Shown in pieces: positions 1 through 64,000 of a stretch of 64,000 nt of DNA (within the stretch, counting starts at the first letter, position 1; each line of letters opens with the position of its first letter). The notes under the pieces were generated by a model that saw nothing but the letters and a program-made list of their open reading frames with translations, was not told the origin of the DNA and searched no databases. The stretch is from contig JAFDWO010000043.1 in NCBI GenBank assembly GCA_018268415.1, positions 1 to 64,000 on the forward strand. Reading direction: 5' to 3'. The translations under genes were made by a program, and so were the position numbers. Source of the DNA: Actinomycetota bacterium (lineage in GTDB: Bacteria > Actinomycetota > Thermoleophilia > Solirubrobacterales > 70-9).

Positions 1-20
1 AACACGGAGATCCTTGAGCA

Positions 21-345
21 ATGGAAGGGTCGGGAGGAAGGGTGACGTTCCCGGCATCTTCGTGACGGGGTCTCCCTTCGGTGACGGTCCCGTGACGGAT
101 CGGTCGCACCCTCCGGCCCCCGGGGGCCGGGATCGGGGGATCCGTGGGAGCGCCGTGTCCCTCACGCGAGGGATCCGCCTCACTCGCCCGCATCCTCCCG
201 CGGGGGCCTTCCGTGCTTCCCCCGCACGCTCCCCGCACCCTCGGCCGTCTCGGCCACGGCCACAGCCTGCCAGGGCCGTGGACGAGACGGCCGCATCTCT
301 TTCCGCCGTGGGCGACAGCTCGAGGGCGCTGGAGGCCTTCCCCCA
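21..345 (-). repeat. Composite palindromic intergenic element, copy 1 (cut by window edge)
   Basis: This is the first of five related non-coding elements in the window. Read on the minus strand, it starts with the tag motif (GGCGACAGCT on the plus strand, about 311-321). Next is hairpin 1: arms 242-260 and 275-293, 19 bp with one mismatch, around the 14-nt loop CACAGCCTGCCAGG (261-274). A GC-rich stretch follows (about 110-240) that closely matches 42650-42840 in reverse, then a block around GGGACCGTCACCGAAG (about 75-95) that is also present in copies 2 and 5. The element lies downstream of the minus-strand lipid kinase operon. Reading frames through it are not conserved between copies. Apart from this element and the palindrome at 379-428, I see no gene in 1-401. 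Confidence 0.8.
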
Positions 346-378
346 AGCGCCGGCTTCGCGCCGGATCTTCGCCGGGCG

Positions 379-428
379 CCAGGCGCGCTGACAATCATCG
401 CCTAGGCGATGATTGTCAGCGCGCCTGG
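379..428. repeat. 50-bp perfect palindrome overlapping a gene 3' end
   Basis: The two 25-nt halves (379-403 and 404-428) are exact reverse complements meeting at the centre CCTAGG. The right half encodes the last residues of the lipid kinase (ending Leu-Thr-Ile-Ile-Ala) and the left half mirrors it just after the stop codon. As RNA it would fold into an almost loop-free hairpin; as DNA it could extrude a cruciform. It may end transcription of the minus operon, but there is no clear T-tract. Confidence 0.9.
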
Positions 429-1379
429 GTCGACCGCGAGGCCGACCTTGGTGCGCTCGCCGATGTAGTCGCCGTCTACCTGGAGGTGGAAGGGGCGGGG
501 GGTGCCGGAGCGGTCCTCGGAGATCGACTCGATCGTCGCTTTCGTCGCGCCCTCGAAGCCGATGATCTGGCGGTGGCGGACGGCGGGCTTGCGCTGGGAG
601 AAGAGCTTTGGCAGGAGGGTGGGCATGTCACGCTGGGCGGCTCGTTTGAGGACTGCCATCGAGAGGGTGCCGCTGTCGATCGCGACGTTCTCGTTGACGT
701 AGACCGGCTTGCTGGAGAAGTAGGTGAAGGGGTCGGAGTTCTGGGTGATCACGGTGATCCCCTCGACCGGCAGGTGACCGTCCACCGCCACCCGCAGCCG
801 CACGGGGTTCACCAGGTAGCGCCGATAGAAGGCCGAGATGCCGGCCCAGCTGTAGTACCAGGGGCCCGCCTTGGCCTTCAGCTTGGGGTGCGCGTCGACC
901 CGCTTGACCACGGTCGCGTCGATCCCGACCCCGCAGGCGAAGACGAAATAGCGCTCGTCAACCTTGCCAAGGTCGACCTTGCGGGGCTCCCACTCGTCGG
1001 CAAGCGAGAGGAGGTGCTCGGTCGCGTCGACCACGTCGTTGGGGATGCCGAGGCTCCGCGCCACCACGTTGGCCGAGCCTCCCGGCAGGATCGCCATCGG
1101 CATGTCGGTCCCGGCAAGCCCGTTGGCGACCTCATTGAGCGTCCCGTCACCGCCGAAGGAGACGACTACGTCATAACCGCCGTCACGCGCCTCACGCCCG
1201 ATCTCGGTGGCGTGGTTCTGCGCCTCGGTCGCCACCGCCTCGACCTCGTAGCGCCCCTGCAACGCGTAGACGACCAGGTTCCGCAGCCGGTCCGACACCG
1301 TCGTCGCATACGGGTTGACGATGATCAGCATCCGTTTCTTCGCCGGCTTTCCCGACCTCCGCGTCCCGAACGAGACCAT
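402..1379 (-). CDS. Diacylglycerol/sphingosine-type lipid kinase (YegS/DgkB family)
   Basis: A 325-residue protein of the DAGK catalytic family, which transfers ATP gamma-phosphate to a lipid hydroxyl at the inner membrane face. It shows the nucleotide-binding motif GGDGTLNEV followed by PGGSANVVARSLGIP, and a C-terminal beta domain ending FHLQVDGDYIGERTK, typical of YegS/DgkB. The start was set at ATG 1379 because the catalytic domain begins directly after it (KKRMLIIVNPYAT) and because an upstream extension would overlap the preceding gene with low-complexity arginine-rich sequence. It is the last gene of a minus-strand operon, 11 nt after an MBL hydrolase gene. Its last codons lie inside the 50-bp palindrome. 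The true substrate (diacylglycerol or another lipid) cannot be told from sequence. Confidence 0.9.
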   Translation of the reverse strand: MVSFGTRRSGKPAKKRMLIIVNPYATTVSDRLRNLVVYALQGRYEVEAVATEAQNHATEIGREARDGGYDVVVSFGGDGTLNEVANGLAGTDMPMAILPGGSANVVARSLGIPNDVVDATEHLLSLADEWEPRKVDLGKVDERYFVFACGVGIDATVVKRVDAHPKLKAKAGPWYYSWAGISAFYRRYLVNPVRLRVAVDGHLPVEGITVITQNSDPFTYFSSKPVYVNENVAIDSGTLSMAVLKRAAQRDMPTLLPKLFSQRKPAVRHRQIIGFEGATKATIESISEDRSGTPRPFHLQVDGDYIGERTKVGLAVDPGALTIIA

Positions 1380-1390
1380 CCGTGGCGTCC

Positions 1391-2398
1391 CTACCCGACC
1401 GCTTCGTAGCGAACCACGGCGCCGTCGAAGACCTCGCGGACGCGGCCTTCGGCTTCGAGCAGGTCCATGTGGCCGATCACCTCGGACAGGGTGAGGAAGG
1501 CCTGGGTGACGGCGATGTTCCCCCACATCGACTGGGCCAGCTCGTAGCCCGAGCGCGGGCCTTCGCCGAGGAGGCGCAGGAGCTTCTCCTTGCGCCGCTC
1601 GGTGGAGGCGAAGCGGGTGTCGATCAGGGAGCGGTGGTCGTCGATCGGCTCGCCGTGGCCACCGAAGAGGAGGCTGCCCTCGGGGAGCTCACGGGTCTTC
1701 GCCATCGAGTCGAGGTAGGCGATCAGTGAGCGGGTGCGGCCGGGCGAGCCGTCCAGCGGACGGCTGATCAGGGGATTCGAGGAGATGTGGGGGAGCAGGT
1801 GGTCGCCGACGAAGCCGAACTGGCGCTCGGCGTCCCAGAAGACGGTGTCCATGACGCTGTGGCCGGGACGAGCCAGGACTTCGAGCCGGCGACCGGCCAG
1901 CTCGACCACGTCGCCGTCGGCGAGCGGCCGCGTGACCTGGACCGGCGCGCCCCAGCCGCGGAAGGAGCCGGATACCGACCGCAGGGCGAGGGCGATCTCC
2001 TCCGGGATGCCGCTCCGCAGCATCAGGTCGACCGCGAACTCGTCTTCGGCCTCGGCTTCATTGTCGTAGTTCGCGAGCCGCTCAGCGGCCGCGCCCAACG
2101 CCGCCACCTCGGCGCCGGAGTGCTCGACCAGGATCTCCGCCAGGCCGATGTGGTCGGAGTGGTTGTGGGTGAGGAGGATGAGGCCGATGTCCTCGATCGA
2201 GTGGCCGTGGGCGGCGATCGATTCGCTGAGGACGTCGAGGCCGCGCCCGTAGTTGGGCCCGCTGTCGATCAAGGTCAGCGGGTCGTCCTCGATCAGGTAG
2301 GCGTTCACCTTGCCGACCGCGAACGGGGTCGGCACCGGCAGCCGGTGGACACCGGCCAGCGCGGCCTGCTCGAGCGCCTGCTCCGGGGTGGTCGTCAC
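1391..2398 (-). CDS. MBL-fold metallo-hydrolase with C-terminal winged helix
   Basis: A 335-residue metallo-beta-lactamase-fold protein, probably a cytoplasmic hydrolase related to the glyoxalase II/LACTB2 group. The metal-binding motif THNHSDHIG is at about residue 77, with further ligands in RPGHS, the Asp of VGDHLLP and GGHGEP. A helical/winged-helix C-terminus (GYELAQSMW to the end) resembles LACTB2-like proteins. It overlaps the 3' end of the phosphomannomutase gene by 4 nt, so translation is probably coupled. The substrate is unknown; thioester, acyl-CoA-like or nucleic acid substrates are all known for relatives. Confidence 0.85.
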   Translation of the reverse strand: MTTTPEQALEQAALAGVHRLPVPTPFAVGKVNAYLIEDDPLTLIDSGPNYGRGLDVLSESIAAHGHSIEDIGLILLTHNHSDHIGLAEILVEHSGAEVAALGAAAERLANYDNEAEAEDEFAVDLMLRSGIPEEIALALRSVSGSFRGWGAPVQVTRPLADGDVVELAGRRLEVLARPGHSVMDTVFWDAERQFGFVGDHLLPHISSNPLISRPLDGSPGRTRSLIAYLDSMAKTRELPEGSLLFGGHGEPIDDHRSLIDTRFASTERRKEKLLRLLGEGPRSGYELAQSMWGNIAVTQAFLTLSEVIGHMDLLEAEGRVREVFDGAVVRYEAVG

Positions 2399-3762
2399 CC
2401 GCGGATCAGCCCCAGGACCTCGTCGCGGCGGCGCTCCATGTCCTCGCGGGAGACCAGCGACTCGAGGTTCAGCCGCAGCAGGGGCTCGGTATTCGACGGC
2501 CGCACGTTGAAGTGCCAGTTCGCGTAATCGACCGAGACACCGTCGAGTTCGGAGATCTTCCCGTCGCCGTAGCGCGCGCGGATCTCGTCGAGCTTCGCCG
2601 CCTGGTCGGCCACTTCCGAGTTGATCTCACCGGAGATGAAGTACCTGGCGCGGAACTCGGACATCAGGTCGCCGATCGTGCGTCCCTCCTTCGACAACAG
2701 CTCCAGCATCAGGAGCGCCGGGATCGTCCCCGAGTCGGCGTTCCAGAAATCGCGGAAGTAGTAATGGCCGGAGACCTCGCCGCCGAATGCCGCGCCCTCC
2801 TCGCGCATGCGCGCCTTGAAGAACGCGTGGCCGACCCTTGAGAGGTCGGAGCGGCCGCCTTCGGCGGCGATCAGGTCGGGGACGGCGCGGCTGGAGCGGG
2901 GGTCGTAGAGGATCGTCGCGCCCGGGTTCTTCGCCAGGACCGAGCGCGCCAGCAGCGCGCAGATGAAGTCGCCATCGCAGAACTCGCCGGAGCCGTCGAT
3001 GAAGAAGCAGCGGTCGGCGTCACCGTCCCAGGCGATGCCGAGGTCGGCACCGGTCGAGCGCACCCGCTCCATGATCAGCCGCCGGTTCTCCTCCAGCAGC
3101 GGGTTCGGCTCGTGGTCGGGGAACTCGCCGTTCGGCTCGAAGTACATCTCCTCCAGCTCCAGCGGCAGCCGCTCGAGGATCGGTCCGATCATCGGCCCGC
3201 CCATCCCGTTGCCGCCGTCGACCACGACCTTCATCGGCACCACCGCCGCCGGATCGATGAAGCCGAGCGCATGGGCGCGATATTCGTCCCAGATGTCGAC
3301 CTCCTCGAGGTCGCCGCCGCCCGGCGCCGCACCGAGGCCTGCCTCGATCTCCGCCTTGACTTCGGCGATCCCGGCATCGCCGGAGAGCGGCAGGGCGCCC
3401 TCGCGGACGAGCTTCACGCCGGTGTAGGCCTTCGGGTTGTGGGAGGCGGTGACCATCGCGCCGCCGTCGAGCTCGCGGGAGCCGACCAGGTGGTAGAGCA
3501 TCTCGGTGGCGACCATCCCGGCGTCGACCACGTGCGCGCCCTCGAAGATCATCCCGTCGCGCAGCTCCGCCGCCATCCGCGGCGCGGTGAGGCGCATGTC
3601 CCGGCCGAGGCCGACGCGCAGGTCACTCGCGGGCTTTTCACGCAGGCGTGACAGGACGCGCACGAAAGCCCGCCCGATGTCCTGAGCCGTCCCCTCGTCC
3701 ATCTGCTCGCCGTAGAGACCGCGAATGTCGTAGGCCTTGAAGATCCCCGGATTCAGCTCCAT
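2395..3762 (-). CDS. manB: Phosphomannomutase/phosphoglucomutase
   Basis: A 455-residue alpha-D-phosphohexomutase interconverting hexose 1- and 6-phosphates for sugar-nucleotide synthesis. Domain 1 carries the phosphoserine loop TASHNPKAYTG, domain 2 the Mg-binding loop DGDADRC, domain 3 the sugar-recognition motif GGEVSGHYYF, and domain 4 the phosphate-binding RPSNTEP, all intact and in family order. Length is normal. It overlaps the upstream HIT gene by 10 nt and the downstream MBL gene by 4 nt, showing tight operon organisation. The sequence alone does not settle mannose versus glucose preference. The gene symbol follows family usage. Confidence 0.93.
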   Translation of the reverse strand: MELNPGIFKAYDIRGLYGEQMDEGTAQDIGRAFVRVLSRLREKPASDLRVGLGRDMRLTAPRMAAELRDGMIFEGAHVVDAGMVATEMLYHLVGSRELDGGAMVTASHNPKAYTGVKLVREGALPLSGDAGIAEVKAEIEAGLGAAPGGGDLEEVDIWDEYRAHALGFIDPAAVVPMKVVVDGGNGMGGPMIGPILERLPLELEEMYFEPNGEFPDHEPNPLLEENRRLIMERVRSTGADLGIAWDGDADRCFFIDGSGEFCDGDFICALLARSVLAKNPGATILYDPRSSRAVPDLIAAEGGRSDLSRVGHAFFKARMREEGAAFGGEVSGHYYFRDFWNADSGTIPALLMLELLSKEGRTIGDLMSEFRARYFISGEINSEVADQAAKLDEIRARYGDGKISELDGVSVDYANWHFNVRPSNTEPLLRLNLESLVSREDMERRRDEVLGLIRG

Positions 3763-4247
3763 GGCGCTCCCTTCAGCACGGCGTAGCTCTGCTCGATCGT
3801 CTGCGGCATCACTTTGGTGTCGGCGATCACCGGCATGAAGTTGTTGTCGCCCGACCAGCGCGGCACCACGTGCATGTGGATGTGGTGCTCGACCCCGGCG
3901 CCGGCGATCCGCCCCTGGTTGAAGCCGACGTTGTAGCCGTGCGGCGAGTAGACGTCGTCGAGCCGGCGGATCGCGGCCTGCGCGAGCGCCATCATCTCCG
4001 CCGTGGTCTCGGCCGGGATCTCCTGGATCGCGCCGACGTGCGCGTAAGGCGCCACCATCAGGTGCCCGTTCGTATACGGGTAGAGGTTCAGGATCACGAA
4101 GGCGCGCTCGCCGCGGTGGACGATCAGGTTGCCCTCGTCGTCATCCTGCGCGGGCTTCGCGCAGAAGATGCACTCCTCCTCGATGTCCTTGGCCGCGTCT
4201 GACACGTAGGCGAGGCGCCACGGCGCCCAGATCCTGAAATTAGCCAC
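3753..4247 (-). CDS. HIT-family nucleotide hydrolase/AP4A phosphorylase-like
   Basis: A 164-residue histidine-triad protein. The active-site motif HHIHMHVVPRW is near residue 107 and an N-terminal CIFC pair probably binds zinc, as in actinobacterial Ap4A phosphorylase/HIT proteins. The family hydrolyses or phosphorolyses dinucleoside polyphosphates or AMP conjugates. The start is GTG 4247. The gene lies 12 nt after the corA stop and overlaps the phosphomannomutase gene, so it is an operon member. Confidence 0.9.
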   Translation of the reverse strand: MANFRIWAPWRLAYVSDAAKDIEEECIFCAKPAQDDDEGNLIVHRGERAFVILNLYPYTNGHLMVAPYAHVGAIQEIPAETTAEMMALAQAAIRRLDDVYSPHGYNVGFNQGRIAGAGVEHHIHMHVVPRWSGDNNFMPVIADTKVMPQTIEQSYAVLKGAPWS

Positions 4248-4259
4248 TGGCCGGGGAGG

Positions 4260-5264
4260 CTATAGCCATCCGCGTCGCCGGAACCAGGCGACCATCCCGA
4301 CCAGGATGACGAACATGCCGCCGAGCACGAAGAAGAAGTCGGCGAGGTTGCCCTCCCCGGGCACTTTCACATTCATCCCCCAGATGCTCGCGATCAGCGT
4401 CAGCGGCAGGATCACGACGCTGATCGAGGTCAGGACGCGGAGGATGTCGTTGAGGCGGTGCGAGATCACCGACTCGTTGGTCTCCTCGAGCGCCTCGATC
4501 ACCTCCTTGTAGTTCTCCAGCATGTCCCAGATCCGCTCGTGCGAGTCGACGATGTCGTCGAAGTAGATCTCGAGGTCGAAATCGGGGGAGAGGTAGCGCG
4601 ATTTGACTTTCTCCAGGTCCCGCAACACCGGCCGCTGCGGGCGGATCACCTTGCGGAAGTTGATGATCTCCTGCTTGGCGTTGGAGATATCGCGCACGAT
4701 GTCCTCGGAGCGCCCCTCGAAGATGTCGTCCTCGAGCGCATCCAGCTTGTTGCCGATCTTGCGCAGCATCGGGAAGCAATAATCGAAGCAATCGTCGACG
4801 AGGCGGTAGAGCAGATAACCGGAACCGCGGGAGAAGAGCTGCTCGCGCAGCTCCTCTTTGCCGCGGCAGCGCTCGAAGAGGTACTCGACCGGTTGCAGCG
4901 GCTGGTTCGGGATCGTGACCAGGAAGTCGGGACCGACGAAGAGGTCGAGCTCGCCCGCGCCGAGCCGCTTCGCGGCGCGATCGAAAACGGGCAGATTCAG
5001 GACGCTGAACAGGTAATCGTCGTAGATGTCGATCTTCGGGCGCTGGTTGCGCGAGAGCACGTCCTCGAGGTCGAGGGCGTGGAAGTCGAAGTGCTCCTCC
5101 AGCCAGCTGCGCTCGAGCGCCCCCGGGTGCTCGATGTTGACCCAGCGGAGGCCGCCCCACTCGATCTGCTCGACGCGCGGGGCCTGCGGCTCAGCGGCCT
5201 CGACCGGCGCGACGAGCTCGCCGCGGCGATTCCGCCGCAGGCGTGGTTTCGGAAGGTTCGGCAT
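4260..5264 (-). CDS. corA: CorA-family magnesium/divalent cation transporter
   Basis: A 334-residue protein with a long acidic cytoplasmic N-terminal domain and two C-terminal membrane helices. The signature GMN (in SIWGMNVKVPG) sits at the end of the first helix, followed by a short loop with acidic residues and the second helix ending in RRRG. This is the standard CorA pentamer subunit layout for Mg2+ or Co2+ uptake. It is the first gene of the minus operon. An AGAAGG ribosome-binding sequence lies about 8 nt before ATG 5264. It is transcribed divergently from the riboswitch-controlled thrC-like operon. Confidence 0.92.
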   Translation of the reverse strand: MPNLPKPRLRRNRRGELVAPVEAAEPQAPRVEQIEWGGLRWVNIEHPGALERSWLEEHFDFHALDLEDVLSRNQRPKIDIYDDYLFSVLNLPVFDRAAKRLGAGELDLFVGPDFLVTIPNQPLQPVEYLFERCRGKEELREQLFSRGSGYLLYRLVDDCFDYCFPMLRKIGNKLDALEDDIFEGRSEDIVRDISNAKQEIINFRKVIRPQRPVLRDLEKVKSRYLSPDFDLEIYFDDIVDSHERIWDMLENYKEVIEALEETNESVISHRLNDILRVLTSISVVILPLTLIASIWGMNVKVPGEGNLADFFFVLGGMFVILVGMVAWFRRRGWL

Positions 5265-5359
5265 CGGCCGCGCCCTTCTGCTCGTCGAGGGGGAGAATCG
5301 CGATCACACGCCGTAGGTTAGCCGCCCGGGAAGCAGCGGAAACGTCATCTGCTTCGTGG

Positions 5360-5365
5360 TAGGCT
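5360..5365 (+). promoter_or_regulatory. Candidate -10 box of the SAM-riboswitch transcript
   Basis: TAGGCT fits the TANNNT pattern seen before many genes here and would start transcription near 5372, just before the riboswitch P1 stem at 5383. No convincing -35 box is visible. Confidence 0.4.
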
Positions 5366-5382
5366 TCGCCCACACATAAGCG

Positions 5383-5496
5383 CCACATCTAGAGGGGTGG
5401 AGGGACTGGCCCAGTGAAGCCCCGGCAACCATCTCGGACCTGACGGTTCGAGGCAGGTGCCAACTCCAGCAGATCAACGTGATCTGACAGATGTGG
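5383..5496 (+). promoter_or_regulatory. SAM-I (S-box) riboswitch aptamer
   Basis: The sequence contains the S-box core: GGTGGAGGGACTGGCCC, then a kink-turn-like GTGAAGCC, CGGCAACC and later AGGTGCCAACTCCAGC. P1 is a perfect 8-bp helix (CCACATCT 5383-5390 with AGATGTGG 5489-5496). A small P4 hairpin (GATC-AACGT-GATC) precedes the 3' side of P1. The family binds S-adenosylmethionine and normally switches off methionine or cysteine genes when SAM is plentiful. The downstream gene is annotated by homology as threonine synthase, an unusual target. Confidence 0.95.
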
Positions 5497-5512
5497 GGGA
5501 CGTCCGATCGGA

Positions 5513-5539
5513 CCTCTGCCCCACGTGGCGGAGGTTTTT
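5513..5539 (+). terminator. Riboswitch-controlled intrinsic terminator
   Basis: The stem CCTCTGCC/GGCGGAGG (8 bp, one G-T wobble, loop CCACGT) is followed by TTTTT. A competing antiterminator can form between ATGTGGGG (5491-5498) and CCCCACGT (5519-5526). This pairing uses the 3' strand of P1, so SAM binding (P1 closed) favours the terminator. This is the classical S-box transcription-attenuation arrangement, 29 nt before the start codon. Confidence 0.9.
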
Positions 5540-5567
5540 GCACATAAGGGCAAAGGAAAGTGATCGG

Positions 5568-6803
5568 ATGTCGGTAGAGAACTTGAAGTGCAAGGAGTGC
5601 GGGGCCGAGTACGAGCTCGGTGCCAGCTATTTCTGCGAGCAGTGCTTCGGCCCGCTGGAGGTCCGCTATGACCACTCGGGCCTGGACGCCGCCGAGGCGA
5701 AACGACGGATCCAGGCCGGCTCCCGGGGGATCTGGCGTTATGCCGACTTCCTGCCCTTCTCCGGCCGGCCCGGGGACCCGCTGGAGCCCGGTCTGACGCC
5801 GCTCCTGCGCACCGACCGCCTGGCCGAGCGGCTCGGGGTCGACGCCGAGATCTGGATCAAGAACGACGCCGCCAACCCGACCCACTCGTTCAAGGACCGG
5901 GTGGTCGCGGTCGCAATCGCCAAGGCCCAGGAGCTCGGCTTCCGGACCGTCGCCTGCGCCTCGACCGGCAACCTCGCCAACGCGGTGGCCGCCCACGCCG
6001 CCGCGGCCGGGCTCGAGTCCTTCGTGTTCGTGCCCTCCAACCTGGAGGAGCAGAAGCTGCTCGCGACCGGCGTCTACGGGACCAACCTGGTCGGCGTGCG
6101 GGGCAACTACGACGACGTCAACCGGCTCTGCACCCAGCTGGCCGAGACCCACCCCTGGGCCTTCGTGAACGTCAACCTGCGCCCGTACTACGCGGAGGGG
6201 TCGAAGACGCTGGCGTTCGAGACGGTCGAGCAGCTCGGCTGGGAACTCCCCGACCGGGTGGTCAGCCCGATCGCCTCGGGGTCGCTCTTCACCAAGCTGG
6301 GTCGCGGGTTCCAGGAATGGCTCGACCTGGGCCTGGTCGAAGGCGAGCAGCCGGCCTTCAACGGCGCCCAGGCGGAGGGCTGCAGCCCCGTCGCCACCGC
6401 CTTCGCCGAAGGCTGGGACGTCTGTAAGCCGCAGCGTCCCGACACGATCGCCAAGAGCCTCGCGATCGGCGACCCTGCCGACGGCCCCTACGCGGTCGAG
6501 CACGCGCGCAAGACCGGCGGCGGCATCGACGCGGTGAGTGACGCCGAGATCCGCGAAGGGATCAAGCTGCTGGCCGAGACCACCGGGATCTTCACCGAGA
6601 CCGCCGGCGGGGTGACGATCGCCGTGCTGCGCAAGCTGGCCGAACGGGGTGAGCTCAAGTCGGGCGAAAAGGTCGTCGCCTACATCACCGGCGAGGGACT
6701 GAAGACGCTCGACGCGACGCGCGATACGTTCTCCATGCATGAGATCGATCCGAGTCTCGACAGCTTCGATGCCGAGTTCGCCGCCCAGGAGGTAAGTGCC
6801 TAG
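5568..6803 (+). CDS. thrC: Threonine synthase-like PLP enzyme under SAM-riboswitch control
   Basis: A 411-residue fold-type II PLP enzyme. The N-terminus carries a zinc-ribbon (Cys8, Cys11, Cys23, Cys26). The PLP lysine is Lys109 in THSFKDR, the cofactor phosphate loop is ASTGNLANA, and the C-terminus has ITGEGLKT. Homology says O-phosphohomoserine to threonine. The start is ATG 5568, preceded by AAAGGAAAG; a longer reading frame would run into the terminator. The gene is regulated by a SAM-I riboswitch and is followed directly (TAG then ATG) by a ThiS/MoaD-like sulfur carrier. Both facts point to sulfur-amino-acid synthesis, for example homocysteine from O-phosphohomoserine using carrier-bound sulfide. 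That activity is inference; threonine synthesis remains possible. Confidence 0.88.
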   Translation: MSVENLKCKECGAEYELGASYFCEQCFGPLEVRYDHSGLDAAEAKRRIQAGSRGIWRYADFLPFSGRPGDPLEPGLTPLLRTDRLAERLGVDAEIWIKNDAANPTHSFKDRVVAVAIAKAQELGFRTVACASTGNLANAVAAHAAAAGLESFVFVPSNLEEQKLLATGVYGTNLVGVRGNYDDVNRLCTQLAETHPWAFVNVNLRPYYAEGSKTLAFETVEQLGWELPDRVVSPIASGSLFTKLGRGFQEWLDLGLVEGEQPAFNGAQAEGCSPVATAFAEGWDVCKPQRPDTIAKSLAIGDPADGPYAVEHARKTGGGIDAVSDAEIREGIKLLAETTGIFTETAGGVTIAVLRKLAERGELKSGEKVVAYITGEGLKTLDATRDTFSMHEIDPSLDSFDAEFAAQEVSA

Positions 6804-7076
6804 ATGAGCGTCACCGTCAAGATCCCTACCCAACTGCGCGCCGCCACCGGCGGCCAGGCCGAGGTCGAGGTGGAAGGGTCCAACGTCGGCGAGGCGCTCG
6901 ACGCCGTGTTCGCCGCCTACGGCGACCTGCGCGAGCGGATCACCCAGGACGGCACCCTGCGCCGCTTCGTCAACGTCTACGTCTCCGGCGAGGACATCCG
7001 CTTCCAGCAGGGGCTCGAGACGGCCATCAACGAGGGCGACGAGGTCACGATCCTTCCGGCTGTCGCGGGAGGGTGA
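6804..7076 (+). CDS. ThiS/MoaD-family sulfur carrier protein
   Basis: A 90-residue beta-grasp protein ending in Val-Ala-Gly-Gly. The free C-terminal Gly-Gly is the site adenylated and converted to a thiocarboxylate in the MoaD/ThiS/CysO families. The fold signature is visible in the N-terminal strand MSVTVKIPTQLR and the end EGDEVTILPAVAGG. It starts directly after the thrC-like stop and overlaps the next start, so it is translationally coupled to both. With the SAM riboswitch and PLP enzyme upstream, the likely role is sulfur donation to an amino-acid acceptor; molybdopterin synthesis is less likely because no moa genes are nearby. No activating enzyme (MoeB/ThiF type) lies in this window. 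Confidence 0.88.
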   Translation: MSVTVKIPTQLRAATGGQAEVEVEGSNVGEALDAVFAAYGDLRERITQDGTLRRFVNVYVSGEDIRFQQGLETAINEGDEVTILPAVAGG

Positions 7077-7861
7077 GCAAACCGCCGGTCGTCGTCCTCT
7101 GCGGGGGAAGGGGAACCAGGCTCCGGGAGAAGACCGAGTCGGTGCCGAAGCCGCTGGTCGAGATCGGCGGACGGCCGATCGTCTGGCACGTGATCGGGAT
7201 CTACGCGGCGCAGGGCTTCCGCAGTTTTCTCCTGGCGACCGGGTATCTCGGCGAGCAGATCGAGCGGTTCGTCGCCACCGAGCCCTGGCCCGACGGGGTG
7301 ACGGTGGAGTGCGTCGACACCGGTCTCGACACGCCGACGGGCGGGCGGATCGCGGCGCTTGGCGACCGTCTGGCGAGCGGCACCTTCTGCGCGACCTACG
7401 CCGACGGGGTCGCCGACATCGACCTCGGGGCGCTGCTCCACGGCCACCGCGAGGCGGGTTCGGCGGCCACCGTGACCGTGGTCCGTCCCAACCTGCAGTG
7501 GGGGGTGGCGGAGCTGGACGGGGACCGCGTGGCGGGCTTCGTCGAGAAGCCGCGCTCCGAGCACTGGATCAACGGCGGCTTCTTCTGCTTGGAGCCGACG
7601 GCGCTCGACTACATCGGTCCCGACGCCGTGCTGGAGCGCGAGCCGCTCGAGCGCCTGGCCGCGGCGGGCCAACTGCGCGCCCACCGACACGAGGGCTTCT
7701 GGGACTGCATGGACACCTACAAGGACGCGGTGGTGCTCGACGACCTCTGGCGCGCCGGCGAAGCCCCCTGGCCCGCCTGGCATGTTGATGGGCCGAAAAC
7801 TCAAGACATAGGTGAGTTTTCGGCCCATCAACAAGGTGTGGACGCGAGGACCCGTGGCTAG
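7073..7861 (+). CDS. Sugar-phosphate nucleotidyltransferase (RfbF-like)
   Basis: A 262-residue protein with the nucleotidyltransferase signature VLCGGRGTRLRE at the N-terminus and the KPLVEIGGRPI substrate loop, most like glucose-1-phosphate cytidylyltransferases. It would make NDP-sugar for surface polysaccharide. The start is GTG 7073, overlapping the sulfur carrier stop. Its last about 25 codons are not family sequence: they run through a dispersed palindromic repeat (7784-7832) that also occurs at the end of miaA. The natural C-terminus has therefore probably been replaced or extended by repeat insertion. The following epimerase/dehydratase overlaps its end and is a likely pathway partner. 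Confidence 0.85.
   Translation: MSKPPVVVLCGGRGTRLREKTESVPKPLVEIGGRPIVWHVIGIYAAQGFRSFLLATGYLGEQIERFVATEPWPDGVTVECVDTGLDTPTGGRIAALGDRLASGTFCATYADGVADIDLGALLHGHREAGSAATVTVVRPNLQWGVAELDGDRVAGFVEKPRSEHWINGGFFCLEPTALDYIGPDAVLEREPLERLAAAGQLRAHRHEGFWDCMDTYKDAVVLDDLWRAGEAPWPAWHVDGPKTQDIGEFSAHQQGVDARTRG
7784..7832. repeat. Dispersed palindromic repeat, family A, copy 1
   Basis: Perfect 20-bp inverted repeat, arms 7784-7803 and 7813-7832 with a 9-nt loop. The arm sequence GTTGATGGGCCGAAAACTCA is identical to that at 54174. The repeat lies inside the 3' coding end of the nucleotidyltransferase and just before the next gene's start. There is no T-tract, so a simple intrinsic terminator is unlikely. Confidence 0.9.
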
Positions 7862-8837
7862 CGGTCGCGCTCTCGTCACCGGCGGGCACGGGTTCGTCGG
7901 CTCACACCTCGCCGCCGGGCTGCTCGCCGCCGGGACCGCGGTCCGTGTCCTCGACCGCCCCGGACCCCGGCAGACCGACCTCGGCGGGCCGCGCGCCTCG
8001 GGGCTCGACCTGCTCGGGGTCCGCGCCGAGGTCGAGCTGGTCGAGGCGGACCTGCTCGACGCCGAGAGCGTCGCCACGGCGGTGACGGGCTGTGACTCCG
8101 TCTTCCACCTCGCCGCCCAGACGATCGTCGGGGTCGCCCGCCGTTCGCCGCACGAGACCGTCGACATCAACGTGCGAGGCTCCTGGAACGTCTTCGCGGC
8201 CTGCCGTGACGCGGGCGTCGGGAAGATCGTCTTCGCCTCCTCCGACAAGGTCTACGGGACGGCGCCGCAGCTGCCCTACCGCGAGGACTTCCCGCTGCGC
8301 GCCGACCATCCCTACGACTCCTCGAAGGCGGCCGCGGACGTGATGGCGCGCGGCCTGGCGCGGGAGTGGGGGCTCCCGCTCGCGGTCAGCCGCTTCGCCA
8401 ACGTCTACGGCGGCGGCGACCTCAACTTCACCCGGTTGGTGCCGGAGACGGCGATCGCGGTGGCCGATCGGCGGGCGCCACGGATCCGCTCCGACGGCGC
8501 CCCCCGGCGCGACTTCCTCCACGTCGACGACGCCGTCTCCGCCTACCTGGCGATCGCGGGCGCGCTCGACCGCGAGGGCGCCGCGGGCGAGGCGTTCAAC
8601 GCGGGAGGGGATCAGCCGCACTCGGTGCGCGACGTGGTCGATCTGACCGCTGCGGTCGGCGGGGGAGAGGTGGCGCCCGAGTACGGCCCCGGTCTGCCGC
8701 CGGGAGAGATCCTCGACCAGTTCCTCGACTCGACCAAGCTGCGCGCGCTGACCGGTTGGGCGCCGGCGGTCGACCTGCGGACCGGCCTGGCCCGTACGGT
8801 GGAGTGGTACCGCGAGCATGAGGAGGTGCGTCCCTGA
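7854..8837 (+). CDS. NAD-dependent epimerase/dehydratase (NDP-sugar 4,6-dehydratase-like)
   Basis: An extended short-chain dehydrogenase of about 327 residues. The Rossmann motif is VTGGHGFVGSHL at the N-terminus and the catalytic region has SSDKVYG followed by YDSSKAAAD, the Tyr-x-x-x-Lys pair. It resembles CDP-glucose or dTDP-glucose 4,6-dehydratases. I chose GTG 7854 because the dinucleotide-binding strand begins about 5 residues later. The ATG at 7812 would add residues encoded only by the palindromic repeat. It overlaps both the upstream gene end and the SRAP start, consistent with one operon. The sugar substrate is not known. Confidence 0.85.
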   Translation: MASGRALVTGGHGFVGSHLAAGLLAAGTAVRVLDRPGPRQTDLGGPRASGLDLLGVRAEVELVEADLLDAESVATAVTGCDSVFHLAAQTIVGVARRSPHETVDINVRGSWNVFAACRDAGVGKIVFASSDKVYGTAPQLPYREDFPLRADHPYDSSKAAADVMARGLAREWGLPLAVSRFANVYGGGDLNFTRLVPETAIAVADRRAPRIRSDGAPRRDFLHVDDAVSAYLAIAGALDREGAAGEAFNAGGDQPHSVRDVVDLTAAVGGGEVAPEYGPGLPPGEILDQFLDSTKLRALTGWAPAVDLRTGLARTVEWYREHEEVRP

Positions 8838-9682
8838 TGTGCGGGCGCTTCACCGTCACCACCAAGGACACGAAGAAGATCGCCGACCGCTTCCAGGTCG
8901 AACTCGAGAAGGCGCTCGCCCAAGGCAAGGGCGGGAGCGGCGATGCCGGTCCCGCGGCGAAGGAGTCGACGCAAGCCGGCGATCCGGACGGCGCGTCGAC
9001 CAAGGAGAAATCTCCGCCCGGCATGGGCCGCTACAACGTCGCGCCGACCCAGGAGATCCTGGTCGTCCGGTCCTCGCCTGACGAGGCGGAGGCCGAGCAC
9101 GGTGAGCGCGAGGCACGGCTGATGCGCTGGGGCCTGATCCCCGTCTGGTCCAAGGACCTCAAGGTCGGTTATCGGATGATCAACGCCAAAGTCGAGAACC
9201 TGGGCAAAAGCCGCGCCTACGGGCCGCTGGTCGGAAAGTTCCGCCACCGTTGCCTGATCGTCGCCGACGGCTTCTACGAGTGGATGAAGGCGGAGGACCC
9301 GAAGCAGCCGCGCCAGCCGTGGCGTTTCACCGTCGACGGCGGTGAGCCGTTCGCCTTTGCCGGACTCTGCACGCGCAAGGAGTGGGACGACCCGGAGGAG
9401 CGTGGCGTCGACCCGGACGGCTTCCTCTACAGCGCGACCCTGATCACGACGACGCCGAACGCGGTGGTCAAACCGGTCCACGACCGGATGCCGGCGATCC
9501 TGCCGACTCCCGAGGCGGAGGCGGCCTGGCTCGACCCGCGGCTCACCACCGAGGAGGCGATCGCGATGTGCGGGCCGCTCGACCCGGCGCGGATGCAGGG
9601 CGCGCCCGCCAATCCGGCGCTCAACAAAGTCGGGAAAGGGATGGCCGAAGGGCCGGAGCTGCTGGTCGCGCCGACGGCTTGA
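8837..9682 (+). CDS. SOS response-associated peptidase family protein (SRAP/YedK)
   Basis: A 281-residue SRAP protein. Cys2 (MCGRFT) is the residue that forms a thiazolidine cross-link to abasic sites in single-stranded DNA in YedK/HMCES. Conserved NAKVEN, LIVADGFYEW and KPVHDRMPAIL motifs supply the remaining active-site residues. Between residues about 25 and 60 there is a Gly/Ser/Lys-rich insertion not usual for the family. The start ATG overlaps the previous stop (TGATG). It ends the riboswitch-headed operon. Its link to sugar nucleotide or sulfur genes is unclear and may be simple read-through. Confidence 0.92.
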   Translation: MCGRFTVTTKDTKKIADRFQVELEKALAQGKGGSGDAGPAAKESTQAGDPDGASTKEKSPPGMGRYNVAPTQEILVVRSSPDEAEAEHGEREARLMRWGLIPVWSKDLKVGYRMINAKVENLGKSRAYGPLVGKFRHRCLIVADGFYEWMKAEDPKQPRQPWRFTVDGGEPFAFAGLCTRKEWDDPEERGVDPDGFLYSATLITTTPNAVVKPVHDRMPAILPTPEAEAAWLDPRLTTEEAIAMCGPLDPARMQGAPANPALNKVGKGMAEGPELLVAPTA

Positions 9683-9701
9683 GGCACGACGCGGGTGAGG
9701 G

Positions 9702-10544
9702 CTATTCGCCTTCGCCGCCGCCTTCGGCTTCTTCGGCTTCCGCCCGTTCTTCCTGTTTCAGTTCTTCGGCTTCTTCGTCGATCGCCGGCGAGACGTGATT
9801 CAGCGACCCTTCGGTTTCCACGGTCGCCTTCCCCGCCTTGGTTTCGAGCGTGCAGGAGATCTGCGCCGCGGGTGCCTTTCGGCTTTTCCAGATCGTGTAG
9901 AAGGGCAGTTCGACAGTCGTCTTGGCCTTCCCGTGCGGCAGGTAATAGAGGATGTGCTCGGTGCCCTCCTGGTATTCGGGCCAGCCCACCTTGACCCCCT
10001 GGATCGTGGTGAACTTTTCGGGCATGTCTTCGGTCACTTCTTCCAACAGCGCCAGCAGAACGCCGTGGGAGGCGAACCTGGCGATCACCGGTTCCGGTTC
10101 GAGGCCGTAGATTCCCTTTTCGGAGGAGCGCGGGTAGAGCATCCGCAGGCCGCCGGAGCTCTGGGCGATCAGCGTCCCGGTCCGCGGCGCGTGGATCGAG
10201 CAGAGGAGTTCGCCGCCGATCCGCGCGCCCTTGTCGATCTTCACCGTCGAGAGCACCCGGAAGAGCGAGTAGCCGGCGACGTTCGTCCCGGTCTCTTTGA
10301 TGCTGCCGTCGACCAGCTGCATCTTCGCCGTCTTGCTGCCGGGGACGGCGACCTTCTCGGAGTCCGCGATCCTCTTCTTCTGGACGAATTCGAGGTGTGC
10401 CGCTTCACCGCCGCCGGCGCCGGAGTTGCTCAGCAGGGCAGCCGCCAGGGTGGCGATCAGGCCGACCACGACGACGATGATCGCGCCGCGCGGAATACGG
10501 TCGTCGGCCGATGCCGAGGATCGCTTTAACGAAGGGAGCTTCAC
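9702..10544 (-). CDS. Membrane-anchored protein of unknown function with acidic tail
   Basis: 280 residues. After a basic N-terminus (MKLPSLKRSS) there is one hydrophobic segment at about residues 20-40 (AIIVVVVGLIATLAAALL), so the rest is probably outside the membrane. The ectodomain (about 50-245) is rich in beta-strand-like stretches and has a single pair of cysteines (CSIHAP and ISCTLE). The last about 30 residues are almost all Glu, Ala and Gly. I do not recognise a family. It is convergent with the SRAP gene and divergent from the alpha/beta hydrolase gene, with 71 bp for both promoters. Confidence 0.75.
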   Translation of the reverse strand: MKLPSLKRSSASADDRIPRGAIIVVVVGLIATLAAALLSNSGAGGGEAAHLEFVQKKRIADSEKVAVPGSKTAKMQLVDGSIKETGTNVAGYSLFRVLSTVKIDKGARIGGELLCSIHAPRTGTLIAQSSGGLRMLYPRSSEKGIYGLEPEPVIARFASHGVLLALLEEVTEDMPEKFTTIQGVKVGWPEYQEGTEHILYYLPHGKAKTTVELPFYTIWKSRKAPAAQISCTLETKAGKATVETEGSLNHVSPAIDEEAEELKQEERAEAEEAEGGGEGE

Positions 10545-10615
10545 TACGGCGCGACAGTATTGAAAACGGCCGACGTGCTGTCACCTCCGCCGCCCGATGG
10601 AGTACTTCTGTGACC

Positions 10616-11524
10616 ATGCCACCAAACGCTGCAAGCTTCTCTACCACTCAGACCGTCTCGGTCCACGCCCGCTCCGTGAGCTACCTGAAGGCCGGCGAGG
10701 GACCCTTGGTGCTGCTGGTCCACGGCATGGCCGGGACGGCCCACAACTGGGATCCGGTGATCGAGCCGCTGGCGCTCCACAACACCGTGGTCGCTCCGGA
10801 TTTCCCCGGCCACGGCAATTCGGATCCGGGTGGCGGCGACTACAGTCTCGGCAGCCTCGCGAGCGGACTGCGCGATCTGATGGTCGCCTTGGGCCACGAT
10901 CGCGCGACCCTGGTCGGCCACAGCCTCGGCGGCGGCGTCGCCCTCCAGTTCGCCTACCAGTTCCCGGAGATGGTCGAACGGCTGGTGCTCGTCTCCAGCG
11001 GTGGCCTCGGCCCTGAGGTGGGGGCGATCCTGCGCGCCGCGGCGCTTCCCGGCGCCGACCTCTTCATCCGCGCCACGGCCGGGCCCGGTTCGGCCGCGGG
11101 CGGCTGGCTCACCGGGGCGCTCGGCAAGGTGGGCCTGCGGCCGAACATCGACCTGGCCGAGGTCGGCCGCGCCTACGCCTCGCTCGCCGACGCCGACCGG
11201 CGGAAGGCCTTCCTCTCGACCCTCCACGCGGTGGTCGACACCGACGGCCAGCGGGTGGCCGCGCTCGACCGCCTCTACCTTGCGGAAGCCCTGCCGACGC
11301 TGATCATCTGGGGCGAGCGCGACCCGATCATCCCGGTCGCCCACGGTCGCGCCGCCCACGCCCAGCTCCCCGGCAGCCGGCTCGAGGTCTTCCCCGACGC
11401 GGGCCACATCCCCCAACTGGAGAGCCCCGGCCGTTTTGCCGCCGTCCTCCAGCGCTTTCTCGACGAGACCGACCCCGCCGCATTCGACAGCACCGAGTGG
11501 CGCGCCCGCCTCGGCGGGGGGTAG
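10616..11524 (+). CDS. Alpha/beta-hydrolase fold enzyme
   Basis: A 302-residue alpha/beta hydrolase. The oxyanion region is VHGMAGTAHNWDP, the strand after it is DFPGHGNSD, the nucleophile elbow is GHSLGGG with the catalytic Ser, an Asp follows in IIWGERDPIIP and the His is in DAGHIPQLE. The triad is complete. The start is ATG 10616; a longer frame upstream overlaps the divergent gene and lacks family sequence. It most resembles the haloalkane dehalogenase/epoxide hydrolase/meta-cleavage hydrolase group, and the substrate is unknown. The gene stands alone and is followed by intergenic element copy 2. Confidence 0.88.
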   Translation: MPPNAASFSTTQTVSVHARSVSYLKAGEGPLVLLVHGMAGTAHNWDPVIEPLALHNTVVAPDFPGHGNSDPGGGDYSLGSLASGLRDLMVALGHDRATLVGHSLGGGVALQFAYQFPEMVERLVLVSSGGLGPEVGAILRAAALPGADLFIRATAGPGSAAGGWLTGALGKVGLRPNIDLAEVGRAYASLADADRRKAFLSTLHAVVDTDGQRVAALDRLYLAEALPTLIIWGERDPIIPVAHGRAAHAQLPGSRLEVFPDAGHIPQLESPGRFAAVLQRFLDETDPAAFDSTEWRARLGGG

Positions 11525-11552
11525 GCGCTTGATCCAAGGGCGTCCGGGCGAA

Positions 11553-12150
11553 GGATGGGGCCCTCTCAAGCTGTCGCCCGCCTAGATCCCCGACCTCTCC
11601 AAGCTGTCGCCCGCAGCGGAAAAGGGCGGGCCGTCTCGCCCACGGCCCTGGCCGGCTGTGGCCGTGGCCGAGACGGCCGGGTATGTGGGGAGTGTGGAGG
11701 ACCGGGGCGGAGGGTCACGGGGGTGCCACCGATCCGTGGCGAGACCGTCACCGAAGAGGGACCTGGTCACGAAGACGTAGGGAACTCCACCCTTCCTCCC
11801 GTGTTGTCCAACGCTCACGGACGCGTTCCGTACTTTGACCCTGCCATGGCATGGTCAAAGCGCGGAACGCGTTCTCGGGCCTTCTTTTCGGGCCCGAAAA
11901 CAGGCCGAAGGTTGCGGAAAGGGTGACCTTCCCGGCATCTCCGCCACCGATCGGTCCTCCTGGACCTCACTCACGGACAAACCCGTCACGGAAGTCCGAC
12001 CCACCCCCCGTCCTGTCCCGCCTTCCCCACGACCCCTCCCGTCCCGGGCGCCTCATGGCGCTCACAGCCTGCCAGGAGCGCCATGAGGCGCCCGGGACCA
12101 TCTCGGACGGGTGTGGGGGTCGGGGTCGGGCGGCATCTCGGACGGGTGCG
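11553..12150 (+). repeat. Composite palindromic intergenic element, copy 2
   Basis: Read on the plus strand. The tag motif AAGCTGTCGCC occurs at 11568 and 11601. Hairpin 1 is 11629-11647/11660-11678 (19 bp, one mismatch, 12-nt loop CTGGCCGGCTGT). Hairpin 2 is 11821-11840/11853-11872. A small CGGGCC...GGCCCG hairpin follows (about 11876-11896). Hairpin 3 is 12041-12062/12077-12098, a perfect 22 bp with loop CACAGCCTGCCAGG. CTCGGACGG tail units lie at 12102 and 12137. It fills the gap between convergent genes, alpha/beta hydrolase and phosphotransferase. I see no credible gene in 11525-12174. Confidence 0.88.
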
Positions 12151-12174
12151 GGGGTCGGGGGCGGCCCGACCCAC

Positions 12175-12984
12175 CTACGTCCCCGCGTACTCGCGCCAGA
12201 TCTCGCCGTAGAGCTCGTGGGCGGCGGTGAACGGGGTCAGGTCCTGGTCGTGGTCCCAGCCATAGGCGTCCAGCGCTTCGCGGACGAAGGCGGCGTCGGC
12301 CCCGCGGTCTTCGAGCGCCATCACGTAGCCCGCGACGTCCCAGTGGGCGGGTCCGCGGAGGACGTCCTCGAAGTCGTTCCAGACCACGCCCCCCGGCGTC
12401 CGCAGGAGGTTGCTGAGCGAGGCGTCGCCGTGGAGCGCCTGGGTCGGGTGAGCGGTGTCGAAGACCGTGTCCGCAAGGGCGGCGAGGCGGTCGCCGAGGG
12501 ATTCGACCTGCCGCGTCGGCGGCAGCCGGCGGCGCAGGCGCTCGATGTCGTCGCGCAGGTCGGCCATGGTCCCGAGCTCCCCGGAGAAGTCCGCCAGAGC
12601 GTCGTGCAGGCGGCGCAGGGCGAGGCCCAGGAGCTCGGCGTCCCAGGGCTCCATCGGACCCTCGACCTCCACCCAGGAGGAGAACGTCATCCACAGCCCG
12701 CCCGAGCGGAAGGGTCCCGGCGCGATCATCGAGCTCGGCGCCACCGCCAGTCCGGTCGGGGCGAGAAAGTCGGTGACCGCCACCTCGCGCGACAGCCACA
12801 GCCGCGGATCGTCGTGCAGGGCCACCGTCCCGCTCATCACCCGGGCGACGACCGGCGAGGGCAACATCCGGATCAGCACGTTGCTCCCCGAGTAGATGAC
12901 CTCCGCGTCCCCGCACGGCAACCCGTGCTTCACCGCGATCGTGCACGCCGCCGCGAGCGCTTCGTCCTCGATCCCGAAGGTCAC
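12175..12984 (-). CDS. Aminoglycoside/choline-kinase-like phosphotransferase
   Basis: A 269-residue member of the APH/choline kinase fold. The Brenner catalytic loop LHGDASLSNLLRT is at about residue 180, followed by VVWNDFEDVLRGP where the Asp binds Mg-ATP. The N-lobe is short and poorly conserved. Relatives phosphorylate small molecules such as homoserine, choline, methylthioribose or antibiotics, and nothing here identifies the substrate. The start is GTG 12984. The gene is convergent with the alpha/beta hydrolase across element copy 2. Confidence 0.85.
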   Translation of the reverse strand: MTFGIEDEALAAACTIAVKHGLPCGDAEVIYSGSNVLIRMLPSPVVARVMSGTVALHDDPRLWLSREVAVTDFLAPTGLAVAPSSMIAPGPFRSGGLWMTFSSWVEVEGPMEPWDAELLGLALRRLHDALADFSGELGTMADLRDDIERLRRRLPPTRQVESLGDRLAALADTVFDTAHPTQALHGDASLSNLLRTPGGVVWNDFEDVLRGPAHWDVAGYVMALEDRGADAAFVREALDAYGWDHDQDLTPFTAAHELYGEIWREYAGT

Positions 12985-13003
12985 GCGCCCGGCCTAACCC
13001 CGG

Positions 13004-13366
13004 CTAGCGAACATCCTCGACCTCGATCACGACGATCTCGCCGCCCACCACGTCGGTGCGGAAGCGGACGTGCCCCTCGACCAAGACCCTCTGCGGGTCG
13101 TCGCGGTCGTACATCACCCTTGCGGGCTCGCCCGGTGCCAGCCCGTGGAGCGTGAACCGGTTCATGTACTGGTTCGTCGTGACCCGCACGGTCCCGCTTT
13201 CCGGCACCTCCAGGTCGAGCACGAATTCGATCTCCTTGGCGACCCCGTCGCGTTCGTTGCCGGTCTCCCGCATCGACACCACCGTCGCCCGGCCCCGCGC
13301 GCCCCGGCGCGCCAGCGCCTTGGCCAGGTCGGCCTCCGGGTTCGCCTTTCTCCCAAACAATCCCAT
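13004..13366 (-). CDS. Conserved-looking small protein of unknown function, starts 6 nt after a tRNA
   Basis: A 120-residue soluble protein beginning MGLFGRKANPEADL. A basic N-terminus is followed by a mainly beta C-terminal part (EIEFVLDLEVPESGTVRVTT to the end). I do not recognise a family. The start ATG 13366 is only 6 nt downstream of the 3' end of tRNA-Arg on the same strand, with no Shine-Dalgarno sequence. A longer frame would read through the tRNA and is rejected. It may be expressed as a leaderless mRNA after tRNA 3' processing. It lies upstream of the phosphotransferase gene on the same strand (19 nt apart) and may share its transcript. Confidence 0.7.
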   Translation of the reverse strand: MGLFGRKANPEADLAKALARRGARGRATVVSMRETGNERDGVAKEIEFVLDLEVPESGTVRVTTNQYMNRFTLHGLAPGEPARVMYDRDDPQRVLVEGHVRFRTDVVGGEIVVIEVEDVR

Positions 13367-13372
13367 CGTGAA

Positions 13373-13446
13373 CGCGCCCGACAGGATTCGAACCTGTGAC
13401 CTCATGCTCCGGAGGCATGCGCTCTATCCAGCTGAGCTACGGGCGC
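13373..13446 (-). tRNA. tRNA-Arg (anticodon CCG)
   Basis: The cloverleaf fits exactly: acceptor GCGCCCG/CGGGCGC, D-arm GCTC/GAGC, anticodon stem CATGC/GCATG with loop CTCCGGA (anticodon CCG), a 5-nt variable loop AGGTC, and T-arm ACAGG/CCTGT with loop TTCGAAT. The discriminator base is G (13373) and no CCA is encoded (next bases TTC), so CCA must be added after processing. RNase Z, the 3' processing enzyme, is encoded divergently 46 nt away. Confidence 0.97.
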
Positions 13447-13477
13447 CTGCGGGCAGCTTAGTGGCGATCTGACCGCG

Positions 13478-13483
13478 TAGGCT
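13478..13483 (+). promoter_or_regulatory. -10 box for rnz (leaderless arrangement)
   Basis: TAGGCT lies 8 nt before ATG 13492 with no Shine-Dalgarno sequence between, which predicts a leaderless or near-leaderless mRNA. The same spacing recurs before many genes in the window. Confidence 0.6.
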
Positions 13484-13491
13484 CGCCGGTC

Positions 13492-14469
13492 ATGGATCTG
13501 GAGGTCACGTTTCTGGGGACCGGGGCGTCGGCACCGTCGGCGCGGCGCTCGACCGCGGCGGTGCTCGTCGCGCGGGGCGGGGACCGGTTGCTGTTCGATT
13601 GCGGCGAAGGGACGCAGCGGCAGATGCAGAAGTCGCTCGGGCTGACGCAGGTCGACGAGATCTACCTGACGCACTTCCATGCCGACCACATGCTGGGGCT
13701 GCCCGGCCTGCTGAAAACGTATGACCTCACCGATCGCGAGGCGCCGCTGCGGGTGTTCGGGCCGCCGGGGCTGAAGGAACTGTTCGCGGTCCTGCGGCCG
13801 CTGATCGGGCGGCTGCGGTACCCGCTGGAGCTGGAGGAGCTCCGTCCGGGGGAGAGGGTCGACCACGACGACTACGCCGTCGAGTCCTTCGAGGCGGCCC
13901 ACACCGTGCGCGCCTCCGGCTGGGCGCTGGTGGAGGACAGCCGGCCCGGTCGCTTCGATCCGGAGGCGGCGAAGGCGCTGGGCGTGCGGGAAGGGCCTGA
14001 CTTCGCGCGGCTGCAACGGGGGGAGGAGGTCGAGGGCGCGCGCGGGCCGGTGACGCCCGATCAGGTGATGGGGGAGTCGCGCGACGGCCGGATCATCGTG
14101 ATCACCGGCGACACGGCACCATCGCCGCAGACCGTCGCGGCCGCAGCCGACGCCGACCTGCTGATCCACGACGCCAGCTTCGCCGAGGAGGACGCCCAGC
14201 GGGCCGCCGAAACGGGCCACTCGACCGTCGGCCAGGCAGCCGCCGTCGCCGCCGAGGCACACGTGACGATGCTCGCCCTCGTCCACATCTCCGCCCGCTA
14301 CCACGTCGGCAAGGTGCTGGAGGAGGCGCGCGAGGTCTTCCCCGACTGCGTCGCCCCCCGCGATTTCGACCAGATCGTGATTCCCCTCCCGGAGAAAGGA
14401 AGGCCCGAGCTGGTGACAGATGGGGCGCGGAATCGAGGCGCGGGCGGGGGCGAAACGGGCAGCCGTTGA
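13492..14469 (+). CDS. rnz: Ribonuclease Z (tRNA 3' endonuclease)
   Basis: A 325-residue RNase Z of the short, dimeric type. Motif I is FLGTGASAP, the metal motif is THFHADHMLGLPGLL, later ligands are in TVRASGWALVE, ITGDTAPS and the final His of LVHISARYH. It cuts tRNA precursors 3' of the discriminator, creating the end for CCA addition. The adjacent tRNA-Arg lacks encoded CCA and would be a substrate. The C-terminal about 18 residues (TDGARNRGAGGGETGSR) look like read-through into element copy 3 rather than family sequence. Confidence 0.93.
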   Translation: MDLEVTFLGTGASAPSARRSTAAVLVARGGDRLLFDCGEGTQRQMQKSLGLTQVDEIYLTHFHADHMLGLPGLLKTYDLTDREAPLRVFGPPGLKELFAVLRPLIGRLRYPLELEELRPGERVDHDDYAVESFEAAHTVRASGWALVEDSRPGRFDPEAAKALGVREGPDFARLQRGEEVEGARGPVTPDQVMGESRDGRIIVITGDTAPSPQTVAAAADADLLIHDASFAEEDAQRAAETGHSTVGQAAAVAAEAHVTMLALVHISARYHVGKVLEEAREVFPDCVAPRDFDQIVIPLPEKGRPELVTDGARNRGAGGGETGSR

Positions 14470-14477
14470 GGCGTGCG

Positions 14478-14975
14478 GGCGTCCGAGGCGCGGGCGGCCG
14501 TCCGAGGAAGGCCCAGCGCCTCATCGGGTCCTGGCAGTCCGTAGCCCCCATGAGGCGCCTGGGACGTTGGGCCTTCTTCCCGAATACGTCACAAGGACGC
14601 GAGGAAGACGCCAGGAACGTCACACCTCCCGGCCCTCGGGCGCCCCAGACCCCATCGTGGTCGTCCTTTCCGACCCCTCCGGGAGCGCGGTCGTCCTTTC
14701 CCACCTATAGCGCCGCTTAGGACGACCGCGCCCGTGGGGGCGCCGCTTAGGACGACCGCGCCCGTGGGGGCGCCGCTTAGGACGACCGCGCCCGTGGGGG
14801 CGCCGGTTAGGACGACCACGATGGAGATCGGTGATGGTTCCGTCACCCTCCCGGTGACCCTCCCACCACAGCACCTTCACGTTCCCCTTATACGGCGGCC
14901 CTCTCGCCGCGGCCACGGCCTGCCCTGGGACGTGGCGAGAGGGCCGCGCCCCTGTCCCCGGGGCGTCGGCTCAAG
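14478..14975 (-). repeat. Composite palindromic intergenic element, copy 3 (partly degenerate)
   Basis: Read on the minus strand. A tag-like sequence lies at about 14955-14975. Hairpin 1 (14895-14911/14931-14947, 17 bp including one wobble) has a loop containing CACGGCCTGCC. The middle is replaced by a 30-bp tandem repeat (14711-14820). A decayed hairpin 3 has arms 14512-14524 and 14550-14563. CCGTCCGAG tail units (reverse of CTCGGACGG) lie at about 14480 and 14498. In hairpin 1 a pair that is G-C in the other copies is C-G here (GTCTCG/CGAGAC becomes CTCTCG/CGAGAG), a compensatory change. It fills the gap between rnz and pyrR, where I see no gene. Confidence 0.78.
14711..14820. repeat. 30-bp tandem repeat, 3.7 units
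   Basis: Three exact 30-bp units (14711-14740, 14741-14770, 14771-14800) and a 20-bp partial unit with two changes. Each unit contains CTTAGGACGACCGCG and a GCGCCCGTGGGGGCGC near-palindrome. Just upstream, GGTCGTCCTTTCC occurs twice (about 14660, 14690) and is nearly complementary to the TAGGACGACC core, so unit and upstream copy could pair. The units are contiguous with no spacers. Because 30 is divisible by 3, false reading frames with 10-residue repeats appear on both strands. Confidence 0.95.
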
Positions 14976-15052
14976 AACTCCGCATCCGTTCCCGCCCCCA
15001 GGCCCCGCGGAATCGCCGTGAAGTGGGTCGGGGGACGCGCCGCCGGCGCTGC

Positions 15053-15058
15053 TACATT
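15053..15058 (+). promoter_or_regulatory. Candidate -10 box of the pyr operon
   Basis: TACATT is the only TANNNT hexamer just upstream of the PyrR mRNA site. A start near 15065 would begin the transcript at the base of the PyrR-binding hairpin. No clear -35 box is seen. Confidence 0.5.
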
Positions 15059-15063
15059 GACGA

Positions 15064-15100
15064 CGTCCTTTAACCGGGTCCCGAGAGGCCAGGAAGGAAG
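15064..15100 (+). promoter_or_regulatory. PyrR mRNA-binding hairpin sequestering the pyrR ribosome-binding site
   Basis: GGTCCCGAGAGGCC (about 15077-15090) matches the conserved PyrR-binding loop (family pattern GUCCnGnGAGGCU). Flanking TCCTT (15066-15070) pairs with AAGGA in the AGGAAGGAAG Shine-Dalgarno sequence (15091-15100). There is no terminator between the loop and the start codon. PyrR plus UMP would therefore block translation initiation rather than attenuate transcription, as described for actinobacteria. Confidence 0.85.
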
Positions 15101-15107
15101 CGGAAAA

Positions 15108-15668
15108 TTGAGTGAGAAGGTCGTCCTCGAGCACGAGGACCTGAGGCGAACGCTGCGGCGGATCGCCCACGAGATCGCCGAGAAGAACCCGGAGCCCGCG
15201 CGGCTCGCCATCCTCGGCATCCACACCAGGGGGGCGGTGCTTGCCCGCCGTCTACACGCCACGCTCGGCGACCTGCTCGGGACAGACCTGCCGATCGGCG
15301 ACATCGACATCAGCTTCTACCGCGACGACGTCGGCGCCCAGGCGCCGGCCCGACAGCCGATCGTCCACGCCTCCCACATCGACTTCGACCCCGCCGGGCG
15401 CACCGTCGTCCTCGTCGACGATGTCCTCTTCACCGGCCGCACCGTGCGCGCCGCGATCGAGGCGCTCTTCGATTACGGCCGCCCGCAGCGCGTCCAACTG
15501 GCCGTGCTCTGCGATCGCGGCCACCGCGAGCTGCCGATCCGCCCCGATTACGTCGGCAAGAACCTGCCGACCGCCCGCGAGGAGCGGGTCAACGTCCGCC
15601 TCGAGGAGACCGACGGGGTGGACCAGGTGACGATCTCCGAACCCCAACCCGTGGAGGCGATGGCATGA
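15108..15668 (+). CDS. pyrR: Pyrimidine operon regulator / uracil phosphoribosyltransferase PyrR
   Basis: A 186-residue type I PRTase-fold regulator that binds the pyr mRNA when UMP/UTP is high. The PRPP motif TVVLVDDVLFTGRTVRAA is at about residues 99-116, with the N-terminal AILGIHTRGAVLA hood and VNVRLEETDG near the C-terminus. The start is TTG 15108, 7 nt after AGGAAGGAAG. The longer in-frame ATG at 15018 would span the operator hairpin and lacks family sequence. It is the first gene of the operon and overlaps pyrB by 4 nt. Confidence 0.93.
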   Translation: MSEKVVLEHEDLRRTLRRIAHEIAEKNPEPARLAILGIHTRGAVLARRLHATLGDLLGTDLPIGDIDISFYRDDVGAQAPARQPIVHASHIDFDPAGRTVVLVDDVLFTGRTVRAAIEALFDYGRPQRVQLAVLCDRGHRELPIRPDYVGKNLPTAREERVNVRLEETDGVDQVTISEPQPVEAMA

Positions 15669-16636
15669 GGAACCTCCTCAGCATCGAGGAAGTCGATCGC
15701 GACGCGATGGAGGCGATCCTCGGGCGCGCCGAGAGCTTCGCCGAGGTCGGCCGCCGCGACATCAAGAAGGTGCCGACCCTGCGCGGCCGCACGGTGGTGA
15801 CCCTCTTCTACGAGTCGAGCACGCGCACCCAGAGCTCCTTCGAGCTCGCCGCGAAGCGGCTTTCCGCCGACCTCGTCTCGGTCAAGGCCGCCGGCTCCAG
15901 CGTCGACAAGGGCGAGTCGCTCAAGGACACCGTCGCCACCCTTTCCGCCTACGACCCGGCGGCGATCGTCATCCGCCATCCCTACGCAGGCGCCGCCCAG
16001 ATGGTCGCGGGCTGGACCGGGGCGGCCGTCGTCAACGCGGGCGACGGCAAGCATGAGCACCCGAGCCAGGCGCTGCTCGACGTCTACGCGCTGCGCCGCC
16101 GGCTCGGCTCGCTGGAGGGCAGGCGGATCTGGATCGTCGGCGACGTCCTCCACAGCCGGGTCGCCCGCTCCAACCTGATCGCCTTCCGGCGCATGGGCGC
16201 CGCGGTGACGCTCTGTGGCCCGCCGACCCTGATTCCGCGTGGAATCGAGGAGCTCGGCTGCGAGGTCACCTACTCCCTCGACGGACTGGAGGAGGCCGAC
16301 GTCGTCTACGCCCTGCGCATGCAGCGGGAGCGGATGTCGGGCAGCTTCGTCCCCAGCCTGCGCGAGTACGCCGCCAACTTCCAGATCGACACCCGGCGCC
16401 TCGGCCCGCGCCAGCTCCTGATGCACCCGGGCCCGGTGAACCGCGGGGTCGAGATCTCCGGCGAGGCGATCGACTCGCCCCAATCGCTGATCGGCGAGCA
16501 GGTCGCCGCCGGCCTGGTGGTGCGGATGGCGATCCTCTACGAGATCCTCGCCGGGCAGCCGGAGCGCCCGGCCGCCTTCGGCGACGGGCCCGCGGCCGCC
16601 GAGGCCGCCGCGCCCACGATCGGACAGCCCGCGTGA
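15665..16636 (+). CDS. pyrB: Aspartate carbamoyltransferase catalytic subunit
   Basis: 323 residues. It carries the carbamoyl-phosphate site FYESSTRTQSSFE at about residue 43, HPYAG, HPSQALLDVYALRR and the C-terminal MHPGPVNRGVEI. It catalyses carbamoyl phosphate plus aspartate to carbamoyl aspartate, the committed step of pyrimidine synthesis. No pyrI regulatory subunit is present, as expected for this group. It is coupled to pyrR and pyrC by 4-nt overlaps. The Ala-rich C-terminal tail (about 20 residues) is longer than needed for the fold. Confidence 0.96.
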   Translation: MRNLLSIEEVDRDAMEAILGRAESFAEVGRRDIKKVPTLRGRTVVTLFYESSTRTQSSFELAAKRLSADLVSVKAAGSSVDKGESLKDTVATLSAYDPAAIVIRHPYAGAAQMVAGWTGAAVVNAGDGKHEHPSQALLDVYALRRRLGSLEGRRIWIVGDVLHSRVARSNLIAFRRMGAAVTLCGPPTLIPRGIEELGCEVTYSLDGLEEADVVYALRMQRERMSGSFVPSLREYAANFQIDTRRLGPRQLLMHPGPVNRGVEISGEAIDSPQSLIGEQVAAGLVVRMAILYEILAGQPERPAAFGDGPAAAEAAAPTIGQPA

Positions 16637-17994
16637 GCGCCGCCGAGAGCCTCACCGACCTGCTCGACGCGCGGGCGGGGCAGCCGGCCGACCTGGTCCT
16701 GCGCCGGGCGAGCCTGCTCGACCCGCTCGCCGGGATCGAGGGCGTCCACGACCTGGTGATCCGCGGTGGCCGCATCGCCGAGATCGCCGCCCCCGGCGAG
16801 GCCGACGCGAACGGCGCCGAGGAGCTCGACGCCGAAGGCCTGCACGCCTTCCCCGCCTTCTTCGACCCCCACGTCCACCTGCGCACCCCCGGCCAGGAGC
16901 ACAAGGAGGACGTCGAAACCGGCACCCGCGCCGCCGCCGCGGGCGGTTACTGCGGGATCATCGCGATGGCCAACACGGCGCCGCCCGTCTCCACCGCCGC
17001 CGACATCACCGCGCTGCGCGAGCAGGCGCGCGCCGGCGCTTCGGTGCCGGTCGGCTTCGTCGCCACGGTGACGGTCGGGATGAAGGGCGAGGAGCTGACC
17101 GAGATGGTCGAGCTCCGCGATGCCGGCGCGGTCGGCTTCTCCGACGACGGCCTGCCGATCCGCAACGCCGGGATCATGCTGCGCGCGCTGCAGTACCAGC
17201 GCCTTTGCGGCGGCAACATCGCCCTCCACGAGGAGGACCCCGCCCTCTCCGGCGACGGCGTCATGCACGAAGGCGCGGTCTCGGCGGCAATCGGCCTGGC
17301 CGGCGTCCCGTCGGTCTCGGAGTCGACGATGATCGCCCGTGACGCCGCCCTCGCTGCCTACGAGGACGCCCGCATCCACGTCCAGCACCTCTCGGCGAAG
17401 GAGTCGGTCGAAGCGGTCCGGGCCGCCAGGGCAGCCGGGGTGCGGATCAGTGCCGAGGCCAGCCCGCACCACCTCTGCCTGACCGACGAGGAGGTGCGCA
17501 GCCTCGACCCGCGCCGCTTCAAGATGAACCCGCCGCTGCGCCACGAATCCGACCGCCAGGCCCTGATCGCGGCGCTCCGCGACGGCACCATCGAGTGCGT
17601 AGCCACCGACCACGCGCCGCACCACGCCGACGAAAAGGAAGTCCCGTACGAGCAGGCGGCGATGGGCGTGACCGGACTCGAGACCGCCTTCGCCGCTCTT
17701 CACACGGAGCTCGTCCTTCCCGGCGTGATCGACCTGGCGCTGCTGGTCGAGCGGATGGCGGGCGGCGCCGCGCCCTTCGACCTGCCGCGCCCGACGCTCG
17801 CGGTCGGCTCGGAGGCCAACGTCGCCCTCTGCGATCTTGCCGCCGGGTGGACGGTCGGCGAGGACGGCTACGAGAGCCGCTCGTCCAACTCCTGGGCCGA
17901 GGGCCGGACGCTGACCGGCCGCGTCCTCGTCACCGTCGCCGGCGGCCAGGTCGCCTATCGCCTTCGTTCCTTCAGCCTAGGAGTCGCCCCATGA
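16633..17994 (+). CDS. pyrC: Dihydroorotase (class I)
   Basis: A 453-residue amidohydrolase closing carbamoyl aspartate to dihydroorotate. The metal ligands are in DPHVHLRTPGQEHKED, the following His residues are in HEEDPAL and HVQHLSA, and the Asp is in CVATDHAPHHADEK. Class I dihydroorotases pair with PyrB, which is adjacent. The start is GTG 16633, overlapping the pyrB stop. Its stop overlaps the ATG of a 21-codon ORF (ATGA). Confidence 0.96.
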   Translation: MSAAESLTDLLDARAGQPADLVLRRASLLDPLAGIEGVHDLVIRGGRIAEIAAPGEADANGAEELDAEGLHAFPAFFDPHVHLRTPGQEHKEDVETGTRAAAAGGYCGIIAMANTAPPVSTAADITALREQARAGASVPVGFVATVTVGMKGEELTEMVELRDAGAVGFSDDGLPIRNAGIMLRALQYQRLCGGNIALHEEDPALSGDGVMHEGAVSAAIGLAGVPSVSESTMIARDAALAAYEDARIHVQHLSAKESVEAVRAARAAGVRISAEASPHHLCLTDEEVRSLDPRRFKMNPPLRHESDRQALIAALRDGTIECVATDHAPHHADEKEVPYEQAAMGVTGLETAFAALHTELVLPGVIDLALLVERMAGGAAPFDLPRPTLAVGSEANVALCDLAAGWTVGEDGYESRSSNSWAEGRTLTGRVLVTVAGGQVAYRLRSFSLGVAP

Positions 17995-18056
17995 CCATCG
18001 CCCCCGCCCAGCTGCTCTTTACGGCGTCCAGGGCGCCAAAAGGAACAGCGGAATGA
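17991..18056 (+). CDS. 21-codon ORF bridging pyrC and carA, formed within a palindromic repeat
   Basis: The ORF begins with ATG 17991 overlapping the pyrC TGA and ends with TGA overlapping the carA ATG (ATGA at both ends). Translated: MTIAPAQLLFTA then SRAPKGTAE. It is made almost wholly from palindromic repeat family B. A plausible role is to keep ribosomes moving from pyrC to carA across the inserted hairpin. A function for the peptide itself is not supported. Compare the repeat at 60091, which is intergenic. Confidence 0.45.
   Translation: MTIAPAQLLFTASRAPKGTAE
18003..18051. repeat. Dispersed palindromic repeat, family B, copy 1
   Basis: Imperfect inverted repeat: GCTGCTCTTTACGGCG (18011-18026) against CGCCAAAAGGAACAGC (18034-18049), 7-nt loop, 12 of 16 pairs plus wobbles. 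On the minus strand it reads GTTCCTTTTGGCGC...GGACGCC, matching 60095-60127 closely. It lies between pyrC and carA. Confidence 0.8.
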
Positions 18057-19177
18057 GCGCGTACCTGCTGCTGGAGGACGGGGTGCGCTTCGACGGGGAC
18101 CTCGTCGGACATCCGGACGCGATCACCGGCGAGGTCGTCTTCAACACCTCGATGACTGGGTACCAGGAGGCCGTCACCGACCCTTCCTACGCGGGGCAGA
18201 TCATCGTCTTCACCTACCCGCTGATCGGCAACTACGGCGTCTCCGGCGCGGCGATGGAGTCCGAGGCGGTGCACGCCCGCGGGGTGGTCATGCGGGACGC
18301 CAAGAACCGCGAGGACGCCGCGACCGCCGAGGGCGGCTGGCTCGACTGGCTGGGGGACACCGGCACGCCGGGCATCACCGGCGTCGACACCCGCGCCCTG
18401 GTCCGTCACCTGCGCGATCGCGGCGCGATGCGCGGCGGGATCTTCCCGGCCGCGGTTCCCGAGGCCGAGGCGCGCGAACGGATCGCCGCCGAGCCCTCGA
18501 TGGCGGGCGCCGACCTCGCCCGCACCGTGACGCCGGCGGAAGTCACCAGGTTCGACGGCGACGGCCCGCACGTGGTCGGCATCGACACCGGGATCAAGCT
18601 CTCGATCGTGCGCCAACTGCGCGAGCATGGCGCAAAGCTGACGCTCGCGCCCTGCGACTGGACCCCCGAGCAGGTCCTCGCCGAGGACCCCGACATCGTC
18701 TTCCTCGCCAACGGCCCCGGCGACCCGGCAGCGCTCGATTATGTCGTCGACACCGTCCGCGGGATCGTCGGCAGGCGCCCTGTCTTCGGCATCTGCCTCG
18801 GCCACCAGCTGCTCTGCCGGGCGGTCGGCCTCCAGACCTACAAGCTGCCCTTCGGCCACCGCGGTGCCAACCACCCGGTCAAGGACCTCGCCACCGGCCG
18901 CATCGACATCACCTCCCAGAACCACGGCTTCGCCGTCGAGGGACCCGGCGGTGAGCCGAAGATCGACGGCGACGAGCCGGTCCGCTGGGACACCGACTTC
19001 GGCGTCGCCGAGCTCTCGCAGCTGAACCTCTACGACCGCACGGTCGAGGGCCTCGTCCTCAAGGACGTCGCCGGCGCCACGGTTCAGTACCACCCCGAGG
19101 CGGGCCCCGGCCCGCACGACGCCCGCCACCTGTTCGAGAGGTTCCTCGCCCTCGCCGAAGACAAGGACGCCGCCTAG
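18053..19177 (+). CDS. carA: Carbamoyl-phosphate synthase small (glutaminase) subunit
   Basis: 374 residues. The N-terminal CPSase small domain ([21 protein letters not shown]) is followed by a class I glutamine amidotransferase with the nucleophile Cys in GICLGHQLL and the His/Glu pair in [13 protein letters not shown]. It hydrolyses glutamine and channels ammonia to CarB. ATG 18053 overlaps the 21-codon ORF, and carB follows 2 nt after its stop. Confidence 0.96.
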
Positions 19178-19179
19178 CC

Positions 19180-22295
<3,116 letters not shown>

Positions 22296-22299
<4 letters not shown>

Positions 22300-23147
22300 G
22301 CGCCCCCTTCGGCCGCCGGCTCTGCGAGGTCGCCGCCAACCGTGATTCGGGCGGCTACCGGGTCGTCTCGGTGATCGACCGCGAGGGCCCCGGGCCGCGC
22401 GCGGGCCAGTTCTACATGCTTGCCGCCGCCTCGGGGTGGGGTGGCCGGGACGGACGCGCCTTCCTGCCCCGGGCGATCTCGGTCGCCGCGACGCGGCCCG
22501 CCGCGGGCGGCGGTGTACGGCTCGACTTCCTGCTCGACGCGGTCGGGCCGGGGACCGCGCGGCTCGGCGAGCTGGGCGAGGGCGAGGCGGCCTGGATCAC
22601 CGGCCCGCTCGGCAACTCCTTCGCCGCGCCGCGCGAGGTCTCGGCGGGCGCCGCCGGGGCGGTCCTCGTCGGCGGCGGGGTGGGGGTCGCGCCGCTCGCG
22701 CTGCTGCGCCGGCGCTTCAGCGAGCACGACGTCCCGCACCGCGTCCTACTCGGCTTCCGCGATCGGGCCCACACCGGTGGCCTGGACCTCTTCTGCGGCT
22801 CCTCAGGGGCGCTGTGCCCGGATGTGAGGTTGGCCACGGAGGATGGCCATACGGGGCTCCAGGGGCGCGTCACGGACCTCCTGCTGCCGATCCTGGCGGG
22901 GGACGACGCGCGCTCCGGGGTCGTCTACTCCTGCGGGCCGCCGGCGATGCTCGAGGCGGTGCGGACGCTCTGCGCCGAGCACGCGGTCGCGGTGGAGCTG
23001 GCCCTCGAGTCGCCGATGGCCTGCGGCTTCGGTGCCTGCTTCGGCTGCGCGGTGCCGAAGCCCGGCGGAGGCTTCCTGCGCCTCTGCGTCGACGGGCCGG
23101 TGCTGCGCGGGGACGAGGTCGAGGAGGTGAGCCACGCCTATGCCTGA
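22296..23147 (+). CDS. pyrK: Dihydroorotate dehydrogenase electron-transfer subunit
   Basis: A 283-residue ferredoxin-reductase-like protein. It has an FAD-binding beta barrel (PRAISVAA region), an NAD-binding motif [13 protein letters not shown], and a C-terminal [2Fe-2S] site with spacing Cys-x4-Cys-x2-Cys-x12-Cys ([11 protein letters not shown] then LRLC). It moves electrons from PyrD (FMN) to NAD+. The start is GTG 22296 overlapping the carB stop; longer frames upstream are the shadow of carB. Its presence means the adjacent PyrD is the class 1B heterotetrameric type. Confidence 0.93.
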
Positions 23148-24036
23148 GCTCTGCGGGATCGAGCTCGCCCACCCGGTGCTGAACGCGAGCGGGACCTACG
23201 ACGCGATCGCCGCCCGCGCGGTCTTCGGCGACGCGCTGTTGGACGACTTTCCCTTCGGGGCCTTCGTCTCGAAGACGATCACGCCGGAGCCGCGGGCCGG
23301 CAACGCGCCGCGGCGGATCTGGGAGACGCCGAGCGGGATGATCAACTCGATCGGCCTGCCGAACAAGGGCCTCGAGGGGTTCCTGGCCGAGGACCTACCA
23401 AGGCTGGCCGAACTACCGGTGCCGCTGATCGTCTCGATCATGGCGACCACCCGCGAGGACTTCGCCCGTTGTGTCGGGCGGGTCGCGGCGCGCGCCGAGG
23501 TGGCGGCGATCGAGCTGAACGTGTCGTGCCCCAACGTCCACTCCGGCCTGATCGTCGGGGAGGACCCGAGCGAGACCGAGGCGCTCCTGGACGCCCTCCG
23601 TCCCCTCACCGAGAAGCCGCTGATCGTCAAGCTGACGCCGAACGTCGCTGCCCCCGCGGCGGTCGCCGGCGGCGCCGAGCGCGGCGGCGCCGACGCGGTG
23701 TCGCTGATCAACACGCTGAAGGGGACCGCGACCGATCCCGCCACCGGCGAGCCCGCGCTCGGCAACGGCTACGGCGGGCTGTCCGGCCCGGCGGTGCGGC
23801 CGGTCGCGCTCGAGCAGGTGCGCTCGGTGCGCGCCGCCGTCGACCTCCCGATCGTCGGCATGGGAGGGATCTCCACGGGCGCCGACGCGGCCGAATTTCT
23901 CGCCCTCGGCGCCGTCGTGGTCGCGGTCGGCACCGAGAGCTTCCGCGACCCGCGGGCGGGCGCCCGGGTCGCCGCCGAACTGGAGTCCTCACTCCGCCCA
24001 GAGCGAATTTCCGAGGCTGCACTGGACCTCGACTAG
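23140..24036 (+). CDS. pyrD: Dihydroorotate dehydrogenase, class 1B catalytic subunit
   Basis: A 298-residue FMN TIM-barrel. The catalytic Cys is in ELNVSCPNVHSG (Cys in class 1, Ser in class 2). Other hallmarks are NASGTYD at the N-terminus, LGNGYGGLSGPAVRP and MGGISTGADAAEFLALGA. It oxidises dihydroorotate to orotate with electrons passed to PyrK. It overlaps pyrK by 8 nt and is the last pyr gene; pyrF, which often follows in actinobacteria, is absent here. Confidence 0.95.
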   Translation: MPELCGIELAHPVLNASGTYDAIAARAVFGDALLDDFPFGAFVSKTITPEPRAGNAPRRIWETPSGMINSIGLPNKGLEGFLAEDLPRLAELPVPLIVSIMATTREDFARCVGRVAARAEVAAIELNVSCPNVHSGLIVGEDPSETEALLDALRPLTEKPLIVKLTPNVAAPAAVAGGAERGGADAVSLINTLKGTATDPATGEPALGNGYGGLSGPAVRPVALEQVRSVRAAVDLPIVGMGGISTGADAAEFLALGAVVVAVGTESFRDPRAGARVAAELESSLRPERISEAALDLD

Positions 24037-24075
24037 AGGTTGAGATGAATTTACGCGCAAATGGGTGAGGTCGCC

Positions 24076-24103
24076 TTGCGCAGGCACGACCCACGGCTAT
24101 ACT
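24076..24103 (+). promoter_or_regulatory. Promoter of mihF (near-leaderless)
   Basis: -35 TTGCGC (24076-24081), 16-bp spacer, -10 TATACT (24098-24103), then 9 nt to ATG 24113 with no Shine-Dalgarno sequence. This is one of the clearest promoters in the window and separates mihF-gmk from the pyr operon. Confidence 0.8.
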
Positions 24104-24112
24104 CGCCGCCGC

Positions 24113-24448
24113 ATGACGACCTCTTCCGTAAAGACCTCCCTCGCGGCCCCGGAAAGGTCCCTCGATCAGAGGATGGAGGCACTCAAGCGGGCCAACGACA
24201 TCCGCACGGCCCGGGCCAAACTCAAGAAGGACCTGAAGGCCGGACGCTCAAATATCCACGCGGTCCTGCTCGATCCGCCCGAGTACGTGATGACCGCCAA
24301 GGTCTTCGACATGCTCCTCGCCGTGCCCAAGTACGGACGCGTGAAGACCAATCGGATCCTCAACCAGTGCAGGATCTCGCCGTCGAAGACGATCGGCGGC
24401 CTCTCCGAGCGCCAGCGCACCGAGCTGGTCTCCCTCCTTCGCCGATAA
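24113..24448 (+). CDS. mihF: Integration host factor, actinobacterial type (MihF)
   Basis: A 111-residue basic DNA-binding protein. The helix-two-turn-helix core has VFDMLLAVPKYGRVKTNRILNQC followed by ISPSKTIGGLSERQRTELVSLL, typical of mIHF nucleoid proteins. The start is ATG 24113, set by the promoter and by family N-termini. Its position between pyrD and gmk is the usual actinobacterial arrangement. In the host it probably organises the nucleoid and could bind the palindromic elements (inference). Confidence 0.93.
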   Translation: MTTSSVKTSLAAPERSLDQRMEALKRANDIRTARAKLKKDLKAGRSNIHAVLLDPPEYVMTAKVFDMLLAVPKYGRVKTNRILNQCRISPSKTIGGLSERQRTELVSLLRR

Positions 24449-24481
24449 CGGCGGCTGCAAACCGGTGCATATCGCCGTCCT

Positions 24482-24521
24482 CGGTCGCCCGCGTGCGGAG
24501 CACGCCACGCTCCCTGCGTCC
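24482..24521 (+). repeat. Dispersed repeat, family C, copy 1
   Basis: A 40-nt sequence matching 59574-59613 at 33 of 40 positions (shared core GCTCCCTG; a GCGTGC-GGA-GCACGC mini-hairpin here, GTGC-CGA-GCAC there). It lies between mihF and gmk; the other copy is between hflX and dut. Function unknown. Confidence 0.7.
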
Positions 24522-24551
24522 GGACGATCTGCTTGGTTTTCGCTCGCCGCT

Positions 24552-25118
24552 ATGAATCCAAAGGTCTTCGTCATCACCGGCCCCTCGGGGGTCGGCAAGG
24601 GCACGCTGATCAAGCAGCTGCTCGAGCGCGTGCCGGACCTCGCGCTCTCCGTCTCGGCGACGACGCGCTCGCCGCGCGAGGGCGAGCGCGACGGCGTCGA
24701 CTACCACTTCCTCACCGAGGAGCAGTTCCAGGAGCGGATCGCGGCGCGCGACTTCCTCGAGTTCGCCAGATACTCCGGCAACCACTACGGAACCTTGAAC
24801 TCCGAGCTCGATCGCTGCCTGGAAAAGGGTCGCTCGGTAGTCCTGGAGATCGAGGTCCAAGGCGCTCAGCAGGTGCGCCAGTCGAGACCCGATTCGGTGC
24901 AGATCTTCATCGCCCCACCTGACGAGTCGGTCTTGCGCGACCGCCTCATCGGTCGAGGCACCGACTCCGCCGAAGCGATCGACAAACGCCTCAAGGTGGC
25001 CGAACAAGAGCTCGGCGCCCAAGACGACTTCGACCACCGGATCGTGAACGACGATCTGGACAAGGCGGCCGAAGAGCTGGAGTCGATAGTCCGCGCGGCC
25101 GTCAGTATCGATTCATAG
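24552..25118 (+). CDS. gmk: Guanylate kinase
   Basis: 188 residues. The P-loop is ITGPSGVGKGTL, the GMP site is SATTRSPREGERDGVDYHFL, followed by YSGNHYGT and EIEVQGAQQVR. It phosphorylates GMP to GDP. The start is ATG 24552, eight residues before the P-loop; the longer frame begins inside repeat family C. It is located 103 nt after mihF. Confidence 0.96.
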   Translation: MNPKVFVITGPSGVGKGTLIKQLLERVPDLALSVSATTRSPREGERDGVDYHFLTEEQFQERIAARDFLEFARYSGNHYGTLNSELDRCLEKGRSVVLEIEVQGAQQVRQSRPDSVQIFIAPPDESVLRDRLIGRGTDSAEAIDKRLKVAEQELGAQDDFDHRIVNDDLDKAAEELESIVRAAVSIDS

Positions 25119-25149
25119 GTCGGCGAGGGCGGACGCTCCATCCGCCACC

Positions 25150-25188
25150 GTCTGCACTAACTCGTGGTGGGGACGAGTTGATGCAGAC
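25150..25188. other. Imperfect inverted repeat between gmk and rpoZ
   Basis: Arms GTCTGCACTAACTCGT (25150-25165) and ACGAGTTGATGCAGAC (25173-25188) pair at 14 of 16 positions with a 7-nt loop. There is no T-run. A shorter GGCGGA/TCCGCC hairpin precedes it. It could be a terminator or transcript-end stabiliser for gmk. Confidence 0.55.
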
Positions 25189-25213
25189 GCTCAGGCTTGA
25201 CCCCGCCATGCCC

Positions 25214-25219
25214 TACACT
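25214..25219 (+). promoter_or_regulatory. -10 box for rpoZ
   Basis: TACACT lies 10 nt before ATG 25230 and no Shine-Dalgarno sequence intervenes. A TTGACC is present at 25197 but the 11-bp spacing is too short for a normal -35. Confidence 0.5.
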
Positions 25220-25229
25220 GCTTCGCCGA

Positions 25230-25463
25230 ATGATCAAACCACGCGTAGACAAGCTTCTCGATCACTCTGACTCCCACTACGCCGCCGTTGTCGTCGCGGC
25301 GAAGCGGGCGCGGCAGATCAACAGCTACTTCCACAACCTCGGTGAGGGTGGTTTCGGCGAGTACCCGCCCCCGATGGTGGAGACCAACGCCGAGGGCAAC
25401 TACCTCACGATGTCGCTGGAAGAGCTGGCCGAGGGCAAACTCAAATACGAGTACCGCAGCTAG
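25230..25463 (+). CDS. rpoZ: RNA polymerase omega subunit
   Basis: 77 residues. It starts MIKPRVDKLLDHSDSHYAAV, the conserved omega N-terminus, with the AKRARQIN helix that contacts beta-prime. It ends LEELAEGKLKYEYRS, as in actinobacterial omega proteins. Its role is to help fold and hold the beta-prime subunit. It lies between gmk and coaBC, the standard neighbourhood. Confidence 0.94.
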   Translation: MIKPRVDKLLDHSDSHYAAVVVAAKRARQINSYFHNLGEGGFGEYPPPMVETNAEGNYLTMSLEELAEGKLKYEYRS

Positions 25464-25495
25464 GCGCGTAGCGCCCGGCTCGTAAGGAGCTCTAT

Positions 25496-26782
25496 ATGGC
25501 CCGGTTGTTGCTGGGTGTGAGCGGAGGGATAGCGGCCTACAAGTCGCTTGAGTTCGCCCGCCTGGCGACGCTGGCCGGGCACGGCGTCCGGGTCCTGATG
25601 ACCGAGAACGCCGGCCGCTTCGTCGGTGCCGCCTCCTTCGAGGGGATCGTCGGCGCGCCGGTGCTCACCTCCGAGTTCGAGCGCGATCCGATGCGCGGCG
25701 CCTTCCCCGGCGAATCCGGGCAGGCGGGGCACGACCCGATCGGCCACCTCGAGCTGGCCGCCAACTGTGATGCCTTCCTCGTCGCACCGGCGTCGGCCAA
25801 CACGATCGCCAAGCTGGCGGGTGGTTTTGCCGACTCGATGCTGGCGACGTCCTTCCTCGCCTGCACGTCGCCGCGCCTTCTCGCCCCGGCGATGAACGAC
25901 CGCATGTACGCCGACGCCGCGACCCAGGCCAACCTGGCGACGCTGCGCGAGCGTGGCGTCCAGGTGATCGAGCCCGACGAAGGCCTCCTCGCCTCGCGCG
26001 GCGAGCGCGGCCGCGGCCGGCTTCCGGACCCGGAGCGCCTGCTCGCCGCGGTCGAGGCGGCACTGTCGGGGCCCGAAGCGATCCCGGCACCCCCGGCGCT
26101 CCTCGCCTCCGGCGAGCGCGGTCCGTGGGACGGCCTGCGGGTGACGGTCACCGCGGGGGGCACGCGGGAGCCGATCGACGCGGTGCGCTTCATCGGCAAC
26201 CGCTCGAGCGGGCGGATGGGCATGGCGCTGGCGGCCGCGGCGGCGAAGCGGGGGGCGGAGGTGACCGTGATCGCGGCCAACGTGGCCCTGCCGGCACCGC
26301 CGGGGGTCAAGCGGATCGACGTCGAGACCACGGCGGAGCTCGCCTACGAGACGGTGGAACGGTTCGAGACCCAGCACGTGCTGCTGATGGCCGCCGCCCC
26401 CGCCGACTTCCGCACCGAGCCGATCACCGGCAAGATCAAGCGGCAGGACAGCCTCAACCTGAACCTCCAGCCGACCGAGGACATCCTGGCCGCGATCGCG
26501 GCGAGCCGCGGCGAGGGGCAGATCGTGGTCGGCTTCGCCGCCGAGCACGGGGGGGACGCTGTCGGCCGGGCCCGGGAGAAGCTCACCCGCAAGGGCGCCG
26601 ACCTGATCGTCCTCAACGACGTCTCCGACCCGACGATCGGGTTCGAGAGCGCCGAGAACGCGGTCACGCTGGTCGCCGCCACCGACGAGGTCGAGGTGCC
26701 GAAGGCCGGCAAGGACGCCGTCGCCGAGGCGATCCTCGACCGGGTCGAGCGCCTCCGCACCGCCGCCCAGGCCAACAACTAG
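25496..26782 (+). CDS. coaBC: Bifunctional phosphopantothenoylcysteine decarboxylase/synthase
   Basis: 428 residues. The CoaC half begins LLLGVSGGIAAYKSLE (FMN site) and has the PASANTIAKLA and LAPAMNDRMY motifs. The CoaB half begins near residue 215 with VTAGGTREPIDAVRFIGNRSSG, and KIKRQDSLNLNLQPTEDI marks the phosphopantothenate/CTP site. It makes 4'-phosphopantetheine for CoA. It is 32 nt after rpoZ with GTAAGGAGC as ribosome-binding site. metK, often next in actinobacteria, is not present. Confidence 0.95.
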   Translation: MARLLLGVSGGIAAYKSLEFARLATLAGHGVRVLMTENAGRFVGAASFEGIVGAPVLTSEFERDPMRGAFPGESGQAGHDPIGHLELAANCDAFLVAPASANTIAKLAGGFADSMLATSFLACTSPRLLAPAMNDRMYADAATQANLATLRERGVQVIEPDEGLLASRGERGRGRLPDPERLLAAVEAALSGPEAIPAPPALLASGERGPWDGLRVTVTAGGTREPIDAVRFIGNRSSGRMGMALAAAAAKRGAEVTVIAANVALPAPPGVKRIDVETTAELAYETVERFETQHVLLMAAAPADFRTEPITGKIKRQDSLNLNLQPTEDILAAIAASRGEGQIVVGFAAEHGGDAVGRAREKLTRKGADLIVLNDVSDPTIGFESAENAVTLVAATDEVEVPKAGKDAVAEAILDRVERLRTAAQANN

Positions 26783-26797
26783 CCCGCAAAATGCCCG

Positions 26798-26826
26798 TTT
26801 GGCCTCGGGCGCGGGCCAGCTATACT
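26798..26826 (+). promoter_or_regulatory. Promoter of the rimP-nusA-infB operon
   Basis: -10 TATACT (26821-26826) with a TTTGGC -35 (26798-26803) at 17-bp spacing. Transcription would start near 26833, giving an untranslated leader of about 100 nt. Confidence 0.7.
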
Positions 26827-26868
26827 GGCCTCAAGCTTTTCTGTCCCTATCTGTATCGCGCAGTCGAG

Positions 26869-26892
26869 AAGTGGGCCTGGCCCACTTTTTTT
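26869..26892 (+). terminator. Intrinsic terminator/attenuator in the rimP-nusA-infB leader
   Basis: AAGTGGG/CCCACTT forms a 7-bp stem with a CCTGG loop, followed by seven T residues (26886-26892). It lies about 36 nt after the predicted transcription start and 40 nt before rimP. There is no gene between promoter and terminator, so it acts on the operon itself, probably as an attenuator. NusA, encoded downstream, enhances pausing and termination at such hairpins and could feed back. Confidence 0.8.
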
Positions 26893-26932
26893 ACGGCCCG
26901 ATTCGGGCATCACGGAGTGAGAGCCGCCCCTT

Positions 26933-27199
26933 ATGAGTGACCTGCAAACTGACATCCAGAGCCAACTTTCGGAGCTCGACCCGGATATCGAGCTGCTTGC
27001 CGTGGAGCAGCCGGGCGGCGAGATGCTGCGGCTTTTCATCGACCACCCCGATGGCGTGGACCTGGCACTCTGCGAACGGGTCACCCATCACCTCAACAAC
27101 CTCCGCGCCGATTACGCGCTGGAGGTCTCCTCGCCCGGGGAGAAGTACCGTCGTAAGAGCGTGACCAGCGCGTCCGAGAAAGAGGAGTCGTCCCAGTGA
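26933..27199 (+). CDS. rimP: Ribosome maturation factor RimP, N-terminal domain only
   Basis: 88 residues, against about 150-160 for typical RimP. The N-terminal alpha/beta domain is complete (DPDIELLAVEQPGGEMLRLFID, CERVTHHLNN) and reaches the interdomain motif ALEVSSPG. The normal C-terminal SH3-like domain is absent. The tail is a short basic/acidic stretch (EKYRRKSVT then Ser/Glu-rich), and nusA starts at once. Only about 50 nt separate the motif from nusA, so a frameshift cannot explain the loss. RimP assists 30S maturation, with the C-domain involved in partner contacts. Confidence 0.82.
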   Translation: MSDLQTDIQSQLSELDPDIELLAVEQPGGEMLRLFIDHPDGVDLALCERVTHHLNNLRADYALEVSSPGEKYRRKSVTSASEKEESSQ

Positions 27200-28758
27200 G
27201 CAAAGAGATCGTCGACGCAGTCAAAGGCCTCGAGCAGGAGAAGGGGATCTCGGCCGACAAGCTGATGGACGCTCTCGAGGATGCCCTGCTCTCCGCCTAC
27301 AAGAAGACCCCCGGCGCGGCCAAATACGCGCGGGTCGACCTTGACCACGAGACCGGCGACTTCCGCGTCTTCGAACTGATCCTGCCCGCCGAGCTGGAGG
27401 AGAAACTCCTCGCCGAAGCCGCCGAGCAGCAGGACGAGCCGGAAGTCGACCCGGAGACCGGCGAACTGAAAGAGCCGGAGGATCCCGAGCTCGACCCGGA
27501 GATGATCGCCCCTTACGAGGACCAGATCACCACCCGCGACGTCACCCCCGACGACTTCGGCCGGATCGCCGCGCAGACCGCCAAGCAGGTGATCCTGCAG
27601 CGGATCCGCGAGGCCGAGCGGCAGATGATGTACGACGAGTACCAGGACCGGGTCGGCGAGCTGATCACCGGGATCATCCAGCAGTCCGACAAGCGCTACA
27701 CGCTGGTCCAGCTGCGCGAGCGGGTCGAGGCGCTGCTGCCGAAGTCCGAGCAGGTCTACAACGAGCGTTATGACCACGGGATGCGGGTCAAGGCCGTCAT
27801 CACCGACGTCTCCGACTCGACCAAAGGCCCGGCGATCGTCGTCTCGCGGCGCAGTCCGGAGCTGATCAAATCGCTGTTCGAGCTCGAGGTGCCGGAGATC
27901 GCCGACCGCCTCGTCGAAATCGTCGGCGTCGCCCGCGAGCCCGGTTACCGCTCGAAGATCGCGGTCGTCTCGCACGCCGACGGGGTCGACCCGGTGGGCG
28001 CCTGCGTCGGCCCGCGCGGCTCGCGCGTCCGCATGGTCGTCTCCGAGCTCCGCGGCGAGAAGATCGACATCATTCCTTACAACGAGGAGCCCGCCCGGTT
28101 CGTCGCCAAAGCGCTCTCCCCGGCCCGCGTCCGCGAGGTGATCGTCGACGACGACGAGCGCCAGGCGACCGTGATCGTGCCCGACGACCAGCTCTCGCTG
28201 GCGATCGGCCGCGACGGCCAGAACGCCCGCCTCGCCGCCCGCCTCACCGGCTGGCGCGTCGACATCAAGTCGGAGACCGAGTTCGCCTCGGAGGAATCCG
28301 ACGTCGAGTACGAGGGCGAAGAAACCTTCGACGGCCGCTGCATGGCTGTCCTCTCGAACGGCCGCCGTTGTCCGAACGCCGCGATCCCCGGCTCGACCTA
28401 CTGCGGTCTACCCCAACACCAGGCGCTCTCGCGCTTCGACACCAGCCAGGTGGCGGTGCTCAGCGAGGTCTCCGACGCCGAGGTGGCGATCCTCGCCGAC
28501 CCCGACGCCGATCAGGGCCAGGTCGACGAGATCGTCGCCCGCGCGGCGGCGAACTTCGTCGAGGAGGCCGAGGAGGAGGCCGCCGAGGAGTCGGTGGTGG
28601 ACGAGATCGTCGACGAGGCCATCGCCGAGGAGGAGGCCGCCGAGGCCGCCGAGGATCCGGTCGAGGCGGAGCTTGCCGAGGAGGTCGCCGACGAGGCGGC
28701 GCTCGAGGCCGAAGAGGCGACCGGTGAGCCGGTCGCGGAGGAGGCTGAGCAGGCCTAG
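27196..28758 (+). CDS. nusA: Transcription termination/antitermination factor NusA with Cys/His insert
   Basis: 520 residues. The N-terminal RNA polymerase-binding domain (to about 190) is followed by S1 ([12 protein letters not shown] region), KH1 ([16 protein letters not shown]) and KH2 ([19 protein letters not shown]). After KH2 comes a short motif Cys382-x9-Cys392-x10-Cys403-x4-His408 ([17 protein letters not shown], then YCGLPQH) resembling a small zinc finger. The last about 110 residues are Glu/Ala-rich. The start is GTG 27196 overlapping rimP. NusA binds RNAP and RNA in pausing, termination and rRNA antitermination. The Cys/His motif is unusual for NusA. Confidence 0.92.
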
Positions 28759-31076
28759 TGGCAAAGAAGCGGGTTCACGAGATCGCGAAAGCGCAGGGCG
28801 TCAGCTCGAAAGAGCTGCTGAAAGCCTTGAAAGCAGCGGGGATCGACGCCAAAGCGGCAGCCTCGAGCGTCGAGGAGGCCGACGCCCTGCAGGCGATCGG
28901 CGCCAACGGTGGCGGCGGTGCCGCCACCCAGGCGCCGCCGAAGCCACAGGAGGCCCCGGCCGCATCCGCTCCGAAAGCCGCGGCGCCCGCGGCGCCCGCC
29001 CAGGCGAAACCGGCGCCCGCTCCGCCGGGCGACGGCGCCCAGGCGACTCCCGCCGCCTCCAACGCACCGGTCAAACCGCCCGCCAAAAAGCCGGCAGCCT
29101 CGAACAAACCGGTCCGCCCCGGCGGCCCCGCCGGCGGTGGTGGCGCCGGGGGCGGCGCCGCAGGCAAAAAACGCCGTGTCGTGATCGACTCGCAGGCCGC
29201 CCGCCGCGACCAGATGGGCGGCCCGCCGCCGCAGCGCCCGCCGCGCCGTCGCGGTGGCCGCCGTCGCCGGCCGCTGCTGGAGGAGCCGCCGATGGGTCCA
29301 CAGACCCCGGCCGAGCCCGAGGCGACCAAGGTCAACTCCGGCGCCACCGTGCGGGAGCTCGGCGAGGCCCTCGGCCTCGCCCCGGCCGAGGTGATCAAAA
29401 AACTCATGATGATGGGCGAGATGGCGACGCTCACCCAGACGCTCACCGACGAGTCGATCCGGGCGATCGCCGACGAGTACGACCGCAAGATCGAGATCGT
29501 CCGCGCCGCCGACGAGGAACCCGAGGAACCGGAATTCTCCGACGCCGAGGAGGACCTGGTCGAACGGCCGCCGGTGGTCACGATCATGGGCCACGTCGAC
29601 CACGGCAAGACCTCGCTGCTGGACGCGATCCGCGAGACCGAGGTCGCCGCGGGCGAGGCCGGCGGCATCACCCAGCACATCGGCGCCTACCAGGTCCACC
29701 ACGAAGACAAGACGATCACCTTCCTTGACACCCCGGGCCACGCCGCCTTCACCGCGATGCGGGCCCGCGGCGCCAAGGTCACCGACGTGGTGGTCGTGGT
29801 CGTCGCCGCCGACGACGGCGTCATGCCGCAGACCAAAGAGGCGATCGACCACGCCCGCGCTGCCGACGTGCCGATGTTGGTCGCGGTCAACAAGATCGAC
29901 AAAGAGGGCGCCAATCCGGAACGGGTCCGCACCGAGCTCGCCCAGGAGAACATCACCCCTGAGGAATGGGGCGGCGACGTCATCTTCTGTGACGTCTCGG
30001 CGAAGAGCCACGAGGGGCTCGACAACCTGCTCGAGTCGATCCTGCTGGTGACCGAGCTGGAGGAGCTCTCGGCCAACCCCGACGCGCCCGCGTCCGGCAA
30101 CGTGATCGAGTCCCAGCTCGACCCGGGCCGCGGCCCGGTGGTCACCGTGCTGGTCGCGCGCGGCACCCTCCGGGTCGGCGACTCGCTGGTTGCCGGACCG
30201 CAGTGGGGCCGGGTCCGCGCGATGCACGACTTCCGCGGCGAGGTGGTCACCGAGGCGGTTCCCGGCATGCCGGTGGAGGTCCTCGGCTTCGACGGCGTCG
30301 CCGACGCCGGTGAGTTCGTGCAGACGGTGTCCAACGACCGCGAGGCCCGCCGGCTCGCCCAGGAGCGCGCCGACCGCCTGCAGCGCGAGGCGCTCGCCCG
30401 TCGCAACGCCCGCAAAGTCAGCCTCGACGAGGTCTTCGCGCGCGCCCAGGCTGGCGACATCAAGGAGCTCAACATCGTCCTCAAGGCCGACGTCGCGGGC
30501 TCCCTGGAGGCGCTCCAGGACGAGCTCGCGAAAGTGCCGCAGGAGCGGGTCGCGATCAACATCATCCACTCGCAGACCGGCGGCATCAACGAGTCCGACG
30601 TGATGCTGGCCTCGGCCTCCGAGGCGATCATCATCGGCTTCAACGTGCGGCCCCTGGCCGACGCGCGCCGAGCCGCCAACCGCGAGGGCGTCGACATCCG
30701 GACGTACTCGGTCATCTACAAAATCACCGAAGACCTGCGCAACGCGATGGAGGGCCTGCTGGAGGCGGTCGAGGTCGAGGAGACCGTCGGCGAGGCCGTC
30801 GTCAAAGAGACCTTCAAAGCCTCGAAAGTGGGACGGATCGCCGGCTGCCAGGTGGCCGAGGGCAAAGCCGTGCGTGCCGCCAGCGTGCGGCTGCTGCGCG
30901 AGGGCACCGTGGTCTGGACCGGGAAACTCGCCTCGCTGCGGCGCTTCAAAGACGACGTCGCCGAAGTCGAGGAGGGCCAGGAGTGCGGAATCGTGCTCGA
31001 GGGCTACGCGGACGTCAAGGAGGGCGACGTGATCGAGTTCTTCCAGACCAAACAGGTCGAGCAGACCCTCGAGTAG
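28758..31076 (+). CDS. infB: Translation initiation factor IF-2
   Basis: 772 residues. An N-terminal IF2N domain ([22 protein letters not shown]) is followed by a Pro/Ala linker and an Arg-rich block, then a second IF2N-like region ([20 protein letters not shown]). The GTPase domain has [24 protein letters not shown] and NKIDK, and C-terminal beta-barrel domains bind fMet-tRNA. The start is GTG, overlapping the nusA TAG. No ylxR lies between nusA and infB, although it is common there in actinobacteria. Confidence 0.96.
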
Positions 31077-31436
31077 GTGTGGCTGGTGGCCGGCGCGCGT
31101 ATGCGGCGGGTCGACGAGGCAATGCGGGAAGTCATCGCCGCGGCCGTCGCCGAACTTGCCGACCCCAGGCTCGGTTTCGTCACCGTGACCGGCGTCGAGA
31201 CCAGCCCTGACCTGCGCACCGCCAAGGTCTTCGTCAGCGTCCTCGGCGACTCGACTGAGCGCGACGATACGCTGGATGCCTTGCGTTCCTCCCACGGGGT
31301 GATCCAATCGCGGATCGCGGCCGAGACGCGGATGAAACGCACGCCGACCTTGACCTTCCATTACGACGATACGATCGAGAAGGGAGTGCGGATCTCCCGA
31401 CTGCTCGACGAGGGTGGGGGGGACGACGAGCGATGA
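31077..31436 (+). CDS. rbfA: Ribosome-binding factor A
   Basis: 119 residues of KH-like fold: RMRRVDEAMREVIAAAVAEL, then DPRLGFVTVTGVETSPDLR and AKVFVSVLG, the RbfA signature. It binds immature 30S for 16S processing. GTG 31077 directly follows the infB stop. ATG 31101 (MRRVDEAM) is an alternative start that better fits family N-termini. It overlaps the DHH gene by 4 nt. Confidence 0.92.
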   Translation: MWLVAGARMRRVDEAMREVIAAAVAELADPRLGFVTVTGVETSPDLRTAKVFVSVLGDSTERDDTLDALRSSHGVIQSRIAAETRMKRTPTLTFHYDDTIEKGVRISRLLDEGGGDDER

Positions 31437-32482
31437 GCGACCTCACCACCGCCGAGGCGATCAAGACGGTCGCCGACCGGGCCGCCACCGGCCCCACCGC
31501 ACAGGACGATCTCGAGGCGATGGTCGCCGAGATCCGCGCCCAGGATCGCTTCCTGCTCACCGCGCACGAGGGGCCGGACGGCGATGCGCTCGGCTCGCTG
31601 CTGGGCATGCACCACCTGCTCAAGAAGCTGGGCAAGGACTCGGTGATGTTCCTCGCCGCGAAGGAGTTCCCGCTGCCGGTCGAGTACCGCTTCCTGCCGC
31701 TGGAGGAGGTCTTCCACGAGGCTCCCGCCGACATGGCCGACCGGGTGATCGTCTTCCTCGACTGCGGCAACATCGACCGCATGCCGGTCGACTTCCTGAC
31801 CAAAGGGACGAACCGCAAGTTGAACATCGACCACCACCACGACAACACCCGCTTCGGCGACGTCGACCTGGTGATGCCCGGTGCGTCCTGTACGGCCGAG
31901 ATCGTCTACGACATCGCCCACCTGCTGGGCGTGCCGATCGACGCCGAGATGGCGATGCCGCTCTACGTCGGGCTGATCACCGACACCGGCAAATTCATGT
32001 ACGAGAACACGAACGCCCACACGCATCGCGTGGCGGCGGAGCTGATCGACGCCGGGGTCAACGTCGACGACACCTACCGGCGCCTCTACGAGCACGTGCC
32101 GATCGAGAAGCTGCGGCTGGTCGCGCGGGCGCTCGACGGGATCGGCCGTTACTGCGACGACCGCCTCGTGGTCAGCTACATCACCGCCGAGGATTACGCC
32201 GCGACCGGCGCCGGCGAGGAGATGACCGAGGGCGTGATCGACCACCTGCGCTCGATCGAGGGGACCAAGGTAGCGGCCGTGATCCGCGATCTCGGCAACC
32301 GCGGCCGTGCCGCCCGCAAGGTCAGCCTGCGCTCCAGCGAGGGCGACGTCGACGTCTCCGCGATCGCCCGTCTGCAGGGGGGCGGCGGCCATAAGCGCGC
32401 CGCCGGATTCTCGACCGACGACGACCTGCCGACGCTCGTCGAGTTCCTCTCCGGCGAGGTCAAGGCCCAGCTCGGCGACTGA
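31433..32482 (+). CDS. nrnA: DHH-family phosphoesterase (NrnA: oligoribonuclease/pAp phosphatase)
   Basis: 349 residues. The DHH domain has LTAHEGPDGDALGSLLG (metal), FLDCGN, the family DHH motif IDHHHDN and TDTGKF; the DHHA1 domain ends in GGGGHKRAAGF. NrnA degrades nanoRNA and 3'-phosphoadenosine 5'-phosphate. Its position between rbfA and truB is the common arrangement in Gram-positives. About 40 residues precede the first motif, longer than usual. Confidence 0.92.
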   Translation: MSDLTTAEAIKTVADRAATGPTAQDDLEAMVAEIRAQDRFLLTAHEGPDGDALGSLLGMHHLLKKLGKDSVMFLAAKEFPLPVEYRFLPLEEVFHEAPADMADRVIVFLDCGNIDRMPVDFLTKGTNRKLNIDHHHDNTRFGDVDLVMPGASCTAEIVYDIAHLLGVPIDAEMAMPLYVGLITDTGKFMYENTNAHTHRVAAELIDAGVNVDDTYRRLYEHVPIEKLRLVARALDGIGRYCDDRLVVSYITAEDYAATGAGEEMTEGVIDHLRSIEGTKVAAVIRDLGNRGRAARKVSLRSSEGDVDVSAIARLQGGGGHKRAAGFSTDDDLPTLVEFLSGEVKAQLGD

Positions 32483-32502
32483 GTGCCCGGACGGGACTGG
32501 CC

Positions 32503-33156
32503 ATGGCGCAGATCGACGCCGCCGGGGCGGTGCTGCTCCTCGACAAGCCGGCCGGGAAGACCTCGCACGACGTGGTCGCCGCGGTGCGCCGCGAACGCGG
32601 GGTGAAGGCAGGTCACGCGGGGACGCTGGACCCGTTCGCCACCGGACTGCTGCTGGTCCTCCTCGGCCCGGCGACGCGCCTCCAGCGCTTCCTGGTGGGC
32701 CTGCCGAAGACCTACCTGGCGACCGCGCGACTCGGCTGGACCTCGACGACCGGGGACCCCGACGGCGAGCTGACCGAGACCGGCGTGGTCCCGGCGTCGC
32801 CGGCGCTGCCGACCGGGACCGTCCGCCAGCGCGTGCCGATGACCTCGGCGGTGCGGGTGGGCGGCGAGCGCCTCTACAAGAAGGCCCATCGGGGAGAGAC
32901 GGTTGAGACGCCCGTGCGTGACGTGCAGGTCCACCGCGCCGAGCTGCTCTCCCACGGCGACGGCCACGCCCACTACGAGATCGAGTGCAGTGCGGGCACC
33001 TACGTACGCACGTTGATCGAGACGCTGGACGACGCCTACTGCTCGGATCTGCGGCGCGTCGGGGTCGGTCCGTTCCGGATCGAGGACGCCGGGAGCGAGG
33101 TCCCGATCCCCGTGGTCGCGGAGCTGGTGCCGGCCGTGAGCGACGCCTTGCGATGA
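32503..33156 (+). CDS. truB: tRNA pseudouridine-55 synthase TruB (short form)
   Basis: 217 residues. Motif I is LLLDKPAGKTSHDVV and motif II, KAGHAGTLDPFATGLL, contains the catalytic Asp; RVPMTSAVRVGGERLY and CSAGTYVRTLIETL follow. It makes Psi55 in the tRNA T-loop. The protein ends after the catalytic core with only a remnant of the C-terminal PUA-like domain, shorter than the usual 290-310 residues. Confidence 0.92.
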   Translation: MAQIDAAGAVLLLDKPAGKTSHDVVAAVRRERGVKAGHAGTLDPFATGLLLVLLGPATRLQRFLVGLPKTYLATARLGWTSTTGDPDGELTETGVVPASPALPTGTVRQRVPMTSAVRVGGERLYKKAHRGETVETPVRDVQVHRAELLSHGDGHAHYEIECSAGTYVRTLIETLDDAYCSDLRRVGVGPFRIEDAGSEVPIPVVAELVPAVSDALR

Positions 33157-33169
33157 TGCGCGGTCACTG

Positions 33170-34072
33170 ATGTCGATCAAGGTCACCCCCCTGGATCAGG
33201 CCGCCCCGCGCGCCCGCGACGTAGCCATCGGCACCTTCGACGGCGTCCACCTCGGCCACCGCGCGGTGATCGAGGGTATGGACACCGTGCTCACCTTCGA
33301 GCCGCACCCTCTGGAGGTCCTGCATCCCGACGCGGCGCCGAAGCTGATCAACTCGCTCGCGGTGAAGCGGGACGTGATCGACGGTCTCGGGGTCGAGGAG
33401 CTGGTCGTCATCCACTTCGACGAGGAGTTCTCCCACCGCAGCGCCGAGGACTTCATCGATTACGCGCTGGTGGAGAAGCTGGGGGCGCGGCGGGTCGCGG
33501 TCGGCGAGAACTTCCACTTTGGCGCCAAGGCGCGCGGCACGCCGGCGATGCTCGCCGCCCACCCGGAGTTCGAGACCCGGATCCAGAAGATGGTCGAGGT
33601 CGACGGCGAGACCGTCTCCTCCTCGCGCATCCGGGCCGAGATCGCGGCGGGGGAAATGGAGAGCGCTCGCCGGTGCCTCGGCGTGCCCTACATGCTGGAG
33701 GGCGAGGTCGTCGGCGGAGAGCGGCGCGGTCGCGAGCTGGGCTTCCCGACCGCCAACCTGGTCCCCGACCCGCGGCTCGTCACGCCCGGCCACGGCGTCT
33801 ACGCGGCGTTCGCCAACGGCCATCCGGCGGCGGTCAACGTCGGCACGCGCCCGACCTTCGACTCCGACCTCGGCGTCCTCATCGAGACCTACCTGATCGA
33901 CTTCTCCGGCGATCTCTACGGCCAGAACCTGCGCGTGGCCTTCGTCGAGAAGCTGCGCGACGAGCTCGCCTTCGACGACGTCGATGCCCTGATCCGGCAG
34001 ATGCACGCCGACGTCGAGGACGCCCGCCGCATCTGCGCCGATTTCACCGAGACGGCCGCGCGCGGCGGCTGA
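33170..34072 (+). CDS. ribF: Bifunctional riboflavin kinase/FAD synthetase
   Basis: 300 residues. The N-terminal nucleotidyltransferase domain has AIGTFDGVHLGHRAVIE and, near residue 142, VSSSRIRAEIAAGEM. The C-terminal flavokinase domain has GRELGFPTANLVPDP, GVYAAF and FDSDLGVLIETYLIDF. It converts riboflavin to FMN and FAD. It follows truB by 13 nt, the usual truB-ribF pair. The strand after the GHxGH motif is short: the about 20 residues that normally separate HLGHRAVI from the TFEPHP motif are reduced to a few. Confidence 0.93.
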   Translation: MSIKVTPLDQAAPRARDVAIGTFDGVHLGHRAVIEGMDTVLTFEPHPLEVLHPDAAPKLINSLAVKRDVIDGLGVEELVVIHFDEEFSHRSAEDFIDYALVEKLGARRVAVGENFHFGAKARGTPAMLAAHPEFETRIQKMVEVDGETVSSSRIRAEIAAGEMESARRCLGVPYMLEGEVVGGERRGRELGFPTANLVPDPRLVTPGHGVYAAFANGHPAAVNVGTRPTFDSDLGVLIETYLIDFSGDLYGQNLRVAFVEKLRDELAFDDVDALIRQMHADVEDARRICADFTETAARGG

Positions 34073-34086
34073 CCCGAGCGCTGTGC

Positions 34087-34132
34087 TACCTTGCTGCGAG
34101 CCGCGACCCGAGAGGGCCGCGCTTTTTACGAG
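34087..34132 (+). promoter_or_regulatory. rpsO promoter -10 and leader hairpin with U-tract
   Basis: TACCTT (34087-34092) fits the TANNNT -10 pattern. About 10 nt later CGCGACCC-GAGA-GGGCCGCG forms a hairpin (one A-C mismatch, GAGA tetraloop) directly followed by CTTTTT and, 5 nt later, ATG 34133. The hairpin occupies the place of a ribosome-binding site. S15 leaders that bind S15 and repress translation are known in several phyla, and this may be one, or an attenuator. Confidence 0.65.
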
Positions 34133-34402
34133 ATGAGCCTGACCAAAGAGAAAAAAAGCGAGCTGATCGGCAAGTACGGCCGCAGCGACGGTGACACCGG
34201 TTCGGCCGAGGTCCAGGTCGCCCTGCTGACCGAGCGGATCAACGAACTCACCGATCACCTGCGCACGCATGCCAAGGACCACCACTCGCGCCGCGGCCTG
34301 CTGATGCTGGTCGGCAAGCGCCGGCGGATGCTCCGTTACCTCGAGCGTACGGACCTGGAGCGTTACCGCGCCCTGGTCGCCGACCTCGGCCTCCGTCGCT
34401 AG
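34133..34402 (+). CDS. rpsO: 30S ribosomal protein S15
   Basis: 89 residues: [53 protein letters not shown], the full S15 four-helix sequence. It binds 16S rRNA helices 20-22 early in 30S assembly. The start is ATG 34133; an upstream in-frame ATG would be inside the leader hairpin. Usually followed by pnp, as here after a peroxiredoxin and element copy 4. Confidence 0.97.
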
Positions 34403-34404
34403 CG

Positions 34405-34860
34405 ATGATCTCCGTCGGCGACGCGGCTCCTGACTTCACCGTCAAAGACCAGGACGGGGAAGAGGTCTCCCTCGCCGACTTCAAGGGCCGCAAGGTCCTG
34501 ATCGCCTTCTACCCGCTCGACTTCAGCCCGGTCTGCTCCGACCAGCTCTCCATTTACCAGGAGGGCATCAAGGGCGAGCTCGCCGACGCCGGCATCACCC
34601 TCGTCGGGCTCAGCGTCGACAGCCCCTACGCCCACAAGGCGTTCCAGGAGAAGCTCGGCATCGACACCGTCCTCCTCTCCGACTTCGAGCCCAAGGGCGC
34701 GACCGCCAAGGCCTTCGACTCCTACATCGACGCCGCCGGCATCGCCAACCGCACCCTGGTCCTCCTCGACGAGGACGGGGTGGTCGCCTGGACCTACGAG
34801 TCCCCGAGCCCGGGTGAGTTCCCAGGCCCGGACATCGTCCGCCAGGCAATCAGCGCCTAG
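34405..34860 (+). CDS. Peroxiredoxin (AhpE/BCP-like, one visible Cys)
   Basis: 151 residues of thioredoxin fold: VGDAAPDFTVKDQDG then FYPLDFSPVCSDQL with the peroxidatic Cys in the PxxxT/S-C context, and RTLVLLDEDGVV. No second cysteine is present, so it is a one-Cys enzyme needing an outside thiol such as mycothiol or thioredoxin. It starts 2 nt after rpsO and is probably co-transcribed. Insertion between rpsO and pnp is unusual. Confidence 0.9.
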   Translation: MISVGDAAPDFTVKDQDGEEVSLADFKGRKVLIAFYPLDFSPVCSDQLSIYQEGIKGELADAGITLVGLSVDSPYAHKAFQEKLGIDTVLLSDFEPKGATAKAFDSYIDAAGIANRTLVLLDEDGVVAWTYESPSPGEFPGPDIVRQAISA

Positions 34861-34874
34861 GCATTCGTTCGACG

Positions 34875-35310
34875 GCCGCCGCCCGCGGCCCCTGCACCCG
34901 TCCGAGTCACCTCCCGGGCGCCTCATGGCGCTCCTGGCAGGCTGTGAACGCCATGAGGCGCCCGGGACGGTAGGAGGTGGGACTCCCGTCACGGTCCCGT
35001 GTGGAAGAGGGATCCAGAGGGTCCGATCCGTGACGAAGAAGCCAGGAACGTCACCCTCCCGGATCCTTTCGTCTCTTCTCGGGCCTGAGAGAAAGGCCCG
35101 GGGACGCCCTGCGTGTCTTTTCCACCGTATGGGGTGGAAAAGACACGCAGGGCGTCCGTGACGGTTGGTCAACACGGGAGGAAGTGAGGAGTTCCCACGG
35201 CACTCCGCGCATACCCGGCCGTCTCGGCTGCGGCCACAGCCGGCCAGGGCCGTGGACGAGACGGCCGCGTCCCTTTCCCCGGGCGACAGCTTCAAGAGTC
35301 CCATCCCTTC
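34875..35310 (-). repeat. Composite palindromic intergenic element, copy 4
   Basis: Read on the minus strand. Tag motif at 35282-35292. Hairpin 1 is 35216-35235/35248-35267 (20 bp, three mismatches, loop with the AGCCGGCC core). Hairpin 2 is 35102-35126/35133-35157, a perfect 25 bp with a stem unrelated to that of copies 2 and 5 except at its GGACGC/GCGTCC base. A CGGGCCT/AGGCCCG hairpin lies at about 35077-35099. Hairpin 3 is 34912-34932/34947-34967 (one mismatch, loop CCTGGCAGGCTGTG). A CCGTCCGAG tail unit lies at 34898. It lies between the peroxiredoxin 3' end and the pnp leader. The remaining 35311-35475 holds the pnp leader; I see no other gene. Confidence 0.87.
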
Positions 35311-35475
35311 CCGGGGCGCCAGCCTGGGCCCCGCCGTCCCGACCAAGACCCCGCCTCAAATCTGCCTGGATTTGCCCCATATGCGAGGGGTTGTACTCTT
35401 CCGTGGGAATAGGAACGAGAGTTCTGTAAGAAAAGCTATGGCCGTCATCCGGGCGGCCGGAGGTAAAAAATCTCA

Positions 35476-37731
35476 ATGAGCATGTTTGACGTGACCCGGG
35501 TCACGGCAGAGGTCGGCGACAGCACGATCTCCTTCGAGACCGGCAAACTCGCGAAGCAGGCGAGCGGCGCCGTCGTGGTGCGCAGTGGCGACACGATGGT
35601 CCTCAATACCGCGACGATCGGCGGGCTTCGCGACGTAGACTTCCTTCCCCTCACCGTGGACGTCGAGGAGCGGATGTACGCCGCGGGAAAGATCCCGGGC
35701 TCGTTCTTCCGTCGCGAGGGCAAATCGGGCGAGAAGGCGACGCTGACGGCGCGCATGATCGACCGGCCGATCCGCCCGCTGTTCCCCAAGGGCTGGCACT
35801 ACGAGACCCAGCTGATCGCGATGCCGATGTCGGTCGACGGCGTGCACCCCTACGACATCCTGGCGATGAACGGCGCCTCGGCCGCGCTGGCGATCTCTCC
35901 GGTTCCGGTCGCCGCCCACGTCGGCGCGGTCCGGATCGGCAAACTCGACGGTGACTTCGTCGTCAACCCGCCCGAGGAGACCCACGAGGAGCTGGAGCTC
36001 GACTTGATCGTCGCCGGCACCGACGAGGCGATCCTGATGGTCGAGGCAGGCGCCCAGGGCGTCACCGAGGCCGAGATCCTCGACGCCCTCGACATCGCCC
36101 ATGGCGAGATCAAGAAGCTGACCGCCGCGATGGAGGAGCTGCAGCAGAAGGCCGGCAAGGAGAAGCTCCAGGTCGACGCTCCGTCGCTCGACGAGGGCCT
36201 GCTCAGCAGTATCCGCGCGTCGCACGGCCAGGCGCTGGTCGACGCGATCGCGACCGAGGGCAAGCTCGAGCGCTACGAGGCGATCGACAGGGTCAAGGAC
36301 GAGGTCGTCGCCCATTACGCGCCCGAGACCGGCGACGAGGAGGCCGTGGCCGCCCGCAAGAACGAGGTCGGCGCCGCCTTCGACTCGATCGAGAAGGACA
36401 CGATCCGCAAGGCGATCGCGGTTGACAAGAAGCGCCCCGACGGGCGCGCTCAGGACGAGATCCGGCCGATCGAGACCGAGGTCGACATCGCCCCGCGCGT
36501 CCACGGTTCGGCGCTCTTCACCCGCGGCGAGACGCAGATCCTCTCCAACGTCGCCCTCGGGACGACGCGGATGGACATGCGGATCGACACGCTCGGGCTG
36601 CAGACCACGAAGCGCTTCTGGCACCACTACAACTTCCCGCCCTTCTCGGTCGGGGAGGCGGGCTTCATGCGCGGCCCGAAGCGGCGTGACATCGGCCACG
36701 GCGCGCTCGCCGAGCGGGCCCTGGCGGCGACGATCCCGAGCGAAGAGGACTTCCCGTACGTGATCCGGGTCGTCTCCGAGACGCTCGAGTCGAACGGCTC
36801 CTCGTCGATGGGCTCCGTCTGTGCCTCCTCGATGGCGCTGCAGGCCGCGGGCGTCCCGGTCTCCGCACCGGTCGCCGGCGTCGCCATGGGCCTGATCAAG
36901 GAGGGTGACGACTACATCGTCCTCACCGACATCGCCGGCGTCGAGGACCACCTCGGCGACATGGACTTCAAGGTCGCCGGCACCGCCCAGGGCATCACCG
37001 CCCTGCAGATGGACATCAAGATCACCGGCGTCACCTTCGACATCCTGCGCGATGCGCTGGACCAGGCCCACAAGGGCCGCCAGTTCATCCTCGGCAAGAT
37101 GGCCGAGGCGATCGACGGCCCGCGCGAGAAGCTCTCGCCGCACGCCCCGGCGATCGAGTCGATCAAGATCGACCCGGAGAAGATCGGCGCCGTGATCGGC
37201 AAAGGCGGCGAAACGATCCGCGGTCTGTGTGAGGAGTTCGAAGCCGAGATCGACGTCGAAGACGACGGCACGGTGCGGGTCTACGCGCCGACCGGCGAAC
37301 TGGTCGACGGTGTGGTCCAGCGGATCACCTCGATGACCAAGGAGGCCGAGATCGGTGATCGCTACGACCAGGCCAAAGTCGTCAAGACCACCACGTTCGG
37401 CGCCTTCGTCGAGCTGGTCAAGGGCACCGACGGCCTGCTCCACATCTCCAACGTGAAGCCGGGGGAGAGGGTGGACTCGGTCGACGACGTGCTGTCGAGC
37501 GGCGACCTGATCGACGTCACCGTGGTCGAGGTCGACAAGGAGCGCGGCCGGATCGGCCTGCGCCTCACCGCCGACCCCTCGGTCGCGGGCAAATCACCCG
37601 AGGAACTGGCGTCGGTCGGCTCCGGCGACGGCGGTCGGCGCGGCGGCGGCGACCGTGGCGGCGATCGCGGCGGCCGCGGTCGGGATCGTGACCGTGGCGG
37701 GCGCGGCCGCGAACGCGAGCGCCGTAATTGA
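35476..37731 (+). CDS. pnp: Polyribonucleotide nucleotidyltransferase (PNPase)
   Basis: 751 residues. Two RNase PH domains (MFDVTRVTAEVGDSTISFETG; FPPFSVGEAGFMRGPKRRDIGHGALAERAL) flank a helical region, followed by a KH domain (IGAVIGKGGETIRGLCEEF), an S1 domain (TTFGAFVELVKGTDGLLHIS) and an Arg/Gly-rich tail (GGRRGGGDRGGD repeats) suited to RNA binding. It degrades RNA 3' to 5' by phosphorolysis. GGAGG lies 12 nt before ATG 35476; ATG 35482 is an alternative. Its stop overlaps the TTG of the next gene. Confidence 0.96.
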   Translation: MSMFDVTRVTAEVGDSTISFETGKLAKQASGAVVVRSGDTMVLNTATIGGLRDVDFLPLTVDVEERMYAAGKIPGSFFRREGKSGEKATLTARMIDRPIRPLFPKGWHYETQLIAMPMSVDGVHPYDILAMNGASAALAISPVPVAAHVGAVRIGKLDGDFVVNPPEETHEELELDLIVAGTDEAILMVEAGAQGVTEAEILDALDIAHGEIKKLTAAMEELQQKAGKEKLQVDAPSLDEGLLSSIRASHGQALVDAIATEGKLERYEAIDRVKDEVVAHYAPETGDEEAVAARKNEVGAAFDSIEKDTIRKAIAVDKKRPDGRAQDEIRPIETEVDIAPRVHGSALFTRGETQILSNVALGTTRMDMRIDTLGLQTTKRFWHHYNFPPFSVGEAGFMRGPKRRDIGHGALAERALAATIPSEEDFPYVIRVVSETLESNGSSSMGSVCASSMALQAAGVPVSAPVAGVAMGLIKEGDDYIVLTDIAGVEDHLGDMDFKVAGTAQGITALQMDIKITGVTFDILRDALDQAHKGRQFILGKMAEAIDGPREKLSPHAPAIESIKIDPEKIGAVIGKGGETIRGLCEEFEAEIDVEDDGTVRVYAPTGELVDGVVQRITSMTKEAEIGDRYDQAKVVKTTTFGAFVELVKGTDGLLHISNVKPGERVDSVDDVLSSGDLIDVTVVEVDKERGRIGLRLTADPSVAGKSPEELASVGSGDGGRRGGGDRGGDRGGRGRDRDRGGRGRERERRN

Positions 37732-38999
37732 GCGCTCGCGTCACCACCCTGGACTCGGGCGTCCGGGTCGTCACCGAGGAGGTTCCCTCGGTGCGCTCGG
37801 TCGCGCTCGGGCTCTGGGTGCGCACGGGATCCCGTAACGAGACCCCGGCACAGGCCGGGGTCTCGCACTTCCTCGAGCACCTGCTGTTCAAGGGGACGAA
37901 GCGCTACTCGGCGATCGAGATCTCCGAGCTCTTCGACGGGCTCGGCGCCTCGGTCAATGCAGCGACGGGCAAGGAGACCACGCACCTCCACGCCCGCTTC
38001 CTCGACGAGCACACCGAGGAGGTCTTCGACCTCTTCTCGGAGATGCTGCTGGCGCCGACCTATCCGGAAGTGGACTCGGAGCGCCAGGTGGTGATCGAGG
38101 AGATCGCGATGTACGACGACGAGCCGCAGGACCGCGTCCACGACGTGCTCGCCGACGCCGTCTTCGGCTCGCACCCGCTCGGCCGCCGCGTGCTCGGCGA
38201 GGCGGACGTGATCGCCAACATCCCGATCCCCGACATCGAGGCCTACCGCGGCAATCGTTACGCCGCCTCGGAGATCGTGGTCGGCGCCGCCGGGCACCTC
38301 GACCACGACTCAATTGTCGCCCTGGCGGAAAAGTTCGTGAACCCGCCGACCGAGGGTGGCGGCGTCGCCGCGCCGGTCGAGCTGACCGAGGCGCCGCGCC
38401 TCTGCTTCCTCAGCAAGGAGACCGAGCAGTACCACATCTGCTTCGGGGCACCCGGCATCGACCGGCACGACGAGCGGCGCTTTCAGCTCGCCGTCCTCGA
38501 CGCGATCTTCGGCGGCTCGACCTCCTCGCGGCTCTTCCGCGAGGTGCGCGAGAAGCGTGGCCTCGCCTACTCCGTCGGCTCCTACAACGAGCAGTTCACC
38601 GACCAGGGCCTGGTCGCCACCTACGTCGGCACCCGGGAGGACAACGTCGAGGAGGCCTGCGCGATCATCGGTGCCGAGCTGGCGCGCCTGCGCTCCGAGC
38701 CGGTCTCGGCGGAGGAGCTCCACCGGGCCAAGGAGAGCGTCAAGGGGAGGCTCGTCCTCTCCTCCGAGTCGACCGCGGCGCGGATGACGAGGATCTCCCG
38801 CTCGGTCCTGTTCGGCCAGCCGATCGAAGAGCTCGACGAGATGCTGGCGAAGATCGACGCGGTCGACGTCGACCAGCTGACCGAGCTGGCGGTCGAGCTC
38901 TACGCCGCCGAGCGCCTCTCGGCCGCCTGCGTCGGCGCCGACGAAGACCGCTTCCGGGCCGCCCTGGCGCCGGTCTCGGAGGCATTGGTCGCGGCATGA
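37728..38999 (+). CDS. M16-family zinc peptidase (mitochondrial processing peptidase-like)
   Basis: 423 residues. The inverted zinc motif HFLEHLLFKGT is at about residue 47 with the distal Glu in EEIAMYDDEPQD, and the C-terminal half has GGSTSSRLFREVREKRGLAYSVGSY, the usual substrate-grip motif. It is the actinobacterial pnp-linked M16 protease. The start is TTG 37728, overlapping the pnp TGA (TTGA), which strongly suggests translational coupling. It overlaps dapB by 4 nt. Confidence 0.92.
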   Translation: MSARVTTLDSGVRVVTEEVPSVRSVALGLWVRTGSRNETPAQAGVSHFLEHLLFKGTKRYSAIEISELFDGLGASVNAATGKETTHLHARFLDEHTEEVFDLFSEMLLAPTYPEVDSERQVVIEEIAMYDDEPQDRVHDVLADAVFGSHPLGRRVLGEADVIANIPIPDIEAYRGNRYAASEIVVGAAGHLDHDSIVALAEKFVNPPTEGGGVAAPVELTEAPRLCFLSKETEQYHICFGAPGIDRHDERRFQLAVLDAIFGGSTSSRLFREVREKRGLAYSVGSYNEQFTDQGLVATYVGTREDNVEEACAIIGAELARLRSEPVSAEELHRAKESVKGRLVLSSESTAARMTRISRSVLFGQPIEELDEMLAKIDAVDVDQLTELAVELYAAERLSAACVGADEDRFRAALAPVSEALVAA

Positions 39000-39661
39000 T
39001 CCAGGTCGCCGTCTCCGGCGCCGCCGGGCGGATGGGCGCCACGGTCGTCAACGCGGTCGAATCCGCCGACGACCTGAAGCTCAGCGGCAAGGCCGACCCG
39101 GCGCTCAAGGTGCCGCTCGCCGAGGTGCTGGAGGAGGCCGACGTGGTCGTCGACTTCAGCGTCCCGGCGACGGCGCTCGACAACGTCAAGGAGTGCCTGG
39201 CGGCGGGCGTCCACGTCGTCGTCGGCACCACCGGCTTCGACCTCGACGCGGCCAAGGCGGCCGCCGAGGCCTCCGCGGCCAACTGCTTCGTCGCGCCCAA
39301 CTTCGCGATCGGCGCGGTACTGATGATGGTCGTCTCGCAGACGATCGCAAAGCACATGCCCGACGCGGAGATCATCGAGCTCCACCACGACAAGAAGCTC
39401 GACGCCCCGTCGGGGACCGCGGCGCGCACCGCCGAGCTGATCAACGCGGCGGGAGGGAAGGTGCGCGAGCCGATCCACTCGGTGCGCCTCCCCGGCCTGG
39501 TAGCCCACCAGGAAGTGATCTTCGGCGGCCTCGGCCAGACGCTCTCGATCCGCCACGACTCGATCGACCGCTGGTCCTTCATGCCCGGCGTCCTGCTGGC
39601 CGTGCGCAAGGTGCCGACGCTGCCCGATCACTTCACGGTCGGGCTGGAGAAGCTCCTCTAG
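38996..39661 (+). CDS. dapB: 4-hydroxy-tetrahydrodipicolinate reductase
   Basis: 221 residues. The NAD(P) motif is VAVSGAAGRMGATVV, followed by VVVDFSVP, GTTGFD, PNFAIGAVLMM and the substrate motif ELHHDKKLDAPSGTA. It reduces the dapA product on the lysine/diaminopimelate pathway. Residues between the dinucleotide motif and DFSVP are fewer than normal, hence 221 rather than about 245-270. dapA follows after 38 nt. Confidence 0.94.
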   Translation: MIQVAVSGAAGRMGATVVNAVESADDLKLSGKADPALKVPLAEVLEEADVVVDFSVPATALDNVKECLAAGVHVVVGTTGFDLDAAKAAAEASAANCFVAPNFAIGAVLMMVVSQTIAKHMPDAEIIELHHDKKLDAPSGTAARTAELINAAGGKVREPIHSVRLPGLVAHQEVIFGGLGQTLSIRHDSIDRWSFMPGVLLAVRKVPTLPDHFTVGLEKLL

Positions 39662-39699
39662 ATGTCCGCCGTCCGCGCCGGCGAGGTACCCTGGTGGCG

Positions 39700-40575
39700 A
39701 TGAAGGAGCTGCGAGGAGTCCTCACCGCGATGGCGACCCCGTTCGACGAGTCCGGAGCGGTCGACAACGACGGCGCGCGCCGCCTGGCGGCGCACCTGCT
39801 CGAGCACGGCTCGCACGGGCTGGTGGTCGGGGGCACGACGGGCGAGTGCCCGACGCTGACCGACGGTGAGACGGTCGAGATGCTCCGCGCGGTGCGCAAG
39901 GAGGTCGGTGACGAGACGCTGCTCGTCTGCGGCACCGGCACCAACGACACGCGCCACTCCTGCGAACTGACCAAGATGGCGGCCGACGCGAGCGCCGACG
40001 CCTCACTGGTCGTGGTGCCTTACTACAACAAGCCCAACCCGGCCGGAATCCGCGCCCACTTCGAAACCGTGGCCGCAGCGGTCCCGGACCTGCCGATGAT
40101 CATGTACAACATCCCCTCGCGGGTGATCGTCAACGCCGACACCGCGCTCCTCGGTGACCTCGCCGCGGTCGACAACATCGTCGCCGTGAAGCAGGCCAAC
40201 GACGACGAACTCGGACCGATCGAGGGCCTCGCGATCCTCGCCGGCAACGACAACACGTACCTGCGGGTACTCGAGTTCGGCGGCGCGGGCGTGATCTCGG
40301 TCGCCTCGCACGTCGTCGGCGACCGGATGCGGGCGATGTGGGACGCGGCGCAGGACAACGACTTGAACCGGGCGCGGGAGATCGACGCCGAAGTGACCCC
40401 GATCTACCAGGGGCTCTCGGTCACGACCAACCCGATCCCGCTGAAGGCCGCGCTGGAGATGCTCGGCCTCGCCCCCGACCGGCTGCGCCTGCCGCTGGTC
40501 TCCGCCGACCCCGAGCAGCGGGCGGCGGTACGGACGGCGCTGGAGGGCATCGGGCTCTCCCTCGTCGCCGGCTGA
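39700..40575 (+). CDS. dapA: 4-hydroxy-tetrahydrodipicolinate synthase
   Basis: A 291-residue TIM barrel: GVLTAMATPFDESGAVD, GTTGECPTLT, the catalytic Tyr in VVPYYNKPNPAGI and Tyr-Asn in MYNIPSR, and the Schiff-base Lys in VAVKQAN. It condenses pyruvate with aspartate semialdehyde. ATG 39700 is 7 nt after TACCCT (39687-39692), which may be an internal leaderless promoter. Confidence 0.95.
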   Translation: MKELRGVLTAMATPFDESGAVDNDGARRLAAHLLEHGSHGLVVGGTTGECPTLTDGETVEMLRAVRKEVGDETLLVCGTGTNDTRHSCELTKMAADASADASLVVVPYYNKPNPAGIRAHFETVAAAVPDLPMIMYNIPSRVIVNADTALLGDLAAVDNIVAVKQANDDELGPIEGLAILAGNDNTYLRVLEFGGAGVISVASHVVGDRMRAMWDAAQDNDLNRAREIDAEVTPIYQGLSVTTNPIPLKAALEMLGLAPDRLRLPLVSADPEQRAAVRTALEGIGLSLVAG

Positions 40576-40602
40576 AGAACTTCAACAGAAAGAGATTGAT
40601 CA

Positions 40603-42270
40603 GTGCCCAGTAAGAAGCTCCGAGTGCTGCCGCTTGGCGGCCTCGGTGAGATCGGCAAGAACATGACGGTCGTCGAATACGACGGCCGCATCGTGATCGT
40701 CGATACCGGACTGATGTTCCCGACGGCGGAGATGCACGGCATCGACCTCGTCCTCCCTGACTTTTCCTACCTGCGCGGGCGGATCGACGACATCGAGGCG
40801 ATCGTGCTGACGCACGGCCACGAGGACCACGTCGGAGCGCTGCCCTACGTGCTGCGCGAGATCGGCATGCCCCCGGTCATCTACGGCGGCATGCTGACGA
40901 TCGGCATGGTTCGCTCCAAGCTGGACGAGCATAAGCTCGGCGACAAGGCGAACCTGGAGGAGCTGCCGGCGGGGGAGAAGGTGCGGCGCGGGCCGTTCGA
41001 GCTGGAGCTCGTCCACCTCGCCCACTCGATCCCCGACATGCGCGGCGTCCTGATCGGCACCGACCTCGGTCGGGTGCTGATGACCGGCGACTATAAGTTC
41101 GACCAGACCCCGGTCGACGGACGTCCGGCAGACATCTCGCGCCTGGCGCAGATCGGCAGCGAAGGGCTGACGTTGCTCTGCGGCGACTCGACCAACGCCG
41201 ACCGACTGGGGGTCGCCCCGTCGGAGTCGAGCGTCGGACCGGCGCTGCTGCAGCAGTTCTCGCTCTGCGAGGGCCGGATCATCGTCACCTCCTTCGCCTC
41301 CAACATCCACCGGGTGCAGCAGGTGATCGATGCCGCCGTCGCGCTCGACCGCAAGGTCGCCCTCGTCGGCCGCTCGATGCGAAAGAACTTCAACATCGCC
41401 TCCAACCTGGGGATGGCGCGGGCACCACAGGGCACCTTCATCCAGCCGCGCGAGATCGAGAACTTCCCCGACGAGAAGGTCGTCGTCGTCTCCACCGGGA
41501 GCCAGGGCGAGCCGCTCTCGGCCCTGCGGCGGATGGCCAACAACGACCACCGTGATGTACAGCTGCACGCCGGCGACACGGTGATCTTCTCGGCCACGCC
41601 GGTGCCCGGCAACGAGCGCGCCGTCAACGAGACGATCGACCGCATCTACGAGATCGGGGCGAAGGTGATCACGGCCAAAGACGCGCCGATCCACGCCTCC
41701 GGCCACGGCTCCCGCGAGGAGCTGAAGCTGATGCTGAACCTGACCAAACCGCGCTACGTGATGCCGGTCCACGGCGATTTCCAGCGGATCCGCCTGCACG
41801 CCGAGCTGGCCGAAATGGTCGGGATCGAGGCCGAGAACATCTTCAAGGGCCGCAACGGGCTGCCACTGGAGATCGACGAGTCCGGCGCCCGCTTCGGCGA
41901 CGATATGCACGTCGGCACGATGTACGTCGACGGCGTCAACATCGGCGACCCCGACGACGCCGCCCTGCGCGATCGCCGCGAGATCTCCGCCGACGGCATC
42001 TTCATCGTCGTCGTGACTGTCTCCGGCGACGATGGCTCGATCGTCGCCGACCCCGAGGTCATCCTCCGCGGCGTCGCCTTCCTCGACGGGGCCGAGAACA
42101 CCGTCGAAGACCTCAAGGACCTGGTCGAAGACGCCCTCGAGGACGCCGCCGACAACGGCACCCGCGAGCCCGACCTGATCCAAGAGGACCTCCACGACGC
42201 AATTGGCAAGTTCGTCTGGCAGCGCCTCCGTCGCCGCCCGATGATCCTCCCGGTCGTCATCCAGGTCTGA
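40603..42270 (+). CDS. rnj: Ribonuclease J
   Basis: A 555-residue MBL/beta-CASP RNase. The metal motif is VLTHGHEDHVGALPYV, then MTGDYKFD and CGDSTNADR; the beta-CASP part has SFASNIHRVQQ, STGSQGEP and HASGHGSREELKLML; the C-terminal domain ends MILPVVIQV. It acts as 5'-3' exonuclease and endonuclease in RNA maturation and decay. GTG 40603 is preceded by AGAAAGAG. It follows dapA by 27 nt, a standard actinobacterial dapA-rnj pair, and ends next to element copy 5. Confidence 0.95.
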   Translation: MPSKKLRVLPLGGLGEIGKNMTVVEYDGRIVIVDTGLMFPTAEMHGIDLVLPDFSYLRGRIDDIEAIVLTHGHEDHVGALPYVLREIGMPPVIYGGMLTIGMVRSKLDEHKLGDKANLEELPAGEKVRRGPFELELVHLAHSIPDMRGVLIGTDLGRVLMTGDYKFDQTPVDGRPADISRLAQIGSEGLTLLCGDSTNADRLGVAPSESSVGPALLQQFSLCEGRIIVTSFASNIHRVQQVIDAAVALDRKVALVGRSMRKNFNIASNLGMARAPQGTFIQPREIENFPDEKVVVVSTGSQGEPLSALRRMANNDHRDVQLHAGDTVIFSATPVPGNERAVNETIDRIYEIGAKVITAKDAPIHASGHGSREELKLMLNLTKPRYVMPVHGDFQRIRLHAELAEMVGIEAENIFKGRNGLPLEIDESGARFGDDMHVGTMYVDGVNIGDPDDAALRDRREISADGIFIVVVTVSGDDGSIVADPEVILRGVAFLDGAENTVEDLKDLVEDALEDAADNGTREPDLIQEDLHDAIGKFVWQRLRRRPMILPVVIQV

Positions 42271-42283
42271 GGGGCGCCGCGCC

Positions 42284-43562
42284 CGGGGAAGCTGTCGCCC
42301 GGGAAAGGCCGCTACCGCTTCAAGCTGCGCCCGGAGAGGGATGGAGCCTCGCCAGACTGGCGTTCGCACTTTGCCCTGACCGGTACGGCAGAGTGCGAAC
42401 GCCTCGGGACGGGGCCTCGGGAAGCCGCCGCCCGGGGGAGGGATGGAGCGCTTGAAGCTGTCGCCCGTGGGGGAAGGGATGCGACCAGAGGAGGCTGACG
42501 CCCCGCGGGGCGAGACCCCCCGGCCCCCTCGAGCTGTCGCCCCCAGGCGAAAGGGATGCGGCCCCCTCAAGCTGTCGCCTCCAGGCGAAAGGGATGCGGC
42601 CGTCTCGTCCACGGCCCGGGCAGGCTGTGGCCGTGGCCGAGACGGCCGGGGGTGCGGGGAGCGGGCGGGGGAGAGCACGGAAGGCCCCCGCGGGAGGGTG
42701 CGGGCGAGTGAGGCGGATCCCTCACGCGATGGACACGGCGCTCCCACGGATCCGTGACGGGCGTCCCAGGACCCCCCGATCCCGGCGTCCGGGGGCCGGA
42801 AGGTGCCACGGATCCCCCCCCCGATCCCGGCCCCGGGGGGCCGGACGGTGCGACCGTTCCGTCACGGGACCGTCACCGAAGAGGGACCTTGTCACGGAGA
42901 CGTAGGGAACTCCACGCCTCCTCCCGTGTTGTCCAACGCTCACGGACGCGTTCCGTACTTTGACCCTGCCATGGCAGGGTCAAAGTACGGAACGCGTCCT
43001 CGGGCCTTCTTTTCGGGCCCGGGAACGAACCGAAGGTTGCGGAAAGGGTGACGTTCCCGGCGTCTTCGTGACCGATCGGGGCGAAGTGCGGCCTCTCCCG
43101 CACGGACCCGTCACGGAAGTCCGACCTCCCCCCGTCCTGTCCCGCCTTTTTCACGACCCCCTCCCGTCCCTGTGTCGTCTTTTTCACGACCTCCTCACGT
43201 CCCTGTGCCCGCCTTCCCCACGACCCCCTCCCGTCCCCGTGCCCGCCTTCCCCCCGACCGCCCTCCCGTCCCGGGCGCCTCATGGCGCTCACAGCCTGCC
43301 AGGAGCGCCATGAGGCGCCCGGGACGCATCTCGGACGGGTGCGGGGGTCGGGGTCGCGGCGCGACACGGACGGGTGGGGCGGCCGGGGTCGCGGCGCGAC
43401 GCGCCGCCACGACGCAACTCGGACGGCCGCGCCGCCTGGGCCACGCCGCACCTCGGACGGGCGCACGGGCCGGTCGCGCGGCATCTCGGACGGCCGCCCC
43501 GGCCGCGGGCCGCGCGGCAACTCGGACGGCAGGAGGCCCGAGGTCGGGTGCGACTCGGACGG
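42284..43562 (+). repeat. Composite palindromic intergenic element, copy 5 (largest, expanded)
   Basis: Read on the plus strand. Tag motifs are at 42289, 42455, 42530 and 42569. An extra 12-bp hairpin lies at 42359-42370/42392-42403. Hairpin 1 is 42597-42616/42629-42648 (20 bp, one mismatch, loop CGGGCAGGCTGT). Next is a GC-rich spacer shared with copy 1. Hairpin 2 is a 56-bp perfect palindrome at 42944-42999, followed by a CGGGCC..GGCCCG hairpin (about 43000-43022). A four-unit tandem lies at 43133-43266. Hairpin 3 is 43268-43289/43304-43325 (22 bp perfect, loop CACAGCCTGCCAGG), then seven CTCGGACGG-type tail units to 43562. It separates convergent rnj and the histidine kinase. I see no credible gene in 42271-43714. 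Confidence 0.9.
43133..43266 (+). repeat. Imperfect tandem repeat, four units of 32-35 bp
   Basis: Units start at 43133, 43165, 43198 and 43232. Each begins CGTCCyTGT-like and contains GCCTTyyyCACGACC-like sequence. Copy 2 of the element has a single such unit (about 12009-12040), so the array is a local expansion within the element. No spacers, so not a CRISPR. Confidence 0.8.
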
Positions 43563-43621
43563 ACAGAAGAGCCGGGGTTGCACCCCCATCCGCCGCGCTT
43601 TCAAACGTCCGAAAAACGGCA

Positions 43622-43668
43622 GAAAAAAAGCCCGCCGGGACAGTGTCTGGGGAGAATCCCGGCGGGCT
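43622..43668 (-). terminator. Intrinsic terminator of the two-component operon
   Basis: On the minus strand AGCCCGCCGGGA (43657-43668) pairs perfectly with TCCCGGCGGGCT (43629-43640), 16-nt loop, followed by a run of seven T (43623-43629 on the plus strand as A). It lies 46 nt after the histidine kinase stop. Confidence 0.93.
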
Positions 43669-43714
43669 AGTGTCTCGTCCACCGGCAAATCTAGGGACGG
43701 GAGCTTAAGGCGTC

Positions 43715-45190
43715 CTAAAAGATTGAGGATGAATGCTTCTTTTCGGCGGTCTCGGGGACGGCGAGCGGGATGCGGGCGCGGAAGAGGGCGCCCCCGGCCT
43801 CCGATTCGGCGGCCTCGACGGTCCCGCCGTGGGAGGCGGCGACAGCGTTGACGATCGCCAGGCCGAGCCCGGTGCCGGTTCCACGGGCGGTGTCGGCAGG
43901 GCCTTCGCCGCGGACGAAGCGATCGAAGATCTGGGTCCTCATGCCCGGTGGGATCCCCGGCCCGTCGTCGGCGACCTCGACCACCGCGTCGTTCCCCTGT
44001 CGGGAGAGCCTCAGCTCGATCGTCGCTTCCTCCGGGGTGTAACGGGCGGCGTTGTCGAGGAGGTTGAGGATCATGCGGTGGAGCTCGTCGGCGCTCCCCT
44101 CGACCCACAGCGGCCGGTCGTTGTCGATGACGAACTCGCGCGCGCCCATCAGCGGCGCCGCCTCGAGGGCCGCATCGCCGGCTATTTCGGCGAGATCACA
44201 GCGCTTGTGGGCGGCGAGGCGCCCGGCATCGGCCCGCGCCAGCAGCAGCAGGTCGGAGACCAGCCGGCTCATCCGCCGTGAGGAGCGCAGGGCCGAGTCG
44301 ACCACCTCGCGATCTTCGGCCTGTCCCGGCCCGCCGAGCGAGGCCTGCAGCAGCTCCAGGTTGGCGAGCACGCTGGTCAGCGGCGTGCGCAGCTCGTGCG
44401 AGGCATCGGCGACGAATTCGCGCTGCTGCTGCAGTGCCTGCTCGCGCTCGGATCGCGCCGCGTCAAGCGACCGAAGCATGCGCTCGAGCGTGTCGGCAAG
44501 CTCGCCCACCTCGTCTTCGACCGGGGGCCGCGGCATGTGGCGGGAGGGATCGCGGGTCTCTGACACCTCCTTGGCGCTCGCGGTCAGCGCCGCGATCGGC
44601 CGCATCGCCCGCGACGCGATCGCCACGCCGGCCAGGCACGCGAGGCCGGTCCCGCCGATGATCCCGGCCAGGATCAGGAACCAGATGCGGTCGATCGTGT
44701 CTTCGATGTGGACCGTGCTGCGGCCGTACTGGACGTAACCGGTGAGGATCCCTTCTTCCGAGAGGACGGCGGTCACGATCCGCATGCCGTTGCGTTCGAT
44801 CGTGCCGGTCCGTTTCGGCGGCGCCCCCAGGCGATCCCCTTCCAACTGGCGAAGTTCGCGCCCGGTGCTGTCGAAGACCCGCAGCGAGGCGTCCTCGGTG
44901 GCCACGTAGCCCGCGAGTTCGTTCGGGACGACGACCGGTTCCGCGCCGACCAAGGGCCGGACCACGCGGAGTTCGCGCTTCAGGCTTTCGACCGCCGTGT
45001 TGACCTCGTTGTTGAAATCGTCGCGAATCCGCGTGGTGGCGATCTGGCCGATGACGCCGCCGAAGATCATCAGGATCACCAGCGTCAGGCCCGCCGAGAC
45101 GACGGCCAGGCGCCAGCGGACGGGCCAGGCGCGGGGATGCACGACTCGCCGCAGCCAGGCCGCGGTGCCGGTGCGCGCCGCGGCGACCAT
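43715..45190 (-). CDS. Two-component sensor histidine kinase
   Basis: 491 residues. Membrane helix 1 is at about 28-50 (LAVVSAGLTLVILMIFGGVIG), an extracellular sensor domain of about 115 residues follows, helix 2 is at about 168-192 (FLILAGIIGGTGLACL), then HAMP. HisKA carries FVADASHELRTPLTSVL (phospho-His) and HATPase_c carries NLLDNAARYT, VADDGPGIPPG and GTGTGLGLAIV. It is most like the MprB/CutS/TcrY group. The start ATG overlaps the response-regulator stop by 1 nt, so the pair is coupled. The stimulus is unknown. Confidence 0.93.
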   Translation of the reverse strand: MVAAARTGTAAWLRRVVHPRAWPVRWRLAVVSAGLTLVILMIFGGVIGQIATTRIRDDFNNEVNTAVESLKRELRVVRPLVGAEPVVVPNELAGYVATEDASLRVFDSTGRELRQLEGDRLGAPPKRTGTIERNGMRIVTAVLSEEGILTGYVQYGRSTVHIEDTIDRIWFLILAGIIGGTGLACLAGVAIASRAMRPIAALTASAKEVSETRDPSRHMPRPPVEDEVGELADTLERMLRSLDAARSEREQALQQQREFVADASHELRTPLTSVLANLELLQASLGGPGQAEDREVVDSALRSSRRMSRLVSDLLLLARADAGRLAAHKRCDLAEIAGDAALEAAPLMGAREFVIDNDRPLWVEGSADELHRMILNLLDNAARYTPEEATIELRLSRQGNDAVVEVADDGPGIPPGMRTQIFDRFVRGEGPADTARGTGTGLGLAIVNAVAASHGGTVEAAESEAGGALFRARIPLAVPETAEKKHSSSIF

Positions 45191-45888
45191 CAGTCTTTGA
45201 GGACGTACCCCGCGCCGCGTTTGGTGTGGAGGAGGCGGTCCTCGCCGCCGGACTCCAGCTTGCGTCGCAGGTTGGAGATGAAGACGTCGATGGTGTTCGT
45301 CGCCGCCATCGGGTCGTAGCCCCAGACTTCGTCAAGGAGGCGCTCACGGGAGACGACCAGGCGCTCGTTGCGCATCAGGAACTCCAGGAGCTCGAACTCG
45401 CGGTTGGTCAGCTCGATTTCGCGATCGCCACGGTGGACCTCGCGGGTGTCCGGGTTGAGCTGCAGATCGCCCACTTCCAGCGAGGCGGCGCCGCGCGGAG
45501 GCCGGCGGCGCAGCAGGGCGCGGATCCGGGCCAGGAGCTCCTTGCGCTCGAACGGCTTCACCAGATAATCGTCGGCGCCGGAGTCGAGGCCGGTGACGCG
45601 GTCCTCGGTCTCGGCGCGGGCCGTGAGCATCAAGATCGGCACGTCGCCCTCCTGGCGCAGGCGGCGGCACACCTCGATCCCGTCCAGCCCAGGCAGGCCG
45701 AGGTCGAGCACGACCAGGTCGGGGACGAACCCGACCGCCACGTCGAGGGCCTCGACGCCGTCGGCGGAGGTGCGAACCTCGTAGCCCTCGTTGCGTAGGG
45801 AGCGACGCAGGACGTCGGCGATATCGGCGTCGTCCTCGACGACGAGAACGCGACCGCCCTGCTGAACCTCGGGATCCGTGCTGAGCAT
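45190..45888 (-). CDS. OmpR-family response regulator
   Basis: 232 residues. The receiver domain has VLVVEDDADIADVL, the phospho-acceptor Asp in DLVVLDLGLPGLDG, Thr in MLTARAE and Lys in YLVKPFERKEL. The C-terminal winged helix has LTNREFELLEFLMRNE and RLLDEVWGYDP, ending RRKLESGGEDRLLHTKRGAGYVL. TAACAT lies 8 nt before ATG 45888 on the minus strand, again predicting a near-leaderless transcript. Divergent from ftsK with 45 bp between. Confidence 0.94.
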   Translation of the reverse strand: MLSTDPEVQQGGRVLVVEDDADIADVLRRSLRNEGYEVRTSADGVEALDVAVGFVPDLVVLDLGLPGLDGIEVCRRLRQEGDVPILMLTARAETEDRVTGLDSGADDYLVKPFERKELLARIRALLRRRPPRGAASLEVGDLQLNPDTREVHRGDREIELTNREFELLEFLMRNERLVVSRERLLDEVWGYDPMAATNTIDVFISNLRRKLESGGEDRLLHTKRGAGYVLKD

Positions 45889-45933
45889 GAAGCCGAATGT
45901 TAAACCGGTTTCCGTGCGCTTTGCGGTCCTTTT

Positions 45934-48282
45934 ATGGCGAATTTAGTGCGGCTTTGCGGGCTGGACGACAAGGCGGACAGGGGATGGGGGATCGGCGTCG
46001 AAGTCGGACCCGTGTTCGAACGACAGAAGCGCGCCCCTGCCCGTAAAGCTCCAGCCCGCAAAGCGAAAGGCAAGGCCAAACGCGGCAAAGCGGCCAAATC
46101 GCGCGGTGGAATCCACCTCTTCGAAGGCCTTGAGCAGCGTCATCTCGACCTGATCGGCCTCTTCCTCATCGCCGCGGGGATCTACCTGCTGTTCGTGCTC
46201 TTCTTCGGCTGGGAAGGGGGGAAGGTCGGTTATGGGGTCGAAACCGCGCTCCTCTACCTGTTCGGCTCCGTCGGCGCCCGGATCGTCACCCTGCTGATGC
46301 TGGTCGGGGGCGGGATGATCCTCACCGGGACCTCGATCTCGGCGCTCGCGCGCGGGATCGGCCACGGCCTGCGGACGCTGTTCTTCGGCGGGGTCAAGGG
46401 CAGCGAAGCGACCGCGCGCACCGTTCGCCAGGGCTCCGAGGAATGGCGCAAGCGTCGCGACGAACGGAGCGCCGAGACCAAGGCGGCGGCGACCGACGTG
46501 ATGCAGGACTACCCGGACGAGGACGACGAGAGCTTCGCCCCGACCGTGGCGCTGGCCGAGGACAAGGACGACGACATCTTCGCCCCGGGCCTCTTCAACT
46601 TCGACGAGGAAGCCGACACTGCCGAAACCCAGGTCGTCCGCGATCCCGAACCGGAGCCGGAGGTCGAGCCTGCTCCCGAACCGGTCCAGCGCGAACTCCC
46701 GGCGGAGCCCGAAGGAGAGGAGGAAGATGGCCCCAAACCCACGCCGATGGGGAATCTGCGCGGCGTCACCACCTCGGAGGAGATCGACTACCGGATGCCG
46801 TCCCCGCGCGTGCTCGAGCGCGGCAAAGGCGACAAAGGGCCCGATCCGCGCGACCAGCAGGCGACCGGCCGCAAACTGATCGAGGCCTTGGGCCACTTCG
46901 GGGTCGACGCGAAGATCGTCGGCGTCGTCAGCGGACCGCACGTCTCGCTGTACGAACTGCGCCTCGCTCCCGGCATCAAAGTCAAGAAAGTCACCGAGCT
47001 GGCGAACGACCTCGCCTACGCGCTCGCCTCGACCGACATCCGCATCCTCGCGCCGATCCCGGGGAAACAGGCGGTCGGGGTCGAGGTGCCGAACGCGAAG
47101 CGGCGCATGGTCCGCCTCGGCGACATCTACCAGGGGCGCCCGCCGAAGGCCTCGCCGCTGGTCGCCTGGCTGGGCAAGGGCATCGACGGCAACGCGGTCT
47201 GGACCGACATCGCGAAGATGCCGCACGTCCTCGTCGCCGGCACCACCGGCTCGGGCAAGAGCGCCTGCGTCAACGCGATGCTCTCCTCGATCCTGATGTC
47301 GTCGTCGCCGAACGAAGTGCGCCTGGTGCTGGTCGACCCCAAGCAGGTCGAGCTCAACCACTACGAGCACGTGCCGCACCTGCTGACGCCGGTGGTGACC
47401 TCGCCGCGGCTCGCCGCCAACGTCCTCGCCAACCTGATCACCGAGATGGAGACCCGCTACGGCGTGATGTCGCAGGCGCGCGCCCGCAACCTCGAGGAGC
47501 TGAACCGGATCCGCCGCAAAGCCGGCGAGGCGCCGCTACCGCACATCCTCTGCGTGATCGACGAGCTCGCGGACCTGATGATGGTCGCGCCCGCCGAAGT
47601 CGAGGACTCGATCATCCGCCTCGCGCAGAAGTCGCGGGCCACCGGGATCCACCTGGTGCTGGCGACCCAGCGCCCTTCGACCGACATCATCACCGGCACG
47701 ATCAAGGTCAACATCCCGAGCCGCATCGCCTTCGCGGTCTCCTCGCAGACCGACTCGCGGGTGATCCTCGACCAGGGCGGGGCGGAGTCGCTGCTCGGCC
47801 AGGGCGACATGCTCTTCCGCGGCGCCGGCACCTCGAAACTGGCCCGCGTGCAGGGCGCGTTCATCACCGAGGACGAGATCGCCGCGATCACCACCCACTG
47901 GGCCAAGCAGGGCGAACCGGAGTTCGAGGAGGAGCTACTGGAGACGCCGGAGGCCGCCGAGGACGAAGGCGGGCGTGGGGACGACGACTTCGACCCCGAT
48001 TCCGACGACCTGCTGGACGAGGCGATCCGCCTGGTCGTGCAGACCGAAACCGCATCGGTGTCGATGATCCAGCGGCGGCTGCGGGTCGGTTACACCCGCG
48101 CGGGACGCCTCATCGACATGCTCGAGCGGCGCGGTGTCATCTCCGGCTACGAGGGCTCCAAACCGCGCCAGGTGCTGATCACGCAGGCCGATCTGGCCCG
48201 GGTCGTCGGCGGGCCCGGTGGCGGGAACGCGCCCGCGGAGCCGTCCCCGGTCGGGGCCGACGGTCCCGGCGACGCTTCCTGA
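45934..48282 (+). CDS. ftsK: DNA translocase FtsK/SpoIIIE with short membrane domain
   Basis: 782 residues. A basic N-terminus (APARKAPARKAKGKAKRG) precedes only two clear membrane helices (about 71-92 and 103-130) rather than the usual four. An acidic Pro/Glu linker runs to about 270. The motor domain has the Walker A VLVAGTTGSGKSACVN (Lys near 442), Walker B CVIDELADLMM and VLATQRPSTDIITGTIK. The C-terminal gamma winged helix (IRLVVQTETASVSMIQRRLRVG split across SMIQRRLRVGYTRAGRLID) reads orienting DNA sequences. It moves DNA at septum closure. The N-terminal about 25 residues before GVEVGP look unlike family sequence, so a later GTG start is possible. Confidence 0.9.
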   Translation: MANLVRLCGLDDKADRGWGIGVEVGPVFERQKRAPARKAPARKAKGKAKRGKAAKSRGGIHLFEGLEQRHLDLIGLFLIAAGIYLLFVLFFGWEGGKVGYGVETALLYLFGSVGARIVTLLMLVGGGMILTGTSISALARGIGHGLRTLFFGGVKGSEATARTVRQGSEEWRKRRDERSAETKAAATDVMQDYPDEDDESFAPTVALAEDKDDDIFAPGLFNFDEEADTAETQVVRDPEPEPEVEPAPEPVQRELPAEPEGEEEDGPKPTPMGNLRGVTTSEEIDYRMPSPRVLERGKGDKGPDPRDQQATGRKLIEALGHFGVDAKIVGVVSGPHVSLYELRLAPGIKVKKVTELANDLAYALASTDIRILAPIPGKQAVGVEVPNAKRRMVRLGDIYQGRPPKASPLVAWLGKGIDGNAVWTDIAKMPHVLVAGTTGSGKSACVNAMLSSILMSSSPNEVRLVLVDPKQVELNHYEHVPHLLTPVVTSPRLAANVLANLITEMETRYGVMSQARARNLEELNRIRRKAGEAPLPHILCVIDELADLMMVAPAEVEDSIIRLAQKSRATGIHLVLATQRPSTDIITGTIKVNIPSRIAFAVSSQTDSRVILDQGGAESLLGQGDMLFRGAGTSKLARVQGAFITEDEIAAITTHWAKQGEPEFEEELLETPEAAEDEGGRGDDDFDPDSDDLLDEAIRLVVQTETASVSMIQRRLRVGYTRAGRLIDMLERRGVISGYEGSKPRQVLITQADLARVVGGPGGGNAPAEPSPVGADGPGDAS

Positions 48283-48296
48283 GCGCGCCGGTCCGG

Positions 48297-48302
48297 TAGT
48301 TT
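48297..48302 (+). promoter_or_regulatory. -10 box for cinA (leaderless arrangement)
   Basis: TAGTTT lies 7 nt before GTG 48310 and there is no Shine-Dalgarno sequence. Confidence 0.5.
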
Positions 48303-48309
48303 CGGCGCC

Positions 48310-49587
48310 GTGAAAGCGGGCGTCGTCAGGGCTGGGATCGTGGTCACCGGGACCGAGGTGATCACCGGCCGCATCGCCGACGCCAACGGACCCTGGATCA
48401 GCGAACGGCTGGCGGAGCTCGGCGTCGAGGTCGCCCACATCATCGTCGTCGCCGACCGTCCCGACGACCTCGAGCACGCGCTGCAGTTCCTGGCCGCCGA
48501 GGACATGGACCTGATCGTGACCAGCGGCGGCCTCGGGCCCACCGCCGACGACCTGACCGCGGAGATGGTCGGGCACTTCGCCGGGCGGCCGATGCTGCTC
48601 GACGAGGACATGGAGGCGAAGATCCGCGAGATCCTGCGCCGCTTCGCCCGCAACCGCAGCTTCAAGTTCGATGAAGAGGCGGTGATGGAGGCCAACCGCA
48701 AGCAGGCGATGGTGCCGGAAGGGGCGGAGACGCTCGACCCGGTCGGGACCGCGCCGGGGCTGGTGGTGCCGGCCGGGGACCGGGTGGTGATCGTGATGCC
48801 GGGCCCGCCGCGCGAGCTACAACCGATGTGGCCGCGGGCGCTGGAGACCGACGCCGTGCGGGCCGTCCTGGCGCGGGCCACGCCGCTGCACGGGCTGACG
48901 ATGCGGATGTTCGGCGTGCCGGAGTCGGAAATCGCGAAAAGCCTGCGGGAGATCGAGGACGACGACGGGGTGGACGTCGAGGCGGTCGAGGTCACCACCT
49001 GTCTGCGGCGCGGGGAGATCGAGATCGACGTGCGCTGGCGCGAGGAGACCGAGGCGACCGCGCTGGCGGTGCGCGACGGGCTGCGGCGGCGGCACGAACG
49101 GGAGACCTTCAGCCTCGACGGCGAGACGATCGACGAACAGGTGGCGAAGCTGCTGAAGGGGCACCGCCTGGGGCTGGCGGAGTCCTGCACCGGCGGGCTG
49201 GTGGCGGCGCGGATCACGAACGTGCCGGGCGCCTCGGACTATTTCGCCGGATCGGCCGTCACCTACTCCTATGAGTCCAAAGAGCGCCTGCTCGGGGTGC
49301 CCCGGCCGCTGCTCGAGAAATACGGGGCGGTGTCCCCGGAGTGTGCGGAGGCGATGGCCAAGGGCGCGCTCGCGGCGTTCGACGCCGACGTGGCGGTGTC
49401 GGTGACCGGCATCGCCGGTCCGGACGGAGCGCTGCCGGGCAAGCCGGTCGGCTACGTCTGCTTCAACGCGATGCTCGTCGACGGGACCTCGATCGCCCGC
49501 GAGCCGGTGATTCCCGGCGACCGCGCCGACATCCGCGAACGCGCCGGGCTGGTCGCGATGCACTTGTTGCGCAATCTGCTCTCCTAA
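48310..49587 (+). CDS. cinA: CinA-family competence/damage-inducible protein, nicotinamide mononucleotide deamidase
   Basis: 425 residues. The N-terminal MoaB-like (COG1058) domain has GIVVTGTEVITGRIADANG and TSGGLGPTADDLT; the middle has GTAPGL and MPGPPRELQPM. The C-terminal CinA domain has LAESCTGGLVAARITNVPGAS and VTGIAGPDG. The family hydrolyses NMN and ADP-ribose in pyridine nucleotide recycling. It belongs to the common cinA-ligT-recA cluster. Confidence 0.94.
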   Translation: MKAGVVRAGIVVTGTEVITGRIADANGPWISERLAELGVEVAHIIVVADRPDDLEHALQFLAAEDMDLIVTSGGLGPTADDLTAEMVGHFAGRPMLLDEDMEAKIREILRRFARNRSFKFDEEAVMEANRKQAMVPEGAETLDPVGTAPGLVVPAGDRVVIVMPGPPRELQPMWPRALETDAVRAVLARATPLHGLTMRMFGVPESEIAKSLREIEDDDGVDVEAVEVTTCLRRGEIEIDVRWREETEATALAVRDGLRRRHERETFSLDGETIDEQVAKLLKGHRLGLAESCTGGLVAARITNVPGASDYFAGSAVTYSYESKERLLGVPRPLLEKYGAVSPECAEAMAKGALAAFDADVAVSVTGIAGPDGALPGKPVGYVCFNAMLVDGTSIAREPVIPGDRADIRERAGLVAMHLLRNLLS

Positions 49588-49613
49588 ATTCACAGAGATG
49601 TTGCGAAGGGGTG

Positions 49614-49642
49614 TTGAGCCGCGCGCATTTCCCTCCTAGCTT
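49614..49642 (+). promoter_or_regulatory. Promoter of ligT/thpR-recA
   Basis: -35 TTGAGC (49614-49619), 17-bp spacer, -10 TAGCTT (49637-49642), then only 6 nt to ATG 49649. This is the cleanest case of the leaderless pattern. No LexA-type GAAC-N4-GTTC palindrome is visible next to it or directly before recA. Confidence 0.75.
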
Positions 49643-49648
49643 GGCCTC

Positions 49649-50236
49649 ATGGCAAGTCAGGAGAGAAAGCCGAGACGGCAGCGGCTCTTCGTCGCGGTCG
49701 ATCTAACCGATGGGATCCGCAAGGGATTGTCGGCGTGGGGAGAGGCCGAGCTGGTCGATCCGGCACTACGGCCGGTGCGGCCGGAGTCACTGCACGTGAC
49801 GCTGGTCTTCCTCGGCCACCGCGAGGCGGACGAGGCGGAGGCGATCGAGGCGGCGGTGCGACGCGTCAGCGCGCCGCCGGTGCTGATGAAGCTGGAGGAC
49901 CCGATCACGCTGCCGCGTCGGCGGCGGGCGGCCGTCTTCGCCCTCCCGGCACCGTCCCCGGCAGCCAGCGACCTCCACCACGGACTGGTCGACAGGCTGG
50001 TTGCGGAGGGCCTCCACGAGCCCGAGGAACGGGATTTCTGGCCCCACGTGACGGTCGCCAGGGTGCGCGCGGAGGGTCGTGGATCACGCCGCCCGGCGGC
50101 GGTCGCGAGACGGCCCGGAGACCTCCCGGAGTGGCTCAAAGAGCCGTTCTATGCCGTCCGATTGACGCTCTACCGTTCTGAACTCCAGCCGGGGGGCGCC
50201 CGTTATGTCCCGCTGGCCCAAGTCGAGCTGTCCTAG
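49649..50236 (+). CDS. thpR: RNA 2',3'-cyclic phosphodiesterase
   Basis: A 195-residue 2H phosphoesterase. The two catalytic His-x-Thr motifs are HVTLVF (after ESL) and HVTVAR (after DFWP). The N-terminus PRRQRLFVAVDLTDGIR and the PVRPESLHVTL context are typical of ThpR/LigT. It opens 2',3'-cyclic phosphates on RNA. Followed by recA after 29 nt and probably co-transcribed. Confidence 0.92.
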   Translation: MASQERKPRRQRLFVAVDLTDGIRKGLSAWGEAELVDPALRPVRPESLHVTLVFLGHREADEAEAIEAAVRRVSAPPVLMKLEDPITLPRRRRAAVFALPAPSPAASDLHHGLVDRLVAEGLHEPEERDFWPHVTVARVRAEGRGSRRPAAVARRPGDLPEWLKEPFYAVRLTLYRSELQPGGARYVPLAQVELS

Positions 50237-50265
50237 AGGGGGCAGCAGTGAGGTGATGATCTGAG

Positions 50266-51357
50266 ATGGCGGAGAAAAAAGTGAACCTGAAGGACGCCTC
50301 GGCGAAGGAAGCCAAAGCGAAGGACGCGGCGCTCGAGGCGGCCGTCACCCAGATCGAGCGTGACTTCGGCGTCGGCTCGTTGATGCGCCTCGGCGACAAG
50401 GGCACGATCAAGGTCGACGCGATCCCGACCGGCTCACTGGCGCTCGACCTGGCACTGGGGATCGGCGGCGTGCCGCGTGGCCGGATCATCGAGATCTTCG
50501 GCCCCGAGTCCTCCGGTAAGACGACGCTGGTCAATCACATCATCGCCGAGGCCCAGGCCCGCGGTGGCGTCTGCGCCTTCATCGACACCGAGCACGCGAT
50601 CGACCCGGTCTACTCGCGGTCGATCGGCGTCGACACCGACGAGCTCCTCGTCTCCCAGCCCGACTACGGCGAGCAGGCCTTGCAGATCGCCGATCGGCTG
50701 ATCGCCTCGGCGGCGGTCGACGTGGTCGCGATCGACTCGGTCGCCGCCCTGACCCCGAAAGCCGAGCTCGACGGGCAGATCGGCGACACCACGGTCGGCC
50801 TCCAGGCGCGGCTGATGTCGCAGGCGCTGCGGAAACTCGCGGGCAGCCTCAACCGGACCAAGACGGTCTGCATCTTCACCAACCAGATCCGCGAAAAAGT
50901 CGGCGTCCAGTTCGGCTCGCCGGAGACCCAACCGGGTGGTCGGGCGCTGAAGTTCTACTCGTCGCAGCGGCTTGACATCCGTCGCATCGAGACCCTCAAG
51001 GAAGGGACCGAGGCGGTAGGTAACCGGGTGCGCGTGAAAGTCGTCAAGAACAAGGTTGCGGCACCGTTCCGCCAGGCCGAGTTCGACATCGAGTACGGGG
51101 TCGGCATCTCCCGCGAGGGCGGGCTGCTGGACTTTGGCATCGAACAGGACCTGGTGCAGAAATCCGGCTCGTTCTTCTCCTACGGCGAGACCCGGCTCGG
51201 CCAGGGTCGCAACAACGCCAAGCAGTTTCTGAAGGACAACCCGGAGTTGTCCCTGGAGATCGAAACCAAGGTACGCACGGCGCTCGGAATCGGCACTGCA
51301 GCGAGCGATGAGCCCGCTTCGGAAGGTCAACCCGTCACCGAGGCCCAGGCCGCCTAG
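50266..51357 (+). CDS. recA: Recombinase RecA
   Basis: 363 residues. Walker A is [10 protein letters not shown] (Lys near 85), DNA-binding loop L1 is [12 protein letters not shown], loop L2 [22 protein letters not shown], plus IDTEHAIDP. It forms filaments on ssDNA for strand exchange and LexA cleavage. GAGGTGAT serves as ribosome-binding site. The short basic N-terminal extension ([19 protein letters not shown]) is somewhat long. recX, usually next, is absent; a cytochrome c gene follows. Confidence 0.97.
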
Positions 51358-51401
51358 GGCGGCCCGGATCCGCCTGCAACGCACCGGTCTCTCCGCACCA
51401 A

Positions 51402-51407
51402 TAGGAT
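51402..51407 (+). promoter_or_regulatory. Candidate -10 box of the cytochrome c gene
   Basis: TAGGAT lies 12 nt before ATG 51420. The gap 51358-51419 after recA holds nothing else recognisable. Confidence 0.4.
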
Positions 51408-51419
51408 TCGCGCCGCGCG

Positions 51420-52070
51420 ATGCACCAAACGCTCTTCTTCATCTGTGGTGGTGTCCTGGCCGCCTCGGCCGTCATTGTCAGCTTCGTTGGGCTGAAAAGC
51501 GACAATTTCCCGGGCAAATGGATGCCGCTGATCGTGGTCTGGTTTGCCGCCTTCGCGGTCGGCGCCGGCACCTTTGCCGTCCTTCACGGTAAGGACGAGT
51601 CGAAGGATCACGACAAGGAGTACGCCAAGGCGAGCGCGGAGATGCAGTACGAGTCGACCGAAGGGCCGTTCGTGCGGGCACAGGAAGAAGAAGCCGAAGA
51701 AGCGAAAGCCGAAGAAGGCGAATCCGCCGAAGGCGAAGCAGGCGAATCTGCCGAACCGGCCGAAGGCGGCGAAGCCGAAGGCGGGTCTGCCGAAGGCGGG
51801 GAAGAAGGTGGCGAAGCCGAAGGCGGCGGTAATGCGGAAGCCGGGGCTACCGTGTTCTCCACCAACTGCGCGGCCTGTCACGGCGACACCGGCCACGGCG
51901 GCGCCGGCGGTCCCGATCTCACGACGATGCCCTTGGCCCAGACCGAAGAAGGCGCGATCAAACAGGTCACCAACGGCGGCGGCGGGATGCCCCCTTTCAG
52001 CGGCACCCTGTCTGAAGAAGAAATCGAAAACGTCGCGGCCTACGTCGTTCACGAAGTCGTCGGCAAGTAG
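51420..52070 (+). CDS. Membrane-anchored c-type cytochrome with Glu/Gly-rich linker
   Basis: 216 residues. Two membrane helices (about 5-25 and 36-56) place the remainder outside the cell. A long flexible linker (about 80-140) is almost only Glu, Ala and Gly. The C-terminal about 75 residues are a cytochrome c domain with the haem motif CAACH and the axial Met in GGMPPFSG. Likely an electron carrier tethered near a terminal oxidase. The partner is not in the window. The N-terminal helices resemble those of some oxidase-associated cytochromes but I cannot name the family. Confidence 0.88.
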   Translation: MHQTLFFICGGVLAASAVIVSFVGLKSDNFPGKWMPLIVVWFAAFAVGAGTFAVLHGKDESKDHDKEYAKASAEMQYESTEGPFVRAQEEEAEEAKAEEGESAEGEAGESAEPAEGGEAEGGSAEGGEEGGEAEGGGNAEAGATVFSTNCAACHGDTGHGGAGGPDLTTMPLAQTEEGAIKQVTNGGGGMPPFSGTLSEEEIENVAAYVVHEVVGK

Positions 52071-52106
52071 CACCGCCAGTCGGCGCCCTGCCGGTACCCT
52101 GAGCGC

Positions 52107-53432
52107 GTGAAGCGCTTCCACGTCACCACCTTCGGGTGCCAGATGAACGTGCATGACTCGGAGCGGATGCGGGGCATGCTCACCTCGCTCGGCTACGAAG
52201 AGGCGGCCGAGCGGTCCGAGGCCGACCTGATCCTCTTCAACACCTGCTCGATCCGCGAGTCGGCCGACAGCCGCTTCATCGCCCACCTCGGCGAGGCCAA
52301 GCGGCTGAAGAGCGAAGACCCGTCCCGAACGGTCGGCGTCGGCGGCTGCTGGGCCCAGTCGGTGAAGGACGAAGTCTTCGAGCGCTTCCCGTTCGTTGAC
52401 GTCGCCTTCGGCCCGGGCCAGATCCACAAGTTGGCCGAGTTCCTCAACTCCGACTCGCTCACCGCCCAGGGGTACTTCGAGTTCGAGGACTTCTCCGGCC
52501 ACCTGCCGGCCCGCCGCGAGCGCGAGTTCCAGGGCTGGCTGCAGATCTCGCAGGGCTGCAACTGCGTCTGCTCTTACTGCATCGTGCCCTCGACCCGTGG
52601 CCGCGAGGTCAGCCGCGATCCGGCCGAGCTGCTGGCCGAGGCCGAGGCGCTGGCCGCCGACGGGGTGCGCGAGGTCACGCTGCTGGGCCAGAACGTCAAC
52701 AGCTACGGCCGTGACCTACCCCCCGCGAGCCGCCTGACCTTCGCCGAGCTGCTCGCCGGGGTGGACGCGGTGCCCGGGATCGATCGGATCCGCTACACCA
52801 GCCCGCACCCGAAGGACATGAAAGAGGACGTGATCCGTGCGCACGCGGAGCTGCCATCCCTCTGCGAGCAGATCCACCTGCCGCTTCAATCGGGTTCGAG
52901 CGCGGTGCTGAAGCGGATGCGCCGCACCTACAACCGCGAGCGTTATATGGACCGCGTCGCGCTGATCCGCGAGCACGTTCCCGACTGCGCGATCACCACC
53001 GACATCATCGTCGGCTTTCCCGGCGAGACGGAGGCCGATTTCGCCGAGACCCTCGAAGTCGCGGAGGAGGTCGCCTACGACGGCGCCTTCACCTTCATCT
53101 TCAGCCCGCGCCGCGAAACCGCGGCGGCGACGATGGACGGGCAGCTCCCTCACCCGGTGAAGGTCGAGCGCATGGAACGCCTGGTCGAGGTGGTCCAGCG
53201 GCGGGCAGCGGAGCGCGCGCAGAGGTTCGTCGGGCGGACGATGGAGGTGCTGGTCGAGGGGCCCAGCCGGACCGACCCGGCGCGGTTGCGCGGGCGGACC
53301 CGGCACAACAAGGCGGTCAACTTCGAAGGGTTCGCGCAGCCAGGCGAATTGGTGGACGTGGAGATTGCCTCGGCGACCTCGCAGACGCTGTCGGGCATCT
53401 CGGTAAAGCCGCTCACTCAAATTTCTCTTTGA
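52107..53432 (+). CDS. miaB: tRNA-2-methylthio-N6-dimethylallyladenosine synthase MiaB
   Basis: 441 residues. UPF0004 domain: TFGCQMNVHDSERM with further Cys in NTCSIRE and GGCWAQ (auxiliary cluster). Radical SAM domain: QGCNCVCSYCIVPSTRG (Cys-x3-Cys-x2-Cys) and LLGQNVNSYG. TRAM domain at the C-terminus. It adds methylthio to i6A37. GTG 52107 lies 6 nt after TACCCT. Adjacent miaA makes its substrate. Confidence 0.95.
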   Translation: MKRFHVTTFGCQMNVHDSERMRGMLTSLGYEEAAERSEADLILFNTCSIRESADSRFIAHLGEAKRLKSEDPSRTVGVGGCWAQSVKDEVFERFPFVDVAFGPGQIHKLAEFLNSDSLTAQGYFEFEDFSGHLPARREREFQGWLQISQGCNCVCSYCIVPSTRGREVSRDPAELLAEAEALAADGVREVTLLGQNVNSYGRDLPPASRLTFAELLAGVDAVPGIDRIRYTSPHPKDMKEDVIRAHAELPSLCEQIHLPLQSGSSAVLKRMRRTYNRERYMDRVALIREHVPDCAITTDIIVGFPGETEADFAETLEVAEEVAYDGAFTFIFSPRRETAAATMDGQLPHPVKVERMERLVEVVQRRAAERAQRFVGRTMEVLVEGPSRTDPARLRGRTRHNKAVNFEGFAQPGELVDVEIASATSQTLSGISVKPLTQISL

Positions 53433-53436
53433 GAAA

Positions 53437-54198
53437 GTGGAAGCCGTTCGGGGCTTCACCGAGACGCCCTTGAAAGTCCTGGCCATCTTCGGGCCCACCG
53501 GGGTCGGCAAGACCGGCGTCGCCGTGGAGCTCGCGAGCCTCCTGCGTGAGAAGGGCGAGGATCCCGTGGCGATCAACTGCGACGCGCTGCAGGTCTACGC
53601 AGGGCTCGACGTACTGACCGGGGCGGCGAGCGCGGCCGAGCGCGAGGTGCTGCCGCACGAGCTGCTCGGAATCGTGCCGATCACCGAGGACTTCTCGATC
53701 CACGAGTACATGCCGCTGGCCCACCGGGCGATCGACGCGGCGCTGGCCGCCGGGCGGACGCCGATCGTGGTCGGCGGCACCGGGCTCTACCTGCGCGCCG
53801 CGCTCGCCGACCTCTCGCTGCGCAAGGTTCCCGCCTTCTCGGAGGAGTCGGAGCTGTGGTCGGGAGAGACCCGTCACCCGACCCGGATCTTCGGCCTCGA
53901 CATGGACCGGGCGCGGCTCTACGAGCGGATCAACGCCCGCGTCGACGCGATCGTCGCGGAGGGCGGGGAGGAGGAGGCGCGCCGCGCCGACGCCCTCGGC
54001 CCCGGCCGCACCGCCCGCAAGGCCCTCGGCCTGAACGAAATCCTCGCCGGCGATCTGGAGACGATGAAGCGCCGCTCCCGCAACTACGCGCGCCGCCAGC
54101 TCACCTGGATGCGCAAAATCCCCGACTTGACCACGATCGACCGCACCAACCTCACCGACCACCAGGTCGCCATGTTGATGGGCCGAAAACTCAAGTAG
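53437..54198 (+). CDS. miaA: Compact tRNA dimethylallyltransferase MiaA
   Basis: 253 residues, against about 300-315 normally. The P-loop IFGPTGVGKTGVAVELA, substrate motif NCDALQVYAGLDVLT and VVGGTGLYLRAAL are intact, as are LGLNEILAGD and RNYARRQLTWMRKI. The roughly 60-residue segment that usually follows GTGLYLRALL (including the conserved DP..A..IHPND.RR..RALE block) is missing; the sequence passes directly from LADLSLRKVPAFSEES to the GLDMDRARLYERI strand. The last residues (MLMGRKLK) and the stop are encoded by palindromic repeat family A. Activity is probable but unproven. Confidence 0.88.
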   Translation: MEAVRGFTETPLKVLAIFGPTGVGKTGVAVELASLLREKGEDPVAINCDALQVYAGLDVLTGAASAAEREVLPHELLGIVPITEDFSIHEYMPLAHRAIDAALAAGRTPIVVGGTGLYLRAALADLSLRKVPAFSEESELWSGETRHPTRIFGLDMDRARLYERINARVDAIVAEGGEEEARRADALGPGRTARKALGLNEILAGDLETMKRRSRNYARRQLTWMRKIPDLTTIDRTNLTDHQVAMLMGRKLK

Positions 54199-54222
54199 GG
54201 CTTGAGTTTTCGGCCCATCAAC
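54174..54222. repeat. Dispersed palindromic repeat, family A, copy 2
   Basis: Perfect 22-bp inverted repeat (54174-54195 and 54201-54222) with a 5-nt loop TAGGG that contains the miaA stop codon. The first 20 nt of the arm are identical to the copy at 7784, and CAT precedes both copies. Confidence 0.93.
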
Positions 54223-54263
54223 CGAGGCGGCGCGCAAATGTGTGACGCAATAGGGTCCGCGCC

Positions 54264-55109
54264 GTGAAATTCGAGAAGTGGCAAGCGCTAGGCAATGACT
54301 ATCTGATCCTCGAGGCGACCGAGCTTCCCTGGGAGCTCACGGCCGCTCGGGTCGAGTGGCTCTGCGATCCGCACTTCGGGGTCGGCTCCGATGGCATCCT
54401 GCTCCTCTCGCGAAGCGACGATCCGGAGTTCGTCGCGAACCTGCGGATCTTCAACCCGGACGGCTCGGAGGCCGAGCTCTCGGGCAACGGGGCCCGGGAG
54501 GCGATCCTCTACCTGCGCCGGCACGGTTGGACGGACGCCGAGGAGTTCGCGATCTCCACTGTCGCCGGCCCGATCCGGCCGACGATCACCGGCGAGCTGA
54601 CCTGCTCGGTCGACATGGGCAAAGCGTCGACCAGCTCGAAGGACTTCCCGTCCGGCGGCCCCGACGGTCGCGGCACGGTGCGCTCCGCCGGGCGCGAGTG
54701 GGAGTTCCAGCACGTCTCCATCGGCAACCCGCAGTGCGCGATCGTCGTCGACCCGGTCGAGCTGGCCGACCTCGACCTGGAGCTGGTCGGGCCGGAGATC
54801 GAAGGCTCGACGCTCTTCCCGCACCGCACCAACGTCTCCTTCCTGGCGATCGACGGCAGTCGCGTTCGCGCCCGCATCTTCGAGCGCGGCGTGGGGGAGA
54901 CGCTGTCCTCCGGGACCGGGGCCTCCGGCGCCGCCGTCACCGCCTTCCTGCGCGGCGCGGCGAGCCCGATCACGGTCGAGCTCGACGGCGGCGAGCTGAC
55001 CGTGGCGGTCGGCGAGGACCTCTCGGTGCGGCTCGACGGCTGGGCCGAGCCGGTCTACGCGGGTGAGGCCTCGCCGGAGCTGCTCGCCGCCCTCGGCGAG
55101 CAGGACTGA
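54264..55109 (+). CDS. dapF: Diaminopimelate epimerase homologue with both catalytic Cys replaced by Ser
   Basis: A 281-residue DapF fold: KWQALGNDYLILE, FGVGSDGILLL, FNPDGSEAEL, IGNPQCAIV, FERGVGETL. In DapF the two acid/base cysteines lie in CGNG and CG(T/S)GA. Here these read Ser73-GNG (codon TCG at 54480) and Ser216-GTGAS (codon TCC at 54909). All other fold motifs are retained, so it is not a decayed gene. It may be an epimerase with altered chemistry, a dehydratase-like variant, or a non-catalytic protein. GTG 54264 lies 7 nt after TAGGGT. LL-DAP aminotransferase follows. Confidence 0.9.
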   Translation: MKFEKWQALGNDYLILEATELPWELTAARVEWLCDPHFGVGSDGILLLSRSDDPEFVANLRIFNPDGSEAELSGNGAREAILYLRRHGWTDAEEFAISTVAGPIRPTITGELTCSVDMGKASTSSKDFPSGGPDGRGTVRSAGREWEFQHVSIGNPQCAIVVDPVELADLDLELVGPEIEGSTLFPHRTNVSFLAIDGSRVRARIFERGVGETLSSGTGASGAAVTAFLRGAASPITVELDGGELTVAVGEDLSVRLDGWAEPVYAGEASPELLAALGEQD

Positions 55110-55138
55110 CCGGCCCGGCTTCCCGCCCGAGCTTTCGT

Positions 55139-55144
55139 TAGCTT
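55139..55144 (+). promoter_or_regulatory. -10 box for dapL (leaderless arrangement)
   Basis: TAGCTT, 8 nt before ATG 55153, identical to the ligT -10. No Shine-Dalgarno sequence intervenes. Confidence 0.5.
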
Positions 55145-55152
55145 TCCGCGCC

Positions 55153-56322
55153 ATGCCTATCGCCGAGCCCTCCAAGCGCCTCCAGCAGATCCCGCCCTAC
55201 ATGTTCCAGGAACTGGAGCGCCGGATCGCCGAGAAGAAGGCGGCGGGCATCGACGTGATCAGCCTTGGCATCGGCGATCCCGACATGCCCACCTACGGCT
55301 ACATCGTCGACGCGATGCAGAAGGCCGTGGCCGATCCGGCGACCCACCAGTACCCGTCCAACCGCGGTCGCGAGGACTTCCGCCAGGCCTTTGCCGACTT
55401 CTACGACCGTCGCTTCGGCGTCGAGATCGATCCGGCCGACGAGGTGATCCCGGCGATCGGCGCCAAGGAGTGCATCTACAACCTCTGCAACGCCTTCCTC
55501 GACCCCGGCGACGTGGCCCTGGCAAGCGACCCGGGCTACCCGGTCTATACCGGCGGCCCGCTGCTCCACGGCGCCGCCGCCGAGCTGATGCCGCTCGTCC
55601 CCGAGAAGGGCTTCGCGCCCGATCTGGCGGCGATCTCGCCGGAGATCGCGTCCAAGGCGCGCCTGATGTTCATCAACTTCCCCAACAACCCGACCGGCGC
55701 GATCGTCCCCGACGGCTTCTTCGAGGAAGTGATCGAGTTCGCCCGCGAGCATGAGATTCTCGTCGTCCACGACAACGCCTACTCGGAGACCACCTACGAC
55801 GGTTACGTGGCGCCGAGCTTTCTGGCGACGCCGGGGGCCAAGGAGGTCGGGGTCGAGGTCTTCTCCGTCTCCAAGGGCTACAACATGACCGGCTGGCGTT
55901 GTGCCGCCATCCTCGGCCACCCGGAGGCGATCCAGAGCTACTGGCGACTGAAGACCAACGTCGATTCAGGCCTTTTCGAGGCGGTCCAGATCGCCGGCGC
56001 GACCGCGATCTCCGGCCCCCAGGAGCCGCTGGCCGAGATGAACGCCACCTACCAGCGGCGGCGTGATCTGGTCGTCTCCGCCCTCGGCGCCATCGGCGTC
56101 GACGTCACCCCGCCGAAGGGCACGATCTACGTCTGGGCCCCGGTCCCGAGCGGCCACACCTCGACCTCCTTCGCCGAGACCGTCCTCGAAGAGGCCGCGG
56201 TGGTCGTCTCGCCCGGCTCGATGTACGGCCCCAGCGGCGAGGGCTTCTTCCGGATCTCGCTCACCACCCCCGACGACCGGATCGAAGAGGCCGTCGAGCG
56301 GATGCGCGAGCACCTGGCCTAG
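55153..56322 (+). CDS. dapL: LL-diaminopimelate aminotransferase (class I/II PLP)
   Basis: A 389-residue fold-type I aminotransferase. The N-terminus RLQQIPPYMFQELERRIAEKK and ISLGIGDPDMPT match the DapL/bacterial DapL2 group; the Asn/Pro motif is INFPNNPTGA, the PLP Lys is Lys241 in SVSKGYNMTGWR, and Arg386-type substrate site is in FFRISLTTPDDRI. It converts tetrahydrodipicolinate directly to LL-diaminopimelate. Other aspartate-type aminotransferase functions are possible, but the dapF-like neighbour supports DapL. Its stop overlaps that of the convergent MBL gene. Confidence 0.85.
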   Translation: MPIAEPSKRLQQIPPYMFQELERRIAEKKAAGIDVISLGIGDPDMPTYGYIVDAMQKAVADPATHQYPSNRGREDFRQAFADFYDRRFGVEIDPADEVIPAIGAKECIYNLCNAFLDPGDVALASDPGYPVYTGGPLLHGAAAELMPLVPEKGFAPDLAAISPEIASKARLMFINFPNNPTGAIVPDGFFEEVIEFAREHEILVVHDNAYSETTYDGYVAPSFLATPGAKEVGVEVFSVSKGYNMTGWRCAAILGHPEAIQSYWRLKTNVDSGLFEAVQIAGATAISGPQEPLAEMNATYQRRRDLVVSALGAIGVDVTPPKGTIYVWAPVPSGHTSTSFAETVLEEAAVVVSPGSMYGPSGEGFFRISLTTPDDRIEEAVERMREHLA

Positions 56323-57158
56323 GCGCCTTCGCGCTCCGCCTTCTTGCGCCGATAACGATCCCAGCCCAGCCACTGGTGGGGGATGGGGACGGCCTGGCTC
56401 AGGGCGGCGGCAAGCTCGGGGCCGAAGCCCTCGACAAGCCGTTGCCCGATGTCGGCCTCGTAGGCCGCCTGGTCCATCCGCCCCGACCGCTCGAACTCCT
56501 CGCGCAGCCGGCGGCGCAGCTCGGCGAGATGGGCGGGCGGGTCGTCGACCAGGCCGAAGTGGGCGATGGCGAGGCGCTCCGGCCCCCAACCTTCGATTAC
56601 CGCGATCGACCCTTCCCAGAGCTCGAGGTCGATGTCCGGGGGTGGGGTCGGCGGCACCACCATCGTGGCCGGCGGGATGCGACAGGCGGCGACGTCGCCG
56701 ACGAAGGCGGTGCCGGTCTCCTCGTGCAGATAGCTGACGTGGTGGGAGGCGTGGCCGGGCGTGTAGGCGACCCGCATGCCCCCGACCGTCTCACCGCCCG
56801 CGAGCGTCGTCACGTTCGCCTCCGGAACCGGCAGGATCTCACCCCAAAGTTCGTCCATCCGGTCCCCGTAGATCATCGTCGCGCTCCGCACCAGACGAGA
56901 GGGATCGACGAGGTGGGGGGCGCCGCGCTCGTGGACGTAGACCGGTAGCTCGGGCCAGCGGGCAACCAGCGCGCCGGTGGCGGCGGCGTGGTCGAGGTGG
57001 ATGTGGGTGAGGAGAATCGCCTCGGGACGTCGGTCGTCGAGCTTCTCCAACAGCGTGCGCAGGGAGGACTCCGGACCGGGGTCGACGAGCATGCCGTCGA
57101 CCTCCCAGCAGCCGATGATGTTGGGATTGCCGAGGTGCTCGACGTCGATTACGCGCAT
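56319..57158 (-). CDS. MBL-fold metallo-hydrolase
   Basis: 279 residues. Metal ligands are in LLTHIHLDHAAATGAL, YTPGHASHHVSYL, VGDVAACR and AIAHFGLVDD. The region resembles the glyoxalase II-like/hydroxyacylglutathione hydrolase-like group but the substrate is unknown. ATG 57158 is 6 nt after a TAGTCT that overlaps the stop codon of the upstream SDR gene. It is convergent with dapL, the two stops sharing CTAG. Confidence 0.85.
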   Translation of the reverse strand: MRVIDVEHLGNPNIIGCWEVDGMLVDPGPESSLRTLLEKLDDRRPEAILLTHIHLDHAAATGALVARWPELPVYVHERGAPHLVDPSRLVRSATMIYGDRMDELWGEILPVPEANVTTLAGGETVGGMRVAYTPGHASHHVSYLHEETGTAFVGDVAACRIPPATMVVPPTPPPDIDLELWEGSIAVIEGWGPERLAIAHFGLVDDPPAHLAELRRRLREEFERSGRMDQAAYEADIGQRLVEGFGPELAAALSQAVPIPHQWLGWDRYRRKKAEREGA

Positions 57159-57167
57159 GGACGCAGA

Positions 57168-58163
57168 CTAGGCGGCGGAGCCGGCGGGCAGCCTGCCCTC
57201 CGCCTCGAGCATCGCGTGAATGCCCTCCTGGAGGCCGCGCGGCTCGTATCCCAGCTCCCGCGTGGCCTTCTCGTGGTTCGCCCAGAAGGTGACGCCGTCG
57301 GCGGAGGCGATCAGCTCGCGCAGGTTGGGCGGCTGGTTCATCACCTTCCCGACCAGCCCGCCGAACGGGGTCATCAACTTCATCAGCCCGGTCGGCAGGG
57401 CGTGCTTTGGCGCCTTCCTGCCGGTCTCGCCGGCAACGACGTCGATCGCTTCGCGCACCGTCGTCACCGGCCCGCTGATCACGTAGGCCTCGCCGGCCCT
57501 GCCCTTGTCGAGCCCGAGCAGGATCCCGGCGGCGATGTCCTCGACGTGGGTCAGGCAGATGCCGAGGTCCGGGAAGGGGATCAGCGGCATCTTGCCTTCG
57601 AGGAACTGGTCGAGCAGGCGGCCGGTTGCCGATTCGTCGCCAGGACCGTACACCCCGCCGGGCTGGACGATCACGCAAGGGAGTCCCTCGCCGATCAGCC
57701 GCTTGGCGACCTGGTGGGCTTCCCACTTCGTCTTCTCGTACTCGGAGGTGAAGTTGTCGGCCGGGTTCTCGTACGTCTCGTCGACGACCCGGCCGTGGGT
57801 GTTGCCGAAGACGCCCACGGTGGAGACGTAGACGACCTTCGCGATCCCGGCCTCCAGGGCGGCGCCGAGCACCCGTTCGGTGCCGCCGACGTTCGCTTCC
57901 TGCATCGGCCGGCGCTCGCTCGCCGGGATCCCGACCTCGTAGACGGCCGCCGCGTGGATCACCGCGTCACAGCCCTCCATGCCCGCGCGAATCGCCGGTT
58001 CGTCGTTCAGGTCCCCGCGGACGATGGCGCAGCCGAGCTCCTCGAGCGCCGCGCCCTTGGCGGGATTGCGCACGAGTGCCACGACATCGTCGCCGCGGGC
58101 GCGCAATTGCCGCACGACGGCACCGCCGATGAAACCCGTCCCTCCCGTGACGAAGACCTTCAC
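57168..58163 (-). CDS. NAD-dependent epimerase/dehydratase (extended SDR, dihydroflavonol reductase-like)
   Basis: 331 residues. Rossmann motif VTGGTGFIGGAVVRQL, the NAD contact HAAAVYE, catalytic Ser in VYVSTVGVFG and Tyr-x-x-x-Lys in EYEKTKWEAH. It is closest to the dihydroflavonol 4-reductase/HpnA-like SDRs. The substrate is unknown. The start is GTG 58163, the first codon before the Rossmann strand, 7 nt after TAAGGT. Confidence 0.87.
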   Translation of the reverse strand: MKVFVTGGTGFIGGAVVRQLRARGDDVVALVRNPAKGAALEELGCAIVRGDLNDEPAIRAGMEGCDAVIHAAAVYEVGIPASERRPMQEANVGGTERVLGAALEAGIAKVVYVSTVGVFGNTHGRVVDETYENPADNFTSEYEKTKWEAHQVAKRLIGEGLPCVIVQPGGVYGPGDESATGRLLDQFLEGKMPLIPFPDLGICLTHVEDIAAGILLGLDKGRAGEAYVISGPVTTVREAIDVVAGETGRKAPKHALPTGLMKLMTPFGGLVGKVMNQPPNLRELIASADGVTFWANHEKATRELGYEPRGLQEGIHAMLEAEGRLPAGSAA

Positions 58164-58170
58164 ACGACCC

Positions 58171-58201
58171 ACCTTAAACGGCCGCGGCGGCGCCGTACAA
58201 T
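58171..58201. promoter_or_regulatory. Back-to-back leaderless promoters of the SDR gene and hflX
   Basis: The 46-bp gap has TAAGGT on the minus strand (58171-58176, 7 nt before GTG 58163) and TACAAT on the plus strand (58196-58201, 8 nt before GTG 58210). A CTTAAA/TTAAAC at the proper plus-strand -35 position overlaps the minus-strand -10, so the two polymerases would compete. Confidence 0.6.
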
Positions 58202-58209
58202 GGGTCGGA

Positions 58210-59544
58210 GTGAGTGGATCGAAGAACGGCCGTGTCATCGAGACGCGGTACGCAGCGCAGAAGGGGAACGGAGCCGGCGTCGTCAACCGCCGCGCGCGTC
58301 AGCGTGCGCTGGCGATCGGCATCATCGACGGCCGCGAGCACGGCGAGCCGCTGGCCGAGCTGAAGGAGCTGCTGCGCACCGCCGGCGTCGCGACCGCCGG
58401 CGTCGCCACCCAGCAGCGCCCGAAACCCGATCCCGACCGTTACTTCGGCCGCGGCCGCCTGGAGGAGCTGAAGGCGCAGATCGCTGCCGATGGCGCCAAC
58501 CTGGTCGCCTGCGACGACGAACTGCTGCCGCGCCAGGAGCGCAACCTGGAGGCGGCGCTGGGCGTGCCGGTGATCGATCGGACCGCCGTGATCCTCGACA
58601 TCTTCGCCGACCACGCCCACTCGGCCGAGGGCAAGCTGCAGGTGGAGCTGGCGCAGCTCGAATACAACATGGCCCGGATGCGGGGCCTGTGGACCCACCT
58701 CGAGCGCCTCGGCGCCGGGCGCATCGACGGCGGGATCGGCACCAGGGGCCCGGGCGAGAGCCAGATCGAGACCGACCGCCGGCTGGCCCGCAACCGGATC
58801 GCCGAGCTGCGGCGGCGCCTTCGCCGCACCGAACGGAACCGTGGCGTGATGCGCGCCGAGCGCGAGCGCTCCTCGATCCCGCGGGTCGCCCTGGCGGGAT
58901 ACACCAACGCCGGCAAGTCGACGCTGCTGAACGCGCTGACCGGCGCCGAGGTGGGCGTCGCCAACCGGCTCTTCGAGACGCTCGACCCGACCACCCGGAG
59001 CTTCGAGCTCTCCGGTCGCGATTACCTGCTTACCGACACGGTGGGCTTCATCGAGAAGCTGCCCCACCAGTTGGTCGAGGCCTTCAAGGCGACGCTCGAG
59101 GAGACGACGCTGGCCGACCTGGTCGTCCACGTCGTTGACGCGTCCGAGACCGAAGAGCGACGAATGCTCGACATGCGCGCGGTGGACGAGGTGCTGGAGG
59201 AGATCGGTGCGGGGGAGACGCCGCGCCTCCTGGTCCTCAACAAGGCCGACCTGCTGGACGAGGACGAGCGCCACGAGGTCGTCCTCGCGCATCCCGACGC
59301 GGTGCTGGTCTCGGCCCTCGCCGGCGAGGGGCTCGACGAGCTGCGCGAGCGGATCGAGAAGGCGTTCGCCGAGACGCTGACCGAGGTCGAGCTGCTGATC
59401 CCCTACAGCGAGGGCGGCCGCCTGCACGAGCTGCACGAAGTGGCGGGCGAGCTGGAGCGGACCGACCGCGCCGACGGGGTCCTCGTCCACGCCCGCGTCC
59501 CATCCGCAGAGCTGCACCGCTTCAACGACCTCGCCGTCGCCTGA
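58210..59544 (+). CDS. hflX: Ribosome-associated GTPase HflX
   Basis: 444 residues. The HflX N-domain ([49 protein letters not shown]) is followed by the G domain with [31 protein letters not shown] and NKADL. It splits stalled ribosomes under stress. The start is GTG 58210 set by promoter and family N-terminus. Its stop codon lies at the outer edge of a 100-nt hairpin. Confidence 0.94.
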
Positions 59545-59640
59545 GCCTGTCCGACGGCGTCTGGCGGTGTCATCGGTCGCTTGCGTGCCGAGCACACCGC
59601 GCTCCCTGTTTCCTGGCCCGACGTCGCCGGACAGGCTCAG
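59541..59640 (+). repeat. Long hairpin after hflX enclosing repeat family C, copy 2
   Basis: CTGAGCCTGTCCG (59541-59553) pairs perfectly with CGGACAGGCTCAG (59628-59640), and inner segments to 59565/59616 extend the stem with two mismatches. The 50-nt loop carries the family C repeat (59574-59613, 33/40 match to 24482). The left arm begins on the hflX stop codon and the right arm ends at the dut -10 box. Confidence 0.85.
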
Positions 59641-59646
59641 TAGGCT
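59641..59646 (+). promoter_or_regulatory. -10 box for dut (leaderless arrangement)
   Basis: TAGGCT directly follows the hairpin and is 7 nt before ATG 59654. Confidence 0.5.
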
Positions 59647-59653
59647 GCGCGCC

Positions 59654-60085
59654 ATGGAACTCGCGGTAACGAAGCTGCACGCCTCGGCGGTACTGCCCAC
59701 CCGCGCCCACCCGGGCGATGCCGGGCTCGACCTTTATTCGATCGAGGAGGCGCACCTCGGCCCCGGCGAGCGCTGGGGCGTCGGCACCGGGATCGCGGTC
59801 GAGATCCCGGTGGGACACGCCGGGCTCGTCCTGCCGCGGTCAGGCCTCGCCCGCGAGCACGGCATCACCCTGGTCAACAGCCCTGGCCTGATCGACGCGG
59901 GCTACCGGGGTGAACTGCGCGTGCTGCTGCTGAACACCGACCCGGCCGAGACGGTCCGGATCGAGGCGGGAGCCCGGATCGCCCAGCTGGTGGTGACGCC
60001 GATCGCCCTCGCCGAACCGGTCGAGGTGGCCGAGCTCAGCGACTCCGCCCGCGGCGACGGCGGCTTCGGCTCCACCGGCCGCTAA
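59654..60085 (+). CDS. dut: dUTP diphosphatase
   Basis: A 143-residue trimeric dUTPase with all five motifs: [47 protein letters not shown] and the C-terminal [11 protein letters not shown] arm. It hydrolyses dUTP to dUMP. The start is ATG 59654; a longer frame begins inside the upstream hairpin. Confidence 0.95.
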
Positions 60086-60090
60086 CAGGC

Positions 60091-60135
60091 GGCGGTTCTT
60101 TTTGGCGCTCAGGACGCCATAAGGAACAGCTGGAG
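60091..60135. repeat. Dispersed palindromic repeat, family B, copy 2
   Basis: GTTCTTTTTGGCG (60095-60107) pairs with CGCCATAAGGAAC (60115-60127), two mismatches, 7-nt loop CTCAGGA. The reverse complement of 18003-18051 matches closely over this stretch, including the downstream CAGCTGG. It lies between the convergent dut and marR genes and could act as a terminator for marR on the minus strand. Confidence 0.8.
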
Positions 60136-60145
60136 GAGGGCGGGG

Positions 60146-60574
60146 CTAGACGTCGGCGTCGGCGAGGCGGGCGAGGATGTCGACCGAGCGCTCGATCGTC
60201 TCGCGGTCGGTCTCCGACAGGCCTTCGAGCGCCTTGACCAGCCAGCCCTCACGGGCGGCGCGATCGGCGACGATGCGCGCCTGCCCGGCCGCGGTGAGGC
60301 TGACCAGGGCGCGGCGGCGGTCGTCGGGGTCAGGATTGCGCTCGACCATCCCTTCGCCCTCCAGGTCACCGACCGTCTGCGCCATCGATTGGGGCCGGAC
60401 GCGCAGGGCCTGGGCGAGGTCGGACACGCTGGCAGGCCCTTCGCGGTCGAGTCGGCCGAGCACCCAGGTCTGGGTGAGGGGAAAGAGGTTCTCCGCCCGC
60501 AGGCGGCGGATCAGCTGACCCACGGCGACCCGCAGGTCAGCGGCCAGAGGAGCGATCTCGGTCTGCGTCGGCAC
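60146..60574 (-). CDS. MarR-family transcriptional regulator
   Basis: A 142-residue winged-helix protein: VSDLAQALRVRPQSMAQTVGDLEGEGMVERNPDPDDRRR-type recognition helix and wing (read as VSDLAQALRVRPQSMAQT, then DPDDRRRALVSLT), with helical dimerisation ends. It probably represses itself and the divergent MFS gene. GTG 60574 lies 6 nt after TAAGCT on the minus strand, a leaderless start. Confidence 0.92.
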   Translation of the reverse strand: MPTQTEIAPLAADLRVAVGQLIRRLRAENLFPLTQTWVLGRLDREGPASVSDLAQALRVRPQSMAQTVGDLEGEGMVERNPDPDDRRRALVSLTAAGQARIVADRAAREGWLVKALEGLSETDRETIERSVDILARLADADV

Positions 60575-60580
60575 GGGTCA

Positions 60581-60629
60581 AGCTTACCGCATGCCTACAG
60601 GCAAACTGCACAGGTTACCTGTGTATTAT
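60581..60629. promoter_or_regulatory. Divergent marR/MFS promoters and MarR operator
   Basis: The minus-strand -10 TAAGCT is at 60581-60586 and the plus-strand -10 TATTAT is at 60624-60629 (6 nt before ATG 60636). Between them lie the palindrome CACAGGTTACCTGTG (60609-60623) and a smaller GCCTACAGGC (60593-60602). The larger palindrome occupies the spacer of the MFS promoter, the expected place for repressor binding. Confidence 0.75.
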
Positions 60630-60635
60630 TGAGGC

Positions 60636-62396
60636 ATGACGTCAGCCGCCACCGCCGCCGGGCACGGTGCCCCCCACGACGACAAGTACAAGTGGATGGC
60701 GCTCTCCAACACCACCCTGGCGATCCTGCTCGCGACGCTCGACGCCTCGATCACGCTGATCGCGATGCCGGACATCTTCCGCGGCATCCACCTCGACCCG
60801 CTTCTGCCCTCCAACAGCTTCTACCTGCTGTGGATGATCCTCGGGTACCTGGTCGTCACCAGCGTGCTGATCGTCAGCCTCGGGCGCCTCGGGGACATGT
60901 ACGGGCGGGTGCGGATCTACAACCTCGGCTTCGTCATCTACACGGTGGCCTCGCTGCTGTTGGCGATCGACTGGATGACGGGGACCGACGGCGCCCTCTT
61001 CCTGGTCGTCTTCCGCATCGTCCAAGGCATCGGCGGCGCCTGCCTGCTCGCCAACTCGGCGGCGATCCTCACCGATGCCTTCCCCGCCAACCAGCGCGGC
61101 ATGGCGCTCGGGATCAACAACATCGTCGGGGTCAGCGGGATGTTCATCGGACTGGTGCTCGGCGGCCTCCTGGCGCCGATCGACTGGCGCCTCGTCTTCT
61201 TGATCTCGGTCCCGGTCGGCATCTTCGGCACCGTCTGGGCCTACACGAAGCTGAAAGAGCTCTCGACCCCGCATCCCGGCTCGATCGATTGGTGGGGCAA
61301 CCTGACCTTCGCCCTCGCCCTGATCCTGGCGATGGTCGCGGTGACCTACGGCATCCGGCCCTACGGCGACTCGCCGACCGGCTGGGGCAGCCCGCGCGTG
61401 CTGGCCCTGCTCGCCGGTGCCCTCATCTCGATGATCGCCTTCGTGCTGGTCGAGCGGCGGGTGAAGGAACCGATGTTCCGCCTGCCGCTCTTCCGCATCC
61501 GCGCCTTCACCTTCGGCACGCTCTCGACCTTCCTCGCCGCGATCGCCCGCGGCGGCCTGATGTTCATGCTGATCATCTGGCTGCAGGGCATCTGGCTGCC
61601 GCTGCACGGCTACGACTACACCGAAGCGCCGCTGATCGCGGGCATCTACATGCTGCCGCTGACCGTCGGGATGCTGATCGCGGGCCCGGCCTCGGGCTAC
61701 CTGTCGGACCGCTTCGGCGCACGCGGGTTCGCGACCGGGGGGATGATCGCCGCCGCCGCCAGCTTTGCCGCCCTCACCTTCCTGCCGGTCGACTTCTCCT
61801 ACCCCGTCTTCGCCGCGATCCTTGCCTTCAACGGGATCTCGATGGGGATGTTCGCCTCGCCCAACCGCGCCGCCGTGATGAACAGCCTGCCGCCCGGCGA
61901 CCGCGGCGCCGGCGGCGGCATGAACCAGACCTTCCAGAACTCGGCCCAGGTGATCTCGATGGGGATCTTCTTCACGCTGCTGATCGTCGGCCTGGCAGCG
62001 AGCCTCCCACACGCGATGACCACCGGCCTCGAAGCGCACGGCATCTCCGCCGCGAAAGCCCACGAAGTCGGCGAAACCCCACCGATCTCCGTGCTCTTCG
62101 CCGCCTTCCTCGGCGAAAACCCGATCGAACACCTCCTCGGAGCCCAGACCCTGCACGAACTCCCGCAGCAAGCCCAGGCGGCGCTCACCGGGCATACCTT
62201 CTTCCCCAACCTGATCGCGGGGCCGTTCAGCGACGGCCTCGACACGGCCTTCGGCTTCGCGATCGTCGCCTGCCTGATCGCGGCGGCCGCCTCGCTGATG
62301 CGCGGTGGCCGCTACACCTACGCCGAGCCGAGCGAGGCGCGCGCCGCCGCCGCCCGGCCGGCCATCCCCGAACTGGAGGAGTCACATGCGAGTTGA
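60636..62396 (+). CDS. MFS multidrug efflux transporter (DHA2/EmrB-QacA type, 14 helices)
   Basis: 586 residues. The N-terminus has LDASITLIAMPDI, the DHA2 motif near helix 1, then LGRLGDMYGRVRIYN (loop 2-3), IVQGIGGACLLANSAAIL (motif C-like) and SDRFGARGFATG in the second half. Fourteen hydrophobic stretches are visible, the last near VACLIAAAASLM. A proton-driven drug exporter. Paired divergently with MarR, so expression is probably drug-induced. It overlaps the next gene by 11 nt. Confidence 0.92.
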   Translation: MTSAATAAGHGAPHDDKYKWMALSNTTLAILLATLDASITLIAMPDIFRGIHLDPLLPSNSFYLLWMILGYLVVTSVLIVSLGRLGDMYGRVRIYNLGFVIYTVASLLLAIDWMTGTDGALFLVVFRIVQGIGGACLLANSAAILTDAFPANQRGMALGINNIVGVSGMFIGLVLGGLLAPIDWRLVFLISVPVGIFGTVWAYTKLKELSTPHPGSIDWWGNLTFALALILAMVAVTYGIRPYGDSPTGWGSPRVLALLAGALISMIAFVLVERRVKEPMFRLPLFRIRAFTFGTLSTFLAAIARGGLMFMLIIWLQGIWLPLHGYDYTEAPLIAGIYMLPLTVGMLIAGPASGYLSDRFGARGFATGGMIAAAASFAALTFLPVDFSYPVFAAILAFNGISMGMFASPNRAAVMNSLPPGDRGAGGGMNQTFQNSAQVISMGIFFTLLIVGLAASLPHAMTTGLEAHGISAAKAHEVGETPPISVLFAAFLGENPIEHLLGAQTLHELPQQAQAALTGHTFFPNLIAGPFSDGLDTAFGFAIVACLIAAAASLMRGGRYTYAEPSEARAAAARPAIPELEESHAS

Positions 62397-63057
62397 CTGG
62401 CACGGACAGTCCGCGTTCACGCTCGAGGGCGCGGCGGCGACGGTCTTCATCGATCCCTGGGGCGACATGTCCGGCGCCGCGGCGAAAGGGATCTCCTGGG
62501 GCTACCCGGCGATCGAGCCGCCGGCGGCCACCGACCTGCTGATCGTCACCCACGAGCACCGCGACCACAACGCGGTCGAGGTGATCGGCGGCGAGCCGGC
62601 CCTGGTGCGCGCCCTGGCGGGGACCCACGGGACGCCACTCGGCGAGGTCGTCGCGATCGCCTCCGAGCACGACGGGGTGGCAGGCACCGAACGCGGGCCC
62701 AACACGATCGTCGTCTTCGACCTCGACGGCCTGCGCATCTGCCACTTCGGTGACTTCGGACAGGACGCGCTGCGACCCGAGCAACGCGCTCACCTCGACA
62801 ACGTCGACCTGCTCTTCCTCCCGGTCGGCGGCGGCCCGACCATCGACGGCCCGACCGCCGCGGAGATCGCCAGGGACCTCGGCCCGTCCTGGGTGGTACC
62901 GATGCACTACAAGACCGACAGGATCAACTTCCTCGACACCGAGGATGCGTTCGTCGCGGCGATGCCGAAGACGGAGCGCCTCTCCTCGCCGTCGTTCGAC
63001 ACCGCGGAGCTGGAGAGGGGAGACGGGCCGCTGGCGGTCGTCCCTGCCGCGCCGTAG
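62386..63057 (+). CDS. MBL-fold metal-dependent hydrolase (UlaG-like)
   Basis: 223 residues. It starts MRVDWHGQSAFTLEG and has IVTHEHRDHNAVE, HFGDFGQ and VVPMHYKT, the compact UlaG-type (beta-lactamase superfamily 3) layout. The start ATG 62386 lies within the MFS gene end, preceded by GGAGGAG, so it is translationally coupled to the transporter. The substrate is unknown; it could modify a compound handled by the transporter (inference). Confidence 0.87.
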   Translation: MRVDWHGQSAFTLEGAAATVFIDPWGDMSGAAAKGISWGYPAIEPPAATDLLIVTHEHRDHNAVEVIGGEPALVRALAGTHGTPLGEVVAIASEHDGVAGTERGPNTIVVFDLDGLRICHFGDFGQDALRPEQRAHLDNVDLLFLPVGGGPTIDGPTAAEIARDLGPSWVVPMHYKTDRINFLDTEDAFVAAMPKTERLSSPSFDTAELERGDGPLAVVPAAP

Positions 63058-63067
63058 GGGTCGACAG

Positions 63068-63802
63068 CTAGACCCCGGCCGCCGCCCGAGCGCTCGCGTG
63101 AGCGGCGCGCTCCAGCTCGTCGGGAAGGGGCTCGAGGTCAGGCCTCCTCCCGTAGCGGCGCTCCAGCGCCAGCTTGATCAGGTGGTCCGCGAGCCAGGCG
63201 TTCTTCGGCAGGAGCGGGCCGTGGAGGTAGGTGCCGATGAGGTTGTCGCGCCAGACGCCCTCGAGGCCGTCGGTGCCGTTGTTGCCGTGGCCTTTGACGA
63301 CGCGGCCGAGGGGGCGGGCAGCGGGGCCGAAGTAGGTGCGGCCGCCGTGGTTCTCGAAGCCCGCCAGGACGCGCGGCTCGCCGTCCAGCTCCGTCTCGAT
63401 CGCGACGTTGCCGATCAGGCGCGGACCCTCCTCGCGGATCGTGCGCAGGTCGGCGAGGCCAAGGCCGGGAAGGGTCTCCGCGCCGAGCTGATAGCTCTCG
63501 CCGAGCAGCTGGTAGCCGCCGCAGACGGCGAGCAGGGCGGCGCCGTCCGCGACCGCCGCGGCAAGGGCGGCGCGCTTGGTCTCAACCATGTCGGCGGCGA
63601 CGACGCGCTGATCACGGTCCTGGCCGCCGCCCACGTAGAAGAGGTCGTGCTCGCCGGGGTCGACCGACTCGCCCGGCCCGGCGCCCTGCCAGGCGAACCC
63701 GATCCCACGCCACTCGCAGCGCCGCTGCAGGAAGAGGATGTTGCCGCGGTCGGCGTAGATGTTCATCTGCTCGGGATAGAGGCTGAGGACGCGGAGCTCC
63801 AT
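63068..63802 (-). CDS. gatD: Lipid II isoglutaminyl synthase glutaminase subunit GatD / CobQ-like amidotransferase
   Basis: A 244-residue class I glutamine amidotransferase of the CobB/CobQ type. It begins MELRVLSLYPEQMNIYADRGNIL, typical of GatD, with the nucleophile in AVCGGYQLLG, GFENHGGRT and the His in IGTYLHGPLLPKN. GatD supplies ammonia to MurT to amidate D-Glu of lipid II. ATG 63802 overlaps the stop of the upstream gene (TGATG). The upstream fragment does not look like MurT, so the assignment relies on this sequence alone. Confidence 0.88.
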   Translation of the reverse strand: MELRVLSLYPEQMNIYADRGNILFLQRRCEWRGIGFAWQGAGPGESVDPGEHDLFYVGGGQDRDQRVVAADMVETKRAALAAAVADGAALLAVCGGYQLLGESYQLGAETLPGLGLADLRTIREEGPRLIGNVAIETELDGEPRVLAGFENHGGRTYFGPAARPLGRVVKGHGNNGTDGLEGVWRDNLIGTYLHGPLLPKNAWLADHLIKLALERRYGRRPDLEPLPDELERAAHASARAAAGV

Positions 63803-64000
63803 CACGCCTCCTCGCCGAGGACGACGACGGTGGAGCCGACGTGGTCCTCGGTCGGGTCGATATAGAGGCGTTCGATCGGGACCAGTCCGACCTCGGCCGC
63901 CTCGCCCTCCAGCTCGTCGGCGGTCAGCGTGCAGATCGTCACCTGGTCGGGGGTGTCGGTGAGCTCGCCGCTCGGCGAGACCCGCTGGCGCAGCCGGTGG
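63802..64000 (-). CDS. C-terminal fragment of a gene cut by the window edge
   Basis: The last 65 codons are in the window, ending LYIDPTEDHVGST then VVVLGEEA and TGA 63802-63804. The pattern (TICTLTADELEGEAAEVGL, then PIERL, EDHVGSTVVVL) looks most like the C-terminal end of a class I SAM-dependent methyltransferase and not like MurT. It is coupled to gatD by the TGATG overlap. Confidence 0.6.
   Translation of the reverse strand, partial: HRLRQRVSPSGELTDTPDQVTICTLTADELEGEAAEVGLVPIERLYIDPTEDHVGSTVVVLGEEA

Follow-up and report, generated by a model that had tools for sequence, protein, structure and literature searches.

In BIME-1 elements, REP doublets and REPINs, two palindromic units lie in opposite orientation around a spacer (PMC2817692, PMC3733652). 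These repeats are extragenic, lineage-specific and mosaic, and they occur in more than 100 copies. Y1 transposases have been proposed as the motor of REPs (PMC2817692). A separate group, the CGTC-tagged REPs, also forms inverted dimers, yet this palindromic family has no dedicated transposase; its stems are 8-9 bp long, its loops measure 4-5 nt, the tag lies outside the stem and the hosts described belong to five other phyla (PMC3733652). The word 'Actinobacteria' is absent from the main text of that paper, which names M. tuberculosis among the hosts of untagged REP-like sequences.

Two further kinds of repeat are relevant. Pneumococcal BOX elements are composites of boxA, boxB and boxC modules that include a variable tandem array; they fold strongly and occur in excess between convergent genes (PMC3049150). 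Their authors suggest that this convergent bias may be evidence of mobile parasites. MITEs are non-autonomous and gene-less, reach high copy number and contain much base pairing (PMC3049150).

Here we describe an element that shares general traits with the families above and lacks defining features of those tested. We judge, with a probability of about 0.58, that it is a large, gene-less, non-autonomous mobile repeat of the BIME or BOX kind, spread within a single genus of Solirubrobacterales and recognised by its inverted hairpins, which form the ends.

The window, the whole stretch of DNA analysed, is 64,000 nucleotides long and corresponds to bases 1-64000 of contig C98 in a 4.74-Mb draft genome of 160 contigs (G000). 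A first-pass annotation of the window had proposed five copies of an intergenic family whose parts come in a shared order. The complete order is a AAGCTGTCGCC...GGGATG array, hairpin 1, a GTCACGRAG linker, hairpin 2, pyrimidine-rich tandem repeats, hairpin 3 and a CTCGGACGG array (Table 1), with tandem arrays that vary in unit number between copies. Copies 2 and 5 are complete, and copy 4 joins them if a linker with three mismatches is allowed; copies 1 and 3 do not have the full set. The linker described as shared is exact in copies 1 and 5 only, differing at one position in copy 2 and at three in copy 4. Copy 1, taken at first for a short variant, retains hairpin 1, linker and tag and was cut by the assembly, since the window starts at base 1 of C98. 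Copy 3 contains no AAGCTGTCGCC at up to one mismatch and no linker at up to three, and a 30-bp repeat array fills its middle. The strands assigned to all five copies were correct.

Table 1. Positions in the window of the five copies and their parts
Feature	Position	Strand	Remark
Copy 1	1-345	-	truncated at contig start
Copy 1, linker	76-91	-	
Copy 1, hairpin 1	242-293	-	
Copy 1, tag	311-321	-	
Copy 2	11553-12170	+	between convergent genes; has 3' array
Copy 2, hairpin 1	11627-11680	+	
Copy 2, linker	11741-11756	+	
Copy 2, hairpin 2	11819-11874	+	
Copy 2, hairpin 3	12041-12098	+	
Copy 3, divergent	14478-14975	-	terminal hairpins divergent
Copy 3, hairpin-3-like	14516-14558	-	
Copy 3, 30-bp repeat middle	14652-14824	-	
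Copy 3, hairpin-1-like	14893-14949	-	
Copy 4	34875-35310	-	between tandem genes
Copy 4, hairpin 3	34912-34967	-	
Copy 4, hairpin 2	35102-35157	-	
Copy 4, hairpin 1	35209-35274	-	
Copy 4, tag	35282-35292	-	
Copy 5, 5' array of degenerate AAGCTGTCGCC...GGGATG units	42284-42596	+	3 exact, 4 within 1 mismatch; period 38 at 42521-42601
Copy 5, extra palindrome GGCGTTCGCAC...	42359-42403		separate palindrome family of G000
Copy 5, hairpin 1, loop CCGGGCAGGCTGTG	42597-42648	+	R1 match 42590-42655
Copy 5, linker, GTCACSGAAG-like motifs	42859-42943	+	GGGACCGTCACCGAAG at 42866-42881; limits by eye
Copy 5, hairpin 2	42944-42999	+	perfect 56-nt palindrome
Copy 5, 34-nt tandem array	43122-43272	+	4.5 units
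Copy 5, hairpin 3	43267-43326	+	hairpin-1 unit inverted; loop CACAGCCTGCCAGG on + strand
Copy 5, 3' array of CTCGGACGG units	43327-43562	+	6 exact, 7 within 1 mismatch

Chief among the new findings, and overlooked in the earlier description, is the identity of hairpins 1 and 3: they are a single unit, inverted relative to each other. The loops are inverted in 58 of 59 hairpin pairs drawn, with no duplicates, from seven sources, and the unit centres of these pairs lie 218-836 bp apart. The sole exception stands in the related genome G040, at the site of copy 5, where hairpin 3 is flipped relative to its own flanks. When units are oriented to the loop, CCYGGCAGGCTGTG, the 5' foot is mostly GGGATG/GGGACG or a variant of CGAGATG (judged by eye), followed by a related outer stem.

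How does this architecture compare with the described families? The distance between the units, the third hairpin and the arrays set it apart from BIME-1 and the REPINs. GTAG REPs have stems of 5-13 bp, whereas the terminal units here are about 52-60 nt long, their stems counting about 18-23 pairs and their 14-nt loops hardly varying. Were this a REP/BIME family in the strict sense, mobilised by a RAYT (Y1 transposase), the inverted pairs, the high copy number and the extragenic position would be accounted for. However, Y1_Tnp (PF01797) was found in none of the 12 genomes of the genus, drafts that are 78-100% complete, in a search whose controls were positive in 5 of 14; GTAG stands at the foot of none of 118 units, and stems and spacing far exceed those of REPs. 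Mobilisation by a RAYT is thus largely refuted, and we regard it as scarcely credible. CGTC occurs inside the stems of the terminal units. BOX elements, compared here by description, are likewise modular with a variable tandem middle; they are described in Streptococcus and are built from their own three modules, while the two terminal units of our element repeat one another in opposite orientation. Whereas MITEs are AT-rich (PMC3049150), this element is GC-rich, and its inverted hairpin units lie inside two outer arrays of different sequence.

The family is real and genome-wide. With copy 5 (42284-43562) as the query, at least 191 matches were obtained in its own genome; apart from copy 5 itself, at least 21 reach E <= 1e-200, over stretches of about 640-1090 bases, with scoring limited to 40 of 472 candidates. 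A covariance model of the terminal hairpin (R1), as the first-pass annotation had recommended, gave at least 150 matches in G000 (150 of 150 scored, from 18659 first-look candidates), with E-values that are rough, the model having been calibrated briefly. The first-pass annotation would have given up its family claim had the rest of the genome lacked further copies, and these matches uphold the claim. On contig C98 every R1 match is a hairpin 1. At least 17 of the listed matches fall within a 450-kb sample of G000, or about one in 26 kb, and extrapolation from these 17 of 150 gives about 180 elements in the genome. The density of one copy in 13 kb previously proposed from the window therefore exceeds the sample average. 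Copies in G000 are on average 90% identical over aligned columns in pairwise alignments, so no very recent burst is seen.

Could the similarity be an artefact of low complexity? Shuffle controls reject this. The tag AAGCTGTCGCC occurs 11 times in the window at up to one mismatch (8 within copies) where 1.43 are expected, a count reached in none of 100 shuffles; GGGACCGTCACCGAAG, at up to three mismatches, occurs 8 times (5 within copies) against 1.71 expected, again in none of 100 shuffles. The whole-copy matches and the stem covariation described below point the same way. Nor is the element coding: 911 of 4259 indels in 300 pairwise alignments of 25 copies (pairs that share sequences) are multiples of three, and there is no shared reading frame, as had been claimed.

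No named element fits within the collections searched. Rfam gave nothing on the element at gathering score, which rejects a named Rfam family, and below that threshold just miRNA-type and other weak matches. Plasmid and phage collections contained no match to the element and viral contigs none to a 20-nt pattern, which rejects a phage or plasmid vehicle in those collections. In the openly accessible journal literature, titles and opening lines of abstracts yielded no account of the element. Elsewhere in the window a SAM riboswitch lies on the plus strand at 5382-5497, upstream of a gene called at 5568-6803.

Among the genomes searched, R1 is confined to a single genus. In the order, Solirubrobacterales, it matches 6 of 151 genomes, all from one genus with 12 members, and in the class 2 of 299, both in the same genus; these searches used stricter filters that miss weak matches. 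The carriers have genomes of 3.8-4.7 Mb, compared with 2.4-3.4 Mb for the genus members without an R1 match. One of the latter, G039, holds part of an element, namely the linker and a palindrome resembling hairpin 2; terminal units are absent from the locus read. When copy 5 was the query against 50 genomes of the family, 15 matched: seven clearly (E of 8e-12 or better; G000, G032, G037, G038, G039, G040 and G042, all of the same genus), the other eight at E of 2e-4 to 9e-4. A pattern for hairpin 1 found at least 50 stretches in named genomes, in MAGs designated SZAS-10, SZAS-15, RYN_247 and 70-9. Among the matches listed there was also one contig labelled Proteobacteria LIN-13; its element is closest to one from SZAS-15, so the contig is probably misbinned.

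Between related species the positions of the element turn over. We compared four stretches of G000 with the carrier G040 and the non-carrier G041, all of them drafts whose contigs break in these repeats. The stretches hold nine G000 elements, two more that are truncated where C51 and C91 begin being excluded; C91:8987 was left out because its flanks are absent from G040. Of the remaining eight sites, which include copy 1 (one flank) and a doubtful single unit at C91:16583, one is occupied in G040, in DNA that is 81-92% identical where it aligns. This is the site of copy 5, and there the G040 element lies on the opposite strand and is similar only in its terminal hairpins. G040 has no unit at the sites of copies 1-4, C51:3870, C51:16092 and C91:16583, and a unit scan of the gap loci agrees. 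The gap that holds copy 3 measures 638 bp in G000; its counterparts, by BLAST end points, are about 237 bp (G040) and 107 bp (G041) long. Two more sites, C46:65194 and C46:111048, are shared or half-shared; they were found by comparing element with element, a route biased toward presence. A G040 element stands beside a G000-like gene block on C92, and there is none there in the searched part of G000. The intergenic DNA in same-site gaps of G040 and G041 is unrelated, so that neither target duplications nor sharp ends can be read. As a separate observation, a phosphotransferase-like gene (PF01636) adjoins copy 2 at 12175-12984, and gene and copy are both absent at the matching site in G040 and G041.

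Copies also cluster by genome. The best other match of an element lies in its own genome for 25 of 25 elements in G000, 13 of 16 in G040 and 10 of 10 in G042; with three elements each, G038 gives 2 of 3 and G032 0 of 3. In the two pairs that share a site the elements are no more alike than elsewhere, the pairs ranking 14th and 9th of 16. A repeat spreading inside each genome, with turnover in place, leaves this pattern, although deletion and homogenisation, instead of transposition, could also produce the turnover.

These distributions bear on the idea of a chromosome-organising array, in which GTCACGRAG motifs and cruciform-prone palindromes would be bound by a nucleoid protein or by gyrase. 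BIMEs provide the precedent, IHF interacting with the spacer of BIME-1 and gyrase being bound by BIME-2 (PMC2817692). The motif GTCACG[AG]AG is indeed concentrated between the hairpins of the 59 elements, at 2.44 per kb against 0.08 per kb in sampled contigs, a sample that includes elements. Its enrichment, however, may reflect merely the common descent of the copies. Half of the genus has no R1 match, nor have the remaining genomes searched in the order and class, and element positions turn over. We consider such an array improbable.

The terminal hairpins combine a 14-nt loop that is nearly invariant with a stem whose sequence varies while pairing is kept. Most unit sets were collected by the loop, with two or three mismatches permitted, which biases loop identity upward. 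We therefore relied on a check blind to the loop, covering 450 kb of G000 and 200 kb of G040. The outer arms of hairpin 1 alone retrieved a loop within one mismatch in 21 of 21 cases. With the shorter arms of hairpin 3 the loop was within two mismatches at 25 of 33 places, the other eight resembling, by eye, chance matches to the arms. Some loops are divergent, those of copies 2 and 3 among them.

We aligned 70 of 74 terminal units that differ mutually at four or more positions, having removed four with shifted or poorer stems by hand. Both sides have changed in 17 of 23 pairs, and 89% of cells are paired, a figure biased upward by the additional requirement that 14 of 20 positions be complementary. 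The covariation score, 0.342, is reached by none of 500 shuffles and collapses when the partner is shifted by one to three columns. Pairing is weakest at the outer end of the stem, where the five outermost pairs fail in 15-27 of the 70 sequences. Hairpin 2 behaves similarly: in 16 sequences of 56 nt, hand-picked by position and outer arm (which biases their pairing percentage upward), the outer arm is constant and the inner half varies. Both-side changes affect 17 of its 26 pairs, a number that 12 of 500 shuffles attain; the 71 cells with such changes (25.1 in shuffles) and the score of 0.501 are each matched by none of 500.

The hairpin structure is under constraint. Two processes could make the arms change in concert, selection acting on a folded strand and correction of the palindrome at the DNA level. 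A strand preference among wobble pairs is hinted at by cell counts (2 G-T against 38 A-C in hairpin 1, 3 against 10 in hairpin 3), in which a few shared substitutions dominate; event counts lend it no support (5 G-T against 9 A-C in hairpins 1 and 3, 13 against 9 in hairpin 2). The wobble pairs therefore settle no strand, and the structure may act in RNA or in DNA.

The elements avoid genes and favour convergent gaps. A simple gene caller applied to five G000 contigs placed units in 16 gaps (12 convergent, 3 tandem and 1 divergent), the unit-free gaps numbering 39, 181 and 62, respectively. Convergent gaps are thus occupied in 12 of 51 cases and other gaps in 4 of 247 (Fisher p = 2e-7; p = 9e-7 without the convergent gap C91:16583, whose one unit is divergent and may not belong), counts that leave out nine units by contig ends and divergent copies such as copy 3. 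The same bias appears in 200 kb of G040, at 4 of 25 against 2 of 103 (p = 0.013). No called gene contains a unit, and the sole units not placed in gaps are the nine near contig ends, all within 541 bp of one; the claim that the copies are intergenic thus fits the sample. Gaps that bear elements make up 12.3 of 18.4 kb of convergent intergenic DNA, and the 39 element-free convergent gaps have a median length of 56 bp. The 206 flanking proteins reveal no recurrent gene family, their largest groups containing duplicate loci and common paralogues. In G000, contigs C46, C24 and C51 at both ends, and C98 and C91 at their starts, terminate in or near elements; the repeats seem to fragment the assembly.

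Convergent position and strong covariation in both kinds of hairpin are what one would expect of a cis-acting RNA at mRNA 3' ends, where the hairpins of converging transcripts would terminate transcription both ways, or protect the 3' ends, and be kept by selection. Canonical U-tract terminators were found in just 3 of 51 convergent gaps, by a scan that is insensitive because, with its reach of 80 nt, it missed a terminator-like hairpin by copy 5. That ordinary-looking hairpin, at 43626-43671, is kept in both G040 and G041 and speaks against such a role for the element itself, although terminator-like sites scanned for there are in no excess over shuffles. So do the lack of conserved positions between related species, the absence of an R1 match from 6 of the 12 genus members and the wobble pairs, which indicate no settled strand. 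A function of this kind in RNA seems to us rather unlikely.

G000 is rich in other palindromes as well. Hairpins scoring 15 or more number 101 in 450 kb of this genome, 34 at terminal units, while 200 kb of G040 contain 26, of which 6 are at terminal units. The non-carriers G041 and G033 have 3 each, in 96 kb and 100 kb respectively; one shuffle of each of the four samples gave 2, 0, 0 and 0. Other palindrome families, such as GTTGATGGGCCGAAAACTCAAG...CTTGAGTTTTCGGCCCATCAAC, CGCTGTTCCTTATG...CATAAGGAACAGCG and GTTCGCACTTTGCCGT...ACGGCAAAGTGCGAAC, have conserved arms and variable self-complementary tips. They lie at 7781-7835, 54174-54222 and many further sites, and are common in the two carriers and rare in the stretches of the two non-carriers. 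By copy 1, at the end of a diacylglycerol-kinase-like gene, there is also a 56-nt palindrome (376-431) with a 24-pair score and a loop of 0.

This abundance raises the question of whether the element is a by-product of palindrome-making replication errors (template switching, which perfects inverted repeats) and homologous recombination among copies, with no transposase at all. The many perfect palindromes, the concerted change of hairpin arms and the one hairpin 3 flipped in place would all fit. SbcD, a palindrome nuclease, scored above its family cut-off in none of the 12 genus genomes (7 of the 12 gave weaker matches; controls 8 of 14), so that its loss throughout the genus is possible and may permit such elements. 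Yet SbcD is below the cut-off in non-carriers too, and its loss, considered as the cause, does not separate them from carriers. Replication errors also leave unexplained how the element reaches new intergenic sites and why an asymmetric 14-nt loop should be nearly invariant. We find this origin quite unlikely.

We return to the mobile repeat, and to the enzyme that might move it. IS110-type transposases are rejected as the motor, being present in one of the six R1 carriers and two of the six other members of the genus. The only one found in G037 (C182, L059 484-2020) is flanked by hairpins 1 and 3 of one element, apparently within a CCGCTGTTCC-type palindrome, which is unbroken in another G037 element. 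Insertion sequences that target REP palindromes have reportedly been described.

Of the four functions suggested by the first-pass annotation, a selfish non-autonomous element fits best, because positions turn over, copies in each of the three well-sampled genomes are closest to one another and the elements lie in convergent gaps; structured RNA, bidirectional terminator and nucleoid-protein array stay beside it as the less probable choices. We infer that a trans-acting enzyme would recognise loop and stem at both ends, as happens with inverted REPs in BIMEs. The flanking arrays and the GTCACGRAG-rich middle might serve as accessory binding or spacer modules, and these modules could lengthen and shorten through slippage. 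Elements build up between convergent gene ends, where insertion should be least harmful, and there they probably act as two-way road-blocks to transcription. A bolder version is conceivable, though doubtful: the element may represent a new class of bacterial non-autonomous mobile element, whose ends a non-Y1 enzyme, so far linked to no repeat, reads in folded form, going by the sequence of the loop and the shape of the stem and not by the stem's sequence. Stems would then drift freely while the loop stays fixed, and single end hairpins could flip in place.

Inverted palindromic repeat families without a transposase, such as the CGTC REPs, are an open problem. The element described here is large and abundant, offers a near-invariant loop as bait and occurs in some but not all members of its genus; with these properties, its motor can feasibly be searched for. 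In this lineage it shapes both genomes and assemblies: the gaps that contain it account for about two thirds of the convergent intergenic DNA in the sampled contigs, and it lies where contigs end.
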